Shown: piece by piece, positions 1 through 64,000 of the stretch | Layout: the number at the start of each line of letters is the position of its first letter | Numbering within the stretch: position 1 is the first letter of the stretch | From: Flavisolibacter longurius | GTDB taxonomy: Bacteria; Bacteroidota; Bacteroidia; Chitinophagales; Chitinophagaceae | Length of the DNA: 64,000 nt | Direction of reading: 5' to 3' | Assembly (NCBI GenBank): GCA_014163555.1 | Contig: JACJGO010000011.1 | Coordinates: forward strand, 62,001 to 126,000 | Notes under the pieces: generated by a model | What the model saw: only the letters and a program-made list of their open reading frames with translations | What the model was told of the DNA's origin: nothing | Database searches by the model: none | Position numbers and translations under genes: made by a program

Positions 1-3000
1 GTTCATCTCGTTTTCGCTCACCATCACGCTGCCATCTCCGCCGCTACGCCCTTTAACTTCAATGTACCGTTTCAGTGCAAAAGGGCTTACGCTTCGTATA
101 TCATAGCCTTCGTTGTTGGCAGATACATCCTGGGGCTGCCATCCGTCATTCTGTTCATACTCCATTGCCACCTGCATGGCAATTGCTTCGGCTTCGTCGT
201 CCCGGCTCATTCCATAATGACCTGCATACTCCACCTGTGTAAGTGGCACGACGTAAGCACAGCCAAGCACTTCCGGCGCTTTGGGGCTTAACTGCATCAT
301 CAGTTCTAAATTGGCCAAGCGGCTATTCTTTTTGCTTATCAGCTCATTAATGCGCTCCTGCTTCTTGAATATCTTTTCCTGCACTTTGGTATCGCCATAA
401 AGCACCTTTGTTTGCAGTTCCTGGATTTGGATTTGCAAATCCATGATGACTTGCGTAAAAGCCGTTTCAAGGTATTTTTTACGGTCTTGCAGGTCTTTTA
501 GAATATGCTGCCGGGTATGTTCAAACTGCTGTTCGGTAATGTGCTCAAAGCTCCATTGCACCACTTCATCATTATTGATGACCGCCGGCGGGTCAATGGG
601 CTTTGTAAAATCGGCCGGCGCATGAAGGTCAATAAACTTAGCAGGAGAAGTAACATGAAAGTCTCCGGCTTTGTCCTGGTACACCATTACCAAATGCTCG
701 TCAGCAATGCTATCGTCTTTTTTGCTGGGCCGGTTGTCAACTATCTGCGACTTTACAAAGAAGGCGAAATAGTCTTCTTTGTCATCGGGAGAAATCAGGA
801 TAGTGCCTTTCAGCATGTCTTCCTTGTATTGTTTGCGAACGACATTTATCAAACTATCAAACACCGCATTGCCAGGATTGATGTAATGCACTTTACCTAA
901 ATCACCAATGTTCTGGTAATCCAAAAACACCTGTTTGTCGAAGCAAAACAAGAGGGACTTGATAGCATCGTAGTGTATACGATACGTGTCTCTTAACTCC
1001 GCAATAATTGCATCGGGCATTTTGTCAATGCGGTAAATGGACTGCCGCAATTCTTTGAACTGACCGCCTAAATGCGCAAATGCTTTCTCGAAAAACAGCC
1101 GGATATAAATTGGCTGCAGCCGCTTTTCATCGGAGTTTTCCTTCAGGGTTTTAGCATCCCGGTAGTCAACGGAACTGTGGGCCAGCTTCTCTTTTTGCTC
1201 TTTGATTTTTTCGGTAAACTTTAGCTTCAAGGTTTCATCATCCTGCGCCAGAAAGTCATCCAATGCTGTGGACTTACCGTTGAAAACAGAATTGATAATG
1301 GCATCAAGGCTTACGTTTTCCAATACGTCCTGAATAACATCATAAACCCTATCGTCGCCCATTCCTTCACGGATAATATCCAGCTTTGTAAGAAGGCGTT
1401 CCAACACTTTCCCTTCTTTGGTATTGCTTGCCACCATATTAAACACCAACACATTCTGTTTCTGTCCATACCTGTGTATGCGTCCCATGCGCTGCTCTAA
1501 CCGGTTGGGGTTCCAAGGAATATCCCAGTTAATGAGCAAACGGCAAAACTGCAAGTTGATACCTTCCCCTGCGGCATCTGTCGCTATCAGGATTTGTGTT
1601 TCCGGCTTGGCAAACGCCCATTGCGCCTCTCTTCGTTCATCAACGGATTTCCCACCGTGAATGGTTGCCACGTTATATCCGCCGCTCTTTGTTAAACGTT
1701 GTTCCAGGTAAACCAAGGTGTCTTTATGCTCGGTGAATATGACGAGTTTTTCGCCATGCTCCAAAACACCTTGTGATTTGAGTAAATCCTGCAATTGCTG
1801 AAATTTCTTTTCCTCCTGCTTCCGGTTGTACAGGTTCTCTGCCATCTCGTACAGCTTTTTTACTTCGTTTGCTTCCTGCTGTATCTCCTGCAAACTTTTG
1901 GCAGTGGTAAAGAGCTTGAACTTCCGTGGGTCGGAAAGAATATTTTCCAAGGCGTCTCTTTCTTCATCTTCCAACTCTTCGTAGTCTTCAATATTGTCCA
2001 CATCAAAACCTTCTAATTTGTGACGCTGCGACCAGAGGTTTGGATTTTTGTTTACCTCATCTACAATACCCTGTAATGCCTGCCATCTGCGGAACAACGT
2101 GTTTTTAATGGCGAATATGGAACTCACCAATCTCCGCTGCATCACCGTTAAGGCTAAGGAAACGTGTATGTTTTTTGTCTCCGATGCTTCCTCTTTTTTC
2201 TTGGTCAAGTACCGTGTTACGGCATCGTATAACTCCTTCTCTTCCGGGGTTAATTCATAAGCGACCGTTTTTGTAAAACGCTCTTTGTATAGAGGATTGC
2301 CCTGCCAGTCCTTCATGTCTTCTTTAAGCCTTCTAATGAAGAACTTATTTATGCCATTGTGCTCTAATTCTTTTACACGGGTAGACGCTATTTCATCTGT
2401 AGCAAAAATGTCTTCGTCTAAAAGCTGAAGCAGCTTTTTAAACGTATCGGTTCTTCCCCTGTGCGGCGTAGCGGTCAACAATAAAATATGTTCGCATTGT
2501 TGCGAAAGTATCTGTGCTGCTTTATAGCGTTGCGATAAGTATTGTTTTGCGCCGTAATCGTAAGCGGAAAGCTTATGACACTCATCAAATACAATCAAGT
2601 CCCAGTGAGAATTGCTTGCCACATTTAAAACATCCTCCCGACACATAAAGTCAATTGAAGTCACAATACGTGACGTGGTGTGAAAAACGTTGGGGTCGGA
2701 AGAAAACAAACTTCGATTGACCAATGTGAATGGGATGTTGAATTTGATTGCCATTTCATCTTCCTGCCATTGCTTTGTTAACCCGCCGGGAGTGATAACC
2801 AAAATCCTTTCTACCAGGCCACGCATGATAAGTTCTTTTATGAGCAAGCCGGTCATGATTGTCTTACCGGCTCCAGTATCATCCGCTAAGAGAAACCGGA
2901 TTTTTGGCAGCGGTAACAGAAATTTATATACAGCTTCAACCTGGTGCGGTAATGGGTCAACGATACTACAATTAACAGCAAACAAAGGGTCGAACTGATA

Positions 3001-3255
3001 GGCCGAATTGATACGTTCCGCTTCCGCAAACAACGAAAACTTTACAGGGTCACCTTTGAAATTGAAAGTTCCTTCTTCAGTTAACACTTCCAGGTTGTCA
3101 AACTCTGCTCCGGTGATAACTTTTGTATTGGCCCGATTGGTACTGACACCTGTAAATGATATGGAAACGCTTGCCCCAAGCTTTTGAACCTTATTAATCA
3201 CAACGGGTTCCGAAGGGATTAAATTCTTTATAATTTGGCCAGTTTGTACAGGCAT
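1..3255 (-). CDS. SNF2/RapA-type DEAD/DEAH helicase with C-terminal DUF3883-like nuclease motif, partial at left edge
   Basis: The frame is open from an ATG at 3255 to the left edge, giving at least 1085 residues. Seen: a Walker A motif DDTGAGKT at about residues 125-132, a DECH box at about 224-227, the motif LLTATPHRG, and the motif V/VI block ending RMGRIHRYGQ. Near the edge GYDIRSV..., followed by YIEVKGRSG, resembles the core of DUF3883, a PD-(D/E)xK-like fold with ExK. This organisation is known in defence-associated helicases, such as the DrmD-type helicases of DISARM class 1, where SF2 translocation on DNA is the expected activity. It probably forms a two-gene operon with the 290-residue gene ending 20 bases upstream. 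The start was chosen because it is the first ATG after that gene. The C-terminus lies outside the window. The helicase call is secure; the exact defence type is inference. Confidence 0.9.
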   Translation of the reverse strand, partial: MPVQTGQIIKNLIPSEPVVINKVQKLGASVSISFTGVSTNRANTKVITGAEFDNLEVLTEEGTFNFKGDPVKFSLFAEAERINSAYQFDPLFAVNCSIVDPLPHQVEAVYKFLLPLPKIRFLLADDTGAGKTIMTGLLIKELIMRGLVERILVITPGGLTKQWQEDEMAIKFNIPFTLVNRSLFSSDPNVFHTTSRIVTSIDFMCREDVLNVASNSHWDLIVFDECHKLSAYDYGAKQYLSQRYKAAQILSQQCEHILLLTATPHRGRTDTFKKLLQLLDEDIFATDEIASTRVKELEHNGINKFFIRRLKEDMKDWQGNPLYKERFTKTVAYELTPEEKELYDAVTRYLTKKKEEASETKNIHVSLALTVMQRRLVSSIFAIKNTLFRRWQALQGIVDEVNKNPNLWSQRHKLEGFDVDNIEDYEELEDEERDALENILSDPRKFKLFTTAKSLQEIQQEANEVKKLYEMAENLYNRKQEEKKFQQLQDLLKSQGVLEHGEKLVIFTEHKDTLVYLEQRLTKSGGYNVATIHGGKSVDERREAQWAFAKPETQILIATDAAGEGINLQFCRLLINWDIPWNPNRLEQRMGRIHRYGQKQNVLVFNMVASNTKEGKVLERLLTKLDIIREGMGDDRVYDVIQDVLENVSLDAIINSVFNGKSTALDDFLAQDDETLKLKFTEKIKEQKEKLAHSSVDYRDAKTLKENSDEKRLQPIYIRLFFEKAFAHLGGQFKELRQSIYRIDKMPDAIIAELRDTYRIHYDAIKSLLFCFDKQVFLDYQNIGDLGKVHYINPGNAVFDSLINVVRKQYKEDMLKGTILISPDDKEDYFAFFVKSQIVDNRPSKKDDSIADEHLVMVYQDKAGDFHVTSPAKFIDLHAPADFTKPIDPPAVINNDEVVQWSFEHITEQQFEHTRQHILKDLQDRKKYLETAFTQVIMDLQIQIQELQTKVLYGDTKVQEKIFKKQERINELISKKNSRLANLELMMQLSPKAPEVLGCAYVVPLTQVEYAGHYGMSRDDEAEAIAMQVAMEYEQNDGWQPQDVSANNEGYDIRSVSPFALKRYIEVKGRSGGDGSVMVSENEMN

Positions 3256-3274
3256 ATATCAGATAGTTTTGGCT

Positions 3275-4147
3275 TTAGATAAGTATGTTCTTAAACTGTG
3301 CATTCAACTTTTCAAAGTCCACATTGCCTTCAATAAGATGTTTGTCTATATTGAACTCTTCGGGGCTTTGTGCTGTGTGCAGTAGCTTTCTTTTCCCGTT
3401 CAGGCCAATGGAAATGTTTCCACCACCATCGGCGCTGTAATCTACAAGACTGTTTACAAATTTGCTTTCTTCTTTTATTTCCAGGTAGCCGTCTTTATCG
3501 GCATTAAGCTGCACCTTGGTTTTATGGGTGTTTGTATCCTCATAAAGCTGCTTCAGGTTCAGTTGAAGGTTCTTGGAAATAGTCGCCATATTGGGCGAAA
3601 TCAAATCAAATGTGACCTGCTTTATTTGTTTTGGATATTTACGAACTAAATTCCAAAACTCCTTTTTATCGTAAATAGGTTCAGTATAAAAGGATAGGTT
3701 GTACTGCCGCAATTGTTCTTCCAAAGTTTCTTGGATGATGTTGCTTACCGTTTTAATTTCCTTAAAAGCAGCAGGATTGGTTTGTATAGCAATCTTTTGT
3801 ACATCAGGGTCGTTGTTGAACGCAATCAGCATATTGGGATATGTGTCCTCCGTATGCGGCGAAAGGTCTTTGGAGTAAAGTGTGGTACTCCGTTTCACGC
3901 CAAGACGGTAATAGGTCATTACTCCATCAGTGTACAAAAACTTCGATGTAAGTTCGGAGGAGCCACCTTTCAGCCGGAACTTCTCATTGGTAAGTACCCG
4001 CTGCAGTATATTGTTCTTGTCTGCCCGTATCTGGTCAGCCGTTTCGTACTTCTCAAACATGTTAATGGGCAGTGTCTTATCTACCAGCAGTTGGTAGCGG
4101 AATACCTCAAAAGAAGCAGTTGAGTTGGTTGGTTGTGCTTTTGCCAT
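3275..4147 (-). CDS. Unrecognised 290-residue partner of the helicase
   Basis: I do not recognise this family. It is a soluble protein without signal peptide or membrane segment. A distinctive stretch at about residues 155-245 contains FYTEPIYDKKEFW, then FDLISPNMATISKNL, then ADKDGYLEI and a glycine-rich DGGGNISIGL. It is the first gene of the minus-strand operon and is followed 19 bases later by the helicase, so a joint role is likely. Its neighbours (helicase/nuclease, serine recombinase, tRNA) suggest a defence or mobile-element function, but nothing in the sequence gives an enzymatic activity. It reads divergently from the MerR-like gene, with a 111-base A+T-rich intergenic region that probably holds both promoters. 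Confidence 0.85.
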   Translation of the reverse strand: MAKAQPTNSTASFEVFRYQLLVDKTLPINMFEKYETADQIRADKNNILQRVLTNEKFRLKGGSSELTSKFLYTDGVMTYYRLGVKRSTTLYSKDLSPHTEDTYPNMLIAFNNDPDVQKIAIQTNPAAFKEIKTVSNIIQETLEEQLRQYNLSFYTEPIYDKKEFWNLVRKYPKQIKQVTFDLISPNMATISKNLQLNLKQLYEDTNTHKTKVQLNADKDGYLEIKEESKFVNSLVDYSADGGGNISIGLNGKRKLLHTAQSPEEFNIDKHLIEGNVDFEKLNAQFKNILI

Positions 4148-4221
4148 ACGTATATGGAAAATTAAAGAAACGAATGTAAATAATTATTCAGTAAAAACTT
4201 ACCGAACGGTATAATTTTTTG

Positions 4222-4229
4222 TATCTTTG
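4222..4229 (+). promoter_or_regulatory. Candidate -7 box TATCTTTG for the MerR-like gene
   Basis: The octamer matches the Bacteroidota -7 consensus TAnnTTTG and ends 29 bases before the ATG at 4259. No clear -33 TTTG was found at the usual distance, so the assignment rests on the -7 element and its position. Confidence 0.45.
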
Positions 4230-4258
4230 TTAGAGCCTCCTCACCATTCTTCGACCGT

Positions 4259-5092
4259 ATGCAGCAGCACGAAAAAAGCAACAACAATGTGGTTTCCCTT
4301 TACCGGAACGAGGCATTTGATAATGGCTTTTACCAGTATTTCGCTGACGTGCAACAAAATAAGATTTCCCGGCTATTAAATGATACTGACAGGAATATAA
4401 AGTTTGATACTATCACTTACCGGCAATTGAATAGTTGGGAAAAAGAAGGGTTACTAACCGTTCAACGGGAAGGAAGGGAATGGCGTCGCTTTAGCATTAT
4501 TGACGCTCTTTGGGTAAAAATTGTAAAAGAACTCCGGGACTTTGGTATGAGCCGGGAGCAGTTGCGCAATGTAAAAAGCTGCCTGGAATTTGAAAGTGCC
4601 AGGTGCGGTGTCTCGATGCCGATGCTGGAGTTTTATACGGCTTTTGTGATTGGTGCAAAAATGCCAGTGTTGATTTTGATTTTTAAAGATGGTGTGGCAG
4701 TGCCTTGCAGTTATACGCAATTTAAGGTGGCGAAGGAACGGGTAGGCATGGACAACCATATTCAGCTTAATCTGAACGACCTGTTGCAGGAAATGTTTCC
4801 GGATGTGGATTTAAAACCCTCTATGAAATTGGATGCGCCCTTGTCAGTAAATGAATTGGAATTGCTGGCATATCTCGGTTTGGGCAAGTTTGAGACCATT
4901 ACGGTTAAATTCAACAATGGCAAGATGGAGCAGTTTGAAGGCGTACAGCGGATAAAGGCAAAGCGGCGCATCCAGGAAATTATGCAGGAACACAAGTATC
5001 AAAACATTATGATACAAGAAGAGGATGGCAACATAACAGCCATCTTTCAAACGATAAAAAAGAAGTTTAGCAAAGGGAGTAACCCTACGTAA
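4259..5092 (+). CDS. MerR-like winged-helix DNA-binding protein of the integrated element
   Basis: This is a protein of 277 residues. Residues about 50-100 read like a MerR-type helix-turn-helix with wing: ITYRQLNSWEKEGLL, a basic REGREWRRF stretch, then a helix with LRDFGMSREQL. The C-terminal half is unlike known effector domains of MerR regulators and ends in a lysine-rich tail. It stands 54 bases before a small ORF and the serine recombinase in the same direction, so the three are probably co-transcribed. It is divergent from the helicase operon. It could control the operon, the recombinase, or recombination directionality; these roles are inference. The MerR-like fold is moderately secure. 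Confidence 0.85.
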   Translation: MQQHEKSNNNVVSLYRNEAFDNGFYQYFADVQQNKISRLLNDTDRNIKFDTITYRQLNSWEKEGLLTVQREGREWRRFSIIDALWVKIVKELRDFGMSREQLRNVKSCLEFESARCGVSMPMLEFYTAFVIGAKMPVLILIFKDGVAVPCSYTQFKVAKERVGMDNHIQLNLNDLLQEMFPDVDLKPSMKLDAPLSVNELELLAYLGLGKFETITVKFNNGKMEQFEGVQRIKAKRRIQEIMQEHKYQNIMIQEEDGNITAIFQTIKKKFSKGSNPT

Positions 5093-5146
5093 TTGCAGAT
5101 TGCTTAACGGACCGGAGTAACCGGCTGAAGAGCCAAGCAATTTGAA

Positions 5147-5341
5147 ATGCTTAGTATTGAAAAGTGCAAGAAAATTCTTGCACAAAATGGAAAACAATGT
5201 ACCGATGAAGAAGTAAAACAAATTAGAGAACTCCTTTACAAGGTTGGACACTTAGACTATTTATTGTTCACGCAAAAACTGAAGAACGATGCCGAATGCA
5301 ATCATCTACACCAGGGTGTCAACGGACGAGCAAGCCGATAA
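5147..5341 (+). CDS. Small conserved-type protein upstream of the serine recombinase
   Basis: The product has 64 residues, MLSIEKCKKILAQNG... followed by an acidic/basic helix TDEEVKQIRELLY. Small ORFs beginning with this kind of SIEKCKKIL sequence are often seen just before serine recombinases in Bacteroidota mobile elements, which supports it as a real gene. It overlaps the recombinase start by 53 bases in another frame, so its last 17 or so residues are read from DNA also encoding the recombinase catalytic start. The function is unknown; translational coupling with the recombinase is plausible. Confidence 0.65.
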   Translation: MLSIEKCKKILAQNGKQCTDEEVKQIRELLYKVGHLDYLLFTQKLKNDAECNHLHQGVNGRASR

Positions 5342-6902
5342 GGGCTACAGCCTACGAGACCAAAAGGACAGGCTGGAAAAATACTGTGCTATCAAAGGGA
5401 TAGAGGTTATTGCTCATTTTCAGGATGACCATTCGGCAAAAACGTTTGACCGTCCAGAGTTTATTAAGCTCTTAGACTATGCAAAAAAGAACAAGCAGGA
5501 TATAGACTATGTGTTTATCGTGAAGTGGGACCGCTTCTCCCGCAACACTACAGATGCCTATAACATGCTAAAGACGTTTAGCAAAATAGGCATAGAAGTA
5601 AATGCTGCAGAGCAGCATATTGATTTTAGTGTGCCGGAAAACAAGTTGATGCTTGCCTTTTATCTAACAGCACCGGAAGTGGAAAATGACAGAAGAGCGT
5701 TAAATACGTCAAGTGGTATGCGCCGGGCAAAGCTGGAAGGAAGGTGGGTAGCAACGGCGCCTTTTGGATACAAGTTCGGAAGGGATGAAAGCAACAAGCC
5801 TATTTTAGTCAAGAATGACAAAGCCGAAATCGTAAAGGAGGCGTTTGAAATGTACGCCACCGGTGTATATGACCGGGAAGAAGTAAGAAAAAAGCTGAAG
5901 CCAAAAGGAATGACCCTAAGCAGGGCGGCTTTCTGGAAAATGATACATAATGTGGTCTACTGTGGGCTAATCAAAGTGGAAGCCGACCAGTATGGGCCAG
6001 AAAGCACCGTAAAGGCAGTACATGAGGGAATTATCTCTGAAGAGCTGTTTGAAAAGGTACAGTTTGTTGCTTCCGGAAAGAAAATGGTAAAGGCGAAGCC
6101 TAAAAAAGTAACAGAAGCTCTGCCCTTGCGTGGTTATTTGGTTTGCAAGTGTTGCGGAATGAATATGACTGGAAGCGCCTCAAAAGGCAATGGCGGCAAA
6201 TACTTCTACTATCACGGTCAGCCGGGATGTAGGGAAAGGCACAAAGCGGATATAGTGCATGAAAGCTTTTCTTCCTGGCTGGACAGTCTGACTATTGACC
6301 CGGCAATTGCTGAATTGTATTTGGCTGTCATGCAGGATATTTTTAAAACAGAGGAAGGTGACAGGAATAAAGAAATAGGCAGATTGGACAGGGAGATTTC
6401 TGAAAAGCAGCAAATGCTGGCGGCAGCTACTGAAAAATTTGTAAATAATGATTTGGATAAGTTCAGCTTTAATGTGCTCCGTGAGAACACTAACAAAAAG
6501 CTCAATGGGCTAAGAAGGCAAAAGCAGGACCTGCTGGAAAATGATGATGCTTTTGGCAAGTACATGAAATACGGCATGAGCCTTCTAACCAACCTGAAGG
6601 GGTATTATGAGGGTGCTTCTCTGGAAGGAAAGCAGAAATTCCTTGGTTCGATATTTCCTGAAAAACTGATAATTGAGGACGGAAAGTATCGAACCACTAC
6701 ACCAAGTGATTTCCTCTCGCTAATATGCAGTATTGACAAGTGTTTCAGCGGATTGGAAAAAGAAAAGGGCGGCATTTCTGCGCACCCTTCTCGTAAGGTA
6801 GCCTCGACAGGAATCGAACCTGTATCTGGAGCTTCGGAAACTCTTATACTATCCATTGTACTACGAGGCCAAAAAAAGCAGTTCAACACCTTGTGCTCAT
6901 AG
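5289..6902 (+). CDS. Large serine recombinase (integrase of the element)
   Basis: This 537-residue protein catalyses site-specific integration and excision. Domains in order: an N-terminal resolvase domain with the catalytic serine in YTRVSTDEQ (about residue 10) and arginines in DRLEKYC and KWDRFSRNT; a recombinase domain around residues 150-250; a zinc ribbon with CKCCGMNMTG and a later CRERH; then a coiled coil rich in K/E/Q (about 365-430). It is the last gene of the element before the host tRNA. Its final 36 or so residues, from about GGISAHPSR, are encoded across the antisense tRNA-Arg gene and its flank. That part probably does not belong to the original protein, and the C-terminus was likely changed by integration. 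The catalytic part looks intact. Confidence 0.95.
   Translation: MPNAIIYTRVSTDEQADKGYSLRDQKDRLEKYCAIKGIEVIAHFQDDHSAKTFDRPEFIKLLDYAKKNKQDIDYVFIVKWDRFSRNTTDAYNMLKTFSKIGIEVNAAEQHIDFSVPENKLMLAFYLTAPEVENDRRALNTSSGMRRAKLEGRWVATAPFGYKFGRDESNKPILVKNDKAEIVKEAFEMYATGVYDREEVRKKLKPKGMTLSRAAFWKMIHNVVYCGLIKVEADQYGPESTVKAVHEGIISEELFEKVQFVASGKKMVKAKPKKVTEALPLRGYLVCKCCGMNMTGSASKGNGGKYFYYHGQPGCRERHKADIVHESFSSWLDSLTIDPAIAELYLAVMQDIFKTEEGDRNKEIGRLDREISEKQQMLAAATEKFVNNDLDKFSFNVLRENTNKKLNGLRRQKQDLLENDDAFGKYMKYGMSLLTNLKGYYEGASLEGKQKFLGSIFPEKLIIEDGKYRTTTPSDFLSLICSIDKCFSGLEKEKGGISAHPSRKVASTGIEPVSGASETLILSIVLRGQKKQFNTLCS
6799..6870 (-). tRNA. tRNA-Arg, anticodon CCG
   Basis: Read on the minus strand the 72-base sequence folds as a tRNA. 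The acceptor stem is GGCCTCG with CGAGGCT (ending in a G-U pair), the D arm is GTAC...GTAT, the anticodon loop is TTCCGAA with CCG, and the T arm is ACAGG-TTCGATT-CCTGT. The anticodon stem has one A-C mismatch at its base. CCA is not fully encoded. It lies antisense within the reading frame of the serine recombinase, marking it as the probable chromosomal target of the element to its left. Confidence 0.9.
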
Positions 6903-6925
6903 TCCAAAATCCTTTGAAGGGTGAA

Positions 6926-7504
6926 CTATTTTATTAACCCTTGGGCGTTGGTAGCAAAGATCTTTACCGCAATGGCGAGCAATATTACGCCAAAAAATTT
7001 TCGTACCGCAATTAATCCTGCGGGGCCTAAAATCCGCTCAATAAATCGGAGTGATTTTAACACGATGTAAATAAAAATAAGATTGGCCAGAATGGCGAAT
7101 AACATCACCGATTGCGAATAGTTTGCTTTTAAAGAAATGATGGTTGTTAATGTGCCCGATCCGGCGATCAGCGGAAAGGCTATGGGCACTACGGTTGCCG
7201 CCCGCATGTTGCTTTCGCTTTTAAAAAATTCTGTTCCCAATACCATCTCCAGTCCCAGAATAAAAATCACAATCGAGCCACCCACCGCAAAGGACCCTAC
7301 ATCCAGCCCCAGCAAGTTCAGAAACGGTTCGCCCAGGTAAAGGAACAGTACCATCAACCCTCCGGAAATCAGCGTCACCATGGCTTCCCGAATACCACCC
7401 ATTTTACTTTTCATCGAAATCAGAATGGGAATGGTGCCGATAATATCAATTACGGCAAAAAGGGTGAAGGTGACCGTCAGAAAATCATTGAGCTTGAAAT
7501 CCAT
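6926..7504 (-). CDS. MarC family integral membrane protein
   Basis: The product is a 192-residue polytopic protein with about six hydrophobic segments. The MarC pattern is visible: FTLFAVIDIIGTIPIL near the N-terminus and AFPLIAGSGTLTTII in the middle. MarC proteins were once linked to antibiotic resistance, but their transport substrate is not established. The start at MDFKLNDF (7504) is preferred over the upstream ATG at 7573, because the longer form would overlap the end of the DUF71 gene and adds a non-hydrophobic extension. It follows that gene by 34 bases and so appears to be the last gene of the B12-riboswitch transcript. Confidence 0.92.
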   Translation of the reverse strand: MDFKLNDFLTVTFTLFAVIDIIGTIPILISMKSKMGGIREAMVTLISGGLMVLFLYLGEPFLNLLGLDVGSFAVGGSIVIFILGLEMVLGTEFFKSESNMRAATVVPIAFPLIAGSGTLTTIISLKANYSQSVMLFAILANLIFIYIVLKSLRFIERILGPAGLIAVRKFFGVILLAIAVKIFATNAQGLIK

Positions 7505-7538
7505 GGTTCCGGTTTGTGCAAAAATAGGCGCACGTTTC

Positions 7539-8249
7539 TTATAGGGGTAAAAGGTCGCAAAAATAAAAACCACTCAACGCTTCTGGCTTTGCAAAACATT
7601 CATCGCCGGTTTTCGGCGCAGGGTATTCCCTGAATACCACTTCTCCCACCCGAAAATCAACTGGCTTTGCAAACAGCGGCCCATCAAAAACAAAGCTGTG
7701 GTATTCGCCATTCTCTCCGCAGGGATCCACGCCTGCTGGCAGGTCCTCGAAAAAGCTTTCATCCAGCAAGCGTCCGCAAAAACGCTTATCCAGAGAAGCG
7801 GCGTTTACACAAACCACAACCGCTTGGAAACCGCTTTTCAAATATTGCTGCACAACCGTTTCGCTATTTTTTTTCCAAAGAGGAAACAGCGCTGAAAGAC
7901 CATCCCGGGCCAAAAGCGTTTCCCGATACTGCTTGAGGTCTTCCAGAAAAATATCACCGAAAATACCGTGGGTGAATCCTTCCGTTTTCAGATCGCTGTG
8001 AAGCGAACGGATAGCGGACTCGTATGCCTCCATATTGGGTACGGCGGACAGCTCAAGAGTGCGCAGCGAAAACCCCATGGCCACTGCCTGCTGCTTTAGC
8101 AATATGCGGCGTATGCCGTGCATGGTAATGCGGTCTGTTTCGCCGTTGACAGTTGTAACCAGCGTTTCTACAGGTATTCCTTCCTGTTGTGCTTTGTAAA
8201 GAGCAAGAGCGGAGTCTTTACCCCCGCTCCAGTTCATGAATGCTCGCAT
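7539..8249 (-). CDS. DUF71/COG2102 ATP-binding protein (Dph6-like, probable B12-salvage group)
   Basis: This 236-residue PP-loop ATPase has an N-terminal SGGKDSALAL motif for ATP binding and the family motif GENGEYHSFVFDGP near residue 190. Archaeal and eukaryotic relatives are diphthine-ammonia ligases, but bacteria have no diphthamide. A bacterial subgroup of this family has been predicted from gene context to act in cobalamin salvage. The context here agrees: it starts 24 bases after btuB in a transcript led by a cobalamin riboswitch. The exact amidation or ligation substrate is not known, so the name diphthine-ammonia ligase should be avoided for this gene. Confidence 0.93.
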   Translation of the reverse strand: MRAFMNWSGGKDSALALYKAQQEGIPVETLVTTVNGETDRITMHGIRRILLKQQAVAMGFSLRTLELSAVPNMEAYESAIRSLHSDLKTEGFTHGIFGDIFLEDLKQYRETLLARDGLSALFPLWKKNSETVVQQYLKSGFQAVVVCVNAASLDKRFCGRLLDESFFEDLPAGVDPCGENGEYHSFVFDGPLFAKPVDFRVGEVVFREYPAPKTGDECFAKPEALSGFYFCDLLPL

Positions 8250-8273
8250 CCAGTCTTGTTTTTTTCGGGTTAT

Positions 8274-10235
8274 TTAAAAACGGAAGCGTACACCACCGTA
8301 GGCGGCAAAGCCGGCCGTATTATACCCATAAATATCCGAATAGGTTTGATCCAGTACATTCCGTGCATCGGCAAACAGCTTGAGCCGGTTTTGCAACAAG
8401 CCATATTCCGCATACACATTGATCAGCGTATAGGGTTTAAGCGTGACAGGTCGGGAAGCAAAGGTGACGGGATCAAAATACAAATCCTGGCTTTCACCCA
8501 CTGCATTTATATTAAACGAAGCAAAAAGCGACGGAGTTGCCTGCCATCCCAGTGTTGTGTTCAGTGTATGCCGGGGACGACGCAGCAGGTTGAAATAGGT
8601 CGTATCCTTCCCTGCTTGTTTTGTTGTTACCTGGCCATCTACAAAACTGTAAAAGGCTCGCAGCTGAATGCTCTCTGTCAGTTGCAGGCTTCCGTCGATT
8701 TCAAGCCCATAGTCGTTTTGTCTGTCCTGGTTGATATAGCTGGAACGAAAGGTTGCCGGGTTATAAAAAAACGCAATCACATCCTTTACGGCACGATCGA
8801 AATACGTCACACGAACCTGGCCTTTGCCGTCCTCAAAAAAGAACTGCGCTCCCCCTTCCATGTTCAGCGAGGTTTCCGGTTTCAGGTCCTTGTTTCCATA
8901 AACAGAAAATAGCTGGTAGAGGCTGGGCGTTTTGTAGCCGGACGAAAGATTGGCAAACAACTTTACCTCCTTGTTCAGCAGCACTGATGGATTAATGTTG
9001 AAAGCAACGTTGCTGCCATATTCTGAATGATGATTGAACCGGCCGCCGCCTTCAATAGAAAAAGCATCGCTGGTAAAGTTGAGGGCCGCATACAGGCTCG
9101 ATTGGTTTTGCTTTACGCTGTCCGCACTTTGTGCAGCTTTTGAGGCGCCAAATGCACTGATCTGTGTGGCGGAATAGTCGGTACCGGATGAACGGAAATC
9201 ACCGCCGGCTGTCAGCTTAAAAAACGAGAAAGGATACACTACAAAGGCTTCGGCAAAATGCTCCGTAGCCTTGTACGCACTTTGATTGAACCTGTAAAAA
9301 CCATTGCGGCTTTGCGTGGAATCATCAAGATAGTTACGGCTTGTTTTATTGAGCTGGTACAATACATTCACCTGCGCCCTGCCAATGGAGATGATGTTCT
9401 TAACACCGGTCTGTAGGTTCTTTGCGTCGTATTCAAAATCACGTTCATCTGCAAACGCATCATTGTCCAGGGCACCGCTGTTTTTGCTGAAGCGAAGAAA
9501 AGGTTGGATGCGCAATCCTTTTGCAGCCTGTACACCAAAATTGGCCTGTACACTGTTTTGTTTATACCAATCCCTGTCAAATGACTGGGTGGCTGTTGCC
9601 GGTTGCTGGGCTTCCGAAAAACCATCGGTACGATAATGCGAAAGTGCCAGGTTGTAATCAAATAATTTTATAGCACCATTGATACCTGCATTGGCCCGCC
9701 AGGTGTTGAAGCTACCATAGTTGACTACACCGTTTCCCGAAATTGGTTTTGTCCCGCCTTTGCGGGTAATGATATTGATTACACCAGCAATCGCATCGCT
9801 GCCGTACAGGGTGCTCTGGCTGCCTTTCAGGATCTCCACTCTTTCCACCGCGTCAACAGGAATGTAACGGATGTCGAAATTGCTGCCAATGCCCGACGCA
9901 TCATATACAGGAATGCCATCAACAGTGATCAGGGTATAATCCACCTTGCCGCCCCGCAGGTAAATGCTTTTATCCTTGCCGGCATTGTTGGTGTAACCGT
10001 TAATAAATACACCTCCCAGTTCCGTGATCACCTGCGAAAGATCGCGGCTGCCCGCCTTTTCCAGTTGCTGGCGGCTGATGGTCACAACGACTTTCCCGGT
10101 TTCGGTTGTTTTGGTGGAAAACTTGCTGGCGCTGAGGGTTAGATTTTCTAACGTGTCTTTTCCTTCCTGCGGAAGGGTTTGGGCTTGTAGCTGACTGCTT
10201 GTAATGAGTGCAGTCACAACAAAAAGTCTTTTCAT
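8274..10235 (-). CDS. btuB: TonB-dependent vitamin B12 receptor
   Basis: This 653-residue outer-membrane receptor imports cobalamin with energy from TonB. A signal peptide MKRLFVVTALITSSQLQAQ precedes a plug domain with RDLSQVITELGGVFINGY and VERVEILKGSQSTLYGSDA, the hallmark of BtuB-like plugs. The beta-barrel follows and ends in the terminal aromatic residue of YGGVRFRF. The upstream leader holds a cobalamin riboswitch, which strongly supports the substrate and indicates repression when B12 is plentiful. It is the first gene of a unit with the DUF71 ATPase and MarC. Confidence 0.96.
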   Translation of the reverse strand: MKRLFVVTALITSSQLQAQTLPQEGKDTLENLTLSASKFSTKTTETGKVVVTISRQQLEKAGSRDLSQVITELGGVFINGYTNNAGKDKSIYLRGGKVDYTLITVDGIPVYDASGIGSNFDIRYIPVDAVERVEILKGSQSTLYGSDAIAGVINIITRKGGTKPISGNGVVNYGSFNTWRANAGINGAIKLFDYNLALSHYRTDGFSEAQQPATATQSFDRDWYKQNSVQANFGVQAAKGLRIQPFLRFSKNSGALDNDAFADERDFEYDAKNLQTGVKNIISIGRAQVNVLYQLNKTSRNYLDDSTQSRNGFYRFNQSAYKATEHFAEAFVVYPFSFFKLTAGGDFRSSGTDYSATQISAFGASKAAQSADSVKQNQSSLYAALNFTSDAFSIEGGGRFNHHSEYGSNVAFNINPSVLLNKEVKLFANLSSGYKTPSLYQLFSVYGNKDLKPETSLNMEGGAQFFFEDGKGQVRVTYFDRAVKDVIAFFYNPATFRSSYINQDRQNDYGLEIDGSLQLTESIQLRAFYSFVDGQVTTKQAGKDTTYFNLLRRPRHTLNTTLGWQATPSLFASFNINAVGESQDLYFDPVTFASRPVTLKPYTLINVYAEYGLLQNRLKLFADARNVLDQTYSDIYGYNTAGFAAYGGVRFRF

Positions 10236-10339
10236 TTTACTGTTGCTTTTTTGTGACTGCTTCCGAAAAATAGTTAGAGAAAGATAACTGCAGTTTTATC
10301 TTCTCAGCTTTTCCTCCGAAAGCATGAATGATGAAATAG

Positions 10340-10546
10340 GCAACCGGCAGGTCTTCTGGCTTCGGTAATGCACCTTCCCGTCCGCCTTGGGCGGACAGTG
10401 GTTGTAGATTGCAAAGCTTGCAGTGGCTGGAAATTAACTAGCGTTTGTCAGCACACTACCGGCTTACCGTTACAGCTACGGGGATAGCGCCGGACTTTCA
10501 CCGGCTTCCCTTTTAATGGTCCACCTGAGGCGGACCAACCTGTTGC
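10340..10546 (-). ncRNA. Cobalamin riboswitch upstream of btuB
   Basis: On the minus strand the conserved B12 box GCCAGAAGACCTGCCGG lies near the 3' end (10344-10360). The core segments GCCGGTGAAAGTCCGGCGCT and CCCCGTAGCTGTAACGG are near the 5' half, and GCCACTGCAAGC is in the middle. The outer stem can form between GCAAC at the 5' end and GTTGC at the 3' end. It ends about 105 bases before the btuB start. Two extra G+C-rich hairpins lie inside: 10380-10396 (7-bp stem, GTCCGCC) and 10517-10536. Confidence 0.95.
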
Positions 10547-10650
10547 GAGCCGCAAATGTAGGGAAACAAAAGAAGGCACAATAAAAACTTACACACGTGT
10601 TTTTAAGAACGTTGTTTTTTTGTTACCGGCAACAGGAAATCGATTCATCG

Positions 10651-10674
10651 TCCGTTGCGTCGCACTCTTGTGCG
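10651..10674 (+). repeat. Dispersed repeat, TCCGTTGCGTCGCAC type, copy 1
   Basis: This 24-base segment starting TCCGTTGCGTCGCACTCTTG matches 21 of 24 positions of the reverse complement of 17562-17585. Both copies are intergenic. Confidence 0.7.
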
Positions 10675-10903
10675 TTCTGTAATTCTATTCAACTTTTTTT
10701 CCAAACCACAGAGACAGGGAGGACACAAAGGTTCACAGGGATCATCCGTGCCCCTGTACCGGAGTTTAACCTGACGAAGGAAGGACGGTTAAGAAAACAC
10801 GGGACTCCTTCGGAGCCGTTTTCGTCTGCTGAATCTTTTTCTATAAACACGCTACTCCTCCGGAGTAAATACAAAACGATCCGTTTCTATCTTCAAACGT
10901 TTA

Positions 10904-10930
10904 CTCCAAACTCCAAACTCCAAACTCCAA
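10904..10930 (+). repeat. Short tandem repeat, unit CTCCAAA, about four copies
   Basis: Four head-to-tail 7-base units are seen, the last ending in CTCCAAT. The array lies directly upstream of the candidate -7 box of the amino-acid permease, so variation in copy number could alter promoter spacing; this effect is inference. Confidence 0.8.
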
Positions 10931-10936
10931 TCGAAA

Positions 10937-10944
10937 TACGTTTG
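10937..10944 (+). promoter_or_regulatory. Candidate -7 box TACGTTTG for the permease operon
   Basis: The octamer fits TAnnTTTG and ends 17 bases before the ATG at 10962. The expected -33 region falls in the CTCCAAA tandem repeat and has no good TTTG. Confidence 0.35.
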
Positions 10945-10961
10945 CCACTTATCTTCACCAC

Positions 10962-12350
10962 ATGATGAAAAAACAAAAGCTGCAGCTTTTTGACCTGACC
11001 ATGATCATTATCAGCTTTGTCATTGGGATGGGTATTTTCCGTACACCTGTTAATGTTGCTGCCGCTACTCCTACACCCTTTATTTTTTATCTCTGCTGGA
11101 TCGCCGGCGGCCTCGTGGCCCTTTGTGGCGCACTTACCTATGCCGAAATCGGCTCCCGCCTGCCTGTCACCGGCGGTTACTACAAGGTGTTTGCGTATGC
11201 CTATCACCCATCGATCGCCTTTGCCATCAATTGTATTATTCTTGTTTCAAACGCCGCTTCCTGTGCCGCCGTGGCCCTGGTGGGCAGCGAGTATATAAGC
11301 AGTGTCCTCATCCCCGCTTCCAAAGACGCTGCATATCTTTCTGTTGATGGCAATGCAGACTATATCCGAACCGTACAAATGACCATCGCCATTTTGGCCA
11401 TTGCGCTTTTTTATGTGGTCAATATGCTCGGCCTGCGCCTCAGTGCCAAAACACAATCGGCCCTGATGATCATCAAAATCGGAATGGTGCTGCTGCTCAT
11501 TGCACCACTCTTCTTTGCCACCAACGAGGCCCCTGCCGTTTCTACTCTGGCCAACAGTGATATGAGTCCGGCCCTGCGGGAATACATCAAAGCTTTTGGC
11601 ATTGGACTGGTTGCGGTAAGCTTTACCTATGGCGGTTACCAGCAAACCATCAATTTCGGCGAGGAAGTGGAGCGACCCAACCGCAATATTCCACGCGGCA
11701 TATTCATTGGCATTTTTGTGATCATTTTGCTTTACCTGCTGATCAACGTGGCGTATGTGAACGTGATTGGTTTTGAAGAGCTGAAAAGGAGCACCAACAT
11801 TGCTGCCATCATGGCCTCGAAAGTGTTTGGCGCACAGGCCGAACGAATCTTATCCGTGCTCCTGTTCCTGGGTGTACTGGCCTATGTGAATGCTGTGCTG
11901 CTCAGCAATCCGCGGGTAATGTATGCGATGAGCGAAGACAAGATTCTTCCTGCTGCATTTTCGCGGCGCAACGACCGCCAGGTACTTACCTTTTCCTTAA
12001 CCGTGTTTGCCGTTATGGCTGCACTGGTTGTTTTCTGGGCTCAGGCCTTTGATAAAATTCTCAGCTTTACCATATTCCTCGACAGCTTTGGAATGGCCTT
12101 ATCCGCCGGCAGCATTTTTATGATCCGCAAGCGAACGGCACATCTCAACGGTACCGGCATTTTCAGCATGAAGCTCTATCCCCTGCTGCCGCTGATCTTT
12201 ATTGCAGCCTATGCCTTTGTAGCCGTCAGCATTGCGATGGACTACGAAGCCAATGATTATGCAGCCCTGGTAGGAATGGCCGTACTCATATTTTTCACAC
12301 TTTTGTATTTTATCGTAAAAGCTATCCGCAAACCCGGAGCAAACAACTAG
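10962..12350 (+). CDS. APC-superfamily amino acid permease
   Basis: This 462-residue integral membrane protein has about twelve hydrophobic segments. The N-terminal first helix shows the APC signature IISFVIGMGIFRTP, followed by ALTYAEIGSRLPVTGGYYKV, typical of amino-acid/polyamine/organocation transporters. It should act in the inner membrane as a secondary transporter. The Cys/Met PLP enzyme begins one base after its stop codon, so the two form an operon and the substrate may be a sulfur amino acid; that specificity is inference from context. Many relatives are annotated only as APC family permease. Confidence 0.95.
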   Translation: MMKKQKLQLFDLTMIIISFVIGMGIFRTPVNVAAATPTPFIFYLCWIAGGLVALCGALTYAEIGSRLPVTGGYYKVFAYAYHPSIAFAINCIILVSNAASCAAVALVGSEYISSVLIPASKDAAYLSVDGNADYIRTVQMTIAILAIALFYVVNMLGLRLSAKTQSALMIIKIGMVLLLIAPLFFATNEAPAVSTLANSDMSPALREYIKAFGIGLVAVSFTYGGYQQTINFGEEVERPNRNIPRGIFIGIFVIILLYLLINVAYVNVIGFEELKRSTNIAAIMASKVFGAQAERILSVLLFLGVLAYVNAVLLSNPRVMYAMSEDKILPAAFSRRNDRQVLTFSLTVFAVMAALVVFWAQAFDKILSFTIFLDSFGMALSAGSIFMIRKRTAHLNGTGIFSMKLYPLLPLIFIAAYAFVAVSIAMDYEANDYAALVGMAVLIFFTLLYFIVKAIRKPGANN

Positions 12351-12351
12351 C

Positions 12352-13509
12352 ATGGACACTTCTTATATCATCAACGAACTGGCCGAAGACCGCGAACATT
12401 ATTTCAACGCCATTGCACCGCCGATTGTACAAACCTCCAATTTCAAATTTGAAACCGTAGCCGATCTGCGCAAAGCTTTTGAAGATGAAATGGGTGGTTA
12501 TGTGTACAGCCGTGGGTTGAACCCAACCGTAGACATCCTGCGCAAAAAACTGGCGGCGCTTGATAGTGCCGAAGACTGCCTTGTCTTCAACAACGGCGCG
12601 GCTGCCATTTATGCTGCCGTGTTGTCCAATGTCAAAAGCGGTGATCATATTATTTCAGTGAACAAACCCTACTCCTGGGCGCAAAAAACCTTCGACCTGA
12701 TCCTGACCCGTTTTGGCATTACCACCACCTATATTGCGGGTACAGATATCAGCCAGTTTGAAGAGGCGCTTCAACCCACCACTTCGTTTATTTATCTCGA
12801 GTCGCCCAACTCGTGGAACTTTGCCATTCAGCCGATAAGAGAAGTGGCCGCCTTTGCAAAAAAGCATGGGATCATCACCCTTATCGATAACAGCTATTGC
12901 ACTCCGCTTTACCAGCGTCCCATTGAAATGGGCATTGACCTAAGCATGCAAACCGCCACAAAATATATCGGTGGCCATAGCGATACCCTGGGCGGCGTAT
13001 TATCCGGTTCGCACGGGCTCATGAAAAAAATATTTGACCTCGATTACCTGGCCATCGGAAGCGGCATTCAGCCGTTCAATGCCTGGCTCCTGATTCGCGG
13101 ACTGCGAACGCTTCCGGCACGACTGGATCGTATAACAAATACCAGCCGTGAAGTGCTCGCATTTTTAAAACAGCATCCGCGTATCGACAACATTCTTTTC
13201 CCGCTGGATGAATCCTTTCCGCAATACACTCTGGCTAAAAGCCAGATGCAGGGTGCCTGCGGATTGCTTACGATCACACTAAAGAACGGAACCGTTGAAA
13301 GCATTACCCGCTTTTGCGAATCGCTGAAACATTTTTCGATGGCTGTAAGCTGGGGCGGACACGAATCGCTGGTGATTCCGAAATGCGCCGGCATTCCTCC
13401 GGTTCAATTTGACCCAGCCAACGAGGAGCACCAGTACATTCGTATTTATACCGGTCTGGAAGACCCGCAATACCTGATCAACGACCTGGCACAGGCACTC
13501 GATAATTGA
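12352..13509 (+). CDS. Cys/Met metabolism PLP-dependent enzyme (trans-sulfuration family)
   Basis: This 385-residue fold-type I PLP enzyme is related to cystathionine gamma-synthase, cystathionine beta-lyase and methionine gamma-lyase. Seen: an N-terminal YSRGLNPTVDILRKKLA block, a glycine/alanine-rich cofactor region at NNGAAAIYAAVLS, and the PLP lysine in QTATKYIGGHSDTLGG. An aspartate that would hold the pyridine nitrogen lies in TLIDNSY. The sequence does not separate synthase from lyase activity. It overlaps the permease unit almost directly (1-base gap), suggesting uptake plus breakdown or conversion of a sulfur amino acid. Confidence 0.94.
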   Translation: MDTSYIINELAEDREHYFNAIAPPIVQTSNFKFETVADLRKAFEDEMGGYVYSRGLNPTVDILRKKLAALDSAEDCLVFNNGAAAIYAAVLSNVKSGDHIISVNKPYSWAQKTFDLILTRFGITTTYIAGTDISQFEEALQPTTSFIYLESPNSWNFAIQPIREVAAFAKKHGIITLIDNSYCTPLYQRPIEMGIDLSMQTATKYIGGHSDTLGGVLSGSHGLMKKIFDLDYLAIGSGIQPFNAWLLIRGLRTLPARLDRITNTSREVLAFLKQHPRIDNILFPLDESFPQYTLAKSQMQGACGLLTITLKNGTVESITRFCESLKHFSMAVSWGGHESLVIPKCAGIPPVQFDPANEEHQYIRIYTGLEDPQYLINDLAQALDN

Positions 13510-13572
13510 ATCAACGCCCAATGATTATTTTTAGGGCCAAATCCTACCACCCCTTCAAAGGCAGATGCACGT

Positions 13573-14721
13573 ATGAAAAAAACAACCCGGTGGATATTAC
13601 TCTTGTTAGGCGCTCTTGTCCTGTTTATTCTTCTTACAAGGACCGTGTTCAAAAAAGACGGTGAAGGCACAAAAGTGACGGCAGAAACCATCAAGCGACG
13701 CACCATTGTTGAAACGGTATCGGCCAGCGGGAAAATCTACCCGGAGACCGAAATCAAGGTGGGGTCGCCTGTTAGCGGCGAAGTGGTGCAATTGTCTGTG
13801 CAGGAAGGCGACACCGTGCAAAAAGGAAAGATACTGGCCCGCATTCAGGGCGAACGAAACACAGCGGCACAACGGATTTCCGTTCCCAACGTGCCACCCG
13901 GTTTTGAAGGATTATTACAAAATATGCAGCCGCCACGAAGCAGCGGCCCTTCTTCAGCTACCATCAAAGCGCCTATCAGCGGAACGATTACAGCACTGAA
14001 TGCAAAACAAGGCGAACGGGTTGGCGCTATGCAAATGCCGGGATCGGAGCTACTACGCATAGCCGACATGAACAACATTGAAGTGCGGGTAGATGTGAAT
14101 GAGAACAACATCATTAAGATCAGTATCGGCGACTCGGCCGACGTGGAGGTGGAAGCCTACAACAAACGAAAATTTAAAGGCATTGTGACTGCCATTGCCA
14201 ACGGCGGCACCAAGCGGGAAGCACAATCTTTTTTATCGAACGACATTACCAGCTACGAAGTACGCATTCGCCTGCTGCCTGCAACCTATGCAGATCTCTA
14301 CGACAGCACAAAGCCGCGTAGCATGCCCTTTCGTCCGGGCATGAACGCAAGGGCCGATATCAAAACCCGCAAACGGGAAGATGTGCTGGCGGTGCCGGTG
14401 GGGGCAGTAGTATCAAAACCTAAAGGCGAAGAGGGCAATAGTTCTATGGCCAAGGTAGAGGGCAAAGAGGATGTTGCTGGCGAAGAAACCGGTTTTAGTG
14501 AAGAATTGGAAGAAGTGGTGTACGTTATTAAACAGGATGGAAGCGTGGAAAAACGGGTAGTGGTCACCGGCATACAGGACATCAACTATTTTGAAATCAC
14601 CAGCGGCATAAAAGAAGGCGAACGGGTGGTGTCGGGGCCGTATTCGGCGGTGAGCAAAACGTTGCGCAGCGGCAACAAAGTTAAGGTAGTATCAAAAGAC
14701 AAACTATTTCAAAACGAGTAA
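13573..14721 (+). CDS. HlyD/MacA-type efflux periplasmic adaptor
   Basis: The 382-residue protein has an N-terminal membrane anchor (WILLLLGALVLFILLTRTVF). A lipoyl-like biotinyl fold follows around ASGKIYPETEIKVGSPVSGEVV and again at IKAPISGTITALNAKQGERV, then beta-barrel and membrane-proximal domains ending with EGERVVSGPYSAV. These adaptors bridge an inner-membrane ABC or RND pump and an outer-membrane channel. No pump or TolC-like gene is next to it: gpsA follows after one base on the same strand. It therefore looks like an orphan adaptor whose partners are encoded elsewhere. A short hydrophilic insert (about residues 285-310) is rich in E/G/K. Confidence 0.93.
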   Translation: MKKTTRWILLLLGALVLFILLTRTVFKKDGEGTKVTAETIKRRTIVETVSASGKIYPETEIKVGSPVSGEVVQLSVQEGDTVQKGKILARIQGERNTAAQRISVPNVPPGFEGLLQNMQPPRSSGPSSATIKAPISGTITALNAKQGERVGAMQMPGSELLRIADMNNIEVRVDVNENNIIKISIGDSADVEVEAYNKRKFKGIVTAIANGGTKREAQSFLSNDITSYEVRIRLLPATYADLYDSTKPRSMPFRPGMNARADIKTRKREDVLAVPVGAVVSKPKGEEGNSSMAKVEGKEDVAGEETGFSEELEEVVYVIKQDGSVEKRVVVTGIQDINYFEITSGIKEGERVVSGPYSAVSKTLRSGNKVKVVSKDKLFQNE

Positions 14722-14722
14722 C

Positions 14723-15760
14723 ATGGAAGGATATAGCATAGGTGTGATTGGCAATGGCAGTTGGGGAACGGCTTTGGTAAAGATCTTAACCGATGGCGGA
14801 CAACCGGTAAACTGGTGGATCCGTAATGCTTCGAGTATTGATTACATTAAGCGCCGCCGTCATAACCCTAATTATTTGCACTCCGCTTATTTTGATGTAA
14901 CGCTGCTGAACATGAGTGACGACATCCGGGAGATTGCAACCACATCGGATGTGCTGGTGATTGCGGTGCCCTCTGCCTATGCAGAAAGTGTGCTTGCAGG
15001 CATCGACAAAGAAATCCTGAAAGAAAAAAAGATCATCTCTGCTATCAAAGGGTTGATCCCCGGGCAGGACATTCTCCTGAACGAATACCTGCAAAAAGAT
15101 TACGGCCTGCCGTTGCAAAATTATTTCGCCGTGCTGGGCCCCTGCCATGCCGAGGAAGTGGCCGCAGAAAAGCTTTCCTACCTCACCATTTCCGGTGTTG
15201 ACAGCGAAGAAGCCGAAAAGATGGCGGCCCTGTTTCAAACGCCGTATATCAATACGATCGTCAACCCCGATATCCTGGGCGTACAGTATGCGGCCGTGAT
15301 GAAAAATATTTATGCCTTAGGCGCCGGCATCGCTCACGGACTGGAATACGGCGACAATTTCTTAAGTGTTTTGATCGCCAACAGCGCCGATGAAATGGCC
15401 GGGTTCCTCCGCAAGGTTGGCGTGCAACATATTGTAGTCGGTGAACACGAAACTTCAGACCACCGCAAAGACATGAACTACGCCGCTTCGGTTTACCTGG
15501 GCGACCTGCTGGTAACCTGCTATTCGCTGTATAGCCGCAACCGCACCTTTGGCAACATGATCGGTAAAGGTTATACGGTACAATCGGCCCAACTGGAATT
15601 AAACATGGTGGCCGAAGGGTATTATGCGTCCCGCTGTATTAACAATTTCAACAAAAGCATTGGCGCCGATATGCCCATTGCCGAAACCATTTACCAGATT
15701 TTATGGGAACGCCTGCAGCCGCGAAAGGGATTTGAAAAAGTGGAACAGGTGTTGGTGTGA
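14723..15760 (+). CDS. gpsA: NAD(P)H-dependent glycerol-3-phosphate dehydrogenase
   Basis: This 345-residue cytoplasmic enzyme reduces dihydroxyacetone phosphate to sn-glycerol 3-phosphate for phospholipid synthesis. The nucleotide-binding GNGSWGTALVKIL is at the N-terminus. A central GPCHAEEVA motif (GPSxAxEV in many homologues) and the catalytic lysine in YAAVMKNIYALGAGIAHG are present. The length fits the family. It starts one base after the HlyD-type adaptor stop codon, so the two are probably co-transcribed although functionally unrelated. A repeat-bearing intergenic region and the convergent trmD gene follow. Confidence 0.96.
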   Translation: MEGYSIGVIGNGSWGTALVKILTDGGQPVNWWIRNASSIDYIKRRRHNPNYLHSAYFDVTLLNMSDDIREIATTSDVLVIAVPSAYAESVLAGIDKEILKEKKIISAIKGLIPGQDILLNEYLQKDYGLPLQNYFAVLGPCHAEEVAAEKLSYLTISGVDSEEAEKMAALFQTPYINTIVNPDILGVQYAAVMKNIYALGAGIAHGLEYGDNFLSVLIANSADEMAGFLRKVGVQHIVVGEHETSDHRKDMNYAASVYLGDLLVTCYSLYSRNRTFGNMIGKGYTVQSAQLELNMVAEGYYASRCINNFNKSIGADMPIAETIYQILWERLQPRKGFEKVEQVLV

Positions 15761-15762
15761 GG

Positions 15763-15921
15763 GAACGTCAAATGTGAGACGTGAAACGTGAAACCCGAAA
15801 GAGTATACAAGTTTACGGGTTCACTCGTTCACAAGTTAAAAGCTCCGGCAAACTATCACAAAAAAGATTGAATCTATAGTGTCGCTACGGTTTCACGTCT
15901 CACGTTTGACGTTTCACGTCC
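15763..15921. repeat. Inverted-repeat element between convergent gpsA and trmD
   Basis: The left arm at 15765-15794 (ACGTCAAATGTGAGACGTG...) is the reverse complement, with one mismatch over about 23 bases, of the right arm at 15889-15921. About 95 bases of unrelated DNA lie between the arms. The same arm sequence recurs at 61450-61577, so it is a dispersed repeat and not just a terminator hairpin. Confidence 0.75.
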
Positions 15922-15922
15922 T

Positions 15923-16600
15923 TCATTCTTCCAGCAGATCGGGTCTGCGCTCTTTTGTGCGCTGCACGGCCTGTTCGTGCCGCCACTCTTCAATTTTTGC
16001 GGTATGACCACTCAGCAAAATGTCGGGCACTTTTTGACCCCGCCACTCCGCCGGCCTTGTATAAACCGGTGGCGCCAGCAGGTTATCCTGAAACGAATCG
16101 GTGAGGGCTGACGTTTCATCATTGAGCACACCGGGTATCAATCGTCCGACAGCATCTACTATAATAGCAGCTGCCAATTCACCACCACTCAGCACATAAT
16201 CGCCTATTGAAATTTCTTTCGTTACATATTGTTCGCGGATGCGCTGATCAATGCCTTTGTAGTGCCCGCAAATGAGTAAAAGATTTTCTTTTAAAGAAAG
16301 CTGATTCGCTGTTTTCTGGTTGAAGGTTTCGCCGTCAGGCGTGAGAAAGATGATCTCGTCAAACGTCCGCTCCTTACTCAGTTCATCAATGGCGTTGGCC
16401 AGCGGCTCGGGCATCATTACCATTCCGGCGCCACCACCATATTGATAGTCATCCACCTGCCCGTACTCATTTACCGCCCATTTGCGCAGGTGGTGAACCT
16501 TCACCTGCAACAAGCCCTTGTCCTGTGCCCGTTTCATGATCGAATGCGACAGGGGACTTTCCAACAACTCCGGCAAAACCGTAAGAATATCAATGTGCAT
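15923..16600 (-). CDS. trmD: tRNA (guanine(37)-N1)-methyltransferase
   Basis: This 225-residue SPOUT enzyme methylates G37 of tRNAs that have G36, using S-adenosylmethionine, and prevents frameshifting. It begins [17 protein letters not shown]. The trefoil-knot cofactor region is seen as [14 protein letters not shown] and [14 protein letters not shown], followed by [15 protein letters not shown]. Length and motifs are typical. It is monocistronic here rather than in the rpsP-rimM-trmD-rplS order found in many bacteria. The -7 box lies only four bases before the ATG, so the transcript is probably leaderless. Confidence 0.97.
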
Positions 16601-16604
16601 GCGG

Positions 16605-16612
16605 CAAAGATA
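16605..16612 (-). promoter_or_regulatory. -7 box TATCTTTG directly before trmD
   Basis: This exact TAnnTTTG match lies four bases (CCGC) before the ATG at 16600. With transcription starting about seven bases after the box, the mRNA would begin at or next to the start codon. Confidence 0.6.
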
Positions 16613-16671
16613 AAGGGGGCAAAGGGGGAGAAAGCAAAAAGCCTCCTCAGGGAAGCTTTCTTATTTATTCC

Positions 16672-17439
16672 TTACTGGGATTTACCGTCCTTTTGAAAAT
16701 AGATACCATTGGCCTGCTGCGTGGGTGTTACCACCAGGTCGTTGATACAAACATGCGGCGGCAGAGTGGCGCAGTAATAAATAATGTTGGCGATGTCTTC
16801 GGCCACCAAGGGCTGATAACCTTCATACACCGAATCGGCCGTTTGCCGGTCGCCCTTAAAACGCACCAATGAAAATTCCGTGTCGGCAGCGCCGGGATGG
16901 ATTGCAGTCACTTTTATGTGGTGCGGCAACAAATCGATGCGCATGCCTTTGCTGATGGAATCGACGGCAGCTTTGGTAGCACAATAAACGTTGCCTTTTT
17001 CATACACGTCTTTGGCAGCAATCGAACCAAGGTTAAAGATGTGGCCCGATTTACGTTTAACCATAAACGGTATCAAGGCTTTGGAAACATACAACAAACC
17101 TTTTATGTTGGTGTTGATCATGGTGTCCCAGTCATCAAGACTTGCCTGGTCAAAATAGTCGCGGCCAAGGGCCAGCCCGGCATTGTTGATCAGGATATCA
17201 ATAGTTTGCCAATCTTCCGGAAGGCTGCTGATGGCTGCTTGCACAGCTTCCCTGTCCTGCACATCAAATGGCAGAAGGTAACAACTGGTGTTGTATGCCT
17301 GCTGTAGTTTTTCCTGCAAAGCAGCCAGCCTTTCTGCACGGCGGCCATTCAGTAGCAGGCGATAACCATTCTTTGCAAACACTTCGGCACAAGCTTCACC
17401 AAAACCAGCGGTAGCGCCGGTGATAAAAACCGTTTTCAT
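16672..17439 (-). CDS. SDR family NADP-dependent oxidoreductase (YdfG-like)
   Basis: The product is a 255-residue short-chain dehydrogenase. It has the cofactor motif TGATAGFGEACAEVF at the N-terminus, NNAGLALG, a catalytic serine in IFNLGSIAAKD, and the YCATK motif with catalytic Tyr and Lys. The pattern resembles serine/3-hydroxy acid dehydrogenases of the YdfG group, oxidising beta-hydroxy acids with NADP, but the substrate cannot be fixed from sequence. The arginine in NGRRAERL fits NADP preference. It has its own promoter with a -7 box five bases before the start. Confidence 0.94.
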   Translation of the reverse strand: MKTVFITGATAGFGEACAEVFAKNGYRLLLNGRRAERLAALQEKLQQAYNTSCYLLPFDVQDREAVQAAISSLPEDWQTIDILINNAGLALGRDYFDQASLDDWDTMINTNIKGLLYVSKALIPFMVKRKSGHIFNLGSIAAKDVYEKGNVYCATKAAVDSISKGMRIDLLPHHIKVTAIHPGAADTEFSLVRFKGDRQTADSVYEGYQPLVAEDIANIIYYCATLPPHVCINDLVVTPTQQANGIYFQKDGKSQ

Positions 17440-17443
17440 GCGG

Positions 17444-17451
17444 CGAAGATA
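17444..17451 (-). promoter_or_regulatory. -7-like box TATCTTCG directly before the SDR gene
   Basis: Seven of eight positions match TAnnTTTG, and it lies four bases (CCGC) before the ATG at 17439. The whole string TATCTTCGCCGCATG nearly copies the trmD start region. Confidence 0.5.
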
Positions 17452-17561
17452 GCACTCCCCCTGTCCCCCTGAAGGGGAGACTTAGATCGATAAGGCTTTT
17501 TTATTTTCACCTTTTCTGACAACAGAATGGTTTGGTTTAATCGCTGAATTGAATTACCAGT

Positions 17562-17585
17562 CGTATAAGTGTGCGACGCAACGGA
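17562..17585 (-). repeat. Dispersed repeat, TCCGTTGCGTCGCAC type, copy 2
   Basis: Read on the minus strand it matches 10651-10674 at 21 of 24 bases. It is intergenic. Confidence 0.7.
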
Positions 17586-17627
17586 AGATTCATAGTAGTA
17601 CTTCAGCTAAGTACATAAAAAGAAAAA

Positions 17628-17656
17628 TGCCTGCTATTAGAACAGGCATTTTTTTA
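17628..17656 (-). terminator. Bidirectional terminator hairpin after the T9SS protein gene
   Basis: AATGCCTG and CAGGCATT form an 8-bp stem with a 9-base loop, flanked by A-rich and T-rich runs, so it can act on either strand. It lies about 85 bases after the minus-strand stop codon at 17740. Confidence 0.75.
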
Positions 17657-17739
17657 TTGAAAGAAAGGTCTTGCTTGCTGAAAGATTGAGGATATAAAGT
17701 ATGTCAAACCTAAGTCTCCTCTTTAGGGGGACAGGGGAA

Positions 17740-20370
17740 CTATCGTATCAGTGTCACCGTTCCTTTTTCAAAAACCGTTTTACCGGTGTAATCCTGCCCT
17801 TTCACAATCCAGGCATAAGACTCGGTGCCCTGCGGCTTGCCCTGTATTTTTCCATCCCATCCCTTGCCGTTGATCTTTGTTTCAAACACCAGTTGACCCC
17901 AGCGGTTGTAAACACGGAAGTATTCAATATTGGTAAGGCCTACGGCAATGGGCCGCAACACATCGTTCCTCCCATCATTGTTTGGAGTAAAAGCAGAAGG
18001 CACAAAAACCCGGGGTGCCGTTTTAAAGATCTTGACGCCTATGCTGGCCACATCGGTACATCCGATGGCATCCTGCACCGTCACAAAATACCGTATGCTG
18101 TCGAAGCTGCCGTTGTACTTGCCAATTGGGTTGGAAATGATTGTACTGCTCAATCCGTTGGGCGGCCACCAGTCATATACTTCGCCACCGGTAGCACTTA
18201 ACTGAAGCTCCTGCCCTACCACGACGGCCGTATCCCTTCCGGCAAACGCTACAACTTCGGGATTTACCACTACCACCACAGTGTCGCTGCCGGCTTTGGG
18301 ACAGCCCCTTGTATCAAAGGAGTACAATACATAAGCCGTGGTAGCGGTGGGCCTTGCCACAGGCGTCAGTGTATTGGCACCGGAAAGGGTGCCCACCGGC
18401 GACCAATTAAAAGTGCTGCCGTTATGACTGCCGTTGAGCTGCGCAGTCGAATTGTAACAGATAACCGTATCAGTACCGGCATTGACGGCCGGATATGGCA
18501 CAAGCGTCACAACGACATTATCGGTGGCATTACATCCACCAATCGTGGACTGTATGGTATACGTGGTTGTTGCAGTTGGCGTTGCCAATGGCTGCAGCGA
18601 GGAAGGATCGTCGATAGTAGCCGTGGGGCTCCACTGGTACTGCAAGCCGTCTGTATTGGCATAAAGACGAAGGTCGTCGCCGGCGCAAATGATCGTATCC
18701 GGCATGGCTTGCAGCGTGACAAAATTAACCACCCGTACGTTTACGGTATCCTGCGCCAGACAACCCTGATCGTTCAGTTCAACGAAATATCGGGTGGTAG
18801 ACGTAGGGAACACGGTTGGTGTGGCCGTATTGGCATTGGCAATGTTGGTACCCGGCGTCCAGGTAAAATTGCCGATGCCGATGGCCTCCAGTTGCAGCCT
18901 GTCGCCGTTGCAGATTAAGGTGTCCTTGAAAGCTACGCTCAGTGGTGGTTTGGTAAGGATTTCCACTGGCCGGGTAATAGTTTCTTTACACCCCTTACTG
19001 GTAGTAACGGTGACCTGCAGGTTATACGTTCCTTCCTGCGGATACGTATAAGTAGGATTTTGCAGGCGGGATGTATCGTTATCCACGGTCGTATTTCCAA
19101 AATCCCAGCGCCAGCCGTTCACAACACCAAAGTTGGTTGTAGACGCATCGGTAAACCGGGTAGGCTTACCCGCACAAACGCCGGCAAGGGAAAAATCAGG
19201 TGTAAAGCCCGGGTAAACTTTCAACGTGGATGTAGCTTCAGCACTGCAGGGTTCACCACGGTTGATGGTAAGCTTTATTGTATAAGCGCCGGTATCGGCA
19301 AAAGTGTGGGTGGGATTGGCCACTGTATAGGTAGCACCATCACTGAACTCCCAATAATAGCTATGGATCGCAGGATTTGGCGGAACATCGTTGGCAAAGC
19401 TGTACGTAAAGCTTCGGCAACCGGCAACACCCGGTTGCATACGGGCACCATTGATATCAAACACCACCGGAATGGCCTGGGCCACATTGCAATCGCCGAT
19501 CTTGATCTGAAGGTCTTTTCGTTGCGTAGCGATCAACTTTCCGTTACGGTATTCCGCCACACAAACTGTCACCACGTAAATACCGGGCGCTGGTGCTATA
19601 CCACTGACTTCGCCGGTTTGCGGATCGATGGTAACATTGCCTCCAAGTGGCTGCGACCCATTAAATGGTCCCTGGTACGGAATAGACGTAAACGGCGGCG
19701 CCGATGGAGTTTGCGGAACCGGCATGCCCTGCGAACCACCGATATAAGCATTGCAGAATGAATAGCGAAGCTCATCGCCATCGGCATCAACAGCGCTGAA
19801 ATCGTACTTGAAAAATGTGTTGGCACAAATCACCACGAGGTCATTTCCGCCAAACTTTGCGCTGTTGTTCACCGGGGCGCCGGTGGTTGCACCGCTGCCG
19901 GGAATTTCGGCTGTATAGGTTGCACCATGCTGGTTGGAATTGGGCGCAATGTTATTGATGCCGATAATGCGGCAGCAGCGCTGGTAAACGATGGTATAGC
20001 CATTGGTTGAAGCCGGAAGCGTAGCTGTAAACCGATAATAACCGATTTCGTAACAAACAGGTGGCGGATTGGTGATGCAGGGATCGGGATTGGTTAGTGG
20101 TTTCGATTCAAACAGGGTTTGTTGTACGGTAAACGTCTGCATCGAGCCCGTCGTTTTATTATAAATGCCGATAACCACAGAAGGGTCTAACTGGGCGGAG
20201 CCGGCCGGTGCATAGCAGTCGCGATAAAGTTTGAGGGTGATCTCATAAGTATGTTCGCCGTTGGCATTAACACCATTGTGCACATAGTACATTTCGCCAC
20301 CGGTAATATGATTGGCAAAAGAGACCACGGAAAGCAGGATCAGGCTGGCAAAAAGAAACTGTTTTTTCAT
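17740..20370 (-). CDS. PKD-domain surface protein with T9SS type-B (gliding-motility-associated) C-terminal domain
   Basis: The product has 876 residues. A signal peptide MKKQFLFASLILLSVVSFA is followed by an N-terminal beta region, two PKD-like domains (GAYTIKLTI, GTYNLQVTV), then about four 85-residue Ig-like repeats with the pattern DT-IC-GD-L-L...W(S/T)P...PT-TT-Y. The last 90 residues are a type-B sorting domain, with FVPSAFTPNNDGRNDVL and VYNRWGQLVFET. It is thus exported by the type IX system and held at or released from the cell surface; adhesion is a guess. The start at 20370 is preferred to an in-frame ATG at 20442 because it begins the signal peptide and lies four bases after the preceding hydrolase gene. 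Confidence 0.93.
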   Translation of the reverse strand: MKKQFLFASLILLSVVSFANHITGGEMYYVHNGVNANGEHTYEITLKLYRDCYAPAGSAQLDPSVVIGIYNKTTGSMQTFTVQQTLFESKPLTNPDPCITNPPPVCYEIGYYRFTATLPASTNGYTIVYQRCCRIIGINNIAPNSNQHGATYTAEIPGSGATTGAPVNNSAKFGGNDLVVICANTFFKYDFSAVDADGDELRYSFCNAYIGGSQGMPVPQTPSAPPFTSIPYQGPFNGSQPLGGNVTIDPQTGEVSGIAPAPGIYVVTVCVAEYRNGKLIATQRKDLQIKIGDCNVAQAIPVVFDINGARMQPGVAGCRSFTYSFANDVPPNPAIHSYYWEFSDGATYTVANPTHTFADTGAYTIKLTINRGEPCSAEATSTLKVYPGFTPDFSLAGVCAGKPTRFTDASTTNFGVVNGWRWDFGNTTVDNDTSRLQNPTYTYPQEGTYNLQVTVTTSKGCKETITRPVEILTKPPLSVAFKDTLICNGDRLQLEAIGIGNFTWTPGTNIANANTATPTVFPTSTTRYFVELNDQGCLAQDTVNVRVVNFVTLQAMPDTIICAGDDLRLYANTDGLQYQWSPTATIDDPSSLQPLATPTATTTYTIQSTIGGCNATDNVVVTLVPYPAVNAGTDTVICYNSTAQLNGSHNGSTFNWSPVGTLSGANTLTPVARPTATTAYVLYSFDTRGCPKAGSDTVVVVVNPEVVAFAGRDTAVVVGQELQLSATGGEVYDWWPPNGLSSTIISNPIGKYNGSFDSIRYFVTVQDAIGCTDVASIGVKIFKTAPRVFVPSAFTPNNDGRNDVLRPIAVGLTNIEYFRVYNRWGQLVFETKINGKGWDGKIQGKPQGTESYAWIVKGQDYTGKTVFEKGTVTLIR

Positions 20371-20374
20371 CAGG

Positions 20375-21178
20375 TTAGGCAGTCTTTTCAAGCGTGAATA
20401 CGAATGCTGATAACAGTTCAGCGGTTTTGTTTTTCTCTTCAATCATTCCCATATGACCGGCCTCGTCAAGGATATGAATATACGACAAACGCGGCAGGTG
20501 GCATTGTTTTAAAACATCCTGCAACGGAGCAGCCGTATCATGCCGACCCATTACAAACAGCACGGGCACGGTGCTTTCCTGCAAAACGGCGGTTCTGTCC
20601 GGACGATCGATCATAGCCATATAATAACTAACGAGGGTATCCGCAGAAAAGTTGTGTGTAGCCGCCAGGTGTTCCGTTATCCATTCGGGGTGCGCCTCTT
20701 TTGATTGGGGTGCGTAAAGATTAGTAGTAGCGGTTTTTAAAAATTCGGCCGGCCCGTGTTCCTGAATAAAGCGGATGCCTTTTAGCCTTGTTTCTTTTTT
20801 CTCCTCGCTGTCGGCAAAGGCCGTGGAATGAAATAGCCCAAAGGCTTTCAACGCACCAGGATATTTTTCCGCAAAGGCAAGGGTAATATACCCGCCCATG
20901 CTGTGCCCAATCAGGACTGCTTTTCCACCGCCTTCGGCGTCGATCACTGCTTTCACCGCCTCTGCCATGCTCTCCATGCTCATTTCATCCAGCGCTTCGC
21001 TCTCGCCAGTGCCCGGCAGGTCAGGAACTACCAATTGGTGTTGCGGGAAAAGACCAAATTGTCCTTTCCAGACGTCACCGTCTTCGCCAAAGCCATGCAG
21101 CAGCACCACCAACGGACCTTCGCCCTGAGTACGGTAGCAGATCGTTTTTCCCTTATGCCCTGTTCTTTTGATTTCCAT
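20375..21178 (-). CDS. Alpha/beta fold hydrolase
   Basis: The 267-residue protein has the oxyanion region LLHGFGEDGDVW, the nucleophile elbow IGHSMGGYITLAF (Ser), an acid in VLFVMGRHDTAAP and the catalytic histidine near DEAGHMGMIEE. There is no signal peptide, so it is cytoplasmic. The substrate is unknown; ester or lactone hydrolysis is typical for the fold. It overlaps the end of the DUF4105 gene by 26 bases and is followed after four bases by the T9SS protein gene. The three genes form one minus-strand unit. Confidence 0.94.
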   Translation of the reverse strand: MEIKRTGHKGKTICYRTQGEGPLVVLLHGFGEDGDVWKGQFGLFPQHQLVVPDLPGTGESEALDEMSMESMAEAVKAVIDAEGGGKAVLIGHSMGGYITLAFAEKYPGALKAFGLFHSTAFADSEEKKETRLKGIRFIQEHGPAEFLKTATTNLYAPQSKEAHPEWITEHLAATHNFSADTLVSYYMAMIDRPDRTAVLQESTVPVLFVMGRHDTAAPLQDVLKQCHLPRLSYIHILDEAGHMGMIEEKNKTAELLSAFVFTLEKTA

Positions 21179-22325
21179 ACGTCGTTTTTGAAAGCATCCA
21201 GCTTCTTAAAACTATTAAGAAAAGAAGTGGAATCAAAGCTATGTTAAGCTGTTGCGGCAGAAAAGCCCACAGTACCAATAAGGCTATCTGCAGAAAAAAT
21301 ACGATTCGAAAATATTTCGGCACCCATCCTCTCCTGCCAAATAGCAAGAAGGCAACCACGACATGCGTTGGCAGGGCCCAGAGCAGGTTGTAGTTGTTGG
21401 CACACAGCGCATGATCGGTACCAAACCACATGAACAGGAGCAATACGCCTACGGCACCCAGCACAAAAAACAGGAAAAAGTCAAATGCGGCTACTGCTTT
21501 TTTTGCCCATCCTTTTTTTATAAACGACAAACCGCCAAAGCAAAGGAGCAACAACATAAACAGTACAAAAGGTGTGATCAGGTAACTTTCCGTGGCCACC
21601 GATGGCATTACCAGCAGGGGCGTTTCTTCGCTGACAACCGGCAGGCCACGTACATGCGTACTGTCAAATGCCTTCATCAGGTTATCGGGCAGAAACGTGG
21701 TTTCCAGGTTGGTGGCCTCGCGGTCCAGTTTCGCTCCTAACAGGAGGTCAATGCCAAACTTGCTCCAGTCCTGGTGAGCCCTGTTCAGGTATCCATGTAT
21801 AAGGTTACGAAAACTGGGTTGCTCTCCCGGAAACAGGCCCGGGTAGGTTACATCACCTCCGCTGTTCTTTGCAATAATGTCGCGGGCCCGGGTGGTGCAG
21901 TTGTCGAACAAAAAATCATAGCGGTAAAAGCGGTTCTGCGGCAGCGCATTGGTGCGGAGGGCCGCATACAACAGGCTTTTTTGCAAACAGTTTATGGTGA
22001 GTTCCTGTTCTACAATCGAGCGGCTTTCGGCCTGGTATTGCAACACAAAGCTGGAAAAATCTTCCACCGATAACTCGTACAGAAGGCGGCCTTTGACAAA
22101 CTTGTAATAAAAATCATCGGTAAAGGCAAAAGTGCCATAATTGTACACTTCATCCATACCGGAAGCGGCATCCGTTACCCGGATGGCAGTGTGCCCGAAC
22201 GTGGAATACAATTCAGCCCCCGGCGAGCAGGTAAGCAGGGAGATACGCAAACCGCAACTGTCCTGTGCGAGGGAAGTTTTACCATACGAAAAGATCCAGC
22301 AAAGCAGGAAAACAATCTTCTTCAA
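21153..22325 (-). CDS. DUF4105 (Lnb-type) membrane protein, probable lipoprotein N-acyltransferase relative
   Basis: The 390-residue protein has a signal peptide (to about LAQ), then the periplasmic DUF4105 domain with YSTFGHTAIRVTD and FDNCTTRARDII. At least four transmembrane segments follow in the C-terminal third (about 245-385). DUF4105 proteins of Bacteroides were recently identified as Lnb, which N-acylates lipoproteins in organisms lacking Lnt. The conserved His and Cys of those motifs are present here. Acyltransferase activity is inferred from the family, and a genome may hold more than one paralogue. It is the first gene of a unit with the hydrolase and the T9SS protein. Confidence 0.88.
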   Translation of the reverse strand: MKKIVFLLCWIFSYGKTSLAQDSCGLRISLLTCSPGAELYSTFGHTAIRVTDAASGMDEVYNYGTFAFTDDFYYKFVKGRLLYELSVEDFSSFVLQYQAESRSIVEQELTINCLQKSLLYAALRTNALPQNRFYRYDFLFDNCTTRARDIIAKNSGGDVTYPGLFPGEQPSFRNLIHGYLNRAHQDWSKFGIDLLLGAKLDREATNLETTFLPDNLMKAFDSTHVRGLPVVSEETPLLVMPSVATESYLITPFVLFMLLLLCFGGLSFIKKGWAKKAVAAFDFFLFFVLGAVGVLLLFMWFGTDHALCANNYNLLWALPTHVVVAFLLFGRRGWVPKYFRIVFFLQIALLVLWAFLPQQLNIALIPLLFLIVLRSWMLSKTTYGNQKNRA

Positions 22326-22472
22326 AGCAAATCCAATGTTTGCGGAAAGATAGAGCAGAAACGTACTGAGCCCACAGGCAGACTGTTAAATAAACAATGG
22401 GAACAACGCACTGTAATCTAATGGATGCGTTTCACCAATTGGAAAAGTATTTATTTTGAGCAAAACCTAGTG

Positions 22473-23801
22473 ATGAGTGATCCAGGCCAGATACGAAAAC
22501 TGGAAGAAGAAGTAGAACGGCTTGCGGAGCAGTTGAATCAGCAACAGCATACCATCGATCATCTTCGCCGCCAGTTGCAATCCCTTTCGCCGCAGAAAAC
22601 TGTAACCACGGCCCCGCGTCTTCAAAAGCCCCTGCAAACGCATTTGTCTCTGGAAAACCTGATCGGCCTTCGTCTGATTCATCTTATTGGCATTATTGTG
22701 CTGGTAATTGGACTTTCACTGGGTGTGAAGTATGCGATTGATGCCAATCTTATTTCCGAAAAGCTGCGCATCCTGCTGGCCTACCTGGCCGGCGGCCTGC
22801 TGCTTTTCTTTTCCTTCCGATTAAAAGGTCTCTATCCTGGGTTCAGTGCCATATTATTCAGCGGTGCCATGGCATCGGTGTATTTTACCACGTACGCTGC
22901 GTTTGTATATTATGTTCTCTTCTCTTTCACGGCTACCTATATCCTGATGGTGCTGTTTACCCTCTACACTGTGTACGAAGCCATTCGCTACAACCGGCAG
23001 GAGATTGCCATCCTTGGCCTGGTAGGCGCCTATGGCATCCCGTTCCTGATCAGTCCCAATAGCGGCAACCCGGCCATGCTCTTCCTGTACATGGCCATCA
23101 TCAACGGCGGGATTGTGTTCCTGAGCATAAAAAAAGACTGGATCCTGATGGGAAGACTGGCGCAGGCTATTACCTGGCTGATTTTTATAGGATGGCTTGT
23201 GATGCAGGAGGTGGTAACGGCGCAGGGTACCGGGCTGCTGTACATGTGCGTTTTCTTTTTCCTGTTTCTGGCAAACGGCGTTTCGCCCAAACTCTTTCGG
23301 CAGGAAACCCTTGGCCGGGCGCACAGCTATCAATTGCTGACCAATAACCTGGCCCTTTCCCTAGCGGCACTCTATGTATTTGGCTATTCGTTTGAGAATG
23401 CCACGCTGGCGCTGGTGGCCCTTTTTCTTTCCCTGTTTGTGGCAGCGCAGGCGGTGCTGTTTCATACCTGGCACGAATGGTACACCCGCAACCTGCTGGC
23501 GTATTATTCGCTTTCACTTTTTGTGCTGTTTATCGGCTTCCAATGGAGCGGTATTACCGTAACGCTGCTTTGGCTGCTCACCGCCGTTGTGTTGTTTGTG
23601 CTGGGTGTACGACGAAAATCAAACCCGCTGCGCATGACCGGCATTACATTGATGGGTGTGACGCTCTTGAAGCTGGTGGTGCTCGACAGCCTGACATTTT
23701 CCACCATCCAAAAAGTAATTGCCTACCTGGTGCTGGGTGTGTTGCTGCTCCTGGTTTCTTTCTTTTACCAGAAGTTCAGAAAGCAGTTATTTGAAGAATA
23801 G
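22473..23801 (+). CDS. DUF2339 polytopic membrane protein
   Basis: The protein has 442 residues. A coiled coil (RKLEEEVERLAEQLNQQQ to about residue 40) is followed by a basic linker. About thirteen hydrophobic segments begin at ENLIGLRLIHLIGIIVLVIG, the usual start of the DUF2339 membrane region. Its function is unknown. The start MSDPGQ at 22473 is chosen over an in-frame ATG at 22425, whose extra residues do not look like part of the family. It is divergent from the DUF4105 gene and appears monocistronic. Confidence 0.9.
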   Translation: MSDPGQIRKLEEEVERLAEQLNQQQHTIDHLRRQLQSLSPQKTVTTAPRLQKPLQTHLSLENLIGLRLIHLIGIIVLVIGLSLGVKYAIDANLISEKLRILLAYLAGGLLLFFSFRLKGLYPGFSAILFSGAMASVYFTTYAAFVYYVLFSFTATYILMVLFTLYTVYEAIRYNRQEIAILGLVGAYGIPFLISPNSGNPAMLFLYMAIINGGIVFLSIKKDWILMGRLAQAITWLIFIGWLVMQEVVTAQGTGLLYMCVFFFLFLANGVSPKLFRQETLGRAHSYQLLTNNLALSLAALYVFGYSFENATLALVALFLSLFVAAQAVLFHTWHEWYTRNLLAYYSLSLFVLFIGFQWSGITVTLLWLLTAVVLFVLGVRRKSNPLRMTGITLMGVTLLKLVVLDSLTFSTIQKVIAYLVLGVLLLLVSFFYQKFRKQLFEE

Positions 23802-23961
23802 GAGGATTGAGAATGGATATTGGAGAGTAGATATTAGAGATTAGTTCCTGTGTTTAAGGGACTGCACTTCTATACGGGTGAAGTATAATGAAGAACAAAA
23901 AGACACCCTGCTACCTTGCAGAAGGCAGTCACGCTTAAATTGGTTCAGCTGAAAAGCAGGT

Positions 23962-24153
23962 TCAGGAAACCGGCTTTTCTTCTTTTTCGTCGCGGATCAG
24001 GGTACGTAACGTTGCGGCCATTTCCGGTGTTACTTCTACCTGGTGAACTTCACGGGCATGCTTTGCCGCCTGGGACAGAACGTCTTCTTCGGTGGCGCCT
24101 TTAATAACACCCTGGCAATCGAAACCGGCATCGGAGCAGCGCAATGTTTTCAT
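23962..24153 (-). CDS. DUF1059 small protein
   Basis: This 63-residue protein begins MKTLRCSDAGFDCQGVIKG, with two cysteines (6 and 13) in the spacing typical of DUF1059, then a helix with AKHAREVHQVE. It is short and soluble with no signal peptide. Cysteines plus HAxxxH could bind a metal, but no function is established. It stands alone between two plus-strand genes. Confidence 0.9.
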   Translation of the reverse strand: MKTLRCSDAGFDCQGVIKGATEEDVLSQAAKHAREVHQVEVTPEMAATLRTLIRDEKEEKPVS

Positions 24154-24372
24154 GCTGTTTTTGTTTTGTGTGAAGAAAGAGAGGTGTTCAACGGGCAGGC
24201 AGATTCTCTTTCAAGTTACAGTATTCCCATAAAATAAAAACGACAGCCAACAGCCAATCGCTAGCTATAGTCCTTTCATCCGCTTATCCCGCCGCTTTTC
24301 ATCCCGGCATTTTTCTGTTGCTTAATTGAATAACTTTAAGAACACACATCCTTTTTCACTAAACATGCATAT

Positions 24373-27300
24373 ATGAAACGACTCTGCTTGTGGAGTGTTG
24401 GCCTCCTGTTTACTACAATGGGCTTTGCCCAGATTGATGCCCGCCTGTTCCGGTATCCCGATGTTTCGCCCACGCACATCAGCTTTGTGTATGGCGGCGA
24501 TATCTGGATCGTTGCCAAAGCCGGCGGCACTGCCAACCGATTGACTTCGTCCACCGGTGAAGAATCCTTCCCCCGCTTTTCACCCGATGGAAAAACCCTG
24601 GCTTTCAGCGCCACCTACGATGGCAATACCGATGTGTACACCGTGCCGGTTACCGGCGGCGTACCCGTTCGGCTGACCTGGCATGCAGGCCCTGATCGTG
24701 TGGTGGACTGGCATCCCGATGGCAAGCGCATCCTGTTTGCATCGGGAAGAGAAAGCGGTACGCCTGCCTACCGGCAGTTATACCTTGTGGGCACCAAGGG
24801 CGGCCTGCCCGAAAAACTTTCGGTGCCCTATGGCGAACTGGCTTCCTTCTCCCCCGATGGAAGCAGTCTTGCGTATGTAACCAAGATCACCGAGAACTAT
24901 CCGTTCAAACGCATCCGCAGTGGGCTGGCTTCGGATGTGTATGTGTTTGACCTGGCCAAAAAAACAGCCGAGAACATTACCAAAACCGAAGCCACCGAGG
25001 GCAAGCCGGTATGGATCAAAAACAAGATCTACTACATTGGCGACAACGGCCCCGAAAAGCACCGCAACATCTGGGAATACGATACGCAGAAAAAGGCGCA
25101 TCAGCAGGTAACCACCTTTAACCAGGCGGACATCAACCATATGTCGGCCAGTGCCGATGAAGTAGTGTTTGAAGCCGGCGGCCGTCTTTACCTGCTCAAC
25201 TCCGGCACCAACAAGTATGCAGAAGTAAAGGTCAACGTGGTGGCCGATATGGCTACGCTGATGCCGCGTACTGTGAACGTAGGCAATACCATCACCGGCT
25301 TTGATCTCTCCACCGATGCCAAGCGTACTGTGTTTGAAGCCCGTGGCGAGTTGTTTAGCATCCCAGCCGAAAACGGTGTGATCATCAACCTGACAAACAC
25401 CAGCGGAGCCTATGAACGCTATCCTGCCTGGAGCCCCAACAACCGCTGGTTGGCCTACTGGAGCGACGAAAGCGGCGAATGGAACATTCACCTGCGGGAT
25501 AACGTCAATGCACAGGCGAAAAAACTTACCAATTTTACCAAGGGCATGGGCTGGAATCTTTTCTGGTCGCCCGACAGCAAAAAGATTGCTTTTATCAACG
25601 ACCAGCAGGAGATCTCCTTATTGAATATTAGTACCGGCGAAACTGCAACCATCGACAAAACTACAGCCCTTCCATACGGAGGCCTGCAGGGCTTTAATTT
25701 GGCATGGTCGCCGGACAGCAAGTGGGTGGTGTATGCAAAAGGCGGCCCCAATATCAACAATGCCATTTACCTCTACAGCTTCGACAACAAAAAAGTGTAC
25801 AAGGGCACTTCGGGCTATTACAACGATAACAACCCTGTGTTTGACCCGACAGGCAAATACATCTTCTTTACTACCGACAGGAGCTTTAGTCCTTCGTACA
25901 GCAATTTTGACAACACTTGGATCTATCCTAACAGCACGCAACTGGCAGTGACCACGCTGAATGCCGCCACACCTTCGCTTCTTTTTGCCAAAAACGATGA
26001 AGTAAAAATTGATACCGCGGCCGCTGCACAAAAAGAAGAGAAAAAACCTGCGGCAGAAGGCGACAAAAAACCAAAACCGGTAGTGGCCAGCAATTCGGGC
26101 AGTGCCGATCCGGAGTCCCTGGAAGCCCGGATGGAAATTTTGCCGGTACCGGCAGGCAACATCGGCAACCTGACAGCCGTGGAAGGCAAGCTCTTGTTCC
26201 AGCGATTCCCGAATACCGGTGCCACACCCGGTCCTCCCTCGCTGTTTGTATACGACATAGAAAAACGGGAAGAAAAACCAGCCCTGACCGGCGCTACAGC
26301 TTATGTTGTTTCCAGAGATGGGAAGAACATCTTAGCCCGCAACAATACCGGTTTCGGTATCATTAAGCCAATGCCCGATCAAAAGCTGGACAAACTGTTA
26401 CGCACAACCGAAATGGAGATGGTGCTGCAGCCCAAAGAAGAATGGAAGCAGATCTTCAACGATACGTGGCGGCGCTATCGTGACTTCTTTTACGATCCCG
26501 GCATGCACCAGGTGGACTGGAATGCTATCCGCAAAAGCTACAGTGCCCTGCTCGATGATGCCATCACCCGCTGGGATGTACTGAACATCCAGCAGGAAAT
26601 GATCTCCGAGTTGAGTGCTGGTCATACCTATGCCGGCGGCGGCGATGTGGAACAGCCGAAAAACCGAAACCATGGCCTATTAGGAATCGACTGGGCGGTG
26701 GACAATGGTGCCTACAAAGTAAGCCGTATTGTACGTGGTGGAAAATGGGATCATGAAGTGCGGTCGCCGTTTGACCTGACAGGTATCGGTGTAAAAGAAG
26801 GCGACTATATTCTTTCCGTGAATGGCCGTCCGCTTGACCCGGCACTTGACCCTTATGCCATGTTTGAAGGATTGTCCGGCAAAGCCGTAGCCCTGCGGGT
26901 AAACAGCAAACCCACACTGGAAGGCTCCCGCGAGGTCGTCATCAAAACCTTAACCCCGGGAGAGGATGCCCGGCTGCGCCACCTGGAGTGGATTGAAGGC
27001 AACCGCAAAAAAGTGGAGGAACTCTCCGGCGGACAACTTGGCTACATGTACATGCCCAATACCGGTGCACAGGGACAAACGGAACTGATGCGTCAGTTTT
27101 ATGCGCAAATTGACAAGAAGGGTTTTGTGATTGACGAACGCTTTAATGCCGGTGGGCAACTGGGCGACCGCTTTATTGAAATGCTCAATCGCCCCGTGGT
27201 TTATAACATTGCCTGGCGCAATGCTGATGTTACCCACTGGCCACAACGGGGCAACAATGCACCCAAGGTTATGCTGATCAATGGCTGGGCCGGTTCGGGT

Positions 27301-27654
27301 GGCGATGCCTTTCCCTGGGCTTTTCAGCAACTGAACATGGGCCCCGTGATTGGTGAACGCACCCTGGGAATTTTGGTAGGCCCTGCCACCGGCCACCGCC
27401 TGATTGACGGCGGCAGTATAACGGTGCCGGATGCCCGTTTATATGGTGCCGACGGAAAATGGTTTGCCGAAGGCTACGGCATTAAACCCGAGGTTGAAGT
27501 GTGGGATGACCCAGCGCAGTTGGCTAAGGGAACCGACCCCCAACTGGTGCGTGCCGTGCAGGAAGCCTTGAAGCTGGTAAAAGAAAAACCCCGTGTGATT
27601 CCGGGCCGCCCGGCGTTTGAAGACCGCAGTGCAAAAGCCTTGCGGACGTTTTGA
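24373..27654 (+). CDS. Tricorn-type S41 protease (beta-propellers, PDZ, tail-specific protease core)
   Basis: The 1093-residue protein has a signal peptide (MKRLCLWSVGLLFTTMGFAQ). WD40/PD40-like beta-propeller repeats occupy about residues 20-520, with recurring SPDGK/SPDSK turns. A low-complexity K/E/P linker lies near 550-575. Then come a C1 helical part, a PDZ domain (about 790-870) and an S41 core with NGWAGSGGDAFPWAF holding the likely nucleophilic serine and GERTLGILVG. It should degrade peptides in the periplasm or at the cell surface, unlike the cytosolic archaeal tricorn. It appears monocistronic and is followed by a terminator. Confidence 0.95.
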   Translation: MKRLCLWSVGLLFTTMGFAQIDARLFRYPDVSPTHISFVYGGDIWIVAKAGGTANRLTSSTGEESFPRFSPDGKTLAFSATYDGNTDVYTVPVTGGVPVRLTWHAGPDRVVDWHPDGKRILFASGRESGTPAYRQLYLVGTKGGLPEKLSVPYGELASFSPDGSSLAYVTKITENYPFKRIRSGLASDVYVFDLAKKTAENITKTEATEGKPVWIKNKIYYIGDNGPEKHRNIWEYDTQKKAHQQVTTFNQADINHMSASADEVVFEAGGRLYLLNSGTNKYAEVKVNVVADMATLMPRTVNVGNTITGFDLSTDAKRTVFEARGELFSIPAENGVIINLTNTSGAYERYPAWSPNNRWLAYWSDESGEWNIHLRDNVNAQAKKLTNFTKGMGWNLFWSPDSKKIAFINDQQEISLLNISTGETATIDKTTALPYGGLQGFNLAWSPDSKWVVYAKGGPNINNAIYLYSFDNKKVYKGTSGYYNDNNPVFDPTGKYIFFTTDRSFSPSYSNFDNTWIYPNSTQLAVTTLNAATPSLLFAKNDEVKIDTAAAAQKEEKKPAAEGDKKPKPVVASNSGSADPESLEARMEILPVPAGNIGNLTAVEGKLLFQRFPNTGATPGPPSLFVYDIEKREEKPALTGATAYVVSRDGKNILARNNTGFGIIKPMPDQKLDKLLRTTEMEMVLQPKEEWKQIFNDTWRRYRDFFYDPGMHQVDWNAIRKSYSALLDDAITRWDVLNIQQEMISELSAGHTYAGGGDVEQPKNRNHGLLGIDWAVDNGAYKVSRIVRGGKWDHEVRSPFDLTGIGVKEGDYILSVNGRPLDPALDPYAMFEGLSGKAVALRVNSKPTLEGSREVVIKTLTPGEDARLRHLEWIEGNRKKVEELSGGQLGYMYMPNTGAQGQTELMRQFYAQIDKKGFVIDERFNAGGQLGDRFIEMLNRPVVYNIAWRNADVTHWPQRGNNAPKVMLINGWAGSGGDAFPWAFQQLNMGPVIGERTLGILVGPATGHRLIDGGSITVPDARLYGADGKWFAEGYGIKPEVEVWDDPAQLAKGTDPQLVRAVQEALKLVKEKPRVIPGRPAFEDRSAKALRTF

Positions 27655-27723
27655 CTGGATAGTAGATACTGAAATAATATTTCTTTAGGATTGAAAAGGC
27701 CGCTAGGTTAGAAAAGAACAAAC

Positions 27724-27752
27724 TGAAAAGCTCGTCGAAAGACGGGCTTTTT
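27724..27752 (+). terminator. Terminator after the tricorn-type protease gene
   Basis: AAAAGCTCGTC and GACGGGCTTTT form a stem around a GAAA loop (one G-U pair), with a run of T after it. Flanking A and T runs let it serve the convergent minus-strand gene as well. Confidence 0.8.
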
Positions 27753-27805
27753 TTATGGGATGAGAAAGAGAAGCAAGAACAGAAAGGCCTTGTCTTTTGT
27801 AGTGA

Positions 27806-28417
27806 TTAATACTGTTTGTGAAAACCCAACCCAATGATAACACCCAACCCAACAAAACTGTTCCGGGAGAGATTGCCGGTGAGGCGAAACCCGATGCTGC
27901 CGCCCAGGCCCGTGGGCCGGCCGATGGGAAACAAGCCGTAAAGCCGTAGTCGCTCTTTCCTGGATTTGAACCAGTGGATGTCGGCTTCAAAGGGCAAGCC
28001 CAATGTAGTACTGGTCTGGTTTTGCGGCACAGTCGCCGTGTTCATCAGTTTCCGGTGCGTGCTGTGGGAAATACCCAGCGAAAAACTCACCGCACGACCA
28101 TTATGAATAAAACGGCGGCCATACAGCAGTCCTACTTCCTCTAAGCTGCTGCGGTTCTGGAACAATGGAATAGGAATCAAGGGTGAAGCCAGTTTGGCGT
28201 GCAGGCGCATCGTACCTGTATACCGTAGCGTAAAAAGGGATTTGTTTTGTTGAAAACGAAGCGAAGCACCAGCGGTAAAGCCACCCGCTTCGCCGCCGGT
28301 ATGGCCAAGCAGCATATCGGCAAAAACAATCGGGTTGGTTGCTTGTTGTTCCTGTGCGGCCGTACGCAACGAGCAATAAAAAAGGGCGACAAATGCAAGC
28401 AGGTATTTTGGTATCAT
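27806..28417 (-). CDS. Secreted hypothetical protein, possible small outer-membrane barrel
   Basis: The product has 203 residues. A signal peptide MIPKYLLAFVALFYCSLRTAAQ is followed by alternating hydrophobic/polar strands such as SLRFQQNKSLFTLRYTG and VSFSLGISHSTHR, ending in LGVIIGLGFHKQY. The pattern fits an outer-membrane beta-barrel of about eight to ten strands, but no known family is recognised. The start at 28417 gives the signal peptide; an in-frame ATG at 28456 would only add a non-hydrophobic extension. It is convergent with the tricorn gene. Confidence 0.8.
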   Translation of the reverse strand: MIPKYLLAFVALFYCSLRTAAQEQQATNPIVFADMLLGHTGGEAGGFTAGASLRFQQNKSLFTLRYTGTMRLHAKLASPLIPIPLFQNRSSLEEVGLLYGRRFIHNGRAVSFSLGISHSTHRKLMNTATVPQNQTSTTLGLPFEADIHWFKSRKERLRLYGLFPIGRPTGLGGSIGFRLTGNLSRNSFVGLGVIIGLGFHKQY

Positions 28418-28538
28418 GGGTCTGAAAATCTGTTTCAAGGTACAGATTTTGGGCAAAGCGTACCAGCACTACTATCGGCATTTGGTATCGGCTCTGCTGC
28501 CGGTTGTAAAACTTTCGGCAACAGAAACGGAAGGCGGC

Positions 28539-28546
28539 TACCTTTG
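28539..28546 (+). promoter_or_regulatory. Candidate -7 box TACCTTTG for the sugar dehydrogenase gene
   Basis: This exact TAnnTTTG match ends 28 bases before the chosen ATG at 28575. That supports the downstream start over the in-frame ATG at 28416. Confidence 0.5.
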
Positions 28547-28574
28547 CATTTCAATCACTACAAAACCATATACC

Positions 28575-29819
28575 ATGTTGAAACGGAACTTGTTTTTTTG
28601 GGCAACGCCTGCGTTGCTCCTGGCCTGCAGCCCTTCCACCCCCAATAATGGCAACAACAACACTGCCGCCACGGATACCACCGGCACCAACCTGCCGCCC
28701 GTGGAAACAAAGCCTGCAAATACTTCGTATAAACCTGCTTTTGCCGGTCAAACCCGCATAGGAGGCGTACGCACCACCACGCCGTATGCATCGGCCCTCC
28801 TTACCAGCAACCTGAAAAATCCGTGGGGCATTGCCAACCTGCCCGATGGCCGTTTTCTGGTGACAGAAAAAGGTGGCACTATGCGGATTGTAACCAACGC
28901 TGGTGCCGTGGGCGAACCCATTGCCAGCATTCCGACCGTAAACAGTGCCGGACAGGGTGGCTTGCTGGGCATTACTGTCGATCCTGATTTTGGAAGTAAC
29001 CGGATGGTGTACTGGGTATTCTCACAAAAGACTCCCGATGGTAACATGACGGCCGTGGCCAAGGGTGCACTTTCAGCAGATGAAAAGCGGATGGAAAACG
29101 TAGCGGTCATTTATCAGGCGCCACCGGCCTACAGCGGCACATTGCACTACGGCGGCCGCATTCTGGTAGCAAAGGACGGTAACCTGATTGTAGGCACCGG
29201 CGAACGTTCGGACCTGCAAACCCGTCCCCTTTCGCAGGACCTTAATAGTGGTTTGGGAAAGCTGGTGCGCATTACCAAGGATGGCAAGCCGGCCGAAGGC
29301 AACCCCTTTATTGGCCGTGCCGGGGCTAGACCCGAGATTTGGTCGTATGGTCACCGCAACGTACAGGGACTCGCCTTCCATCCCGAGACCGGCGACCTTT
29401 GGGAAAACGAATTTGGTCCCCGCGGCGGCGATGAGTTGAACCTGATCCAGGCTGGTAAAAATTACGGCTGGCCCACCATCACCTACGGCATTGAATACAG
29501 TGGCGGCACCATTGGTGAAGGCATCACCCAAAAAGAAGGCATGGAGCAGCCGGTGTATTACTGGGACCCAGTTCTTTCGCCCAGCGGCATGACCTTTTAC
29601 AGCGGCGATGCAATCCCCGAATGGAAGAACAATCTTTTTCTTGCCGGTTTGAACAGCAACCACATTGCCCGCCTGGTAATTCAGAATAACAAAGTGACGG
29701 GAGAAGAACGCCTGCTGGCTGACCTGGGCGAACGTTTCCGCGATATCATCCAGGGTACGGACGGTGCGCTGTACACCGTTACCGATGGCGGAAAGATGTA
29801 CCGGATTGCGAAGAAATAA
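28575..29819 (+). CDS. PQQ-dependent aldose sugar dehydrogenase-type lipoprotein
   Basis: The 414-residue protein has a lipoprotein signal ending in LLLACS (lipobox Cys about residue 19) and a Thr/Asn-rich linker. A six-bladed propeller of the soluble sugar dehydrogenase (GSDH/YliI) family follows, with LKNPWGIANLPDGRFLVTEKGG, SYGHRNVQGLAFHPETGDLW and GPRGGDELNLI. Such enzymes oxidise aldoses in the periplasm using PQQ. Whether this cell makes PQQ cannot be judged from the window. The start was chosen by lipoprotein signal and promoter position. A strong terminator follows. Confidence 0.93.
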   Translation: MLKRNLFFWATPALLLACSPSTPNNGNNNTAATDTTGTNLPPVETKPANTSYKPAFAGQTRIGGVRTTTPYASALLTSNLKNPWGIANLPDGRFLVTEKGGTMRIVTNAGAVGEPIASIPTVNSAGQGGLLGITVDPDFGSNRMVYWVFSQKTPDGNMTAVAKGALSADEKRMENVAVIYQAPPAYSGTLHYGGRILVAKDGNLIVGTGERSDLQTRPLSQDLNSGLGKLVRITKDGKPAEGNPFIGRAGARPEIWSYGHRNVQGLAFHPETGDLWENEFGPRGGDELNLIQAGKNYGWPTITYGIEYSGGTIGEGITQKEGMEQPVYYWDPVLSPSGMTFYSGDAIPEWKNNLFLAGLNSNHIARLVIQNNKVTGEERLLADLGERFRDIIQGTDGALYTVTDGGKMYRIAKK

Positions 29820-29870
29820 TTTTCGCCAGGACAATGGACACGATGTGATAAGATAGTCTCGCAATTTTAT

Positions 29871-29908
29871 AACGGCCAGCAGTTTGTAGAAGCCTGCTGG
29901 CCGTTTTT
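29871..29908 (+). terminator. Terminator after the sugar dehydrogenase gene
   Basis: AACGGCCAGCAG and CTGCTGGCCGTT form a perfect 12-bp stem with an 11-base loop, followed by TTTATTTAT. Confidence 0.9.
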
Positions 29909-30289
29909 ATTTATAAAGAAACCGATGAAGGCTTCTTCGATCGAAACAGGGTTTGCAGAACTGAGGCAAACGCAGGCAACAATCACTTACCTACATGAAA
30001 ACGAATTCTTTTTATACATTGGATTTAGCTTACGCCTTACAACAGAAGATTTCTGTACATAGCAAAAAGATATTTTACATACGAACAGAAAATTAATTTG
30101 AAGAAAGTAGTGCAGTGAAGATAACGAGATAATATTCTGCCTGCATCAGGTAAGAGTGTTTGTATTGGCGAATTCTATTATTACAAAAAAGCGCAAAACC
30201 TGATGGTGAGAATAAAGACGTTTGAAAAATTTGTAGTTTCGGATTATTCGTAAATACACAGGTCAACTGCCAGCTTAAACATCCTACGA
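29909..30289. other. A+T-rich intergenic region, nothing recognised
   Basis: About 380 bases lie between the terminator and the DinB gene. Frames on both strands are short and broken. I see no RNA gene, repeat pair or clear promoter. Composition changes here from the G+C-richer core to a more A+T-rich patch. Confidence 0.5.
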
Positions 30290-30772
30290 ATGGGATCTGC
30301 TTTTACATATACCAAAGAACAATATGGCCTCGTTCGGGAATCAAGAAGAGTGCTTTTTGATTATTGCAAAACAATAACATCAAGTGACTTTTTAAATGAA
30401 AATAGCTCATTTGGAAGAGGCGGCAGTATACGAAATTTATTAACCCACATCGCTAACACCTATGAATTTTGGATTGCCAAATACGGGTTAAATATGGCTG
30501 TTGTATTTACACCCTATGATTCAATACAAAGCATTGATGACGTGATTGAGCTTTTTAAAAAAATTGACGCGTTTATATTCGAGTTCCTTTCGTTACTTAA
30601 AAGGTCTGAGAAAAGGCAAATAGAATTTGAAATCAATGGTATCAAAAGCAGCGCTACTCCCTTCAAATTGTTTACCCATGTAGTGACACATGAATTTCAC
30701 CACAAAGGGCAAATACTTTCAATAAGCAGACATTTGGGTTATACGCCAGTTGACACAGACATTATGCGATAG
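30290..30772 (+). CDS. DinB-family four-helix protein
   Basis: The 160-residue protein has the DinB fold pattern. An N-terminal helix is followed by SIRNLLTHIANTYEFWI, holding the first metal-site histidine, and a C-terminal THVVTHEFHHKGQILSISRHLGY with the second pair. Members include thiol-dependent S-transferases and metal-binding proteins of stress responses; this one has no assigned substrate. It is more A+T-rich than the core genes to either side, which may mark recent transfer. It appears to stand alone. Confidence 0.9.
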   Translation: MGSAFTYTKEQYGLVRESRRVLFDYCKTITSSDFLNENSSFGRGGSIRNLLTHIANTYEFWIAKYGLNMAVVFTPYDSIQSIDDVIELFKKIDAFIFEFLSLLKRSEKRQIEFEINGIKSSATPFKLFTHVVTHEFHHKGQILSISRHLGYTPVDTDIMR

Positions 30773-30959
30773 GACAGCAGCCAATATTTGTATGGCCAAT
30801 AGCGGGGCTCAACATTGAAACCATCAGCAGCGGTCATACTGTTGTACTTGAGTATGATGGTTGACGAATATAGCCAAGCTTTTGTTCTTACGATTTAACT
30901 TTATCAAAATCCAGGCAGCAGTTACAAAGTGAATACTACATAATTTTCCACCATCGACA

Positions 30960-31460
30960 ATGCTTGCCAGTTTGCCACTATTAAACCAAAACAAATTGCG
31001 ACTAAAACAAAGTCCTTATCATTTGCTTATACTGGCCGGCCTCTCGCTGGTTCTTACGGGATTTTTACTTGACAGGGACAGAACGATTGACATTCACCTT
31101 CACGATACTTTCTTTGTGATTTCAGAAGGATATATCTATTACCTCCTGGCTTTTTTTGTGTGGATATTGTGGTGTCTTTATTTGGTAACAAGCCGGGTTC
31201 TGTATTCAAAACATCTTACCTGGATGCATGTATTGATCACGCTCCTGACCATATTAATCTTACTCATTCTTTTAAACTTCCGCGGTAGTTCTTTCAGCGC
31301 ATCGTCAAACCGCTATCTTGATCTTAGCTATTGGCACGCAATCAACGAATACAGCCAGGGCATGCGGTGGATGGTTTATAATTTGATTGTCCTGCTGATG
31401 GGACAGTTACTTTTATTTGTGAACGTTATAATCGGGATCATCAAGCAGATACGATACTAA
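30960..31460 (+). CDS. Small four-helix membrane protein with IDIHLHDTFFVI motif
   Basis: I do not recognise a named family. The 166-residue protein has four hydrophobic segments at about 21-37, 56-78, 87-108 and 137-160. Between the first two lies IDIHLHDTFFVI, which resembles the HDTYYVV stretch of cytochrome oxidase subunit I just before its haem ligands; the following AHFH of the oxidase is replaced by SEGY. The match is short and may only reflect membrane-interface chemistry. No neighbour suggests a function. Confidence 0.75.
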   Translation: MLASLPLLNQNKLRLKQSPYHLLILAGLSLVLTGFLLDRDRTIDIHLHDTFFVISEGYIYYLLAFFVWILWCLYLVTSRVLYSKHLTWMHVLITLLTILILLILLNFRGSSFSASSNRYLDLSYWHAINEYSQGMRWMVYNLIVLLMGQLLLFVNVIIGIIKQIRY

Positions 31461-31598
31461 ACAGAGCGGTTCACAAGCGTTTCATTCTACAGAGATGCAT
31501 GGCCGCAGGACAACGTCAGCTTTCCATGAAGCCCGATCGTTGCGAATTGCACAAACCATTAATTTTATACCATTCTGACAAATTGAAAACGATCCATT

Positions 31599-31871
31599 AT
31601 GACTGTTCCTGATTTTCCCAATGGTTTTGAATCCTGGCAAAGAACACATTTTGAAGTGGTAGAAGTCCTGTGCTACCTGAGAGATTTGGAAGAAGGCAAA
31701 AAACCCAAAAGTTTTTCCGAATGGGTTGACCGCTCTGCCACGGAAGAACTGTACAACCTTGCACTTCACCTTACCAACAAGTATGAAGAGGAGACGAAAG
31801 GAAAAGTGAGAGAACAAAGCCTTTTTGATGCCATAGAAGACTTTGTATGGAGCGAAGTGAAGACCCTGTAA
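31599..31871 (+). CDS. Small hypothetical acidic protein
   Basis: The 90-residue soluble protein is not recognised. It is rich in E and K, with MTVPDFPNGFESWQRTHFEV at the N-terminus and predicted helices through its length (ATEELYNLALHLTNKYEEET). It has no cysteine pair, signal or membrane segment. The well-formed frame and codon use suggest it is expressed; it lies in a run of unrelated small genes. Confidence 0.7.
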   Translation: MTVPDFPNGFESWQRTHFEVVEVLCYLRDLEEGKKPKSFSEWVDRSATEELYNLALHLTNKYEEETKGKVREQSLFDAIEDFVWSEVKTL

Positions 31872-32070
31872 CGGAACTTTTCCTGCTGTTTCACCAGTAT
31901 AAATTTACGTTTGCTGATAACTGTTGCCCAGCTGGTTGTTTAACGACAGATAGTCTTGTGCGCCAGTGCTGAAATAACGCTGTAAGTAAAACAATCAACG
32001 GTCTTCACAACAATTTCCGCTGCGGATAGTTTTAGCTGGCATTGCTGTCAAACATCAACCCATTTCCACC

Positions 32071-32550
32071 ATGCAAACTCTCCCGGTAACACTCAGGCCC
32101 ACGGAAAAAACGGATCTCGTTTATTTTTTTCAATTTCAACAGGACAAAGAAGCAAATCATCTGGCGGCTTTTACTGCCAAAGACCCCGACGATGAAAAGG
32201 CCTATTTTGAAAAATACACAAGGCTTTTGCAAGACCCCACCATTCTTATGCAAACCATCCTAGTTGATGGGACCATTGTAGGCAGCGTTTCCTCATTTAC
32301 CCTGGAAGGCGACAGGGAAATCACGTATTGGATAGACCGGAAATTCTGGGGCCGCGGTGTGGGCACAACAGCGCTAAAAACCTTTCTGGCAATTGAAAAA
32401 ATAAGGCCCATTTTCGGACGGGTAGCCTTTGACAACGTTGGCTCACAAAAAGTTTTGGAGAACTGTGGTTTTAAAAGAACCGGTACGGACAAAGGTTTTG
32501 CCAATGCCCGGGGAACGGAGATCGAAGAATACATTTACAAGCTGAACTAG
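32071..32550 (+). CDS. GNAT family N-acetyltransferase (RimJ/RimL-like)
   Basis: The protein has 159 residues. The start TLPVTLRPTEKTDL is typical of the RimJ-like branch. The acetyl-CoA pyrophosphate loop is seen at FWGRGVGTTALKTFL, followed by VAFDNVGSQKVLENCGFKRTG, the usual C-terminal motif B. It transfers an acetyl group from acetyl-CoA to an amine whose identity is unknown. It is probably monocistronic. Confidence 0.94.
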   Translation: MQTLPVTLRPTEKTDLVYFFQFQQDKEANHLAAFTAKDPDDEKAYFEKYTRLLQDPTILMQTILVDGTIVGSVSSFTLEGDREITYWIDRKFWGRGVGTTALKTFLAIEKIRPIFGRVAFDNVGSQKVLENCGFKRTGTDKGFANARGTEIEEYIYKLN

Positions 32551-32725
32551 GATAAAATACTGGCAACTTTTGACATAACAAAAACACAGGTGAACATTCC
32601 CAAATTTTTCTTCTGCACAAACGCACTTCAACAGATTGGAATCGTTCCCAAACCTGAATTTCGCCGCTGGTCAGAAAATCTTTGTGAATACGAATTTGTC
32701 TCTTATTATCGCGGAAATTCTGCTT

Positions 32726-33487
32726 ATGTCCGTACTGTCTAAATCCCTCTGCTTTGTGGCGCTAGTTTTTCTTCTTGCCTGTTCAAAATCACCTGAAGAA
32801 AAAGAAGGCAAGTCATCGGGTTGCGCCGCGGCTTCGCTGAGTGAGATCTTTAACGGCACCACTACCCGGGCTTTCTACTACACGTACGACAACCAGGGAC
32901 GGGTTAGCCGCATTGATTTTGATACCAAACCTTCGGCCACGTATGAAACCTATACCTATTCTGCCGACAGGCTTGTTGTAAGCGGAACCGCCCTCGGAAA
33001 CGGCACTGCTGTTTACGAGTTGGATGGAAACGGAAGGGTAGTGAGATATGGCAGTGCCACATTTACTTATAACGCCGAAGGATACCTGACCCGGTTTGTA
33101 GAAAGCAACGGACCTCACACCACCACGGTTTCTTTTACCTATCAAAATGGGAATATGGTCCGCGTTGCCCAGGTGGGCAACTATGGCGGCCCTCAACCCG
33201 TTACCAACAACTTGTTATTGGAGTACGATGAAGCATTGGCAGTGCCCTCCATTGCTCCCGGTGATCCCCTCCATCTATTTGGAGCTACGAGGGGTGTGCT
33301 GGCTTCCTATTTTGGCAAAGGCTCTAAAAACCTGGTGAAAAAAGAAACCGCACAAACCAACACGTCTGCCGACGAAACAAGAACCCACTCATACACTAGG
33401 GATGATAAAGGAAATATTACGCTGGTAAGAACCGTGGTGTCTGATGGAAGAGTTGGCGAAAAACGGTTGACCTATACCTGCCAGTAG
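32726..33487 (+). CDS. Lipoprotein with YD/RHS-like beta repeats
   Basis: The protein has 253 residues. The signal ends in VFLLACSKS (lipobox Cys about residue 19). The body has repeated short strands with Tyr-Thr-Tyr patterns, such as YYTYDNQGRVSRIDF, VYELDGNGRVVRYG and FTYNAEGYLTRF, resembling YD/RHS repeats common in Bacteroidota lipoproteins. The function is unknown, and it is too short to be an RHS toxin shell. The start at 32726 gives the signal; an in-frame ATG at 32636 lacks one. Confidence 0.85.
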   Translation: MSVLSKSLCFVALVFLLACSKSPEEKEGKSSGCAAASLSEIFNGTTTRAFYYTYDNQGRVSRIDFDTKPSATYETYTYSADRLVVSGTALGNGTAVYELDGNGRVVRYGSATFTYNAEGYLTRFVESNGPHTTTVSFTYQNGNMVRVAQVGNYGGPQPVTNNLLLEYDEALAVPSIAPGDPLHLFGATRGVLASYFGKGSKNLVKKETAQTNTSADETRTHSYTRDDKGNITLVRTVVSDGRVGEKRLTYTCQ

Positions 33488-33671
33488 ATAGATTTGCTTT
33501 TCCGGACAGGCCTTTGAAAGCCTGGTTTATGATATTGGATTATCGAAGCTATCCGTTTAGGCGGACAACAATTTCATTTACAGTTTTTCAGAACGAATCC
33601 CGTGTTCTTTGTATGGCACTCTCTTGTTTACGCAGGCACTGCAGCCTGTAAAAACGCCTTTTTCTTCAGTA

Positions 33672-33929
33672 TTACCTTTTGTTGTAAGTGCTTTTGATCA
33701 CCGGCAAAAAGGTTGTATCCACTTCATGTTTGGGTACCGGAAGAATCAGCGGAGCAATGGCTGTATTGGCGCTGGTGTTTTTTAAAACGTCGGCCTGTTT
33801 TGTGCTGTTTGATTTTTTTTGCGTTTTCAGGTCGTCTGCTTTACCTGTTTGTTTTATTGGTGTGACTTGGGCACTGGCGGCGAAGTTGCAGCCTGCTATT
33901 ATGGCTGCCATCAGAATGATCTTTTTCAT
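33672..33929 (-). CDS. Small secreted hypothetical protein
   Basis: The product has 85 residues: a signal peptide MKKIILMAAIIAGCNFAASAQ, then a hydrophilic K/T/S-rich mature part ending HEVDTTFLPVIKSTYNKR. It is not recognised. The start at 33929 defines the signal; the longer in-frame reading from 34133 adds sequence that does not look coding. It stands alone between two plus-strand genes. Confidence 0.75.
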   Translation of the reverse strand: MKKIILMAAIIAGCNFAASAQVTPIKQTGKADDLKTQKKSNSTKQADVLKNTSANTAIAPLILPVPKHEVDTTFLPVIKSTYNKR

Positions 33930-34273
33930 AGTAAATAGTTTGTATTTGTTGACATGCAACAAGACCGCAAAGGTCGACAAAGGCCGCAGCAAACGGGCAT
34001 TTTCAGGGGTGATCTTGCTCAGGAAAAAGATCCAAGTGGCATGAATTCTATCATAAAAATGCTTCAACTGAACAGTGGTTCCCCTACCGGTTATATTTTT
34101 CGAAATCCTCCTTTTATATCCCGCCAGGAGCAACTTTACATTTTTCCGTCAGGTGTGGTTTGCAAAAACATTTTCCAGCTTTGCAGAATCATTTGCTATG
34201 CTAAAAAATCAGCAAGAACCGGATTTTTCATCCGGCTTTCACACCAGATATTTACATTCTAAAACGGCTCTAT
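33930..34273. other. Intergenic region upstream of the AraC-MGMT gene
   Basis: There is no convincing gene. A palindrome CCGGAT-TTTTC-ATCCGG lies at 34219-34235, about 40 bases before the repair gene start. It could be a terminator for upstream antisense transcription or a regulator site; nothing decides between them. Confidence 0.45.
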
Positions 34274-35113
34274 ATGGAGGTTTCCGATACGTTGAATTAC
34301 GAACGCATTGCCACTGCCATTGACTATATCCATTCTCATTTCAGAGAGCAACCTTCACTGGAAGAAATTGCCGGCCATGTGGCCGTAAGCCCGTTTCATT
34401 TTCAGCGACTGTTTACCGAATGGGCAGGAACCAGCCCGAAAAAATTTCTGCAATACATCAGTGTAGAGCATGCAAAAAAAATCCTGCAGGAATCACAGGC
34501 TACTCTTTTTGATGCGGCAGAAAGCACCGGGCTTTCGGGAACCAGCCGGCTGCATCACCTGTTTGTAACCATCGAAGGCATGACGCCTGCAGCGTATAAA
34601 ACAGGCGGGGCCAGCCTGGTCATCCGCTACAGTTTTGCGAAAAGCCCTTTTGGGAAGTTGATCATTGCTTCCACGGACAAGGGCGTTTGCCATATGGCTT
34701 TTTGCGAGGAAGAAGGAATTGGCTTTGCCATACTTCAGAAGAAATTTCCCTGTGCTGATTTCCTGTCACAAACCGATGCGCATCAGCAAAATGCCCTGCT
34801 TATTTTTAATGACGACTGGAACCAGATGGACCGGATCAAACTTCATTTAAAGGGCACACCATTCCAGTTGAAAGTCTGGCAAACCTTGCTATCGATTCCC
34901 TCCGGCCGTTTGGCTACCTATGGTGATATTGCACGGCATACGGGATTTGCCGGTGCCAGTCGGGCCGTAGGAACTGCCATCGGAAGCAACCCGGTAGCCT
35001 TTCTGATTCCCTGTCACCGGGTGATCCAGGCCAAAGGCACCCTTGGGAATTATATGTGGGGGCACACAAGAAAAGCGGCCATTATTGGATGGGAGCAATC
35101 GAAAGTTCTGTAA
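34274..35113 (+). CDS. Ada-like AraC regulator fused to O6-methylguanine-DNA methyltransferase
   Basis: The protein has 279 residues. Residues about 8-105 are an AraC-type double helix-turn-helix (SLEEIAGHVAVSPFHFQRLF). Residues about 115-279 are an MGMT domain with the active-site IPCHRVI (Cys about 247) and the DNA-binding ATYGDIARHTG helix. It repairs O6-alkylguanine by suicidal transfer to this cysteine. The N-terminal zinc domain of E. coli Ada, which senses methylphosphotriesters, is absent, so regulation of its own gene by that route is not expected. A GNAT gene follows after 22 bases and is likely co-transcribed. Confidence 0.95.
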   Translation: MEVSDTLNYERIATAIDYIHSHFREQPSLEEIAGHVAVSPFHFQRLFTEWAGTSPKKFLQYISVEHAKKILQESQATLFDAAESTGLSGTSRLHHLFVTIEGMTPAAYKTGGASLVIRYSFAKSPFGKLIIASTDKGVCHMAFCEEEGIGFAILQKKFPCADFLSQTDAHQQNALLIFNDDWNQMDRIKLHLKGTPFQLKVWQTLLSIPSGRLATYGDIARHTGFAGASRAVGTAIGSNPVAFLIPCHRVIQAKGTLGNYMWGHTRKAAIIGWEQSKVL

Positions 35114-35135
35114 ACCCTTCAAAGCAACTGATACT

Positions 35136-35675
35136 ATGCGAATAGAAACGTGTACCCTGCACGATGTGGACGCCATCCTGGAACTGTACGAAGCGGCACG
35201 GATGCTTCAGCAGGAAAAACAAATGGTGGTGTGGCCCCGGTTTGAACGGGCCTTTCTTGAAAAAGAAATTGAGGAAGGCCGGCAATGGAAACTGGTGCAA
35301 AATGATATGATAGTTTGCAACTGGGCCATTGCGTTTGAAGACAAAGAAATATGGGAAGAAAGAGACCAGTCCAATGCCATCTATATTCATCGCATTGCTA
35401 CGCACCCTGCCTACCGGGGACAACGCTTTATTGATGCGCTGGTAGACTGGGCAAAGGCTTATGCAAAATGGTTGGACAAACGGTATGTACGGCTGGATAC
35501 GTTAGGCAACAACACAAAACTAATCTGGCATTATACATCGGCTGGTTTTGCATTTTTAGGAATGGTGAAACTAACGGAAACGGTCAACCTGCCGCAACAT
35601 TATCAGGCAGAACCCAATTGCTGTTTATTTGAAATTGATCTGCAGGCAAATCATCCTGGCAAACAAAAAAGATGA
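35136..35675 (+). CDS. GNAT family N-acetyltransferase
   Basis: The product is a 179-residue acetyltransferase. The core shows IYIHRIATHPAYRGQRFIDALVDWAK, the acetyl-CoA-binding loop (R/Q-x-x-G-x-A/G degenerate here), and YTSAGFAFLGMVKL near the end. The substrate is unknown. The start at 35136 is used because the longer frame from 35043 overlaps the repair gene and lacks family similarity. It probably shares a transcript with the AraC-MGMT gene, perhaps within a damage response. Confidence 0.9.
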   Translation: MRIETCTLHDVDAILELYEAARMLQQEKQMVVWPRFERAFLEKEIEEGRQWKLVQNDMIVCNWAIAFEDKEIWEERDQSNAIYIHRIATHPAYRGQRFIDALVDWAKAYAKWLDKRYVRLDTLGNNTKLIWHYTSAGFAFLGMVKLTETVNLPQHYQAEPNCCLFEIDLQANHPGKQKR

Positions 35676-35704
35676 TGGTTGCCTTTTATAAAAGGTAACC
35701 ATCA
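35672..35704 (+). terminator. Terminator overlapping the GNAT stop codon
   Basis: ATGATGGTTGCCTTTT and AAAAGGTAACCATCAT form a 16-bp stem with one G-U pair and almost no loop, followed by TTTAATTTTTTT. The TGA stop lies in the first arm. Confidence 0.85.
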
Positions 35705-35788
35705 TTTAATTTTTTTCTACGATAGAAGTTGTAAAATACCAATCACCCCACCAAATGCTTTCTCTATACGTTGGTTGTGCGGCACTGC

Positions 35789-36631
35789 TTAGTCTTTCTC
35801 CTCCTTTACCCACCGACCATGATCCGGCACGGCCTTTTCGTTCCAGTTTGCAAGCAGATCTTCAAGCCCCTGCTTCAACTCCGCTCCCTGCATGGCGGTT
35901 CCGTGCCCGGGAATTAAGATTTCGGGCTTTAGCAATTCCAGGCGCTTTACCGAATCAAGAGCGGCGTCCCAATCGGTGGTCAGGTAAACCGGCGGGCCGC
36001 ACACTTCTTCTTTTTGCACCAACACACGGTACATGGAATCCTGCTTTACCGTGATCAGTGCATCGGCCGAGATTAGCAACCTGTCGCTCTGCCGGAAAAA
36101 GGCAACCTGTCCCGGCGAGTGTCCGGGAACATGCACCCACTGCCAGTCGGGCAGTTCGGGAACGCTGCTATCGGGTGGCAATAATTGCAGGGCTTCATGG
36201 ATATCAATCGGTTCATTTGGATAATACGAAGAGATTTTCGCCAGCATACCACCTTCCACCGAGGTATCGGGCTCGGGATAGGCCTGCTCGCCGGTTAAAA
36301 ACGGAACTTCCATAGGATGTGCATACACGGGCACCCGCCATTCCAGGATCAGGTCAACAATGCTGCCCACATGATCAAAGTGTCCATGCGTAAGAAGGAT
36401 CGCCGATGGCGGGTTGCTATCGCCATATCTCTCAGCAGCAATTTTAATGATCTCGTCACCCGAATTTGGTATCCCGGCATCCACCAAAACCCACTTGCCG
36501 CCGGGCTTACCAATCATCACCAAGTTTACAATCTGGTTGGTATAATAGGCAACGTCCGGGCTTACTTCACGAAGTTTACCACTGTTTACAGAGGTCATCG
36601 GAATCACTTTGTTATCCTTGCTTTGCTCCAT
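35789..36631 (-). CDS. MBL-fold metallo-hydrolase
   Basis: This 280-residue protein has the zinc motif LLTHGHFDHVGSI (HxHxDH) at about residues 80-92, a downstream histidine in VHVPGHSPGQVAFF, an aspartate in LLISADALI and a histidine in IPGHGTAMQG. This is a complete metallo-beta-lactamase-fold binuclear site. The N-terminus has no signal peptide, so it is cytoplasmic. Relatives hydrolyse thioesters, lactones or phosphodiesters; specificity cannot be assigned. It is divergent from the amidohydrolase fusion gene, with about 150 bases between starts. Confidence 0.94.
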   Translation of the reverse strand: MEQSKDNKVIPMTSVNSGKLREVSPDVAYYTNQIVNLVMIGKPGGKWVLVDAGIPNSGDEIIKIAAERYGDSNPPSAILLTHGHFDHVGSIVDLILEWRVPVYAHPMEVPFLTGEQAYPEPDTSVEGGMLAKISSYYPNEPIDIHEALQLLPPDSSVPELPDWQWVHVPGHSPGQVAFFRQSDRLLISADALITVKQDSMYRVLVQKEEVCGPPVYLTTDWDAALDSVKRLELLKPEILIPGHGTAMQGAELKQGLEDLLANWNEKAVPDHGRWVKEEKD

Positions 36632-36777
36632 TGCTTTTTATTTGGAAAGAATTCAATCCCAAAGTTTATGCCACGGGAAGGCCATCTGTAAGATACCAAC
36701 TACCAACAACCGACATGCATCGTTTTACTTGCAACCTGCTCTTGCGTTATCTTTCCGCCTTTCAACTTTTCAGTACT

Positions 36778-39700
36778 ATGCAAATGAAAAAATGGCTGCT
36801 GGCGGTTTGTACCCTGCTGGTGTTGATTCCTGCCCTGTCTCAGGAAAAGAAAAAATGGGATGTAAGCAATCCGGAAGGTGAATACAAGAATGTGTCCTTT
36901 ACCGTAAACGAAGGCACCTGGATGAACCTCGACCTTTCGCCGGATGGCAAAGAGATTGTTTTTGACTTGCTCGGTGACATTTATACAATGCCTGCCAGCG
37001 GCGGTACAGCTAAGGTTCTCCGCGAAGGACTGGCCTACGAAGTACAGCCCCGCTTTAGTCCCGACGGCAAAAAGATCCTGTTTACTTCCGATGCCGGTGG
37101 TGGCGATAACATTTGGGTGATGGACCGCGATGGTAGCAGCGCCAAACAGATCACCAAAGAAACTTTTCGCCTGCTGAACAATGCAGCCTGGTCGCCGGAT
37201 GGCCAGTACATTGTTGCCCGCAAGCATTTTACCTCCGGCCGGTCGCTGGGCGCCGGCGAAATTTGGATGTACCATATCAGCGGCGGTGCCGGCATACAGC
37301 TAACCGCCCGAAAAAACGACCAGCAGGATGTGAACGAACCCACCGTATCATCGGATGGCCGCTATGTTTATTTCAGCGAAGACATGTACCCCGGTGGTGC
37401 TTTTCAATACAACAAAGATCCCAACAACCAGATCTTCGTGATCCGCCGGTTCGACCGCGAAAAAGGAACACTGGAAACTGTTACGGGTGGCCCCGGTGGC
37501 GCCGTGCGGCCACAGTTGTCTCGGGACGGCAAAACCATGGCCTTTGTAAAACGGGTCCGCACCAAATCGGTGCTTTACCTGCGCAACCTGCAAACCGGTG
37601 AAGAATGGCCGGTGTACGACAACCTGTCGAAAGACCAGCAGGAAGCCTGGACCATCTTTGGTGCTTTTCCGGGATTTGCCTGGACGCCGGACGACAAAGC
37701 TATCGTGACTTGGAGCAACGGCAAGATCAATCGCATTGATATCAGCAAGCCGAATACGTTTGCAGAAATTCCGTTTACCGCTACGGTCAACCAAAAGATT
37801 GCCAACACCGTTCGTTTTCAGCAAAACATCAACCCCGATGAATTTACGGTGAACGTCATCCGGCAGGCTGTTACGTCACCCGACGGCAAATGGCTGGTGT
37901 TTAATGCCCTCGGGTATTTATGGAAAAAAGCACTGCCGGAAGGAAAACTAGAACGCATTACAAAGGGAAACGATTTTGAATTTGAACCCTCCTTTTCTGC
38001 CGATGGCAAATCCCTGGTGTACACTACCTGGAACGATGTAAACGCTGGTGCCATTTATACGGTCAATCTGCAGGGGGCTCCGCGTCCGGTTAAGGTGACA
38101 GCGGAAAAAGGAATCTACCGCCTGCCGTCGTTTTCACCAGATAGGAAATGGATTCTTTTTCGAAAGGAAGGCAGCAGCGATGTGCTGGGAAATGCCTTTA
38201 CCGCACAGCCGGGGATTTATACAATGCCGGCTAACGGCGGAGAACAAACGTTTATCACAGCCCGCGGCGACAACCCACGATTCAATAAAAGTGGCGACCG
38301 TATCTATTACCAGGTGGGTGGCGGTACCAACCGCACCTTTGCCAGCAGTGATCGGAAAGGCCTCGACGAACGGGTGCACCTGAAAAGCATGTACGGCAGC
38401 CAGTTCACCGTTTCGCCGGATGAGCAGTGGATTGCCTTTATCGACCTGCACAATGTGTACATCGCCACGTTTCCTGCTGTTGGAAAAACCATTGACATTG
38501 GCAGCACCACGGCCGATTTCCCGGTGAAAAAAGTATCTCGCGATGCCGGTATCAACCTGCATTGGAACAATAACGGAAAGCAGTTGCACTATACCCTGGG
38601 CGACCAGTATTATACCATCAACCTAGAGGACCGCTTTGAGTTTGTAGCCGGAAGGCCCGACAGCGCTTTTGTGATCCCCGAAAAAGGGATTCCTGTAGGC
38701 CTTACCGCCAAAGCCGATAAACCCCAGGGCACGATTGCTTTCACCAATGCCCGCATCCTTACCATGAAGGGTGGAGAAGTGATCGAGAACGGCACCATCG
38801 TAGTGGAAGGCAATACCATAAAAGCGGTTGGCCGTTCGGGTGAGATTACTGTTCCCGCCGGGGCCAAAGTGATCAATGCCAGCGGAAAGACTATCATGCC
38901 CGGCTTTATTGATGCGCATGCCCACGGTGGTCATTTCCGCACGGGCATCACGCCGCAAAAGCACTGGCCTTATTATGCCAACCTGGCTTATGGCGTCACC
39001 ACCATGCACGACCCGTCGGCCAACTCCGAAATGGTGTTTGCCCAGAGTGAGCTGGTAAAAACCGGCCAGATGGTTGGACCAAGAATATTTTCTACCGGTA
39101 CCATCCTCTATGGGGCGGAAGGCGATTTTAAAGCGGTGATCAATACCATCGACGATGCCCGCAGCGCCTTGCGCAGAACAAAGGCCTTTGGCGCTTTTTC
39201 GGTGAAAAGCTACAACCAGCCGCGCCGCGACCAGCGCCAGATGATCATCCAGGCTGCCCGGGAGCTGGGTATGGAAGTGGTGCCCGAAGGTGGTTCGTTC
39301 TTTTTTCACAACATGAGCATGATCCTCGATGGCCATACCACCATAGAGCACAACATTCCTATTGCCAACCTGTACAAAGACGTGGTGGAGCTGTGGAAGG
39401 CTTCCGGCACAGCCTATACGCCTACCCTCATTGTTTCATACGGTGGTGTCAGTGGCGAGTACTACTGGTACCAGCATACCAACGTTTGGGAAAAAAGCCG
39501 TCTCTCCCGCTTTACGCCGCGGGGTGTGCTGGATACCCGCAGCCGTCACCGCACCATGCTGCCCGAAGAAGAATATGTAAACGGCCATATCCAGTTATCG
39601 AAGCAGGTGAAAAAGCTGCACGACGCCGGCGTAGTCGCCAACATGGGAGCGCATGGACAGTTGCAGGGACTGGGGGCTCATTGGGAAATTTGGATGATGC

Positions 39701-40047
39701 AACAAGGCGGCATGAGCAACATGGAAGCCTTGCAGACCGCTACCATCAACCCGGCAAAATCGCTGGGCTTCGACCAGTGGATCGGTTCCCTGGAGGTAGG
39801 TAAACTGGCTGACCTGCTGGTGATGGATCGTAACCCGCTGGAAAATATCCGCAACACCGAAAGCATTCTATACACCATGGTAAACGGCCGGTTGTATGAG
39901 GCTGAGACCATGAATGAAGTGGGCAATGCAAACAAACCCCGCCCGAAGTTTTACTGGGAAGCCCGGAGAAACTGGGAGGCATTCGGCTTTCAAAGCGAAA
40001 CGCATACCCAGGAACATAGCATTCATTGTCTTTGCGGGAAACAGTAG
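36778..40047 (+). CDS. Secreted beta-propeller (PD40/TolB-like) fused to amidohydrolase
   Basis: The 1089-residue protein has a signal peptide (MKKWLLAVCTLLVLIPALS). Beta-propeller repeats with SPDGK motifs fill about residues 30-650. An amidohydrolase barrel follows, with the metal motif GFIDAHAHGGHF, a conserved HNIP histidine region (TTIEHNIPI) and the C-terminal GSLEVGKLADLLVMDRNPL. The N-terminal half resembles the propellers of tricorn-type proteases. It likely hydrolyses an amide or peptide-like substrate outside the cytoplasm. MQMKKW at 36778 or MKKW at 36784 is the start; upstream codons to 36466 run antisense through the MBL gene. Confidence 0.92.
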   Translation: MQMKKWLLAVCTLLVLIPALSQEKKKWDVSNPEGEYKNVSFTVNEGTWMNLDLSPDGKEIVFDLLGDIYTMPASGGTAKVLREGLAYEVQPRFSPDGKKILFTSDAGGGDNIWVMDRDGSSAKQITKETFRLLNNAAWSPDGQYIVARKHFTSGRSLGAGEIWMYHISGGAGIQLTARKNDQQDVNEPTVSSDGRYVYFSEDMYPGGAFQYNKDPNNQIFVIRRFDREKGTLETVTGGPGGAVRPQLSRDGKTMAFVKRVRTKSVLYLRNLQTGEEWPVYDNLSKDQQEAWTIFGAFPGFAWTPDDKAIVTWSNGKINRIDISKPNTFAEIPFTATVNQKIANTVRFQQNINPDEFTVNVIRQAVTSPDGKWLVFNALGYLWKKALPEGKLERITKGNDFEFEPSFSADGKSLVYTTWNDVNAGAIYTVNLQGAPRPVKVTAEKGIYRLPSFSPDRKWILFRKEGSSDVLGNAFTAQPGIYTMPANGGEQTFITARGDNPRFNKSGDRIYYQVGGGTNRTFASSDRKGLDERVHLKSMYGSQFTVSPDEQWIAFIDLHNVYIATFPAVGKTIDIGSTTADFPVKKVSRDAGINLHWNNNGKQLHYTLGDQYYTINLEDRFEFVAGRPDSAFVIPEKGIPVGLTAKADKPQGTIAFTNARILTMKGGEVIENGTIVVEGNTIKAVGRSGEITVPAGAKVINASGKTIMPGFIDAHAHGGHFRTGITPQKHWPYYANLAYGVTTMHDPSANSEMVFAQSELVKTGQMVGPRIFSTGTILYGAEGDFKAVINTIDDARSALRRTKAFGAFSVKSYNQPRRDQRQMIIQAARELGMEVVPEGGSFFFHNMSMILDGHTTIEHNIPIANLYKDVVELWKASGTAYTPTLIVSYGGVSGEYYWYQHTNVWEKSRLSRFTPRGVLDTRSRHRTMLPEEEYVNGHIQLSKQVKKLHDAGVVANMGAHGQLQGLGAHWEIWMMQQGGMSNMEALQTATINPAKSLGFDQWIGSLEVGKLADLLVMDRNPLENIRNTESILYTMVNGRLYEAETMNEVGNANKPRPKFYWEARRNWEAFGFQSETHTQEHSIHCLCGKQ

Positions 40048-40119
40048 AGCGTTTGATAGTGGATATTAGATATTGGGATATTTTCTGTTTCCACTATAGC
40101 AAGCAAAGCGATTCATTTC

Positions 40120-40151
40120 AAAAACGCAGTACGGGTTTGTACTGCGTTTTT
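40120..40151 (+). terminator. Terminator after the propeller-amidohydrolase gene
   Basis: AAAACGCAGTAC and GTACTGCGTTTT form a 12-bp stem around GGGTTT, followed by TTC. Confidence 0.85.
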
Positions 40152-40329
40152 CATTATGGGAACAATCTTACTAAACCGCCGATATCTTTCTTTTTTGCCT
40201 ATTGCACATTGTCTTTTGCCCACTGGCTGTGCCTGCTTTATCCCTGAAAAACGCTTCGGGAGCACCTCGGCAGGAACCGCTCATCCTTTCTCCTTTCGGA
40301 TAAAACAAAACTATTATCTATGTTTGAGT

Positions 40330-40584
40330 ATGGCTGATCTAATCCTCCTGCTGTTAGGCCTGGCAATTTTTGCCGGCTTTTTTGTTCTCCTGTATCTCTT
40401 TCTCGACACCTATGTGAACCAGAAAGCAGAGCTGTACAATGAGCAGGTGCGGCGGAAAATCGACGCCATCGTCAGCGAACGGCTTGACCTCCTGAAAAAC
40501 ATCAGCGACACCAGCCGGCCGGAAAGTGTCCGCAGCCGCATCCAGGCCCTGCACCGGTTTACGGCAGAAGTAAAAAAATTCTGA
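40330..40584 (+). CDS. Small single-span membrane protein with cytoplasmic or periplasmic coiled coil
   Basis: The product has 84 residues. A hydrophobic helix LILLLLGLAIFAGFFVLLYL at residues 4-23 is followed by a charged helical tail with VNQKAELYNEQVRRKIDAI and RSRIQALHRFTAEVKKF. It is not recognised. It resembles membrane-anchored small accessory proteins in layout only. The start at 40330 begins just before the hydrophobic segment. Confidence 0.7.
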   Translation: MADLILLLLGLAIFAGFFVLLYLFLDTYVNQKAELYNEQVRRKIDAIVSERLDLLKNISDTSRPESVRSRIQALHRFTAEVKKF

Positions 40585-40913
40585 TCGGCAAAACATGCCG
40601 CTGCCGTTTTAAGAAATCGCCACAAATTCCGGGAAACCCAAGTTTGAACGGTTGCCTTCCTGCTACTTATCGTAATGACAGAACTTTCTGCATTGATAAA
40701 AACGTCTTCTGCTTAGAAAACTACCTTAAACTAATAGAAAGAAAGAAAACAGGCAGCCCTGCTACGGCAAGACTACCTGTTACTCCTATTATCAGGTGCC
40801 TTTTACAAATTCTTTTGGGAGTGATCAGTGAAGCAAGTAGCCTTACTGACCACTTTCCATTCTTACCGCTGTAAAACTGAATTCTGGCAGCATTACTCTA
40901 GCATGTGAACTTC
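40585..40913. other. Intergenic region, nothing recognised
   Basis: About 330 bases lie between the small membrane protein and the convergent methyltransferase gene. Short frames occur but carry no domain. No strong hairpin with a T-run was seen. Confidence 0.4.
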
Positions 40914-41771
40914 TCAGCGCATCACCGTTACCCTTAAAAAACTGGCATCGATCAGTGTCGTATGCGGTGAGCCGCTTTTGTTTTCCCTATGGAAAAGCTC
41001 TTCCAGTTCCCGCTGCAGGTCAGCATCCTTTCCTGTCTTCTCTGCCGCTTCGAATGCATTCATGGTAGGCCCATAAAAATGCCGGAACCGGCTGAGGAAT
41101 TCCGTTGGCGAAAACGGCGCCTGGAACGTATAGGTGTCCCGCACAAAACGGATAGAACCCGCCGGGATGCCGGCGCTTCCAAAGCGTTCGATCACATGTT
41201 CCTCCAAGCCCCAGAGCATGGGAGAGATAAACCCTTCCGGCGGCGGGGGCGCATAGGCTGTACTGATCTTCAGCAGTTGCGCCACAAAGGTGGGATCACC
41301 GGGAATCCAGTTACCCATCACAATGCGTCCACCGGGCCTTGTTACCCGAACCATTTCGCGGGCCACATCATAGGGCCGCGGTGCGAACATAGCACCAAAA
41401 ATGCTCACTGTGAGGTCGAAGCTGTTATCGGCTATGCCCTGCAAGTTGGTGGCATCGCCTTCTTCAAACGTAATGTTCTGTAGCCCTTCCACTGCCACCC
41501 GGGCCTTTCCGGCTTCTACGAGATTAGGAGCTATATCCACTCCTCGCACACGGGCGCCAAATTTTGCGGCGGGAATAGCGGTGGTGCCGTCGCCGCAACC
41601 AAGGTCCAGTACATCCATGTCGTTGCTGACACCAATATCAGCCACCAATGCGGCGCCACTTTGGCGCATGGTTTCGGCAATGCGGGTAAAGTCGCCTTTT
41701 TCCCATAAGGCTTTGTTGGGATTTGTTGCGGGCAGTGAAGCAGAGGTTTGCAGTGTTGTGGAATCGTTCAT
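40914..41771 (-). CDS. Class I SAM-dependent methyltransferase
   Basis: This 285-residue Rossmann-fold enzyme has motif I VLDLGCGDGTTAIPAA at about residues 55-70, an acidic motif II in GVDIAPNLVEAG, FEEGDATNL and the post-motif MVRVTRPGGRIVMGNW. The family (Methyltransf_25/11) includes ubiquinone/menaquinone-like and small-molecule methylases, but the acceptor is unknown. There is no signal peptide. It is monocistronic. Confidence 0.93.
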   Translation of the reverse strand: MNDSTTLQTSASLPATNPNKALWEKGDFTRIAETMRQSGAALVADIGVSNDMDVLDLGCGDGTTAIPAAKFGARVRGVDIAPNLVEAGKARVAVEGLQNITFEEGDATNLQGIADNSFDLTVSIFGAMFAPRPYDVAREMVRVTRPGGRIVMGNWIPGDPTFVAQLLKISTAYAPPPPEGFISPMLWGLEEHVIERFGSAGIPAGSIRFVRDTYTFQAPFSPTEFLSRFRHFYGPTMNAFEAAEKTGKDADLQRELEELFHRENKSGSPHTTLIDASFLRVTVMR

Positions 41772-41995
41772 GGCTTATCGATTTAGATTGTTAAGGAATG
41801 CGGCTTCCAGGGTGGGAAATGCGGGGTTTACAAAGGCGGGCGGGAAGGAAAGGTACCAACTCTTTTGCATTCTTTTCACTACAAGATGCCATCTTGCTTC
41901 TCCCAGCAGTATGAGTGGTAGCGACTGGAAAACGGCAAGATTACGCAAGGCTGCTTCTTACGAAACAGCCTTGCGTAATCAACCTACTCTCCTTT

Positions 41996-42888
41996 CTACC
42001 GGAAGACCTTTGTGGTAATGTTCTCACCGGCGACATATGCTTTTAAAATATAAACACCCGAGGCCAGTTCAGGCAGATCGATGAGAAGGAGCGGCACACC
42101 GGTCCTGCGCATCGACAGGTTGCACTGGTAAACCAGGCGTCCGTTTACGGTCAGCAGTTCGACTTTGTCCTCACTCCGTGGCGCTCCCTGCGTGGTGATG
42201 GTCACGTGAGTGTTTTGACAAAGGGATTTGGGAATACCCTGAATACGTTCTCTGTTTTTACTTCACCGATGTTGATGCGAACAACGGAGGAATAACTGAA
42301 CTTCTCGTCGACATCCACTTGCTTCAGGCGGTAATACAACAGTTTTGCATTTGCGCCAGCGCTTCGTTATCGGTAAAGTTGTATAACGGGTTTGTGTACT
42401 GTTGCCGGCGGTTGCCACTTGCCTAATCTTCTCAAACCGCACACCGTCCACCGATTTCTCCACGTTAAACGGTTTGCTACTGGCTTCATTCGCGGTAGCC
42501 CATGTCAGCACCACGGCTTCTCTTACCTGCTCGCCTTTAAAGCTGAGCCATGATACCATCAGGCCGATTGCACCCACCATGGTTACGGCTTCGCAGGCAT
42601 TCTTCCTTTCTTCCGCGTTCAGTACATTGTCGGTGGCCTGAGTAAAGAAGCAGTACGTGCTTCCGGGTCTGCCAATAAAGACAATCGCCGAATCCAGTAT
42701 ATTCTTCTGGTATAACGTGAAGGCACCACCGTTTTCCGAAACATACACGGCATATTCCCGTACACCGCTGCCACCGGCATCATCCGCACCACTCCACTGT
42801 AGCGTGATGGCCGTATCGCTTACTTCTGGCAGCGCAATCCTCTGGTGCTACCTCGTTAATGAAGCTGTTGCGGCACCTGCTGCATAGT
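41996..42888 (-). pseudogene. Frameshifted remnant of a T9SS type-A surface protein
   Basis: Minus-strand reading gives a recognisable C-terminal half broken across frames. A fibronectin-like part ALPEVSDTAITLQWSGADD and SVDGVRFEKIRQVATAG stays in one frame to TQTRYT. Then NFTDNEALAQ is in a second frame, and ANAKLLYYRLKQVDVDEKF through KTENVFRVFPNPFVKTLT in a third. Finally the sorting domain VTITTQG...LASGVYILKAYVAGENITTKVFR is in the first frame again. Each of these three breaks is repaired by adding one base. A further break lies near 42840. The N-terminal part and signal peptide are absent. It is a dead fragment unless the breaks are sequencing errors. Confidence 0.88.
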
Positions 42889-42962
42889 ATGTACGTTTAT
42901 AGGTATTGAAAATTATTTATTAATGTAAATGGGAAAATTCTTGCGTAAACTAGCGGAGATCC

Positions 42963-43418
42963 CTACCCTTTTTCGGGCACTTTCTGGTAGGTGTGCCGGC
43001 TTCCGCCATCGGTGGGAAAATAACCGGAGACCAAGATCAGTTTATCGCCGTTACGCTGGAAAAAAGTTTTGGGAGCTGATGGCTCATCTTCGAAAATAAT
43101 CCGCTGGGTAAATTCGCCGGGAGGCAATTGCAAGCCCACTTCTTTTTGAACGGTGGAATCCATTTCTAACCGGTACGCACCGCTTTTTTCGAGGGCACCA
43201 TTCCGGTACCGCTCATAGGTTGTGGCCGTAAACCGGTAGCGATCGCCATTGCCTTCGGCGTGTTGCCGGGTTGGGATCATGCCGCTTTGGTCTTCCCGCA
43301 ACTCCCAGGTGCCAATCAGGGCTGTGGCATCGGCCGCCTCCGTGTTTACCTTCCGGTTGCAGGCAAAGACGGCTGCCAGTACAGCACAAAAAAGGAACAG
43401 GAGACATTTATTCTGCAT
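42963..43418 (-). CDS. Hypothetical lipoprotein, lipocalin-like size
   Basis: The product has 151 residues with a lipobox in VLAAVFACNRK (Cys about 20). The mature part begins with a lipocalin-like LIGTWELREDQSG and continues as beta-rich sequence (YRFTATTYERYRNG, GAYRLEMDSTV). That GTW start is shared by many small Bacteroidota lipoproteins of unknown role. No ligand or partner can be proposed. Confidence 0.8.
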   Translation of the reverse strand: MQNKCLLFLFCAVLAAVFACNRKVNTEAADATALIGTWELREDQSGMIPTRQHAEGNGDRYRFTATTYERYRNGALEKSGAYRLEMDSTVQKEVGLQLPPGEFTQRIIFEDEPSAPKTFFQRNGDKLILVSGYFPTDGGSRHTYQKVPEKG

Positions 43419-43503
43419 ACAATTGGATTAAGGAGACAAGAAAGTTTCAGCGAACTAAAGATAGGGCAAGCTTGTAATCTGTAACATAACAACGCAACAG
43501 AAA

Positions 43504-44013
43504 TCAGCGCAACCGTCCGCTTTTGAGTAAGGCATCCAGCAGCCGCTTGTCGTTGCGCTTGTCAAAGGCATCGGCATCGGGCCTGTTATCGATCCGGATA
43601 TAGTCGATCTTCAGTTGGCGGTCCTGCACAAAGTTTGGATTGATGGAGGCAATGCCGTAAACAACGGAACTTAAATAAGCCGGCCGGAACTCACCAACAT
43701 AGATGATCTCTTTGTTTACCGTCACCGCAAATGCTTTATCAGGGCCAAAATCCCTTATGGCTGGCGTAATGTCCTTACGCAGGTAAAAAGTGGTGTGCAA
43801 AGGATTATATCCCGCAATATCCTTATCTGCCAGCAGGGGTATTGCCGACAAGCTGATATTGCTGTACCGGGTAATGGCTGGCGATGCTGAGACATCCACA
43901 GTACGGGTGTAGGTCTGTAACTGGTAGATCTCGACAGCATCCGAACGATTGTTATCTTTTTTGCAAGCAGCAAAAATGAAGAACAGCAGGGAAAGTGGAA
44001 TGGCTTGTTTCAC
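43504..44013 (-). CDS. Hypothetical lipoprotein
   Basis: The product has 169 residues from a GTG start at 44013, which gives the signal VKQAIPLSLLFFIFAACKKD (Cys about 17). An ATG at 44073 would add twenty residues without signal character (MAQSWVQRFNRCCC...), so the GTG is preferred but not proven. The mature part is beta-rich with no recognised domain. It may share a transcript with the next lipoprotein gene, about 85 bases downstream. Confidence 0.72.
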   Translation of the reverse strand: MKQAIPLSLLFFIFAACKKDNNRSDAVEIYQLQTYTRTVDVSASPAITRYSNISLSAIPLLADKDIAGYNPLHTTFYLRKDITPAIRDFGPDKAFAVTVNKEIIYVGEFRPAYLSSVVYGIASINPNFVQDRQLKIDYIRIDNRPDADAFDKRNDKRLLDALLKSGRLR

Positions 44014-44394
44014 GCCTGTTTTTTCTGCATGACAACAGCACCTGTTAAAACGTTGCACCCAACTTTGCGCCATCCCCGCAACAAATTTCTCTCCCGAAGG
44101 GCAAATCCGGAGATGACAAAATCGCTATAAAAAGCACAAAACGACTCCTTTAGAGAATAGACAATAACAAGAATAAAGCAGAAAAATTGCCATCTCTTGC
44201 GGTTTTTTCTATATATGTGCGTTTTTATGCAGGATTTCCTACCTTTATCCGGTTCTAAGGAAAAGGAAAGGAAAGATTTCAGCACAAAAAGAGAAAAACC
44301 GAAGAAGTTTTTAGTAGAAAAAAGATTGCTTGTTACCAATTCAAACGCCCTTCTGCTTTGGGACCTAAATCGACTCATCTAACGCTGCCTCTAT
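44014..44394. other. Intergenic region upstream of the DeoR gene
   Basis: This region contains the divergent promoters of the lipoprotein and DeoR genes. TACCTTTA at about 44240-44247 is one mismatch from the -7 consensus, some 150 bases before the DeoR start. A 61-residue frame (44197-44382) is K/R-rich and looks accidental. Confidence 0.4.
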
Positions 44395-45144
44395 ATGTTT
44401 AAAAAAGAACGGCAGGCCTATATTCTTCGCCAGGTCAATCTGCATAATAAGGTGATCATTGCAACCCTGTGCCACGATATGGGGGTATCGGAAGATACCG
44501 TACGGAGGGATTTGCAGGAATTGTCGGATGCCGGCAAACTGATCAAAGTGCACGGCGGCGCCCTGTCCACCGCCTTCAGCGGACTGCAATTCAACCCTGA
44601 CAATGTGTATTCGCAATCGCAGAAAAAGATCATTGCGTTTAAAGCCATTAACCTGATCAAGGATCACATGTATGTGATCACCAGCGGCGGCACCACCATC
44701 CTTGAAATGATTCACAGCCTGCCACCGAGCCTGAAAGCCACCATCATTACCGGAAGCATTCCCGTCATCAATGCCTGTATCGGTTATCCCGGAGTGGATG
44801 TGATTGTTGTGGGTGATAAGCTGTCGAAGGATTCCAAGATCACGGTGGGCTCAAATGCCATTCACCAGATCCAGGCACTGAATGCTGACCTGTGTTTCCT
44901 TGGCATCAATGCCATAGACGTACAGCATGGGGTTACAGACAGCGACCGGGAGGTGGTGCAGGTAAAAAAAGCCATGATCTCTTCCGCTGCCAAAGTGGTG
45001 TGCATCACCATTGCGGAAAAGCTGCAAAGCTATCAGCCCATTCAGGTTTGCGACCTAACAAAAATTCATTACCTCATCACAGAGCTGGACCCTGGTCACC
45101 AGGATCTCCGGCCTTTTGTAGATGCCGGTATCACCGTTTTATAA
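44395..45144 (+). CDS. DeoR-family transcriptional regulator of the SusCD locus
   Basis: The protein has 249 residues. The N-terminal winged helix shows the DeoR pattern ATLCHDMGVSEDTVRRDLQEL and KLIKVHGGAL. The C-terminal DeoRC sensor domain (about 75-235) has TSGGTTILEMIH and IITGSIPV, the phosphosugar-binding side of the family. These proteins usually repress transport and catabolic genes and release DNA when bound to a phosphorylated sugar. It ends 16 bases before the susC start, so it is the first gene of that operon, which suggests autoregulation. Confidence 0.95.
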   Translation: MFKKERQAYILRQVNLHNKVIIATLCHDMGVSEDTVRRDLQELSDAGKLIKVHGGALSTAFSGLQFNPDNVYSQSQKKIIAFKAINLIKDHMYVITSGGTTILEMIHSLPPSLKATIITGSIPVINACIGYPGVDVIVVGDKLSKDSKITVGSNAIHQIQALNADLCFLGINAIDVQHGVTDSDREVVQVKKAMISSAAKVVCITIAEKLQSYQPIQVCDLTKIHYLITELDPGHQDLRPFVDAGITVL

Positions 45145-45160
45145 TTTTAAAACAGAAAGT

Positions 45161-48100
45161 ATGAGAAAGTTGTTCTGCTTAGGAGTATCTCTGCTGGTTC
45201 TCTTGTTCTATGCGCCGGGATTGTCGGCCCAAACAAGAACCATAACAGGTACTGTATCATCCGCCGATGGCAAAGGTTTACAAGGTGTCACCGTTATGGT
45301 CCGGAATACTGCCCGGGCAACCGTAACCAATGAAGCCGGGTCGTACACCATCAATGCCATACCCGGCGAATCCCTTGTTTTTTCGTACGTTGGCCACCGC
45401 ACCGAAACCATTGTGGTAGGCGCCAGCAACCAGATTAATGTAACCATGACACCCGGCTCGGGCAATATGGACGAAGTTGTGGTGGTGGGGTATGGAACCC
45501 AGCGCCGTGGCAACGTAACCGGTTCCGTGGTGAATGTAAATGTGGAGTCGCTGGGTAGCCGTCCGATTGCTGATGCCGGCCGTGGCCTGCAGGGTGTCGT
45601 ACCGGGTCTTTCGGTTCGTATTCCTTCCGGTGAAGTAGGATCGGACCCGCTGCTGCGCATCCGGGGCTTTATCGGCTCTATTCAGGGTTCCAGTGAGCCG
45701 CTAGTGCTGGTTGACAACGTGGAAATTCCCAGCATCCAGATGATCAATCCAAACGATATCGAAACCATCTCTGTTTTGAAAGACGCTTCAGCGGCCTCTA
45801 TCTATGGTGCCAAAGCGGCGTTTGGTGTGATCCTGATCACCACCAAAAAAGGTTCCCGCACCGAAGGCCTGACCCTGAATTATTCCAACAACTTCTCGTT
45901 TCAGTCACCCTTCAAGAAAATTGAGATTGCCGGTGTGGATGGTTTGCAGTACACACTGGATGCCCATAAAAACATGAAACAGGCCGGACCCGCCGGTGGT
46001 TTCTGGCGCATTGATGATGTGAGCATGGAGCGGATCCGCGAATGGCAGGCGAAATACGGAAATACCGTAAAATGGAATGACCCGGTTTTGTATGGCCGCG
46101 ACTGGTATTTTGACGGCACCGATAAATATGGTCTCCGGATTTTTGACCCCGTAGCCGCTATGGTGAAAGATTATGCTTTTAGCCAGATGCATAACATCTC
46201 AGTAAACGGCATGTCTCGAAACACAAGGTACAACGCCAGCTTTGGCTACTTGGGACAGGAAGGAATGATGAAGCCTGCTAAGTATGATGATTTTACCCGT
46301 TACACGGCTAACCTCGGCATGTCAACCAAGGTATCGGATTTGGTTACCATCCGGGCCAGCATGTTGTTTTCCGATCGAAACAAACGTTATCCCAACTCAA
46401 CAAACGCCAGTGGTTTTGGGGCCGATCCCTGGTTGTACCTCTACCGCTGGAGCCGTCTTTTCCCAACCGGTGTAATGGAAGATGGCGAACAAATCCGCGA
46501 TCCGTACTGGGATACCTACAATGCCCATACCGCTACTCTGGGACAGCGTTATATCAACCTGAATTTGGGAACGACGCTTGACATTACCAAAAACTGGAGC
46601 ATCGTGGCCGATTATACTTTCGACACCCGCCAGGAAACTTCCGGTTCTTCCACACCGGCCATTACGGCCCGGGAGCCCTGGTACACACCGGTGGCGTGGA
46701 GAGATGCCAATGGCAACCAGGTTTATGTTGACCAGGAAGGAAAGATCACCCAAACCGGCGGCGTTGCGGGTTACAAGTTCCCAATCGTGAATTATGTAAC
46801 CAAAGAGCAGAGCTATATCTACAAATCAAACCTGTCCGCCCAGCGTCATACTGTAAACGCTTATTCAACTTACAACCTGAACCTGACTTCTCAGCACAAG
46901 TTCAAGATCATGCTGGGAACAAACATTGTGGCCAACAAATGGAACAGCCAGTGGGGCCGCAAGACCAACCTGATTAACAACGAAAATCCCCAGTACAACT
47001 TTGCCGTGGGCACCGAAACCACCGGCGGCGGTGCCAACTGGGACGGACAGGTTGGTTATTTTGGACGGATCAACTATGCCTTCGACAACAAGTACCTGCT
47101 GGAGGGTAACCTGCGCTATGATGCCACCTCCAAATTCCCAGAACACCTGCGCTGGAGATGGTTCCCTTCCTTCTCTGCAGGATGGGTATTGTCGAACGAA
47201 AATTTCATGAGCGACATCAACCACATCGTGAGCTATGCAAAGCTCCGTGGTTCCTGGGGTTTTATTGGCGACCAGTCGGTTTCCAACGACCTCTATATCT
47301 CTTCCATGGACATTACAAAAAACTCCTGGATAAATGCAGCCGGCGAACAGTTCTTTACCATGGGTACGCCCAACCCGGTTTCTGCTGGAATTACCTGGCA
47401 GGATATCGAAACCCTGAACCTTGGTGCTGATCTGCGTTTCTTCCGTAACAAGTTTGGCGTGACGCTGGACCTGTTTGAGCGCCAGACGAAAAACATGATC
47501 ATTTCAGGAAATGCCCTGCCGGCTACCTATGGCGCATCGGCCCCTCAAGGCAATTATGGTAATTTAAAAACAAGAGGTTGGGAACTGGCCCTTGATTTCC
47601 GCCATCGCTTCGGTAGTGGCCTGGGTATCAATGTCAGCGGAAACCTGTCGGATTCGTATACCGACATTACCAAAGCTGCTGACTGGAATATTCCTTATGA
47701 AAACAGGCTAATCGATAACACGTTTACCACCGGAAAACGCTATGGTGATATTTATGGTTATGTAACCGATCGCCTTTACCAGAAAGATGATTTCGTATAT
47801 GATCAGAACGGAAAAATTCTGCAGGAAACAATTGTATGGCAAGGTACCAGCAAGCGCACCAACAAACTGGCTGGCAACAACCCGATTTACCAAACCTTCT
47901 TTGAAGACGGTAACCAAATCCTGCTGATCGGTCCTGGTGATGTGAAGTTTGTGGATGTGAACGGCGATGGCTACATCACTCCCGGCAAGAGCACTTTCGG
48001 TGACCCCGGCGACCGTGTGGTGATCGGCAACGTACTGCCGCGTTATGAGTACGGCTTCCGCATTGCCCTCGATTACAAATCCTTTGACCTTGCTATCATA

Positions 48101-48568
48101 GGTCAGGGTGTGGGTAGACGCCATATCTGGGGAGCTGGTCAACTGGCGATTCCCGGTTTCCACGTAAAAGACGGTGCCATGCCGCAGGCATTTGCTGCTG
48201 ATTACTGGAGAGAAGACCGCACCGACGCCTTCTACCCGAGAGCCTGGAACCTGAACGGCGCCAACTCCGGTTTTGTAATGGTACCCCAAACCCGTTACCT
48301 GCTGAACATGGCCTATTTCCGGATCAAGAACATTACGGTTGGTTACAACGTACCTACCAAGATCATGGACCGCGTTCGCCTAAAGCAGGCCCGCATTTAC
48401 GTATCGCTGGAAAACATGATCACGTTTGACAAGCTGCGTGGATTGCCGATCGATCCTGAAACCATTTCCGGCCATTCCATGCTCTCCGGCAATTATAACC
48501 TGGGCCGCACGGGTACCGGTACCCCTACATTCAAAATTGCTTCGGTGGGGCTGAACATTACACTGTAA
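45161..48568 (+). CDS. SusC/RagA-family TonB-linked outer-membrane transporter
   Basis: The 1135-residue protein has a signal peptide ending LSAQ. A carboxypeptidase-regulatory-like domain (TITGTVSSADGKGLQGVTVMV) leads to a TonB box region and the diagnostic DEVVVVGYGTQRRGNVTGSV. The plug follows, with DAGRGLQGVVPGLSV and IETISVLKDASAASIYGAKA, then a large barrel. It imports an oligosaccharide or related ligand captured by SusD. There is no extra STN signalling domain, so no FecI/FecR-type regulation is expected, consistent with control by DeoR. The start at 45161 follows the DeoR gene. Confidence 0.97.
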   Translation: MRKLFCLGVSLLVLLFYAPGLSAQTRTITGTVSSADGKGLQGVTVMVRNTARATVTNEAGSYTINAIPGESLVFSYVGHRTETIVVGASNQINVTMTPGSGNMDEVVVVGYGTQRRGNVTGSVVNVNVESLGSRPIADAGRGLQGVVPGLSVRIPSGEVGSDPLLRIRGFIGSIQGSSEPLVLVDNVEIPSIQMINPNDIETISVLKDASAASIYGAKAAFGVILITTKKGSRTEGLTLNYSNNFSFQSPFKKIEIAGVDGLQYTLDAHKNMKQAGPAGGFWRIDDVSMERIREWQAKYGNTVKWNDPVLYGRDWYFDGTDKYGLRIFDPVAAMVKDYAFSQMHNISVNGMSRNTRYNASFGYLGQEGMMKPAKYDDFTRYTANLGMSTKVSDLVTIRASMLFSDRNKRYPNSTNASGFGADPWLYLYRWSRLFPTGVMEDGEQIRDPYWDTYNAHTATLGQRYINLNLGTTLDITKNWSIVADYTFDTRQETSGSSTPAITAREPWYTPVAWRDANGNQVYVDQEGKITQTGGVAGYKFPIVNYVTKEQSYIYKSNLSAQRHTVNAYSTYNLNLTSQHKFKIMLGTNIVANKWNSQWGRKTNLINNENPQYNFAVGTETTGGGANWDGQVGYFGRINYAFDNKYLLEGNLRYDATSKFPEHLRWRWFPSFSAGWVLSNENFMSDINHIVSYAKLRGSWGFIGDQSVSNDLYISSMDITKNSWINAAGEQFFTMGTPNPVSAGITWQDIETLNLGADLRFFRNKFGVTLDLFERQTKNMIISGNALPATYGASAPQGNYGNLKTRGWELALDFRHRFGSGLGINVSGNLSDSYTDITKAADWNIPYENRLIDNTFTTGKRYGDIYGYVTDRLYQKDDFVYDQNGKILQETIVWQGTSKRTNKLAGNNPIYQTFFEDGNQILLIGPGDVKFVDVNGDGYITPGKSTFGDPGDRVVIGNVLPRYEYGFRIALDYKSFDLAIIGQGVGRRHIWGAGQLAIPGFHVKDGAMPQAFAADYWREDRTDAFYPRAWNLNGANSGFVMVPQTRYLLNMAYFRIKNITVGYNVPTKIMDRVRLKQARIYVSLENMITFDKLRGLPIDPETISGHSMLSGNYNLGRTGTGTPTFKIASVGLNITL

Positions 48569-48580
48569 TCCTTAATAAAA

Positions 48581-50395
48581 ATGAACATGAAATATATATT
48601 ATCCTTTTTTATCGCCTGCATGGCCCTGTCCTTTTCCGGCTGTAAAAAGATCCTGGACAGGCCGCCACTGACAGACCTGAACGATGAAAACGCCTGGACA
48701 AGCGAGGTCAATGTTCGGCTGTATGCCAATAAATATTATCCTTCATTCTTCACCGGCTACGGCTCCGGTTTTGATTATACCGGTGCTGCGCTGATGGGCT
48801 ACCAGTTCAGTGATGATGTTTTCCTGATGGGCAACCAGGGCAACTTTACCCGTGCCCTGCCAAACAGCAGTATCTGGAGCATGACGCAGATCCGTTCCAT
48901 CAATATTATGCTCGACAGGATTGAAACCAGGATGAAGGGCATTTTATCAACAGAAGCCTATAATCATTGGACGGGCATTGGCCGCTTTTTCAGAGGAATG
49001 GAATACGCTGAACTGGCTACCCGCTTTGGCAATGTTCCTTATTACGACCACGTGGTAAGTGACCTGGACCTGGATGATCTGTACAAACCGCGTACACCCC
49101 GCAACGAGGTAATGGATGCTGTATTTGAAGATTTGAAATATGCCATGGAGAATGTACGGTTGTCGGATGGCGACCAGTACGTAAACCGATATGTTGTAGC
49201 CGGCTTTGTATCACGGGCGGCTTTGCAGGAAGGCTCCTGGCAGAAGTATTATTACAACAATAACGAGCGGGCCACCAAGTTTTTTCAACTGGCCGAACAA
49301 GCCGCCAACATGGTAATCACCAGTGGCCGGTACGACATTGTAACGGACTTCCGTACTCTGTTTACGTCCAACACGCTGGCGGGTAACAAGGATGTTGTTT
49401 TCTACCGTCACTATGATGCGGGTGTGAATGTTTTACATGCTATCGCTACCAACAATAACCTTTCCGAGTCTATTGCCTTTGGTCCGACCACAGACCTGAT
49501 CAAATCTTTTATTGCTGTGGATGGTAATGCGTGGCAAAATTCTGCTGAGCCCAATGCCAGTGACTTTAGCCTGTCGAACATGATCAAGACCAGGGACTCC
49601 CGCCTGGAGGCTTCGTTTTACGACAAGCCCATTAACCGCAACAGGGCTTCTTACTGGTATATCAATAAATTCCTACCCCGGAGTGTTGCGGCAGCCTTTG
49701 ATGCCGGTGTAGCGCCGCCAGCAGAATTTACCAGCAATAAGAACCAAACCGATTACCCCGTTTTCCGTTATGCGGAAGCCCTGCTGAACTGGATCGAGGC
49801 CAAGGCCGAACTGTCCACCATTGGCGGCGGTGCCGTAACCCAGTCTGACCTGGATCTGTCGGTTAACAAAATCCGGAACCGGCCCCTTGCCCCGGAAGCC
49901 GTTGCTAAAGGCGTGAAAAAAACAGCCCCGCTGACCCTGGCTGATATGCCGGATGATCCGGAACGCGACCCCAGCGTACCGGCCCTGTTGTGGGAGATCC
50001 GGAGAGAGCGCCGGATGGAATTTGCGTTTGAGTATGGCCGCTATGAAGACCTGAAGCGCTGGAAAAAACTGGACTACATGGATACGGAAACCAACAAGGA
50101 ATTGTTGTCAGGCGGATGGGTGAACTTTCCCACCGAACTGCCTGGTGAACTGACCGCTGCCAAAATAGGCCAGCTGTCTGTTGTTAATGCCAATGGTACC
50201 ATTGTTACGTACGACGGTACCAACGGTGCGCAGATGAGAGGATTCTTTCGCAGCCCCAACACCAACGGTCGCCTGCCGTTCCTGAACATTCCTAACGTTA
50301 ATCCGTACCTGTCACCGGTGGGAAGAGTACAGATGGATGATTACCGGAACCGTGGTTATGTGCTGGAGCAAACCGAAGGCTGGCCGCAGCAGTAA
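48581..50395 (+). CDS. SusD/RagB-family surface glycan-binding lipoprotein
   Basis: The 604-residue protein has a lipoprotein signal ending LSFSGCKK (Cys about 21). The TPR-rich SusD fold shows LTDLNDENAWTSEVNVRLYANKYY near the start, a central helical body, and the C-terminal REDxxR-type ALLWEIRRERRMEFAFEYGRYEDLKRWKK that marks the family. It caps the SusC barrel and binds the substrate outside the cell. It begins 12 bases after susC and is certainly co-transcribed. Confidence 0.97.
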   Translation: MNMKYILSFFIACMALSFSGCKKILDRPPLTDLNDENAWTSEVNVRLYANKYYPSFFTGYGSGFDYTGAALMGYQFSDDVFLMGNQGNFTRALPNSSIWSMTQIRSINIMLDRIETRMKGILSTEAYNHWTGIGRFFRGMEYAELATRFGNVPYYDHVVSDLDLDDLYKPRTPRNEVMDAVFEDLKYAMENVRLSDGDQYVNRYVVAGFVSRAALQEGSWQKYYYNNNERATKFFQLAEQAANMVITSGRYDIVTDFRTLFTSNTLAGNKDVVFYRHYDAGVNVLHAIATNNNLSESIAFGPTTDLIKSFIAVDGNAWQNSAEPNASDFSLSNMIKTRDSRLEASFYDKPINRNRASYWYINKFLPRSVAAAFDAGVAPPAEFTSNKNQTDYPVFRYAEALLNWIEAKAELSTIGGGAVTQSDLDLSVNKIRNRPLAPEAVAKGVKKTAPLTLADMPDDPERDPSVPALLWEIRRERRMEFAFEYGRYEDLKRWKKLDYMDTETNKELLSGGWVNFPTELPGELTAAKIGQLSVVNANGTIVTYDGTNGAQMRGFFRSPNTNGRLPFLNIPNVNPYLSPVGRVQMDDYRNRGYVLEQTEGWPQQ

Positions 50396-50434
50396 GGCAG
50401 ATCAATTCATTTACAAAAGAGAAAACTGTAAAAA

Positions 50435-51853
50435 ATGGTAAACTTTATAAAGCGATACTGGATCATGGTAGCAGCCGTGATGGCCGTATTCATCTCATCG
50501 TGTAAAAAGGACTTCCCCAGCAACGTGGAATCGGCGGATGAAGTCGTCTTAAAATCAATACGCATCACCAATGCAGGTGCCAATGGCAATACCGTGGTAA
50601 CCGGTGTGATTGATGAAAACAAAAAAACAATTTCCTTTCCACGTCTGGATACGCTGACTGATTTTAGCAAGATCCGCTTTGAAGGCGAATTGTCGAATGG
50701 AGCCTCTTTCGATCAGCCTACTTATGCTTTTGAATTTGCCGATGGCGAATCGGTAAAAACACAGGTGATAAAAATTGTGAACAACAAACGGTTCCGTGAG
50801 TACCTGGTAACACTGCGTTTACTGATCCCGGTGTATGGTGCCGATTTCGGGAAGCCTACCATCTCTGACTATACCAACAATGCCCTGGGCAATCCGGTGT
50901 ATCCAACCTTTGTTTCGCTTAATACCCGGGGAACGGGTTTTGATGGCGAGCATGTGTTGATCGTTACACGACATGCGATGGGTTCGCACCTCTTAAAAGT
51001 GAGCGACCTGAAACAAAACGTTTCCACACCGATTCCTCTTAACCTGACGGGAGTTTCCGGTGGTACATTCCCGGTGAATGTGGGCGCCCAGGTAAACGGG
51101 CATACCTACATTGCCAACTTATCGGGCAACACATCAGCCTCGCCATTAAAAATTTACCATTGGACAAACCCTTCCGCAGCACCTGAATTAATTGCCAACT
51201 TTGGCCCTGTTGCAGGTGCCGGTTCCCGTCATGGCGATAATATGTCGGTTAACCTGGATGCAAACGGAAACGGGTTTATGTATTTTGGCGACAATGCTGT
51301 TAGCAAGATCATGCGCCTTACCGTTACCAATTACACTACCATCTCCGATCCCACAGTGTTGACCAATGCCACCGGCTCAAGCCTGGCTATGTCGTTTAAC
51401 CGCGTAGGCAATACAAGCGATTACATTTATACCGGCTTTGATGCACCGATTCGCGTAGCCAACGAATCCGCTGTTATTTCGTATTCACTGAGTAATACGG
51501 CTGTGCCTATTCGTGGTGCAGATGCACGGGTGATCACCTTCAACGGTGAACGCTACCTGATTATGACAACTGCTGCCCGCAGCGGATCGGATGCTGTGGT
51601 ATTGTATGTGTATGACATTACCAAAGGTGACAATACGGTGGATGCCCTGAAGCTGTTTAACGAAAGAGCTGACAAGTCTCCTGTTTACCAGTATTCGCTC
51701 CTGGGTCCTGTAAATACAGCTCCGGGTACGCAAACCGGCTGGCATATTACCAAAGATGCGGAAGGCAAAGATGATAAACTCACCTTGTACACCGCTTCGG
51801 CCGATGCCGGCTTTGTGCTGATCGAATTCCCGAAGAAAACCCTGACAGATTAG
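50435..51853 (+). CDS. Surface lipoprotein of DUF4623/DUF5018 type in the SusCD locus
   Basis: The product has 472 residues. The signal ends VFISSCKK (Cys about 23). An N-terminal DUF5018-like beta-sandwich (about 40-135) has VLKSIRITN, ISFPRLDTLTDFSKIR and REYLVTLRL. The rest looks like a beta-propeller of the DUF4623 type, with GSRHGDNMSVNLDANGNGFMYFGD. It sits where other loci keep surface glycan-binding proteins, so ligand capture is likely. The domain names are recalled from sequence style and are moderately sure. A terminator follows directly. Confidence 0.85.
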   Translation: MVNFIKRYWIMVAAVMAVFISSCKKDFPSNVESADEVVLKSIRITNAGANGNTVVTGVIDENKKTISFPRLDTLTDFSKIRFEGELSNGASFDQPTYAFEFADGESVKTQVIKIVNNKRFREYLVTLRLLIPVYGADFGKPTISDYTNNALGNPVYPTFVSLNTRGTGFDGEHVLIVTRHAMGSHLLKVSDLKQNVSTPIPLNLTGVSGGTFPVNVGAQVNGHTYIANLSGNTSASPLKIYHWTNPSAAPELIANFGPVAGAGSRHGDNMSVNLDANGNGFMYFGDNAVSKIMRLTVTNYTTISDPTVLTNATGSSLAMSFNRVGNTSDYIYTGFDAPIRVANESAVISYSLSNTAVPIRGADARVITFNGERYLIMTTAARSGSDAVVLYVYDITKGDNTVDALKLFNERADKSPVYQYSLLGPVNTAPGTQTGWHITKDAEGKDDKLTLYTASADAGFVLIEFPKKTLTD

Positions 51854-51860
51854 TGATAGA

Positions 51861-51894
51861 AACCCGTGCAGCAAAAATCCTGCACGGGTTTTTT
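51861..51894 (+). terminator. Terminator between the DUF4623-like gene and the glycosidase gene
   Basis: AACCCGTGCAG and CTGCACGGGTT form an 11-bp stem with an 8-base loop, followed by TTTTTG. It lies inside the locus and would separate or attenuate expression of the glycosidase. Confidence 0.9.
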
Positions 51895-51923
51895 GTTCCC
51901 TGCCGTATGCTTTCTTAAAGAGA

Positions 51924-53381
51924 TTGATGATGACAATGAAAATGATTCGCTACAGTTTGGCTGTTCTCCTGTTCTTTTCGCTCAATGCCTGCCGAAAAGA
52001 CGATGCTCCTCCCCCACCAACACCGCCGCCCGTCGGCACGGATGAACCCATCTATCCCAAAAAAGAAATGCGGGCCGTTTGGATGGCTACCGTTTTTGGG
52101 CTCGACTGGCCGGAGGGAAAGTATACAGTGGCTGCGCAAAAAAAGCATTACACCGACTACCTGGATAAGTTCAAAGAATTGAACATAAATGCGGTGTTTG
52201 TACAGATTAAGGGTATGGGCGATGCATTCTACAATTCGCCTTACGAACCCTGGAGTGCTGCCATCACCGGAACACGGGGTACCGATCCCGGTTATGATGT
52301 GCTGAAATTTATGATTGATGAAGCGCATACCCGTGGCATGGAGTTTCATGCCTGGATGAACCCGTACCGCATTGCTACCCGGACGGCTGTTACCACCTCT
52401 TACCCGGCGCTGCACGCTTCGGTGAACGCCGACTGGGTGGTGAGCCATGAAAAAATCCAGATCTACAATCCTGCCCTTCCGGAAGTGCGGCAACGCCTGG
52501 CGGATATTGTGAAGGATGTGATCACGAAGTATGATGTTGATGGCATTCATTTCGACGATTATTTTTATCCGGATCCTTCGTCTGCCGGGCAAATGGTATC
52601 GGATGATGCCGATTACCAGAAATACGGCGCCGGCACTGCCACCAAAGAAGATTTCAGGCGGTCGAATGTTGACAAAGCCATCAAAGGGGTATACGATGTG
52701 ATTGTAGCCACCAAACCCCAGGTAGTGTTTTCAGTTTCGCCGGCACCCGACCCGGATTATAACTTCAAAACACTTTTTGCTGATGTCAGAAAATGGAACG
52801 AGCAGGGTTGGCTGGACGTGGTGATTCCGCAGTTGTACCAGGAGATTGGAAACCGTTTCAACGATTTCCAGACAAGGCTGAACTGGTGGTCGCAATACAA
52901 TTACAAAGCGGCCCTGATGGTAGGTCATGGTTATTACAAATTTGGCGACGGCACCTCTCCGGCTGCCTTTCAATCGACGCTTGAACTGGAGAAACAGTTT
53001 GAGATGACCCGCCGTAACCAAAAAGTAGTAGGCAATCTTTTATACAGCGCCAAGTACATCCCGCTGAACAAAATTGGAATCACCAACAAGCTCGCCGACA
53101 TCTTCAAGGCGCCGGCAGTGATCCCGTTTTTAGGCCGTAGCGTTGCACCCGCTCCGGCTGCAGCTACCAACGTAAGCATCTCTGGCAATACGCTGAAGTG
53201 GAACACAACCGGAAATGTTCGGTCGGTAGTGTATTATTTTGCTGATCTGAAAAAAGAAGGTGTGGTGCTCGCGGTTACCACGGGCAATGAACTGCCGGTT
53301 ACAGCGGCCGGGCATTACAGCGTTTCAACGATCAATGTCGATAACCTGGAAAGCAAGCCATCGGCAGTTATCAAGAAGTAG
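51924..53381 (+). CDS. Glycosyl-hydrolase-like family 10 (GHL10) lipoprotein
   Basis: The 485-residue protein has a lipoprotein signal ending FFSLNACRKD, a proline-rich linker, then the GHL10 barrel. Visible are MRAVWMATVFGLDWP, VFVQIKGMGDAFYNS, FHAWMNPYRIA and the likely acidic site VDGIHFDDYFYP. A short C-terminal beta domain begins near residue 410. E. coli DigH of this family cleaves peptidoglycan glycan strands that lack stem peptides, so a related amino-sugar glycan is a reasonable substrate guess. Any of several clustered ATGs (51924-51942) may be the start. Confidence 0.9.
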   Translation: MMMTMKMIRYSLAVLLFFSLNACRKDDAPPPPTPPPVGTDEPIYPKKEMRAVWMATVFGLDWPEGKYTVAAQKKHYTDYLDKFKELNINAVFVQIKGMGDAFYNSPYEPWSAAITGTRGTDPGYDVLKFMIDEAHTRGMEFHAWMNPYRIATRTAVTTSYPALHASVNADWVVSHEKIQIYNPALPEVRQRLADIVKDVITKYDVDGIHFDDYFYPDPSSAGQMVSDDADYQKYGAGTATKEDFRRSNVDKAIKGVYDVIVATKPQVVFSVSPAPDPDYNFKTLFADVRKWNEQGWLDVVIPQLYQEIGNRFNDFQTRLNWWSQYNYKAALMVGHGYYKFGDGTSPAAFQSTLELEKQFEMTRRNQKVVGNLLYSAKYIPLNKIGITNKLADIFKAPAVIPFLGRSVAPAPAAATNVSISGNTLKWNTTGNVRSVVYYFADLKKEGVVLAVTTGNELPVTAAGHYSVSTINVDNLESKPSAVIKK

Positions 53382-53406
53382 CAGTCTACAATAAACGTAA
53401 ACACTT

Positions 53407-53440
53407 TAAACCTGCAGGGCCGCCTTGCAGGTTTTTTATT
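53407..53440 (+). terminator. Terminator after the GHL10 gene
   Basis: AACCTGCA and TGCAGGTT form an 8-bp stem with a G+C-rich 9-base loop, followed by TTTTATTT. Confidence 0.85.
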
Positions 53441-53628
53441 TGCCGAGAAGCCGGTAGGACAGAAAGGTATTTTGAATGTAGTCAGCTGGCCTATATCAAC
53501 GATCTATGTTTTGTCCTGCGTATTTTCCATTGTAAATGATCTTACGACAAATCCGGGCAAAAGAGTAAGGATGGCACTCCATTGAAAAACAGATCACACA
53601 GATTTTCCTCACCTCTTTATCAAAAACA

Positions 53629-53655
53629 AAAATGCCGGTTGTACACCGGCATTTT
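53629..53655 (-). terminator. Terminator after sprA
   Basis: AAAATGCCGG and CCGGCATTTT form a 10-bp stem, and the minus strand runs into TTTTTGTTTTTG. It lies about 20 bases after the sprA stop codon. Confidence 0.8.
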
Positions 53656-53673
53656 CGAACTATTTATTACTTG

Positions 53674-56600
53674 TTATTGTGCTAACGAAATCCGTACCTG
53701 CACACCGGCTCTTGTATTGGTAACTGGCGCAGTGGTGGCAATTTTCGGAATAATCTTGTTCTGCTCAAAATAGAACTTCAGATTAATGCGCTGGTTCACT
53801 ACGTAATCAATAGCCGGTGCCAGGCGAATCACTTTCTGCCCTGAGGTACCAAAAGCGGTATTCTGATCCAGCTTACTGTTGGCCGTGGCATCATCCCGCA
53901 GGCTGAAATCAACGCGGATGGTTACGTCATTGTCCAGCGGCTTTGCATTCTTTCCAAGCTTCAGGTTCCGAAGGAAGGGAAAGCCCTTGCGGCGCCAATC
54001 CAATCCAAACGTCAACTCTGTGGAACGGTTCTCCGCCAATTGGTAGTCAATCAGACTTAGGCTCAGCGTACGCGACTTGCGATACTCGAACCGGGTTGAC
54101 AACTGGTTGGTGAAGGTCATGTCGGCAGCAATCAGCGGACTGAATTGTTCATTGATGGTTACGTTCGGCACCAGGAAGTAAGGGATAAAGTTCCCTGTAC
54201 CCGTATCACGGAACGAAGGATACCCTACACGGAACGGATCCTGGAACAGGAGGGCCGTGGTAAAACTGTTCATGCTTAAGGTACTGTTGTACCCATGTCG
54301 CAGCGTAAAATTGGTAAATATCTTATCCATACCCGGCAGCCTTGTCAACCCATTATAGGTCACCGCCCAGTTGGGCTTTGGCAACAAACGGGAGAACGGG
54401 TTTGATCGCAGGTTGGGGTTGGAGTTTTTTACCAACTCCACCGTTGTCGGATCTTTTTTCGTATACGCTGCAATAAAGGCTGGTATTAATACATCCTGCG
54501 CATAGCGACCGTAACCTTCTACGTAGCCATCCGACGTGCGGTTGGCCGGGTTTGCGTACAGTTTATTATCCAGCCCCAGGCGGTTTGACAACACCAGGCG
54601 GTTGGCCTCAAACTGGCGGAAGATCTCCGATACTTCGTTGGGATCAAAACGGCTGAACAGGGTTTGGTAAGAAATGTATGAGATACTAAAACTACCCGTT
54701 GCATATGGATTGTAGCGACGGATGCCGGAGTTGTTGCCGGTATCTTTTTGCAGTTCCGAATAATCTTTGGAGAAAGTCCGCGTCAGGTTAATGTCGATCA
54801 TAAAATCACGGAAGGGCTGCACCTGTGCGGTCAGGCTCAGGTTATTCGTGTACCGCTGCTGTATCAGGGCATTGAACAGGGAGTCCCGTGAAAGCAGGCC
54901 GCGTTGTGCCAATCCATTAATGTCCGTGGTATCCGGTTGATACCCCAACACATATTTCAATCCCGGGTTGCCGCTGCGGGGATTCATGCCCAAAAAGCGG
55001 GTGCTATCCATGTACCCAGGCAACAGGGTGCCCATGTCTTCATTGTATTGAATGCCGATTCGCTTGAGCGAAGTAGCCAGGCGCAGGAAGAACTTTGGTA
55101 TGGGTGCTATATAAGGCGGTTCGCCGGGTGCCCGTTTGCGTTTTGCCGCCGTATCTCCGGGCTGCCGTTGGGGCTGTGGTGTTTGCGGAGCATCGCTGTT
55201 CACGGCCTGCAAAAACCGCCATTTGTTGTAAAGACGATCAAAATCCAGGTCGGCAGTTGCATTGCGGGTTTGCCCGGTAAACAAGGTATTACCCAGTTCA
55301 CGAGCCAGCAGCGATCCGGCCAGCCAGTCGTACTTGGCCGTGTAGCTTACCCGTACCTGCGTCCAGTCGAGCAGGGGCAGTTTGGCTGTTGGCACATTGT
55401 ACGCGGCCGTCAGCGTTTGATTGTAATGGGTGTTGCGGCCACCCTTCCAGAAATTACTTTTCACCGAATCTTTTTTGGCTTTGTTATCCAGCCGCCCATA
55501 GGGCTCGTCGATGCGGGCATTGTTCTCGGCGTTAAAGTCCAAGGTAAGAGAACGGGTCAGTTCCCAGCGCAGGGAATAAAAACGGTCGAAGGTGAAGAAC
55601 TTGTCGTAGTACTCAGGCAACTTGTAAGGCGAACCAACGTTGCGGTTGCGCAGGGCTCCGAACTGGCGAAACACATCGGCACGGATCGAGATCAATGATG
55701 GCTTATAATTAAAGTTGAAATCACGGATCAGGGCTAGCCAGGGTGATTGGGATTTGAAGAGCTTTTTCAAAGGCTCCACAAAAGTCGGCTGCGGCGCAAA
55801 ATTATACCCGATAGCGGCACGGGTCCGTTTCACATCATCATATTCAATAATGGGGTTGCTCCGTGTTTCGTGGGTGTAATTGTAATTGATATCGATGTTG
55901 GAGATGTCCCAGATCTTCGGTTTATCCCCAAATGGTTTGGTGCGTTTTACCGAGGTAAAATTCAGTGTTTTGATGGTGCGCTCATCCACTGCATCGTTAC
56001 GGATCGAGTCGCGTTTGTCGCCGGGTGCATCGTTTAATTTATCCTTCAACCGGATGTCCAGGTCATAGGGATCGTACTCGGGATTGGAAACTGTTTTGCT
56101 CACCGCCGCATACATTGGGATGCTCAGGGCTGCATCTTTCGGCATCAACTTACCCAGGTCAAGATTGGCTGCGACATCGTACTGCTTGAAATCTTCACGG
56201 CTGCGTTCATTCACCCGTTGCTCCAGCGTACCAAAACCAATGCTGCGAACACTACCACTAAAACTCAGACTACCCAGGTCGGCCAGTCGCAGGTCCACAC
56301 GGCCCAAGGCTGCATAACCGCCTTTTTCGTCTAAACGTTGCAGGCGCAATTCATTGAACCAAAGTTCAGCATCCACCAGGTCCTGTGCGGCATTCTCTAC
56401 CCCCAGGAAAAACCCGCGAACCTCTCCCAGGTTCGGGTTGCCCATTACGGCGTATTGTTTGCCATCGATCGTTTCCTGGAAAAACTGCGAAGGCGGCCCA
56501 CCGCTATTGTTGCGCCGCGATTTCAACGCGGTCAAAATATCCATATCAAAATCCAGGTTATTGGCTTCTGGCCAGATGGTCAGCGAATCGCTTGCTCCCC

Positions 56601-59600
56601 ATGGCGTTATCTTCAGCGGCACTTTTACTTCGTAATAGTTGCTCACATAATCGTTCCCGATGCGGATTACTGCATTAAGGTTATTGTCGGCAATGTCAGT
56701 TCCGCCCGGCTTGGTCGACTCGGCATGAATGAACATTGCAATGCGACCGTACTGGCGCAGGTCCAGGTTCATGGCTTTAAATAAACCCCGGCTTTGGTTC
56801 CTGGCCAGACCGGCCACTCGAAGGCTCAACGACTGTTCATTGAGAAGCAACTGCACGTTGTTGTTGCTGATCTGCTGCTGGCGCTGGATGCCTGGAGGCT
56901 GGCGGTAAACAATCGGCTGACGACGGTCGTTTTCTTCAATGTTCACGGCCAGGATGTCCACTTTAGTAGGATCGTTGGCCGGCAGCCGTACATAGTTGCC
57001 CGTGGTGTTGATCTCGTAATCGAACTTACGCCACTGGTTGCGCACCAGTTCCAGTTTGGCAAAACGCAGCACGGCCGTGTCTTCCCAGTTCGTCATAAAC
57101 ATCCGGATAAAACGGATCGACTTAAAGTCTGGAATGTTACCCACTTTGGCCTGGTATTCTTTAATGGGAATCCGGAACAGATACCAAGTTTCCGTACGGG
57201 ATGCATTGTTGGCCAGCCGTACCGTTACGGAACGTTTGTCGGTAATATAATTGGTACCCACCTGCATGTTCGGACGCAGTTGCAGGCGGTACTGGAAATA
57301 TTCTTCCACCTCGTTAAGGGTGTTGTCGCGGTTCAGCTCTTCCCCATCGGGGTAAAGCGTAAAGGCATTGGTAAACTGGTCGTTGGTGGCTGCCACTGGC
57401 GAGTTGCCGTGCGGGTTGTTGATGTCTTTATAACGCTCAAGGATGCCGGCGTCATCGCCATACGAAGGATCGCGGTAACCGCGGAAATTATCGCCGGCCG
57501 GATCGGTCGCCGCCCGCTGGTAAGTTGGTGAGTTTGTGCCAACGACTGACCCGAGTTGGTTCAGGAAAGGCTGGAACTTGCGCTGTTCAGCCGTGTCGGT
57601 CATTCCATCATACCCCACGTCTTGGAAGGGTCGGTCGGCGGGGTCGTTGCTGAACGCATTGGTTACCTGGATAGGGTTGCGGGGAACTTTAGCCCATGCA
57701 GTTTCATCCAGCGGAATGCTTTTTTGCGTCGGCGTGGGCAGACCGTTTTCGTACTGGCGTTTGCCGTCGCGCAGCACATCTTCCGAAATATTTCCTAGGT
57801 TAAAATACAGTTCGCCGCCAGCACTGTTGGGCCGCAGCGTGAACGGATCCTGCAGCCAGAATTCAATGAATTCGATGTTGGCCGTTTCAAAATCTGTCTG
57901 GTCGATGTTGCGCATCAAACCACCCCAGGAATTGCGGGGTTGGTTTAATTGGCCGTTCGGTCCAATGCCGGTTGTATTAAAATTATAGGGACCGCGTTCG
58001 CGGGGATAAAACGCAAGGTCAAAGGTGTTGATCAGGCCCTGGCCAAAATCGTTGGTGCGCTGCGGAAAGATTTCCTGCGCCAGCACCTGGCGGGTTTCGG
58101 GCCGCGACAGTTCTTCGAGGTTATTGCGCAACGGATTATTCTGGTTGCGTTTTTCCTGCAGTACCGGCTCAATGTTGTACCAAGCAATTTTAGCCCGGCG
58201 GTATCCGCTCGACAGGTCGTTGATACGCTGGGCTTCGGGGAACTGGTCAGGCACGGAGAGGCTGGGTGAGTTTTGGGGAACTGAAGCCATTGTCCAGCTA
58301 ATCAGCGGAAAGCGCAGGTCGATAGAGCTGCGGGTGCCTTCAAAATCGTCAATAAAAATGGCGCCTTGGTTGCCCTTGCCTATTTCCTTGGCGTGCCCAG
58401 GGTCCAGCACGGCAGCTTCACCATAAGCCGTAATGGACGACATCACTTTTGAATTGTAAAATGGCAGTTTGTTCAACCAGCGGGTCATCCGCGGAAAATC
58501 GCTGCGGTAGTCAAAGTCCATCCCGTACATGGTGTTGCGGATTGGATCTTCACCATAACCCTGCTTAATAAAGAAAGGCCGTTCGCCCAGCCGAACGATG
58601 GTACCGCCAATGGTGAGGTTCTTATTATATAAGTAGTCGAGCCGCAGGCCCATGAAGTTTTTCTGTTGCAGGCCAAAGCTGGCGTTGTTTTCAAACTGTA
58701 CCTGAACTGGCAGGCCGGCATTGATGATGGCCTGGTTAACCACCCGCAGGGTACCGAGGTCGTAGTTGATCTCGTAGTCGATGTTTTCCTGGAGGATCTG
58801 TCCGCCGGCGGTTACGGTTACCGAACCTCGCGGAATGTTGAAGCCTAACTGGTAATCGCCGGTGGAAGCCGACTTGGAACGACCGATGATTTTAAACCGG
58901 TTCAGGTTAGCAAAGTTGGAGGCGATGGCTTTGATGGTATCGTACAGCGGGGTAAACAAATATTTTTCTGCAGTTGCCGCATCGGGATAAACATATTCAA
59001 GGTCCCTGCCAAAGGGTTCCAGAAACGGAAAGATGATCCGGCTTTGGGGTGAGATGACCGTATAGCCCTCCAGGTAATCGAAGCGGCCATCGGGCTGGGG
59101 GTCGTTCTGGTTGTTCAACCGGTCGAGGTTCACCAGCGTAAGGATAGGAATGCCCTTGTATTCCTGGCGAACATCGGCCTCCGGCAAAAAGCGCTTGTCG
59201 CCTTTGCTGGGTTCTTCGTATGTCACCTGCAGGTCGAAACCATTGCGTTCCAACTGACCAAAACCAACGCTGTACACGTTCTTCATCATCAGGTCCCAGA
59301 TCGGCAGGTTGGTCCGCTGCGAGGTAGCCTTCAGCAATTTAAGGTAAAGTACTTTGGTGGTGTTACCGCTGCTGTCCGGCGGAACATCCTGCGAAAATTC
59401 ACCCACCTGGAACACCCGTCCATTGAAGGTATACTGAAACGCCACACCCAATACTTCATCGGGCTGCAATTGCTGATTTAACGACAAAAACCCGATCTGC
59501 GGGTTGAAATAATAATCGGTAGGCTGCAGCTTTCGGGCAAAGGTTTTTTCAAAGTCCTGCACCGGCTGCAAGCCCAGGCCACTTAGGATGGTTTGCACAT

Positions 59601-60825
59601 CAGAGGAGTTGCGGGCACCCGGTGTATTCACCACCGTTCGGTACAAATCGTTGGCGTCGTTGCTGGGATATTCCTGAGCGCTGGGCGTCCAGCGGTTGTT
59701 GTAGGGGCGATTCTCCCCTAGGTCCATAAAGCCCACCACATCCCGGGCATCGATGGTAGCGCCAGTGCGGTTGGTCACCCAAACTTCCACCCGAAGGATC
59801 TGTACATTGCTCTGCACCACAGGCAGGCGCTGCATGTTCTTATTATAATTATTGCGGAAATACTGGGCTAACAAAAAGTGTCGGTTCTCTTCGTATTCGT
59901 CGGCACGAAGCTGAAACTGCTGAGTGGCCGAGCCGCCCTGCAGGCCCAGTGACTGGCGGTTGGAGCGTTGGTTAGCCAGTACACCGGTCACAAACAATTT
60001 CCCAAACTGCAACTGCGATTTCACCCCGAACAGGGATTGGGCGCCGGGAATCAGCGTTCCCTTGGAGGCAAAGTTCACTGTACCGGCCTGAAAGGTTTTC
60101 AGCATTTCATCTTCCTTACCCTGGTAGTCGAACTTGAGCTGGTTTTCGAAATCGAAGTTGGCGAGAGTATTATAGTTGATGGGTAGGTTGATCTTGTCGC
60201 CAATCTTAGCATCCACCTGCAACTGGGCATTCTGGTTAAAATCAAAACCACCCGTACGGCGGGCCCGTTCGGGCAGCGTAGGGTTTTTGATGTGCTGTCC
60301 CTGGTAACCGGCGGCAATATCAACATAGCCTGTGGGACGGATCTCCACCTTACCGTTACCGGTAATGCGGTTTACCCAGTCTTTGGAAAAACCAAATTTA
60401 GGCTTGAAGTTCCGGCGGTTCAGGTCCGAAAGCAAGTTGGCCCGCTGGCGGAAATAATCCCGCTCGTCTTTCCGGCCCTGCAGGTCCAAAAACTCTTTCA
60501 TGGAAAAAGTGGCTGGCGTGCGGTAATACCGGTCGCCTACTTTTTCTACAACAAAATACTGATTGGTCTTTGGGTCGTACTCAATGGTTCGTTTGACAAA
60601 AGATGTATCGGAAAGAGAGAACGGGTTGCGATTGGGATTGGTGATCGGGTCACCGCGACGGTCAGCGATGGGATATTTCAAGGTGTCTCTTCTGGTGGTA
60701 TCCCTTCCGGTCTGGAATGGTGAAAAACGGGCATTAACGGGTATGAATATGGCGGACAACACGATGGCTGCTACCAACGGCAGAATTCTATAGGATAATA
60801 TGGTTTTCAAAGTCTTTTTCCTCAA
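53674..60825 (-). CDS. sprA: Type IX secretion system translocon protein SprA
   Basis: The product has 2383 residues, the size expected for SprA/Sov, the giant outer-membrane barrel through which T9SS cargo passes. It has an N-terminal signal/anchor (LPLVAAIVLSAIFIPVNA) and characteristic segments such as GRKDERDYFRQRANLLSDLNR, GKVEIRPTGYVDIAAGYQGQ and AGTVNFASKGTLIPGAQSLFG. Several SprA-type repeats follow, then a long barrel ending in an aromatic/Ser-Leu terminus. It starts 26 bases after ruvA on the same strand, an arrangement common in Bacteroidota. It should secrete the type-B protein at 17740-20370. Confidence 0.97.
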   Translation of the reverse strand: MRKKTLKTILSYRILPLVAAIVLSAIFIPVNARFSPFQTGRDTTRRDTLKYPIADRRGDPITNPNRNPFSLSDTSFVKRTIEYDPKTNQYFVVEKVGDRYYRTPATFSMKEFLDLQGRKDERDYFRQRANLLSDLNRRNFKPKFGFSKDWVNRITGNGKVEIRPTGYVDIAAGYQGQHIKNPTLPERARRTGGFDFNQNAQLQVDAKIGDKINLPINYNTLANFDFENQLKFDYQGKEDEMLKTFQAGTVNFASKGTLIPGAQSLFGVKSQLQFGKLFVTGVLANQRSNRQSLGLQGGSATQQFQLRADEYEENRHFLLAQYFRNNYNKNMQRLPVVQSNVQILRVEVWVTNRTGATIDARDVVGFMDLGENRPYNNRWTPSAQEYPSNDANDLYRTVVNTPGARNSSDVQTILSGLGLQPVQDFEKTFARKLQPTDYYFNPQIGFLSLNQQLQPDEVLGVAFQYTFNGRVFQVGEFSQDVPPDSSGNTTKVLYLKLLKATSQRTNLPIWDLMMKNVYSVGFGQLERNGFDLQVTYEEPSKGDKRFLPEADVRQEYKGIPILTLVNLDRLNNQNDPQPDGRFDYLEGYTVISPQSRIIFPFLEPFGRDLEYVYPDAATAEKYLFTPLYDTIKAIASNFANLNRFKIIGRSKSASTGDYQLGFNIPRGSVTVTAGGQILQENIDYEINYDLGTLRVVNQAIINAGLPVQVQFENNASFGLQQKNFMGLRLDYLYNKNLTIGGTIVRLGERPFFIKQGYGEDPIRNTMYGMDFDYRSDFPRMTRWLNKLPFYNSKVMSSITAYGEAAVLDPGHAKEIGKGNQGAIFIDDFEGTRSSIDLRFPLISWTMASVPQNSPSLSVPDQFPEAQRINDLSSGYRRAKIAWYNIEPVLQEKRNQNNPLRNNLEELSRPETRQVLAQEIFPQRTNDFGQGLINTFDLAFYPRERGPYNFNTTGIGPNGQLNQPRNSWGGLMRNIDQTDFETANIEFIEFWLQDPFTLRPNSAGGELYFNLGNISEDVLRDGKRQYENGLPTPTQKSIPLDETAWAKVPRNPIQVTNAFSNDPADRPFQDVGYDGMTDTAEQRKFQPFLNQLGSVVGTNSPTYQRAATDPAGDNFRGYRDPSYGDDAGILERYKDINNPHGNSPVAATNDQFTNAFTLYPDGEELNRDNTLNEVEEYFQYRLQLRPNMQVGTNYITDKRSVTVRLANNASRTETWYLFRIPIKEYQAKVGNIPDFKSIRFIRMFMTNWEDTAVLRFAKLELVRNQWRKFDYEINTTGNYVRLPANDPTKVDILAVNIEENDRRQPIVYRQPPGIQRQQQISNNNVQLLLNEQSLSLRVAGLARNQSRGLFKAMNLDLRQYGRIAMFIHAESTKPGGTDIADNNLNAVIRIGNDYVSNYYEVKVPLKITPWGASDSLTIWPEANNLDFDMDILTALKSRRNNSGGPPSQFFQETIDGKQYAVMGNPNLGEVRGFFLGVENAAQDLVDAELWFNELRLQRLDEKGGYAALGRVDLRLADLGSLSFSGSVRSIGFGTLEQRVNERSREDFKQYDVAANLDLGKLMPKDAALSIPMYAAVSKTVSNPEYDPYDLDIRLKDKLNDAPGDKRDSIRNDAVDERTIKTLNFTSVKRTKPFGDKPKIWDISNIDINYNYTHETRSNPIIEYDDVKRTRAAIGYNFAPQPTFVEPLKKLFKSQSPWLALIRDFNFNYKPSLISIRADVFRQFGALRNRNVGSPYKLPEYYDKFFTFDRFYSLRWELTRSLTLDFNAENNARIDEPYGRLDNKAKKDSVKSNFWKGGRNTHYNQTLTAAYNVPTAKLPLLDWTQVRVSYTAKYDWLAGSLLARELGNTLFTGQTRNATADLDFDRLYNKWRFLQAVNSDAPQTPQPQRQPGDTAAKRKRAPGEPPYIAPIPKFFLRLATSLKRIGIQYNEDMGTLLPGYMDSTRFLGMNPRSGNPGLKYVLGYQPDTTDINGLAQRGLLSRDSLFNALIQQRYTNNLSLTAQVQPFRDFMIDINLTRTFSKDYSELQKDTGNNSGIRRYNPYATGSFSISYISYQTLFSRFDPNEVSEIFRQFEANRLVLSNRLGLDNKLYANPANRTSDGYVEGYGRYAQDVLIPAFIAAYTKKDPTTVELVKNSNPNLRSNPFSRLLPKPNWAVTYNGLTRLPGMDKIFTNFTLRHGYNSTLSMNSFTTALLFQDPFRVGYPSFRDTGTGNFIPYFLVPNVTINEQFSPLIAADMTFTNQLSTRFEYRKSRTLSLSLIDYQLAENRSTELTFGLDWRRKGFPFLRNLKLGKNAKPLDNDVTIRVDFSLRDDATANSKLDQNTAFGTSGQKVIRLAPAIDYVVNQRINLKFYFEQNKIIPKIATTAPVTNTRAGVQVRISLAQ

Positions 60826-60851
60826 ACAATTAGTTATGCAATCATCATGGC

Positions 60852-61439
60852 TTACAGCATCTGCAGTGCTTTTTTGATCAGAATTTCCACACTTGCCTCC
60901 GGATCTTGTTGCAGCACTTTCTGAATGGCACCATCGGCGACCTGACGGTTAATGCCAAGAGCGACCAAGGCATTTAACGCGTCGGTTTGCAAACTATTGC
61001 TTTTCCAGGAAGAAATATTTACGTCGGTTTCTACGGGATGCTTGGCCAGTTTATCGCGTAATTCAACCACGATGCGTTCAGCAGTTTTGCGTCCAATGCC
61101 TTTGATGGCTTCGAGAGCTTTGGCATTGCCCTGCACGATGGCGCGGCTCAATTCATCAGGCTTGAGATAAGAAAGCATGACCCGGGCCGTATTGGCGCCA
61201 ACGCCGGATACGGTAATCAACTGCAGAAACAGCGCCTTTTCAGATTCGTCGGCAAAGCCAAACAAGATCTGCGCATCTTCCCGCACTATGAGGTGGGTTT
61301 GCAGCGTAGCCGATTCTTTGTCCTGAATTTGCGTGTAGGTATTCAAACTAATCTGGACTTCGTAGCCTACGCCGTGTACATCGATGTGAACGTAGGAAGG
61401 GGTTTTTCGGGCAAATGAGCCGGTGAGGAATGCGATCAT
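60852..61439 (-). CDS. ruvA: Holliday junction branch migration protein RuvA
   Basis: This 195-residue protein forms the tetramer that binds Holliday junctions and directs RuvB. The OB-fold begins MIAFLTGSFARKTPSYVHID. Two helix-hairpin-helix motifs appear as LITVSGVGANTARVML and AIKGIGRKTAERIVVELRDKL, and the flexible linker leads to domain III (LVALGINRQVADGAIQKVL). Length is typical. The start has a -7-like box TATCTTG only four bases upstream, so leaderless transcription is likely. It is the first gene of the ruvA-sprA unit. Confidence 0.97.
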   Translation of the reverse strand: MIAFLTGSFARKTPSYVHIDVHGVGYEVQISLNTYTQIQDKESATLQTHLIVREDAQILFGFADESEKALFLQLITVSGVGANTARVMLSYLKPDELSRAIVQGNAKALEAIKGIGRKTAERIVVELRDKLAKHPVETDVNISSWKSNSLQTDALNALVALGINRQVADGAIQKVLQQDPEASVEILIKKALQML

Positions 61440-61443
61440 GCTG

Positions 61444-61450
61444 CAAGATA
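61444..61450 (-). promoter_or_regulatory. -7-like box TATCTTG directly before ruvA
   Basis: TATCTTG-CAGC-ATG on the minus strand parallels TATCTTTG-CCGC-ATG at trmD. The box overlaps the first base of the repeat arm at 61450. Confidence 0.45.
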
Positions 61451-61577
61451 CGTCAAACGTGAAACGGCAGACATGAAACCGGAGTGCCAGTTAAACACAA
61501 TCTTTCATACGATTGCAGGAGTAAATGTCAACGGTAGGAATCGAACCGTTTTACGTCTCACGTTTCACGTTTGACGT
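61450..61577. repeat. Inverted-repeat element between divergent ruvA and fabH
   Basis: ACGTCAAACGTGAAACG at 61450-61466 is the exact reverse complement of 61561-61577, with about 94 bases between. The arms match those of the element at 15763-15921. The interior has a short AACGGT...ACCGTT hairpin at about 61530. Confidence 0.8.
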
Positions 61578-61581
61578 TCCT

Positions 61582-61589
61582 TATCTTTG
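61582..61589 (+). promoter_or_regulatory. Candidate -7 box TATCTTTG for fabH
   Basis: This exact TAnnTTTG match starts five bases after the right repeat arm and ends 21 bases before the fabH ATG at 61611. Confidence 0.55.
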
Positions 61590-61610
61590 CCCCCTTAAAT
61601 TCAATATTAA

Positions 61611-62609
61611 ATGCCGCATACGCAAAAAATAACCGCAGCCATCACCGCCGTGGGTGGCTATGTGCCGGAGACAAAACTGACCAATGCCGACCTGGAAAAA
61701 ATGGTGGAAACCAACGACGAGTGGATCCGGACACGAACCGGTATTGAAGAACGCCGTATCCTGAAAGAACCGGGCAAAGGGACTTCCGACCTGGCGGCAC
61801 CGGCCATTTTGCAGATCTGCGAAAAGCGTGGCATCTCTCCCGAAGAAATCGACTGTATTATTTGTGCTACCGTAACGCCGGATATGGTTTTTCCCGCTAC
61901 GGCCAATATTATTGCCGATAAGATTGGAGCCAAAAATGCCTGGGGTTTTGACCTGGAAGCCGCCTGCTCGGGCTTTTTGTATTCGCTGACGGTAGGTGCT
62001 TCGCTGATCGAAAGCCGCCGCTATAAAAAAGTAATTGTAGTAGGTGCCGATAAAATGAGCGCCATTATTGATTATACCGACCGCACCACCTGCATTCTAT
62101 TTGGCGATGGCGCCGGGGCTGTGCTGCTGGAACCCAACTATGAAGGTTATGGCGTATTGGACAGCATCCTGAAATCCGATGGAGCCGGCCGCGACTTCCT
62201 GCACATGAAAGCCGGTGGCTCACTGAAACCGGCATCGGCAGAAACAGTAGCGGCGAAAGAGCATTTTGTTTTCCAAGATGGGCAACCGGTATTTAAAGCC
62301 GCCGTAAAAGGCATGGCCGATGTGAGTGCCGAACTACTGGAACGCAACAATCTCACCGGCGACGACATTGCCTGGCTGGTGCCCCACCAGGCCAACAAAC
62401 GCATCATCGATGCCACGGCCAACCGCATGGGTCTTTCGCATGATAAGGTGATGCTGAACATTCACAAGTATGGCAACACTACCGCCGCAACCATTCCGCT
62501 TTGCCTGTGGGAGTGGCGGCAGGAGCTGAATAAAGGCGACAACATCGTACTGGCAGCCTTCGGCGGTGGTTTTACCTGGGGAGCTACCCTGGTGAAGTGG
62601 GAGTACTGA
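61611..62609 (+). CDS. fabH: 3-oxoacyl-[acyl-carrier-protein] synthase III
   Basis: This 332-residue enzyme starts fatty-acid synthesis by condensing an acyl-CoA with malonyl-ACP. The catalytic triad is visible: Cys in [12 protein letters not shown] (about 113), His in [12 protein letters not shown] and Asn in [13 protein letters not shown]. The N-terminal [20 protein letters not shown] and RTGIEERRI are typical. Length fits. It is transcribed away from ruvA and followed by a terminator, so it is monocistronic here. Confidence 0.97.
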
Positions 62610-62629
62610 TATTTGAACCAACTATTTAT

Positions 62630-62661
62630 AAGGAGTAAGGCAAAGGTCTTGCTCCTTTTTT
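62630..62661 (+). terminator. Terminator after fabH
   Basis: AAGGAGTAAG and CTTGCTCCTT pair with one mismatch, followed by TTTTTGTTT. Confidence 0.75.
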
Positions 62662-62703
62662 GTTTAGTGAGTAAACAAATTTTCCGTTGTACATTGTTTG
62701 AAG

Positions 62704-63174
62704 ATGTCATTCGAAATTATATCCGCAACGCCTGACTGTGAAATTATAAGCGCAAAAATTGTAAACGCAGCAAGAGATGTGGCGTTTGCCGCCTGGACGG
62801 ATCCGGACCATTTACTAAACTGGTGGGGACCTGCGGGCTTCACCAATACCTTTCACGAATTTGACCTTCGTAAAGGTGGGAAATGGCGTTTTACCATGCA
62901 TGGGCCGGGTAAAAGAGCTTATGAAAACGAGTGTGTATTTATCCAAATTGAAAAGCCAACGCTTCTTGCCTGGAAGCGCATAACAAAACCACTCTTCCAG
63001 GTTGTTGCAACATTTGAAGAAGTTGCGCCCAACCGCACAAAAATTATTTTCAGGCAGGTGCTTGACTCCGCTGAAACCTGTAAAAAGGTAAAAGCATTTG
63101 CAGGCGACAGAAACGAAGAAAACTTTGACAGGCTTGAAGCCGAACTGGCTAAAATGGCCCAGAAAACTCGTTAA
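62704..63174 (+). CDS. SRPBCC-domain protein (AHSA1-like)
   Basis: The product has 156 residues. After a short leader it shows ARDVAFAAWTDPDHLLNWWGP and FDLRKGGKWRFTMHGP, the classic start of the activator-of-Hsp90-like START/SRPBCC family, and closes with a long helix (NEENFDRLEAELAKMAQK). The fold makes a hydrophobic ligand cavity; function is not assigned. The ATG at 62704 is used, not the TTG two codons earlier. A DUF1801 gene follows after 42 bases. Confidence 0.94.
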   Translation: MSFEIISATPDCEIISAKIVNAARDVAFAAWTDPDHLLNWWGPAGFTNTFHEFDLRKGGKWRFTMHGPGKRAYENECVFIQIEKPTLLAWKRITKPLFQVVATFEEVAPNRTKIIFRQVLDSAETCKKVKAFAGDRNEENFDRLEAELAKMAQKTR

Positions 63175-63216
63175 GCAAACCATTCGTAAACTGATCATCC
63201 ACTAACAATACTAAAA

Positions 63217-63552
63217 ATGAATCCACAAGTCACCGACTACATCCAAAATGCACCGGAGGAACAAAAAGCGATTATGGAAAGCCTCCGGGAGCTGATTTAC
63301 CAGCAGGTTCCATTTGTGCAGGAAAGTTTCAAGTGGAGCCGTCCCGTATTTTCCATCAATAAAGACATTGCCTATTTCAAAACCGCAAAGTCCTATGTAA
63401 CTTTTGGTTTTATGCAGGCAGAAAAAATAAAGGAGAACCTTCACCTCCTGGAAGGCACCGGCAAAGACATGCGTCACATCAAAATCAAAAAAGTTTCGGA
63501 GATCGATGCAGAACTTCTCACTGGTTGGCTGAAATCCATGGTTGACCAGTAG
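63217..63552 (+). CDS. DUF1801 protein
   Basis: The product has 111 residues. The pattern VTDYIQNAPEEQKAIMESLRELI, then EESFKWSRPVFS-like QESFKWSRPVFSINKDIAYF and TFGFMQAEKI, is that of DUF1801 (YdhG-like fold). It is a small soluble protein, not functionally assigned. It probably shares a transcript with the SRPBCC gene; such pairs are common in soil Bacteroidota. Confidence 0.93.
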   Translation: MNPQVTDYIQNAPEEQKAIMESLRELIYQQVPFVQESFKWSRPVFSINKDIAYFKTAKSYVTFGFMQAEKIKENLHLLEGTGKDMRHIKIKKVSEIDAELLTGWLKSMVDQ

Positions 63553-63655
63553 CACCAGAGCGTCTCGCTATTAGCCGATTGCTAACATTTCATAAAAAGT
63601 AACAATTGGCTTACAGGCATGCATCCACATATCCGCACATTCACCTTTCCGCACA

Positions 63656-64000
63656 TCATTTCTTCCGGCTCCACACGATAAAATCTGTCTGCGGGATTTT
63701 TTCTACCCCCAATTCCCGCAGCATGGTTACCAACTGCCCGCGGTGATAGGTACCGTGGTTGAAAATGTGAAGCAGCATTTGGTACACAGGTTGCTTGAAC
63801 CGCTCTTTGCGTGAATTGTAATAAATGAATTCGTGTTGCAGGGCAAGTTCGTTGGCGCCGGCAATCCATTCCTGCCAAGCCTTGTTCTGTTGCAGCAGTT
63901 GCTGGCTCAGGGCCTGCATGGTACCGGAAAACGTGTCGCTGGGCCGGTCGATTTTTTCCTGCAGCTTCATGCGCTGCCACCAGATGCTTTCGGCATCCAG
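63656..64000 (-). CDS. DinB-family protein, partial at right edge
   Basis: The frame is open to the right edge and gives the last 114 residues. Seen are WWQRMKLQEKIDRP, a middle helix AWQEWIAGANELALQHEF and the C-terminal metal motif LLHIFNHGTYHRGQLVTMLRELG, which is the DinB/DUF664 hallmark. The N-terminus and start lie outside the window; an internal ATG at 63970 is not the true start because coding continues upstream of it. Confidence 0.92.
   Translation of the reverse strand: MDAESIWWQRMKLQEKIDRPSDTFSGTMQALSQQLLQQNKAWQEWIAGANELALQHEFIYYNSRKERFKQPVYQMLLHIFNHGTYHRGQLVTMLRELGVEKIPQTDFIVWSRKK

Follow-up and report, generated by a model that had tools for sequence, protein, structure and literature searches.

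Cassettes of the SCC/Ccr type have rlmH as their site. Among defence systems, Hma (HmaABC) is set out in sections 28-29 of PMC12839542 as a Type-1 DUF499-centred system related to BREX. RexA, RdgC, IML3 and CHL4 are treated in part of PMC11077077 as proteins of a common fold. Two questions are open: by what means a mobile element can bring a restriction-type system into a new cell that survives its arrival, and by which route defence islands swap systems at a single site.

The left edge of a 64,000-nt stretch of Flavisolibacter longurius DNA (the window, by which we mean this whole stretch) was analyzed together with adjoining sequence of its parent contig C2 (Table 1). The order of genes was: 290-aa protein, HmaA, AbiEi-like protein, nucleotidyltransferase, HmaB, HmaC and ClpP-like protease. 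These seven genes look like one operon with the 290-aa gene and the helicase gene first, both on the same strand and separated by 19 nt. An earlier note on the window had read these two genes as a module of defence type carried by a mobile element, either a compact helicase-plus-partner system or part of a larger one continuing to the left; the mobile module and its leftward continuation were borne out, the two-gene system was not. The leftward extension which the note had proposed brought up a methyltransferase (HmaB), whereas DUF1998 and phospholipase D were not assigned among the best 25 families per protein.

Table 1. Features of the locus in window coordinates or in coordinates of the parent contig (C2)
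Feature	Position	Strand	Basis or remark
HmaA-type SNF2 helicase with C-terminal NOV_C (PD-(D/E)XK-like)	window 1..3255	-	PADLOC, Pfam, motifs; truncated by window edge
Complete HmaA helicase, 1142 aa	C2:61827-65255		174 bases past window
290-aa head protein, first gene of the operon	window 3275..4147	-	homologues, structure prediction
Palindrome TTACC-GAAC-GGTA, candidate shared operator	window 4199..4211	.	inside 111-bp divergent intergenic region
MerR-like regulator, divergent from 290-aa gene	window 4259..5092	+	Pfam MerR_1 1.2e-7
Small ORF, 64 aa, MerR-to-recombinase interval	window 5147..5341	+	ORF call, recurrence in cassettes
Large serine recombinase	window 5289..6902	+	Pfam Resolvase 3.6e-29, Recombinase 5.5e-10
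tRNA-Arg(ccg), presumed attachment site, recombinase side	window 6797..6870	-	ARAGORN
AbiEi_2 (AbiEi-like regulator)	C2:60771-61805		left of window; family profile searches
Nucleotidyltransferase-like protein	C2:59972-60799		left of window; family profile searches
HmaB DUF1156 methylase	C2:56925-59975		left of window; PADLOC, Pfam
HEPN-DUF499 ATPase HmaC	C2:53623-56904		left of window; PADLOC, Pfam
SDH/ClpP-like protease	C2:52486-53520		left of window; family profile searches

The best PADLOC matches of the three core proteins were the HmaA, HmaB and HmaC models. The helicase matched HmaA with E 6e-207 over residues 4-1114 and contained the Pfam domains NOV_C, Helicase_C, ResIII and SNF2. The motifs read in it by the earlier note were recovered by script (GAGKT at 128, DECH at 224, RMGRIHR at 589) or are visible in the translation (YIEVKG). 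The last of these accompanies the C-terminal NOV_C domain (PF13020, E 2.1e-19, residues 1022-1110), which we take to be the domain named DUF3883 in the note, and a PD-(D/E)XK nuclease activity is predicted. HmaB was identified by its PADLOC model (1.5e-127), PF06634 (2.3e-21) and the motifs DPPY (633) and FAGGG (234); its score against NCBIfam DUF1156_antiphage was 191 bits, far under the cut-off of 1000. HmaC was identified by its PADLOC model (5e-141), PF04465 (1.8e-50), HEPN_Swt1 (1.6e-10) and the motif RNVVAH (106), with 206 bits against NCBIfam DUF499_antiphage, far under the cut-off of 1200. The three core genes of Hma are present, namely those of the HmaA-type helicase, the DUF1156 N6-adenine methylase and the HEPN-fused DUF499 ATPase. 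Judged by its sequence, the cargo is a known, restriction-modification-like system, Hma or Type-1 DUF499 BREX-related, and not DISARM. From their families, HmaB would methylate self DNA, HmaC and the HmaA helicase-nuclease would attack incoming unmodified DNA, and the HEPN domain, perhaps together with the AbiE-like pair, would serve as backup.

The 290-aa protein had been noted as belonging to no recognised family, and profile searches agreed: no match was obtained with NCBIfam or PADLOC at E≤0.01, with Pfam or PHROGs at E≤0.1, or with PDB sequences at E≤1. Homologues with 48-78% identity head eight other distinct loci; this count leaves out L015, a near-copy of L014, and genomes G830, G728 and G205, which repeat the positions of L014, L017 and L020. 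The next gene follows after 4-60 nt and is of R-M, helicase or nuclease type in all nine distinct loci, with five kinds represented. The cargo includes Type I and III-like R-M, Hma, PLD-SNF2 and YhcG. The family search also gave a match in G687 (E 1.1e-8). Matches in G860 and G746 (E 9.5e-5 and 8.7e-4) lie in surroundings of housekeeping-type appearance and were not counted as relatives; also left aside was a weak viral match, L012 (39% over 57 residues), which falls within a phage ORF of 4182 aa. Nothing was found in viral contigs scanned with two relatives and a Vibrio protein. Kiwa/KwaB was considered for the 290-aa family and its relatives paired with transmembrane (TM) proteins and was dropped on the PADLOC search, not by structure, because the PADLOC matches, taken to E≤10 for ten relatives and partners, included no Kiwa model. 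The literature, judged mostly from search results rather than full text, gave no description of the cassette or the 290-aa family.

In eight of the nine loci the 290-aa gene is divergent from a MerR-like gene, behind which lie a small ORF and a large serine recombinase; the exception is L021, where the 290-aa homologue has no adjoining MerR or recombinase. The MerR-like protein is 49-67% identical to its counterparts in the five other cassettes compared. An ORF of 50-64 aa separates MerR and recombinase in eight of eight cassettes, the one in L020 being of a divergent type, and possibly encodes a recombination-directionality or control protein. The palindrome TTACC-N4-GGTA occurs in all eight cassette intergenic regions, exactly in six and as a variant in two; TTACCNNNNGGTA has a single match within the 64-kb window, where 0.33 are expected. 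The 290-aa gene, the MerR-like gene, the small ORF and the recombinase thus recur as a group while the cargo varies. Furthermore, L018 and L019 have a common head and, at the far end, two common genes, one of 233 aa that is nearly identical and one of 167 aa with 98% identity, and the cargo in between differs. The nine-locus survey, the divergent layout and the palindrome therefore mark the 290-aa gene as control end; since its relatives stand in front of very dissimilar defence systems in other bacterial hosts, the protein seems to be part of the end that controls an SCC-like cassette with swappable cargo.

The serine recombinase and the tRNA reported beside the gene pair were both confirmed, and the recombinase ORF reads through tRNA-Arg at its 3' end. 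This overlap was also present in L014, L016 and L020, and in L019 for the 3' half of the tRNA only. Recombinases are exchanged too, since that of L020 is only 25-28% identical to those of other cassettes. tRNA-Arg(ccg) was present in nine of nine same-genus marC loci scanned (11 were found). Two of the five relatives inspected carry other serine recombinases at tRNA-Arg(ccg)-marC, adjoined by R-M-type or helicase-like genes. The element adjoining tRNA-Arg(ccg) has a size of roughly 22 kb, and a far-end gene of about 250 aa is common to it, e16, e19 and G771. Exact, mismatched and gapped searches gave no tRNA half at its far end, gapped scores staying under those of the best shuffled controls (likewise for e16 and G205), so its left boundary is approximate; a partial, degenerate tRNA-like repeat was seen at the far end of e19 only. 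Genes beyond the tRNA-Arg-marC junction in three same-genus genomes look ordinary and differ from each other, so they provide no clean empty site. In having a serine recombinase at one end and exchangeable cargo, the element resembles SCC cassettes.

A structure model of the 290-aa protein built from 14 sequences reached a pLDDT of 74.1 and a pTM of 0.72; an earlier model from 8 sequences was poor (pLDDT 53). VIA-align matched the newer model to Chl4/CENP-N, RdgC, RexA and Iml3. The Z-scores of 6.5-6.7 for RexA, RdgC and Iml3 lie in a range often reached by models without a clear match, and the best one (Chl4, 8.6) is barely above it; the RexA alignment had an rmsd of 9.6. Foldseek gave no PDB match at E≤0.001, and in a viral structure library three uncharacterised phage proteins matched at this threshold (best 1.2e-19, TM 0.71). 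According to hhalign there is no sequence relationship with lambda RexA (probabilities 0.2% and 0.6%). The predicted fold thus resembles the DNA-clamp fold of RexA, RdgC, Chl4 and Iml3, with scores short of proof.

Taken together, window positions 1-4147 belong, with fair probability, to a seven-gene defence operon, of which they form the promoter-proximal part; the operon would be the cargo of a ~22-kb element and be governed by a 290-aa/MerR control switch. At the sequence level, the Hma core genes, a control group recurring with variable cargo and one conserved palindrome for the divergent genes are established. From fold and position we infer a switch or sensor function for the 290-aa protein. 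It would be an orphan DNA-binding protein of RexA/RdgC type and would, together with the MerR-like protein on a shared operator, form the control switch that decides between the defence operon and the genes for mobility (MerR, small ORF and recombinase); such a switch might, for example, set the time, after entry or excision, at which a possibly toxic restriction cargo acts. More tentatively, the locus may represent an unnamed family of mobile defence cassettes of Bacteroidota, with a fixed control end, almost any DNA-targeting operon behind the RexA-like gene, and a RexA-like/MerR switch resembling lambda immunity. The control end would then consist of the RexA/RdgC-fold and MerR-like proteins across TTACC-N4-GGTA, the small ORF and a tRNA-Arg-targeting recombinase, and the switch would tie expression of the cargo to mobility of the element, so that a restriction system that has just entered a cell comes on safely. 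Operons of no fewer than four kinds lie behind a control end with an operator candidate, and a fifth kind lies behind the 290-aa gene without the rest of that end; this makes the questions of delivery and exchange testable. The 290-aa gene could also serve as a marker, any operon directly behind it being a candidate for a defence system. Should the fold be right, mobile restriction cargo would be linked to the RexA/RdgC DNA clamp, which is known for its part in lambda exclusion and in controlling recombination.

It is unlikely, though worth weighing, that the 290-aa protein is instead an orphan RexA-like infection sensor, not a cassette regulator, which would detect phage DNA-protein complexes and activate the neighbouring DNA-targeting effector. 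The RexA-like predicted fold and the position directly upstream of a defence-type gene in every distinct locus are consistent with it. Furthermore, in six distant relatives, including one of an E. coli prophage and one of a Vibrio phage, a small TM protein follows (142-187 aa; four TM-like segments in five cases, three in the sixth), an arrangement shared with the RexAB-type defence of P. putida (PMC12894663). However, four Hma relatives that possess the full set of three core genes manage without the protein, and because the cargo is mechanistically diverse, one sensor would need to activate many effectors. Still less probable is a recombination accessory, an RdgC-like DNA clamp that would assist or gate the serine recombinase or protect entering DNA. 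The predicted RdgC-like fold and a recombinase nearby in eight of nine distinct loci would fit this role, but the gene heads the cargo operon on the strand opposite to the recombinase, is retained in L020 despite the dissimilar recombinase there, and has distant relatives paired with TM proteins.

That the helicase makes up a compact defence system of its own with the 290-aa protein, as their adjoining on one strand might suggest, is very improbable: in the co-occurrence survey the eight other distinct loci carry other cargo behind the 290-aa gene and none of the four Hma relatives in which the three core genes are complete has a homologue, therefore the protein was rejected as the helicase's dedicated partner. 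A DISARM system (DrmB/DUF1998, DrmC/PLD and DrmMI/MII with DrmD) has practically no probability, since the helicase, termed 'DrmD-style' in the note and matching DrmD models with E down to 2.5e-130, scores 388.9 bits in NCBIfam DrmD against a cut-off of 610, PADLOC prefers the Hma models for the core proteins, and neither a separate DrmB or DrmC nor a DrmMI/MII was assigned among the best 25 families per protein for the ten proteins scanned.

Compared with known systems, the window cargo shares with Hma, as outlined in part of PMC12839542, the SNF2 helicase with PD-(D/E)XK-like NOV_C, the DUF1156 methylase and the HEPN-fused DUF499 ATPase. It differs by the AbiEi-like and nucleotidyltransferase genes, which lie in overlapping frames between hmaA and hmaB, by the SDH/ClpP-like protease after hmaC and by the 290-aa gene ahead of hmaA; blastp detected none of these in the examined stretches of four Hma relatives. 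With DISARM it has a related SNF2 helicase core in common, whereas the DISARM partner genes were not seen here and methylase and ATPase are of Hma type. RexAB systems (lambda RexA/RexB; P. putida PP_5643/PP_5644) are resembled in the predicted 290-aa fold and in the pairing of distant relatives with small 3-4-TM proteins, as RexA is paired with RexB. In contrast, the 290-aa protein has no detected sequence similarity to lambda RexA, and no RexB-like gene was present in seven cassette stretches (two cut by contig ends; L017 and L021 outside the scan), where two or more TM-like segments occurred only in an ORF of 89 aa and in one of 66 aa. The staphylococcal and enterococcal SCC/Ccr cassettes likewise carry exchangeable cargo and have a large serine recombinase on one side, and Ccr models were among the matches to the window recombinase, although their scores lie far under cut-off (CcrB 109 of 900 bits) and do not make it a Ccr. 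The window element differs from these cassettes in residing at tRNA-Arg instead of rlmH, in its head of MerR-like gene, 290-aa gene and palindrome, and in its host phylum, Bacteroidota.

The genes at the left edge of the window are the beginning of an Hma-type operon; next to it, at a tRNA, lies a serine recombinase. The source genome comprises 5.66 Mb in 58 contigs, and the window corresponds to C2:62001-126000 of its parent contig C2. This contig was read leftward, where the earlier note had placed, as one of two possibilities, the other half of a larger system and had proposed to look for a methyltransferase. The system does continue there: five further minus-strand genes lie to the left of the helicase gene, a DUF1156 methylase gene among them. 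As calculated from the coordinates, gaps of 19 nt (290-aa gene/helicase) and 21 nt (helicase/AbiEi) are followed by frame overlaps of 29 nt (AbiEi/nucleotidyltransferase) and 4 nt (nucleotidyltransferase/methylase) and by gaps of 20 nt (methylase/ATPase) and 102 nt (ATPase/protease). Judged by this spacing, the seven minus-strand genes would form a single operon.

Genes of the Hma-type operon and the shared gene at the far end of the element
Feature	Position	Strand	Basis or remark
290-aa gene	window 3275-4147 = C2:65275-66147	-	ORF reading
Helicase (HmaA), 1142 aa	C2:61827-65255; starts window 3255, exits at base 1	-	leftward contig reading
AbiEi_2 protein, 344 aa	C2:60771-61805	-	Pfam AbiEi_2
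Nucleotidyltransferase-like protein, 275 aa	C2:59972-60799	-	weak PADLOC AbiEii match and motifs
DUF1156 methylase (HmaB), 1016 aa	C2:56925-59975	-	PADLOC HmaB, Pfam DUF1156
HEPN_Swt1-DUF499 ATPase (HmaC), 1093 aa	C2:53623-56904	-	PADLOC HmaC, Pfam DUF499 and HEPN_Swt1
SDH/ClpP-like protease, 344 aa	C2:52486-53520	-	Pfam SDH_protease
Far-end gene, ~250 aa	C2:47291-48046; L043:3243-3992; L058:2145-2900		four cassettes; no Pfam match in two scanned

The top PADLOC matches of the three large core proteins were HmaA (6e-207), HmaB (1.5e-127), and HmaC (5e-141). The helicase, which carries a Pfam NOV_C domain, reached 388.9 bits against the NCBIfam DrmD equivalog (cut-off 610); the anti-phage equivalogs for DUF499 (206 of 1200) and DUF1156 (191 of 1000) stayed far under their cut-offs. 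Motifs detected in the operon proteins were GAGKT, DECH, RMGRIHR, DPPY, and the HEPN motif RNVVAH; the nucleotidyltransferase was assigned by its weak AbiEii match (9.3e-4) and the motifs GAQS and DID. The name Hma was introduced in PMC8565338. PMC12839542 describes Hma as a Type-1 DUF499-centred BREX-related system with a helicase-nuclease effector and counts the HEPN fusion in 1370/2446 taxa; HEPN-DUF499 proteins in operons with a SNF2 helicase fused to DUF3883 as REase domain were noted in 2013 (PMC3710099). The protease encoded directly after HmaC (L003:2486-3520, in the C2 stretch L003) matches the function-unassigned phage family phrog_11747 (6.8e-55) and is possibly an effector or accessory protease.

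The earlier note had paired the 290-aa gene with the helicase. HmaB and HmaC were each used as queries against 238 genomes of the order, which yielded five close Hma relatives (G230, G002, G097, G147, and G184). The upstream side of G184 could not be judged and was left out because its hmaB ORF is partial (591 aa) at the contig start. Core-protein identity in the remaining four is 46-85%, and blastp (1e-4) of the fetched stretches revealed no homologue of the 290-aa, MerR-like, AbiEi, nucleotidyltransferase, or SDH-protease proteins. Three of the four carry other genes, some ATPase-like by appearance, at the hmaA-hmaB and/or hmaB-hmaC junction. HmaC comprises only 922-933 aa in three of the four and, given this length, probably lacks the HEPN domain. 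On C2, the AbiEi_2/nucleotidyltransferase pair with its overlapping frames lies between hmaA and hmaB (L003:9972-11805 = C2:59972-61805); 0/4 relatives with three core genes have it.

Genome searches, the window genome included each time, detected the 290-aa gene in 9/394 genomes of the family (three at E 2.5e-14 or weaker), 3/298 of the order (one weak), and 2/395 of the phylum. When 84,980 species genomes were scanned with a peptide pattern, at least eight loci were returned; without L015, a near-copy of L014, and with the window and genome G771 added, the total is nine distinct loci. The next gene downstream follows after 4-60 nt and is of five kinds: HmaA (window), a YhcG/DUF1016 nuclease (L014), a Type I R-M protein that is HsdR in L016 and HsdM in L019 and G771 (the latter by blastp similarity, 30% over 267), a PLD-SNF2 helicase (L017, L018, L020), and an N6_N4 methylase (L021, an operon read as Type III R-M). 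With no homologue in the fetched stretches of the four Hma relatives and other cargo behind it elsewhere, the pairing with the helicase did not hold up: the 290-aa gene goes with the head of the element and not with Hma.

On the other side of the 290-aa gene, a divergent MerR-like gene and a serine recombinase were present in 8/9 loci, the exception being L021; the contigs of L017 and L018 end within the recombinase gene. Over six loci compared, pairwise identity was 47-78% for the 290-aa protein, 49-70% for the MerR-like protein, and 50-80% for the recombinase, but only 25-28% for that of L020. A 50-64-aa ORF lies between MerR-like gene and recombinase in 8/8 cassettes (window 5147-5341; divergent type in L020), its product being a candidate recombination directionality factor.

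The divergent intergenic regions of the eight cassettes span 65-111 nt. The palindrome TTACC-N4-GGTA is exact in six (window, L014, L016, L017, L018, L019) and varied in L020 (TTACTATTCGGTAA) and G771 (TTACGGTAAGGTA). Of 14 invariant columns in an alignment of seven regions (without L019, identical to L018), 8 fall in it. The 64-kb window contains one occurrence versus 0.33 expected, and 26/100 shuffles contained at least one; the weight of the palindrome therefore derives from recurrence at the same place and not from this count. It was found in 19/127 loci examined, several of which are overlapping stretches of the same region; in L012, L021, L045, L083, L120, and L121 it occupies unrelated positions. 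TAnnTTTG-like boxes, which we take to be the Bacteroidota -7 box, flank it in several loci.

A tRNA-Arg overlaps the recombinase 3' end in the window (ccg), L014 (acg), L016 (cct), and L020 (cct), and its 3' half only is found in L019; the contigs of L017 and L018 stop short of this point, and G771 was outside the tRNA scan. At this half, a second integrase-type gene, a tyrosine recombinase by appearance, and a YhcG-like gene adjoin the L019 cassette (L019:4561-7070), which suggests stacked elements at a single site. Eleven loci of the neighbouring gene marC were located in the window genus, and 9/9 of those scanned have tRNA-Arg(ccg). Two of five relatives inspected carry other serine recombinases there, accompanied in G304 by a protein 71% identical to the L016 HsdR and in G047 by a large protein, helicase-like by appearance; hence the site looks like an integration hotspot. 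The other three carry ordinary-looking genes.

The far-end gene is shared by the window element, the L016 and L019 cassettes (42-46% identity), and G771 (76%). No copy was seen in G205, L014, or L018; the G205 contig starts at that end, and the stretches of L014 and L018 stop there. The L018 and L019 cassettes have the same head, different cargo, and then common far genes: a near-identical 233-aa DUF3800 gene (one residue different in the part compared) and a 167-aa gene (98% identical). Searches for a far attachment site of the window element found none; the element's length of ~22 kb is therefore an estimate taken from the shared far-end gene.

By predicted fold, the 290-aa protein is tentatively a RexA/RdgC-type DNA-binding protein. 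Two-gene RexAB-like units annotated as hypothetical were observed in an E. coli prophage (L013:14809-16144) and a Vibrio phage (L064:2178-3543). They encode 298/297 aa and 154/161 aa, the small protein with four TM-like segments, and are a candidate exclusion system; in the prophage an integrase adjoins the unit, whose DNA occurs in 32/5426 complete genomes (megablast). Additionally, the 1.31 Mb PLSDB record CP099174.1, labelled E. coli plasmid, has in its inspected stretch genes that we take to be chromosomal, such as icd, purB, phoPQ, mnmA, and potABC; it is probably a part of the chromosome wrongly labelled.

The main rival reading assigns the 290-aa protein a sensor role. We tentatively propose instead that it and the MerR-like protein might together form a switch that works through the shared palindrome. 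No description of the cassette was seen among the literature matches listed. The head is likely a control module accepting different DNA-targeting defences, an arrangement resembling SCC cassettes, which have a large serine recombinase at one end and exchangeable cargo.
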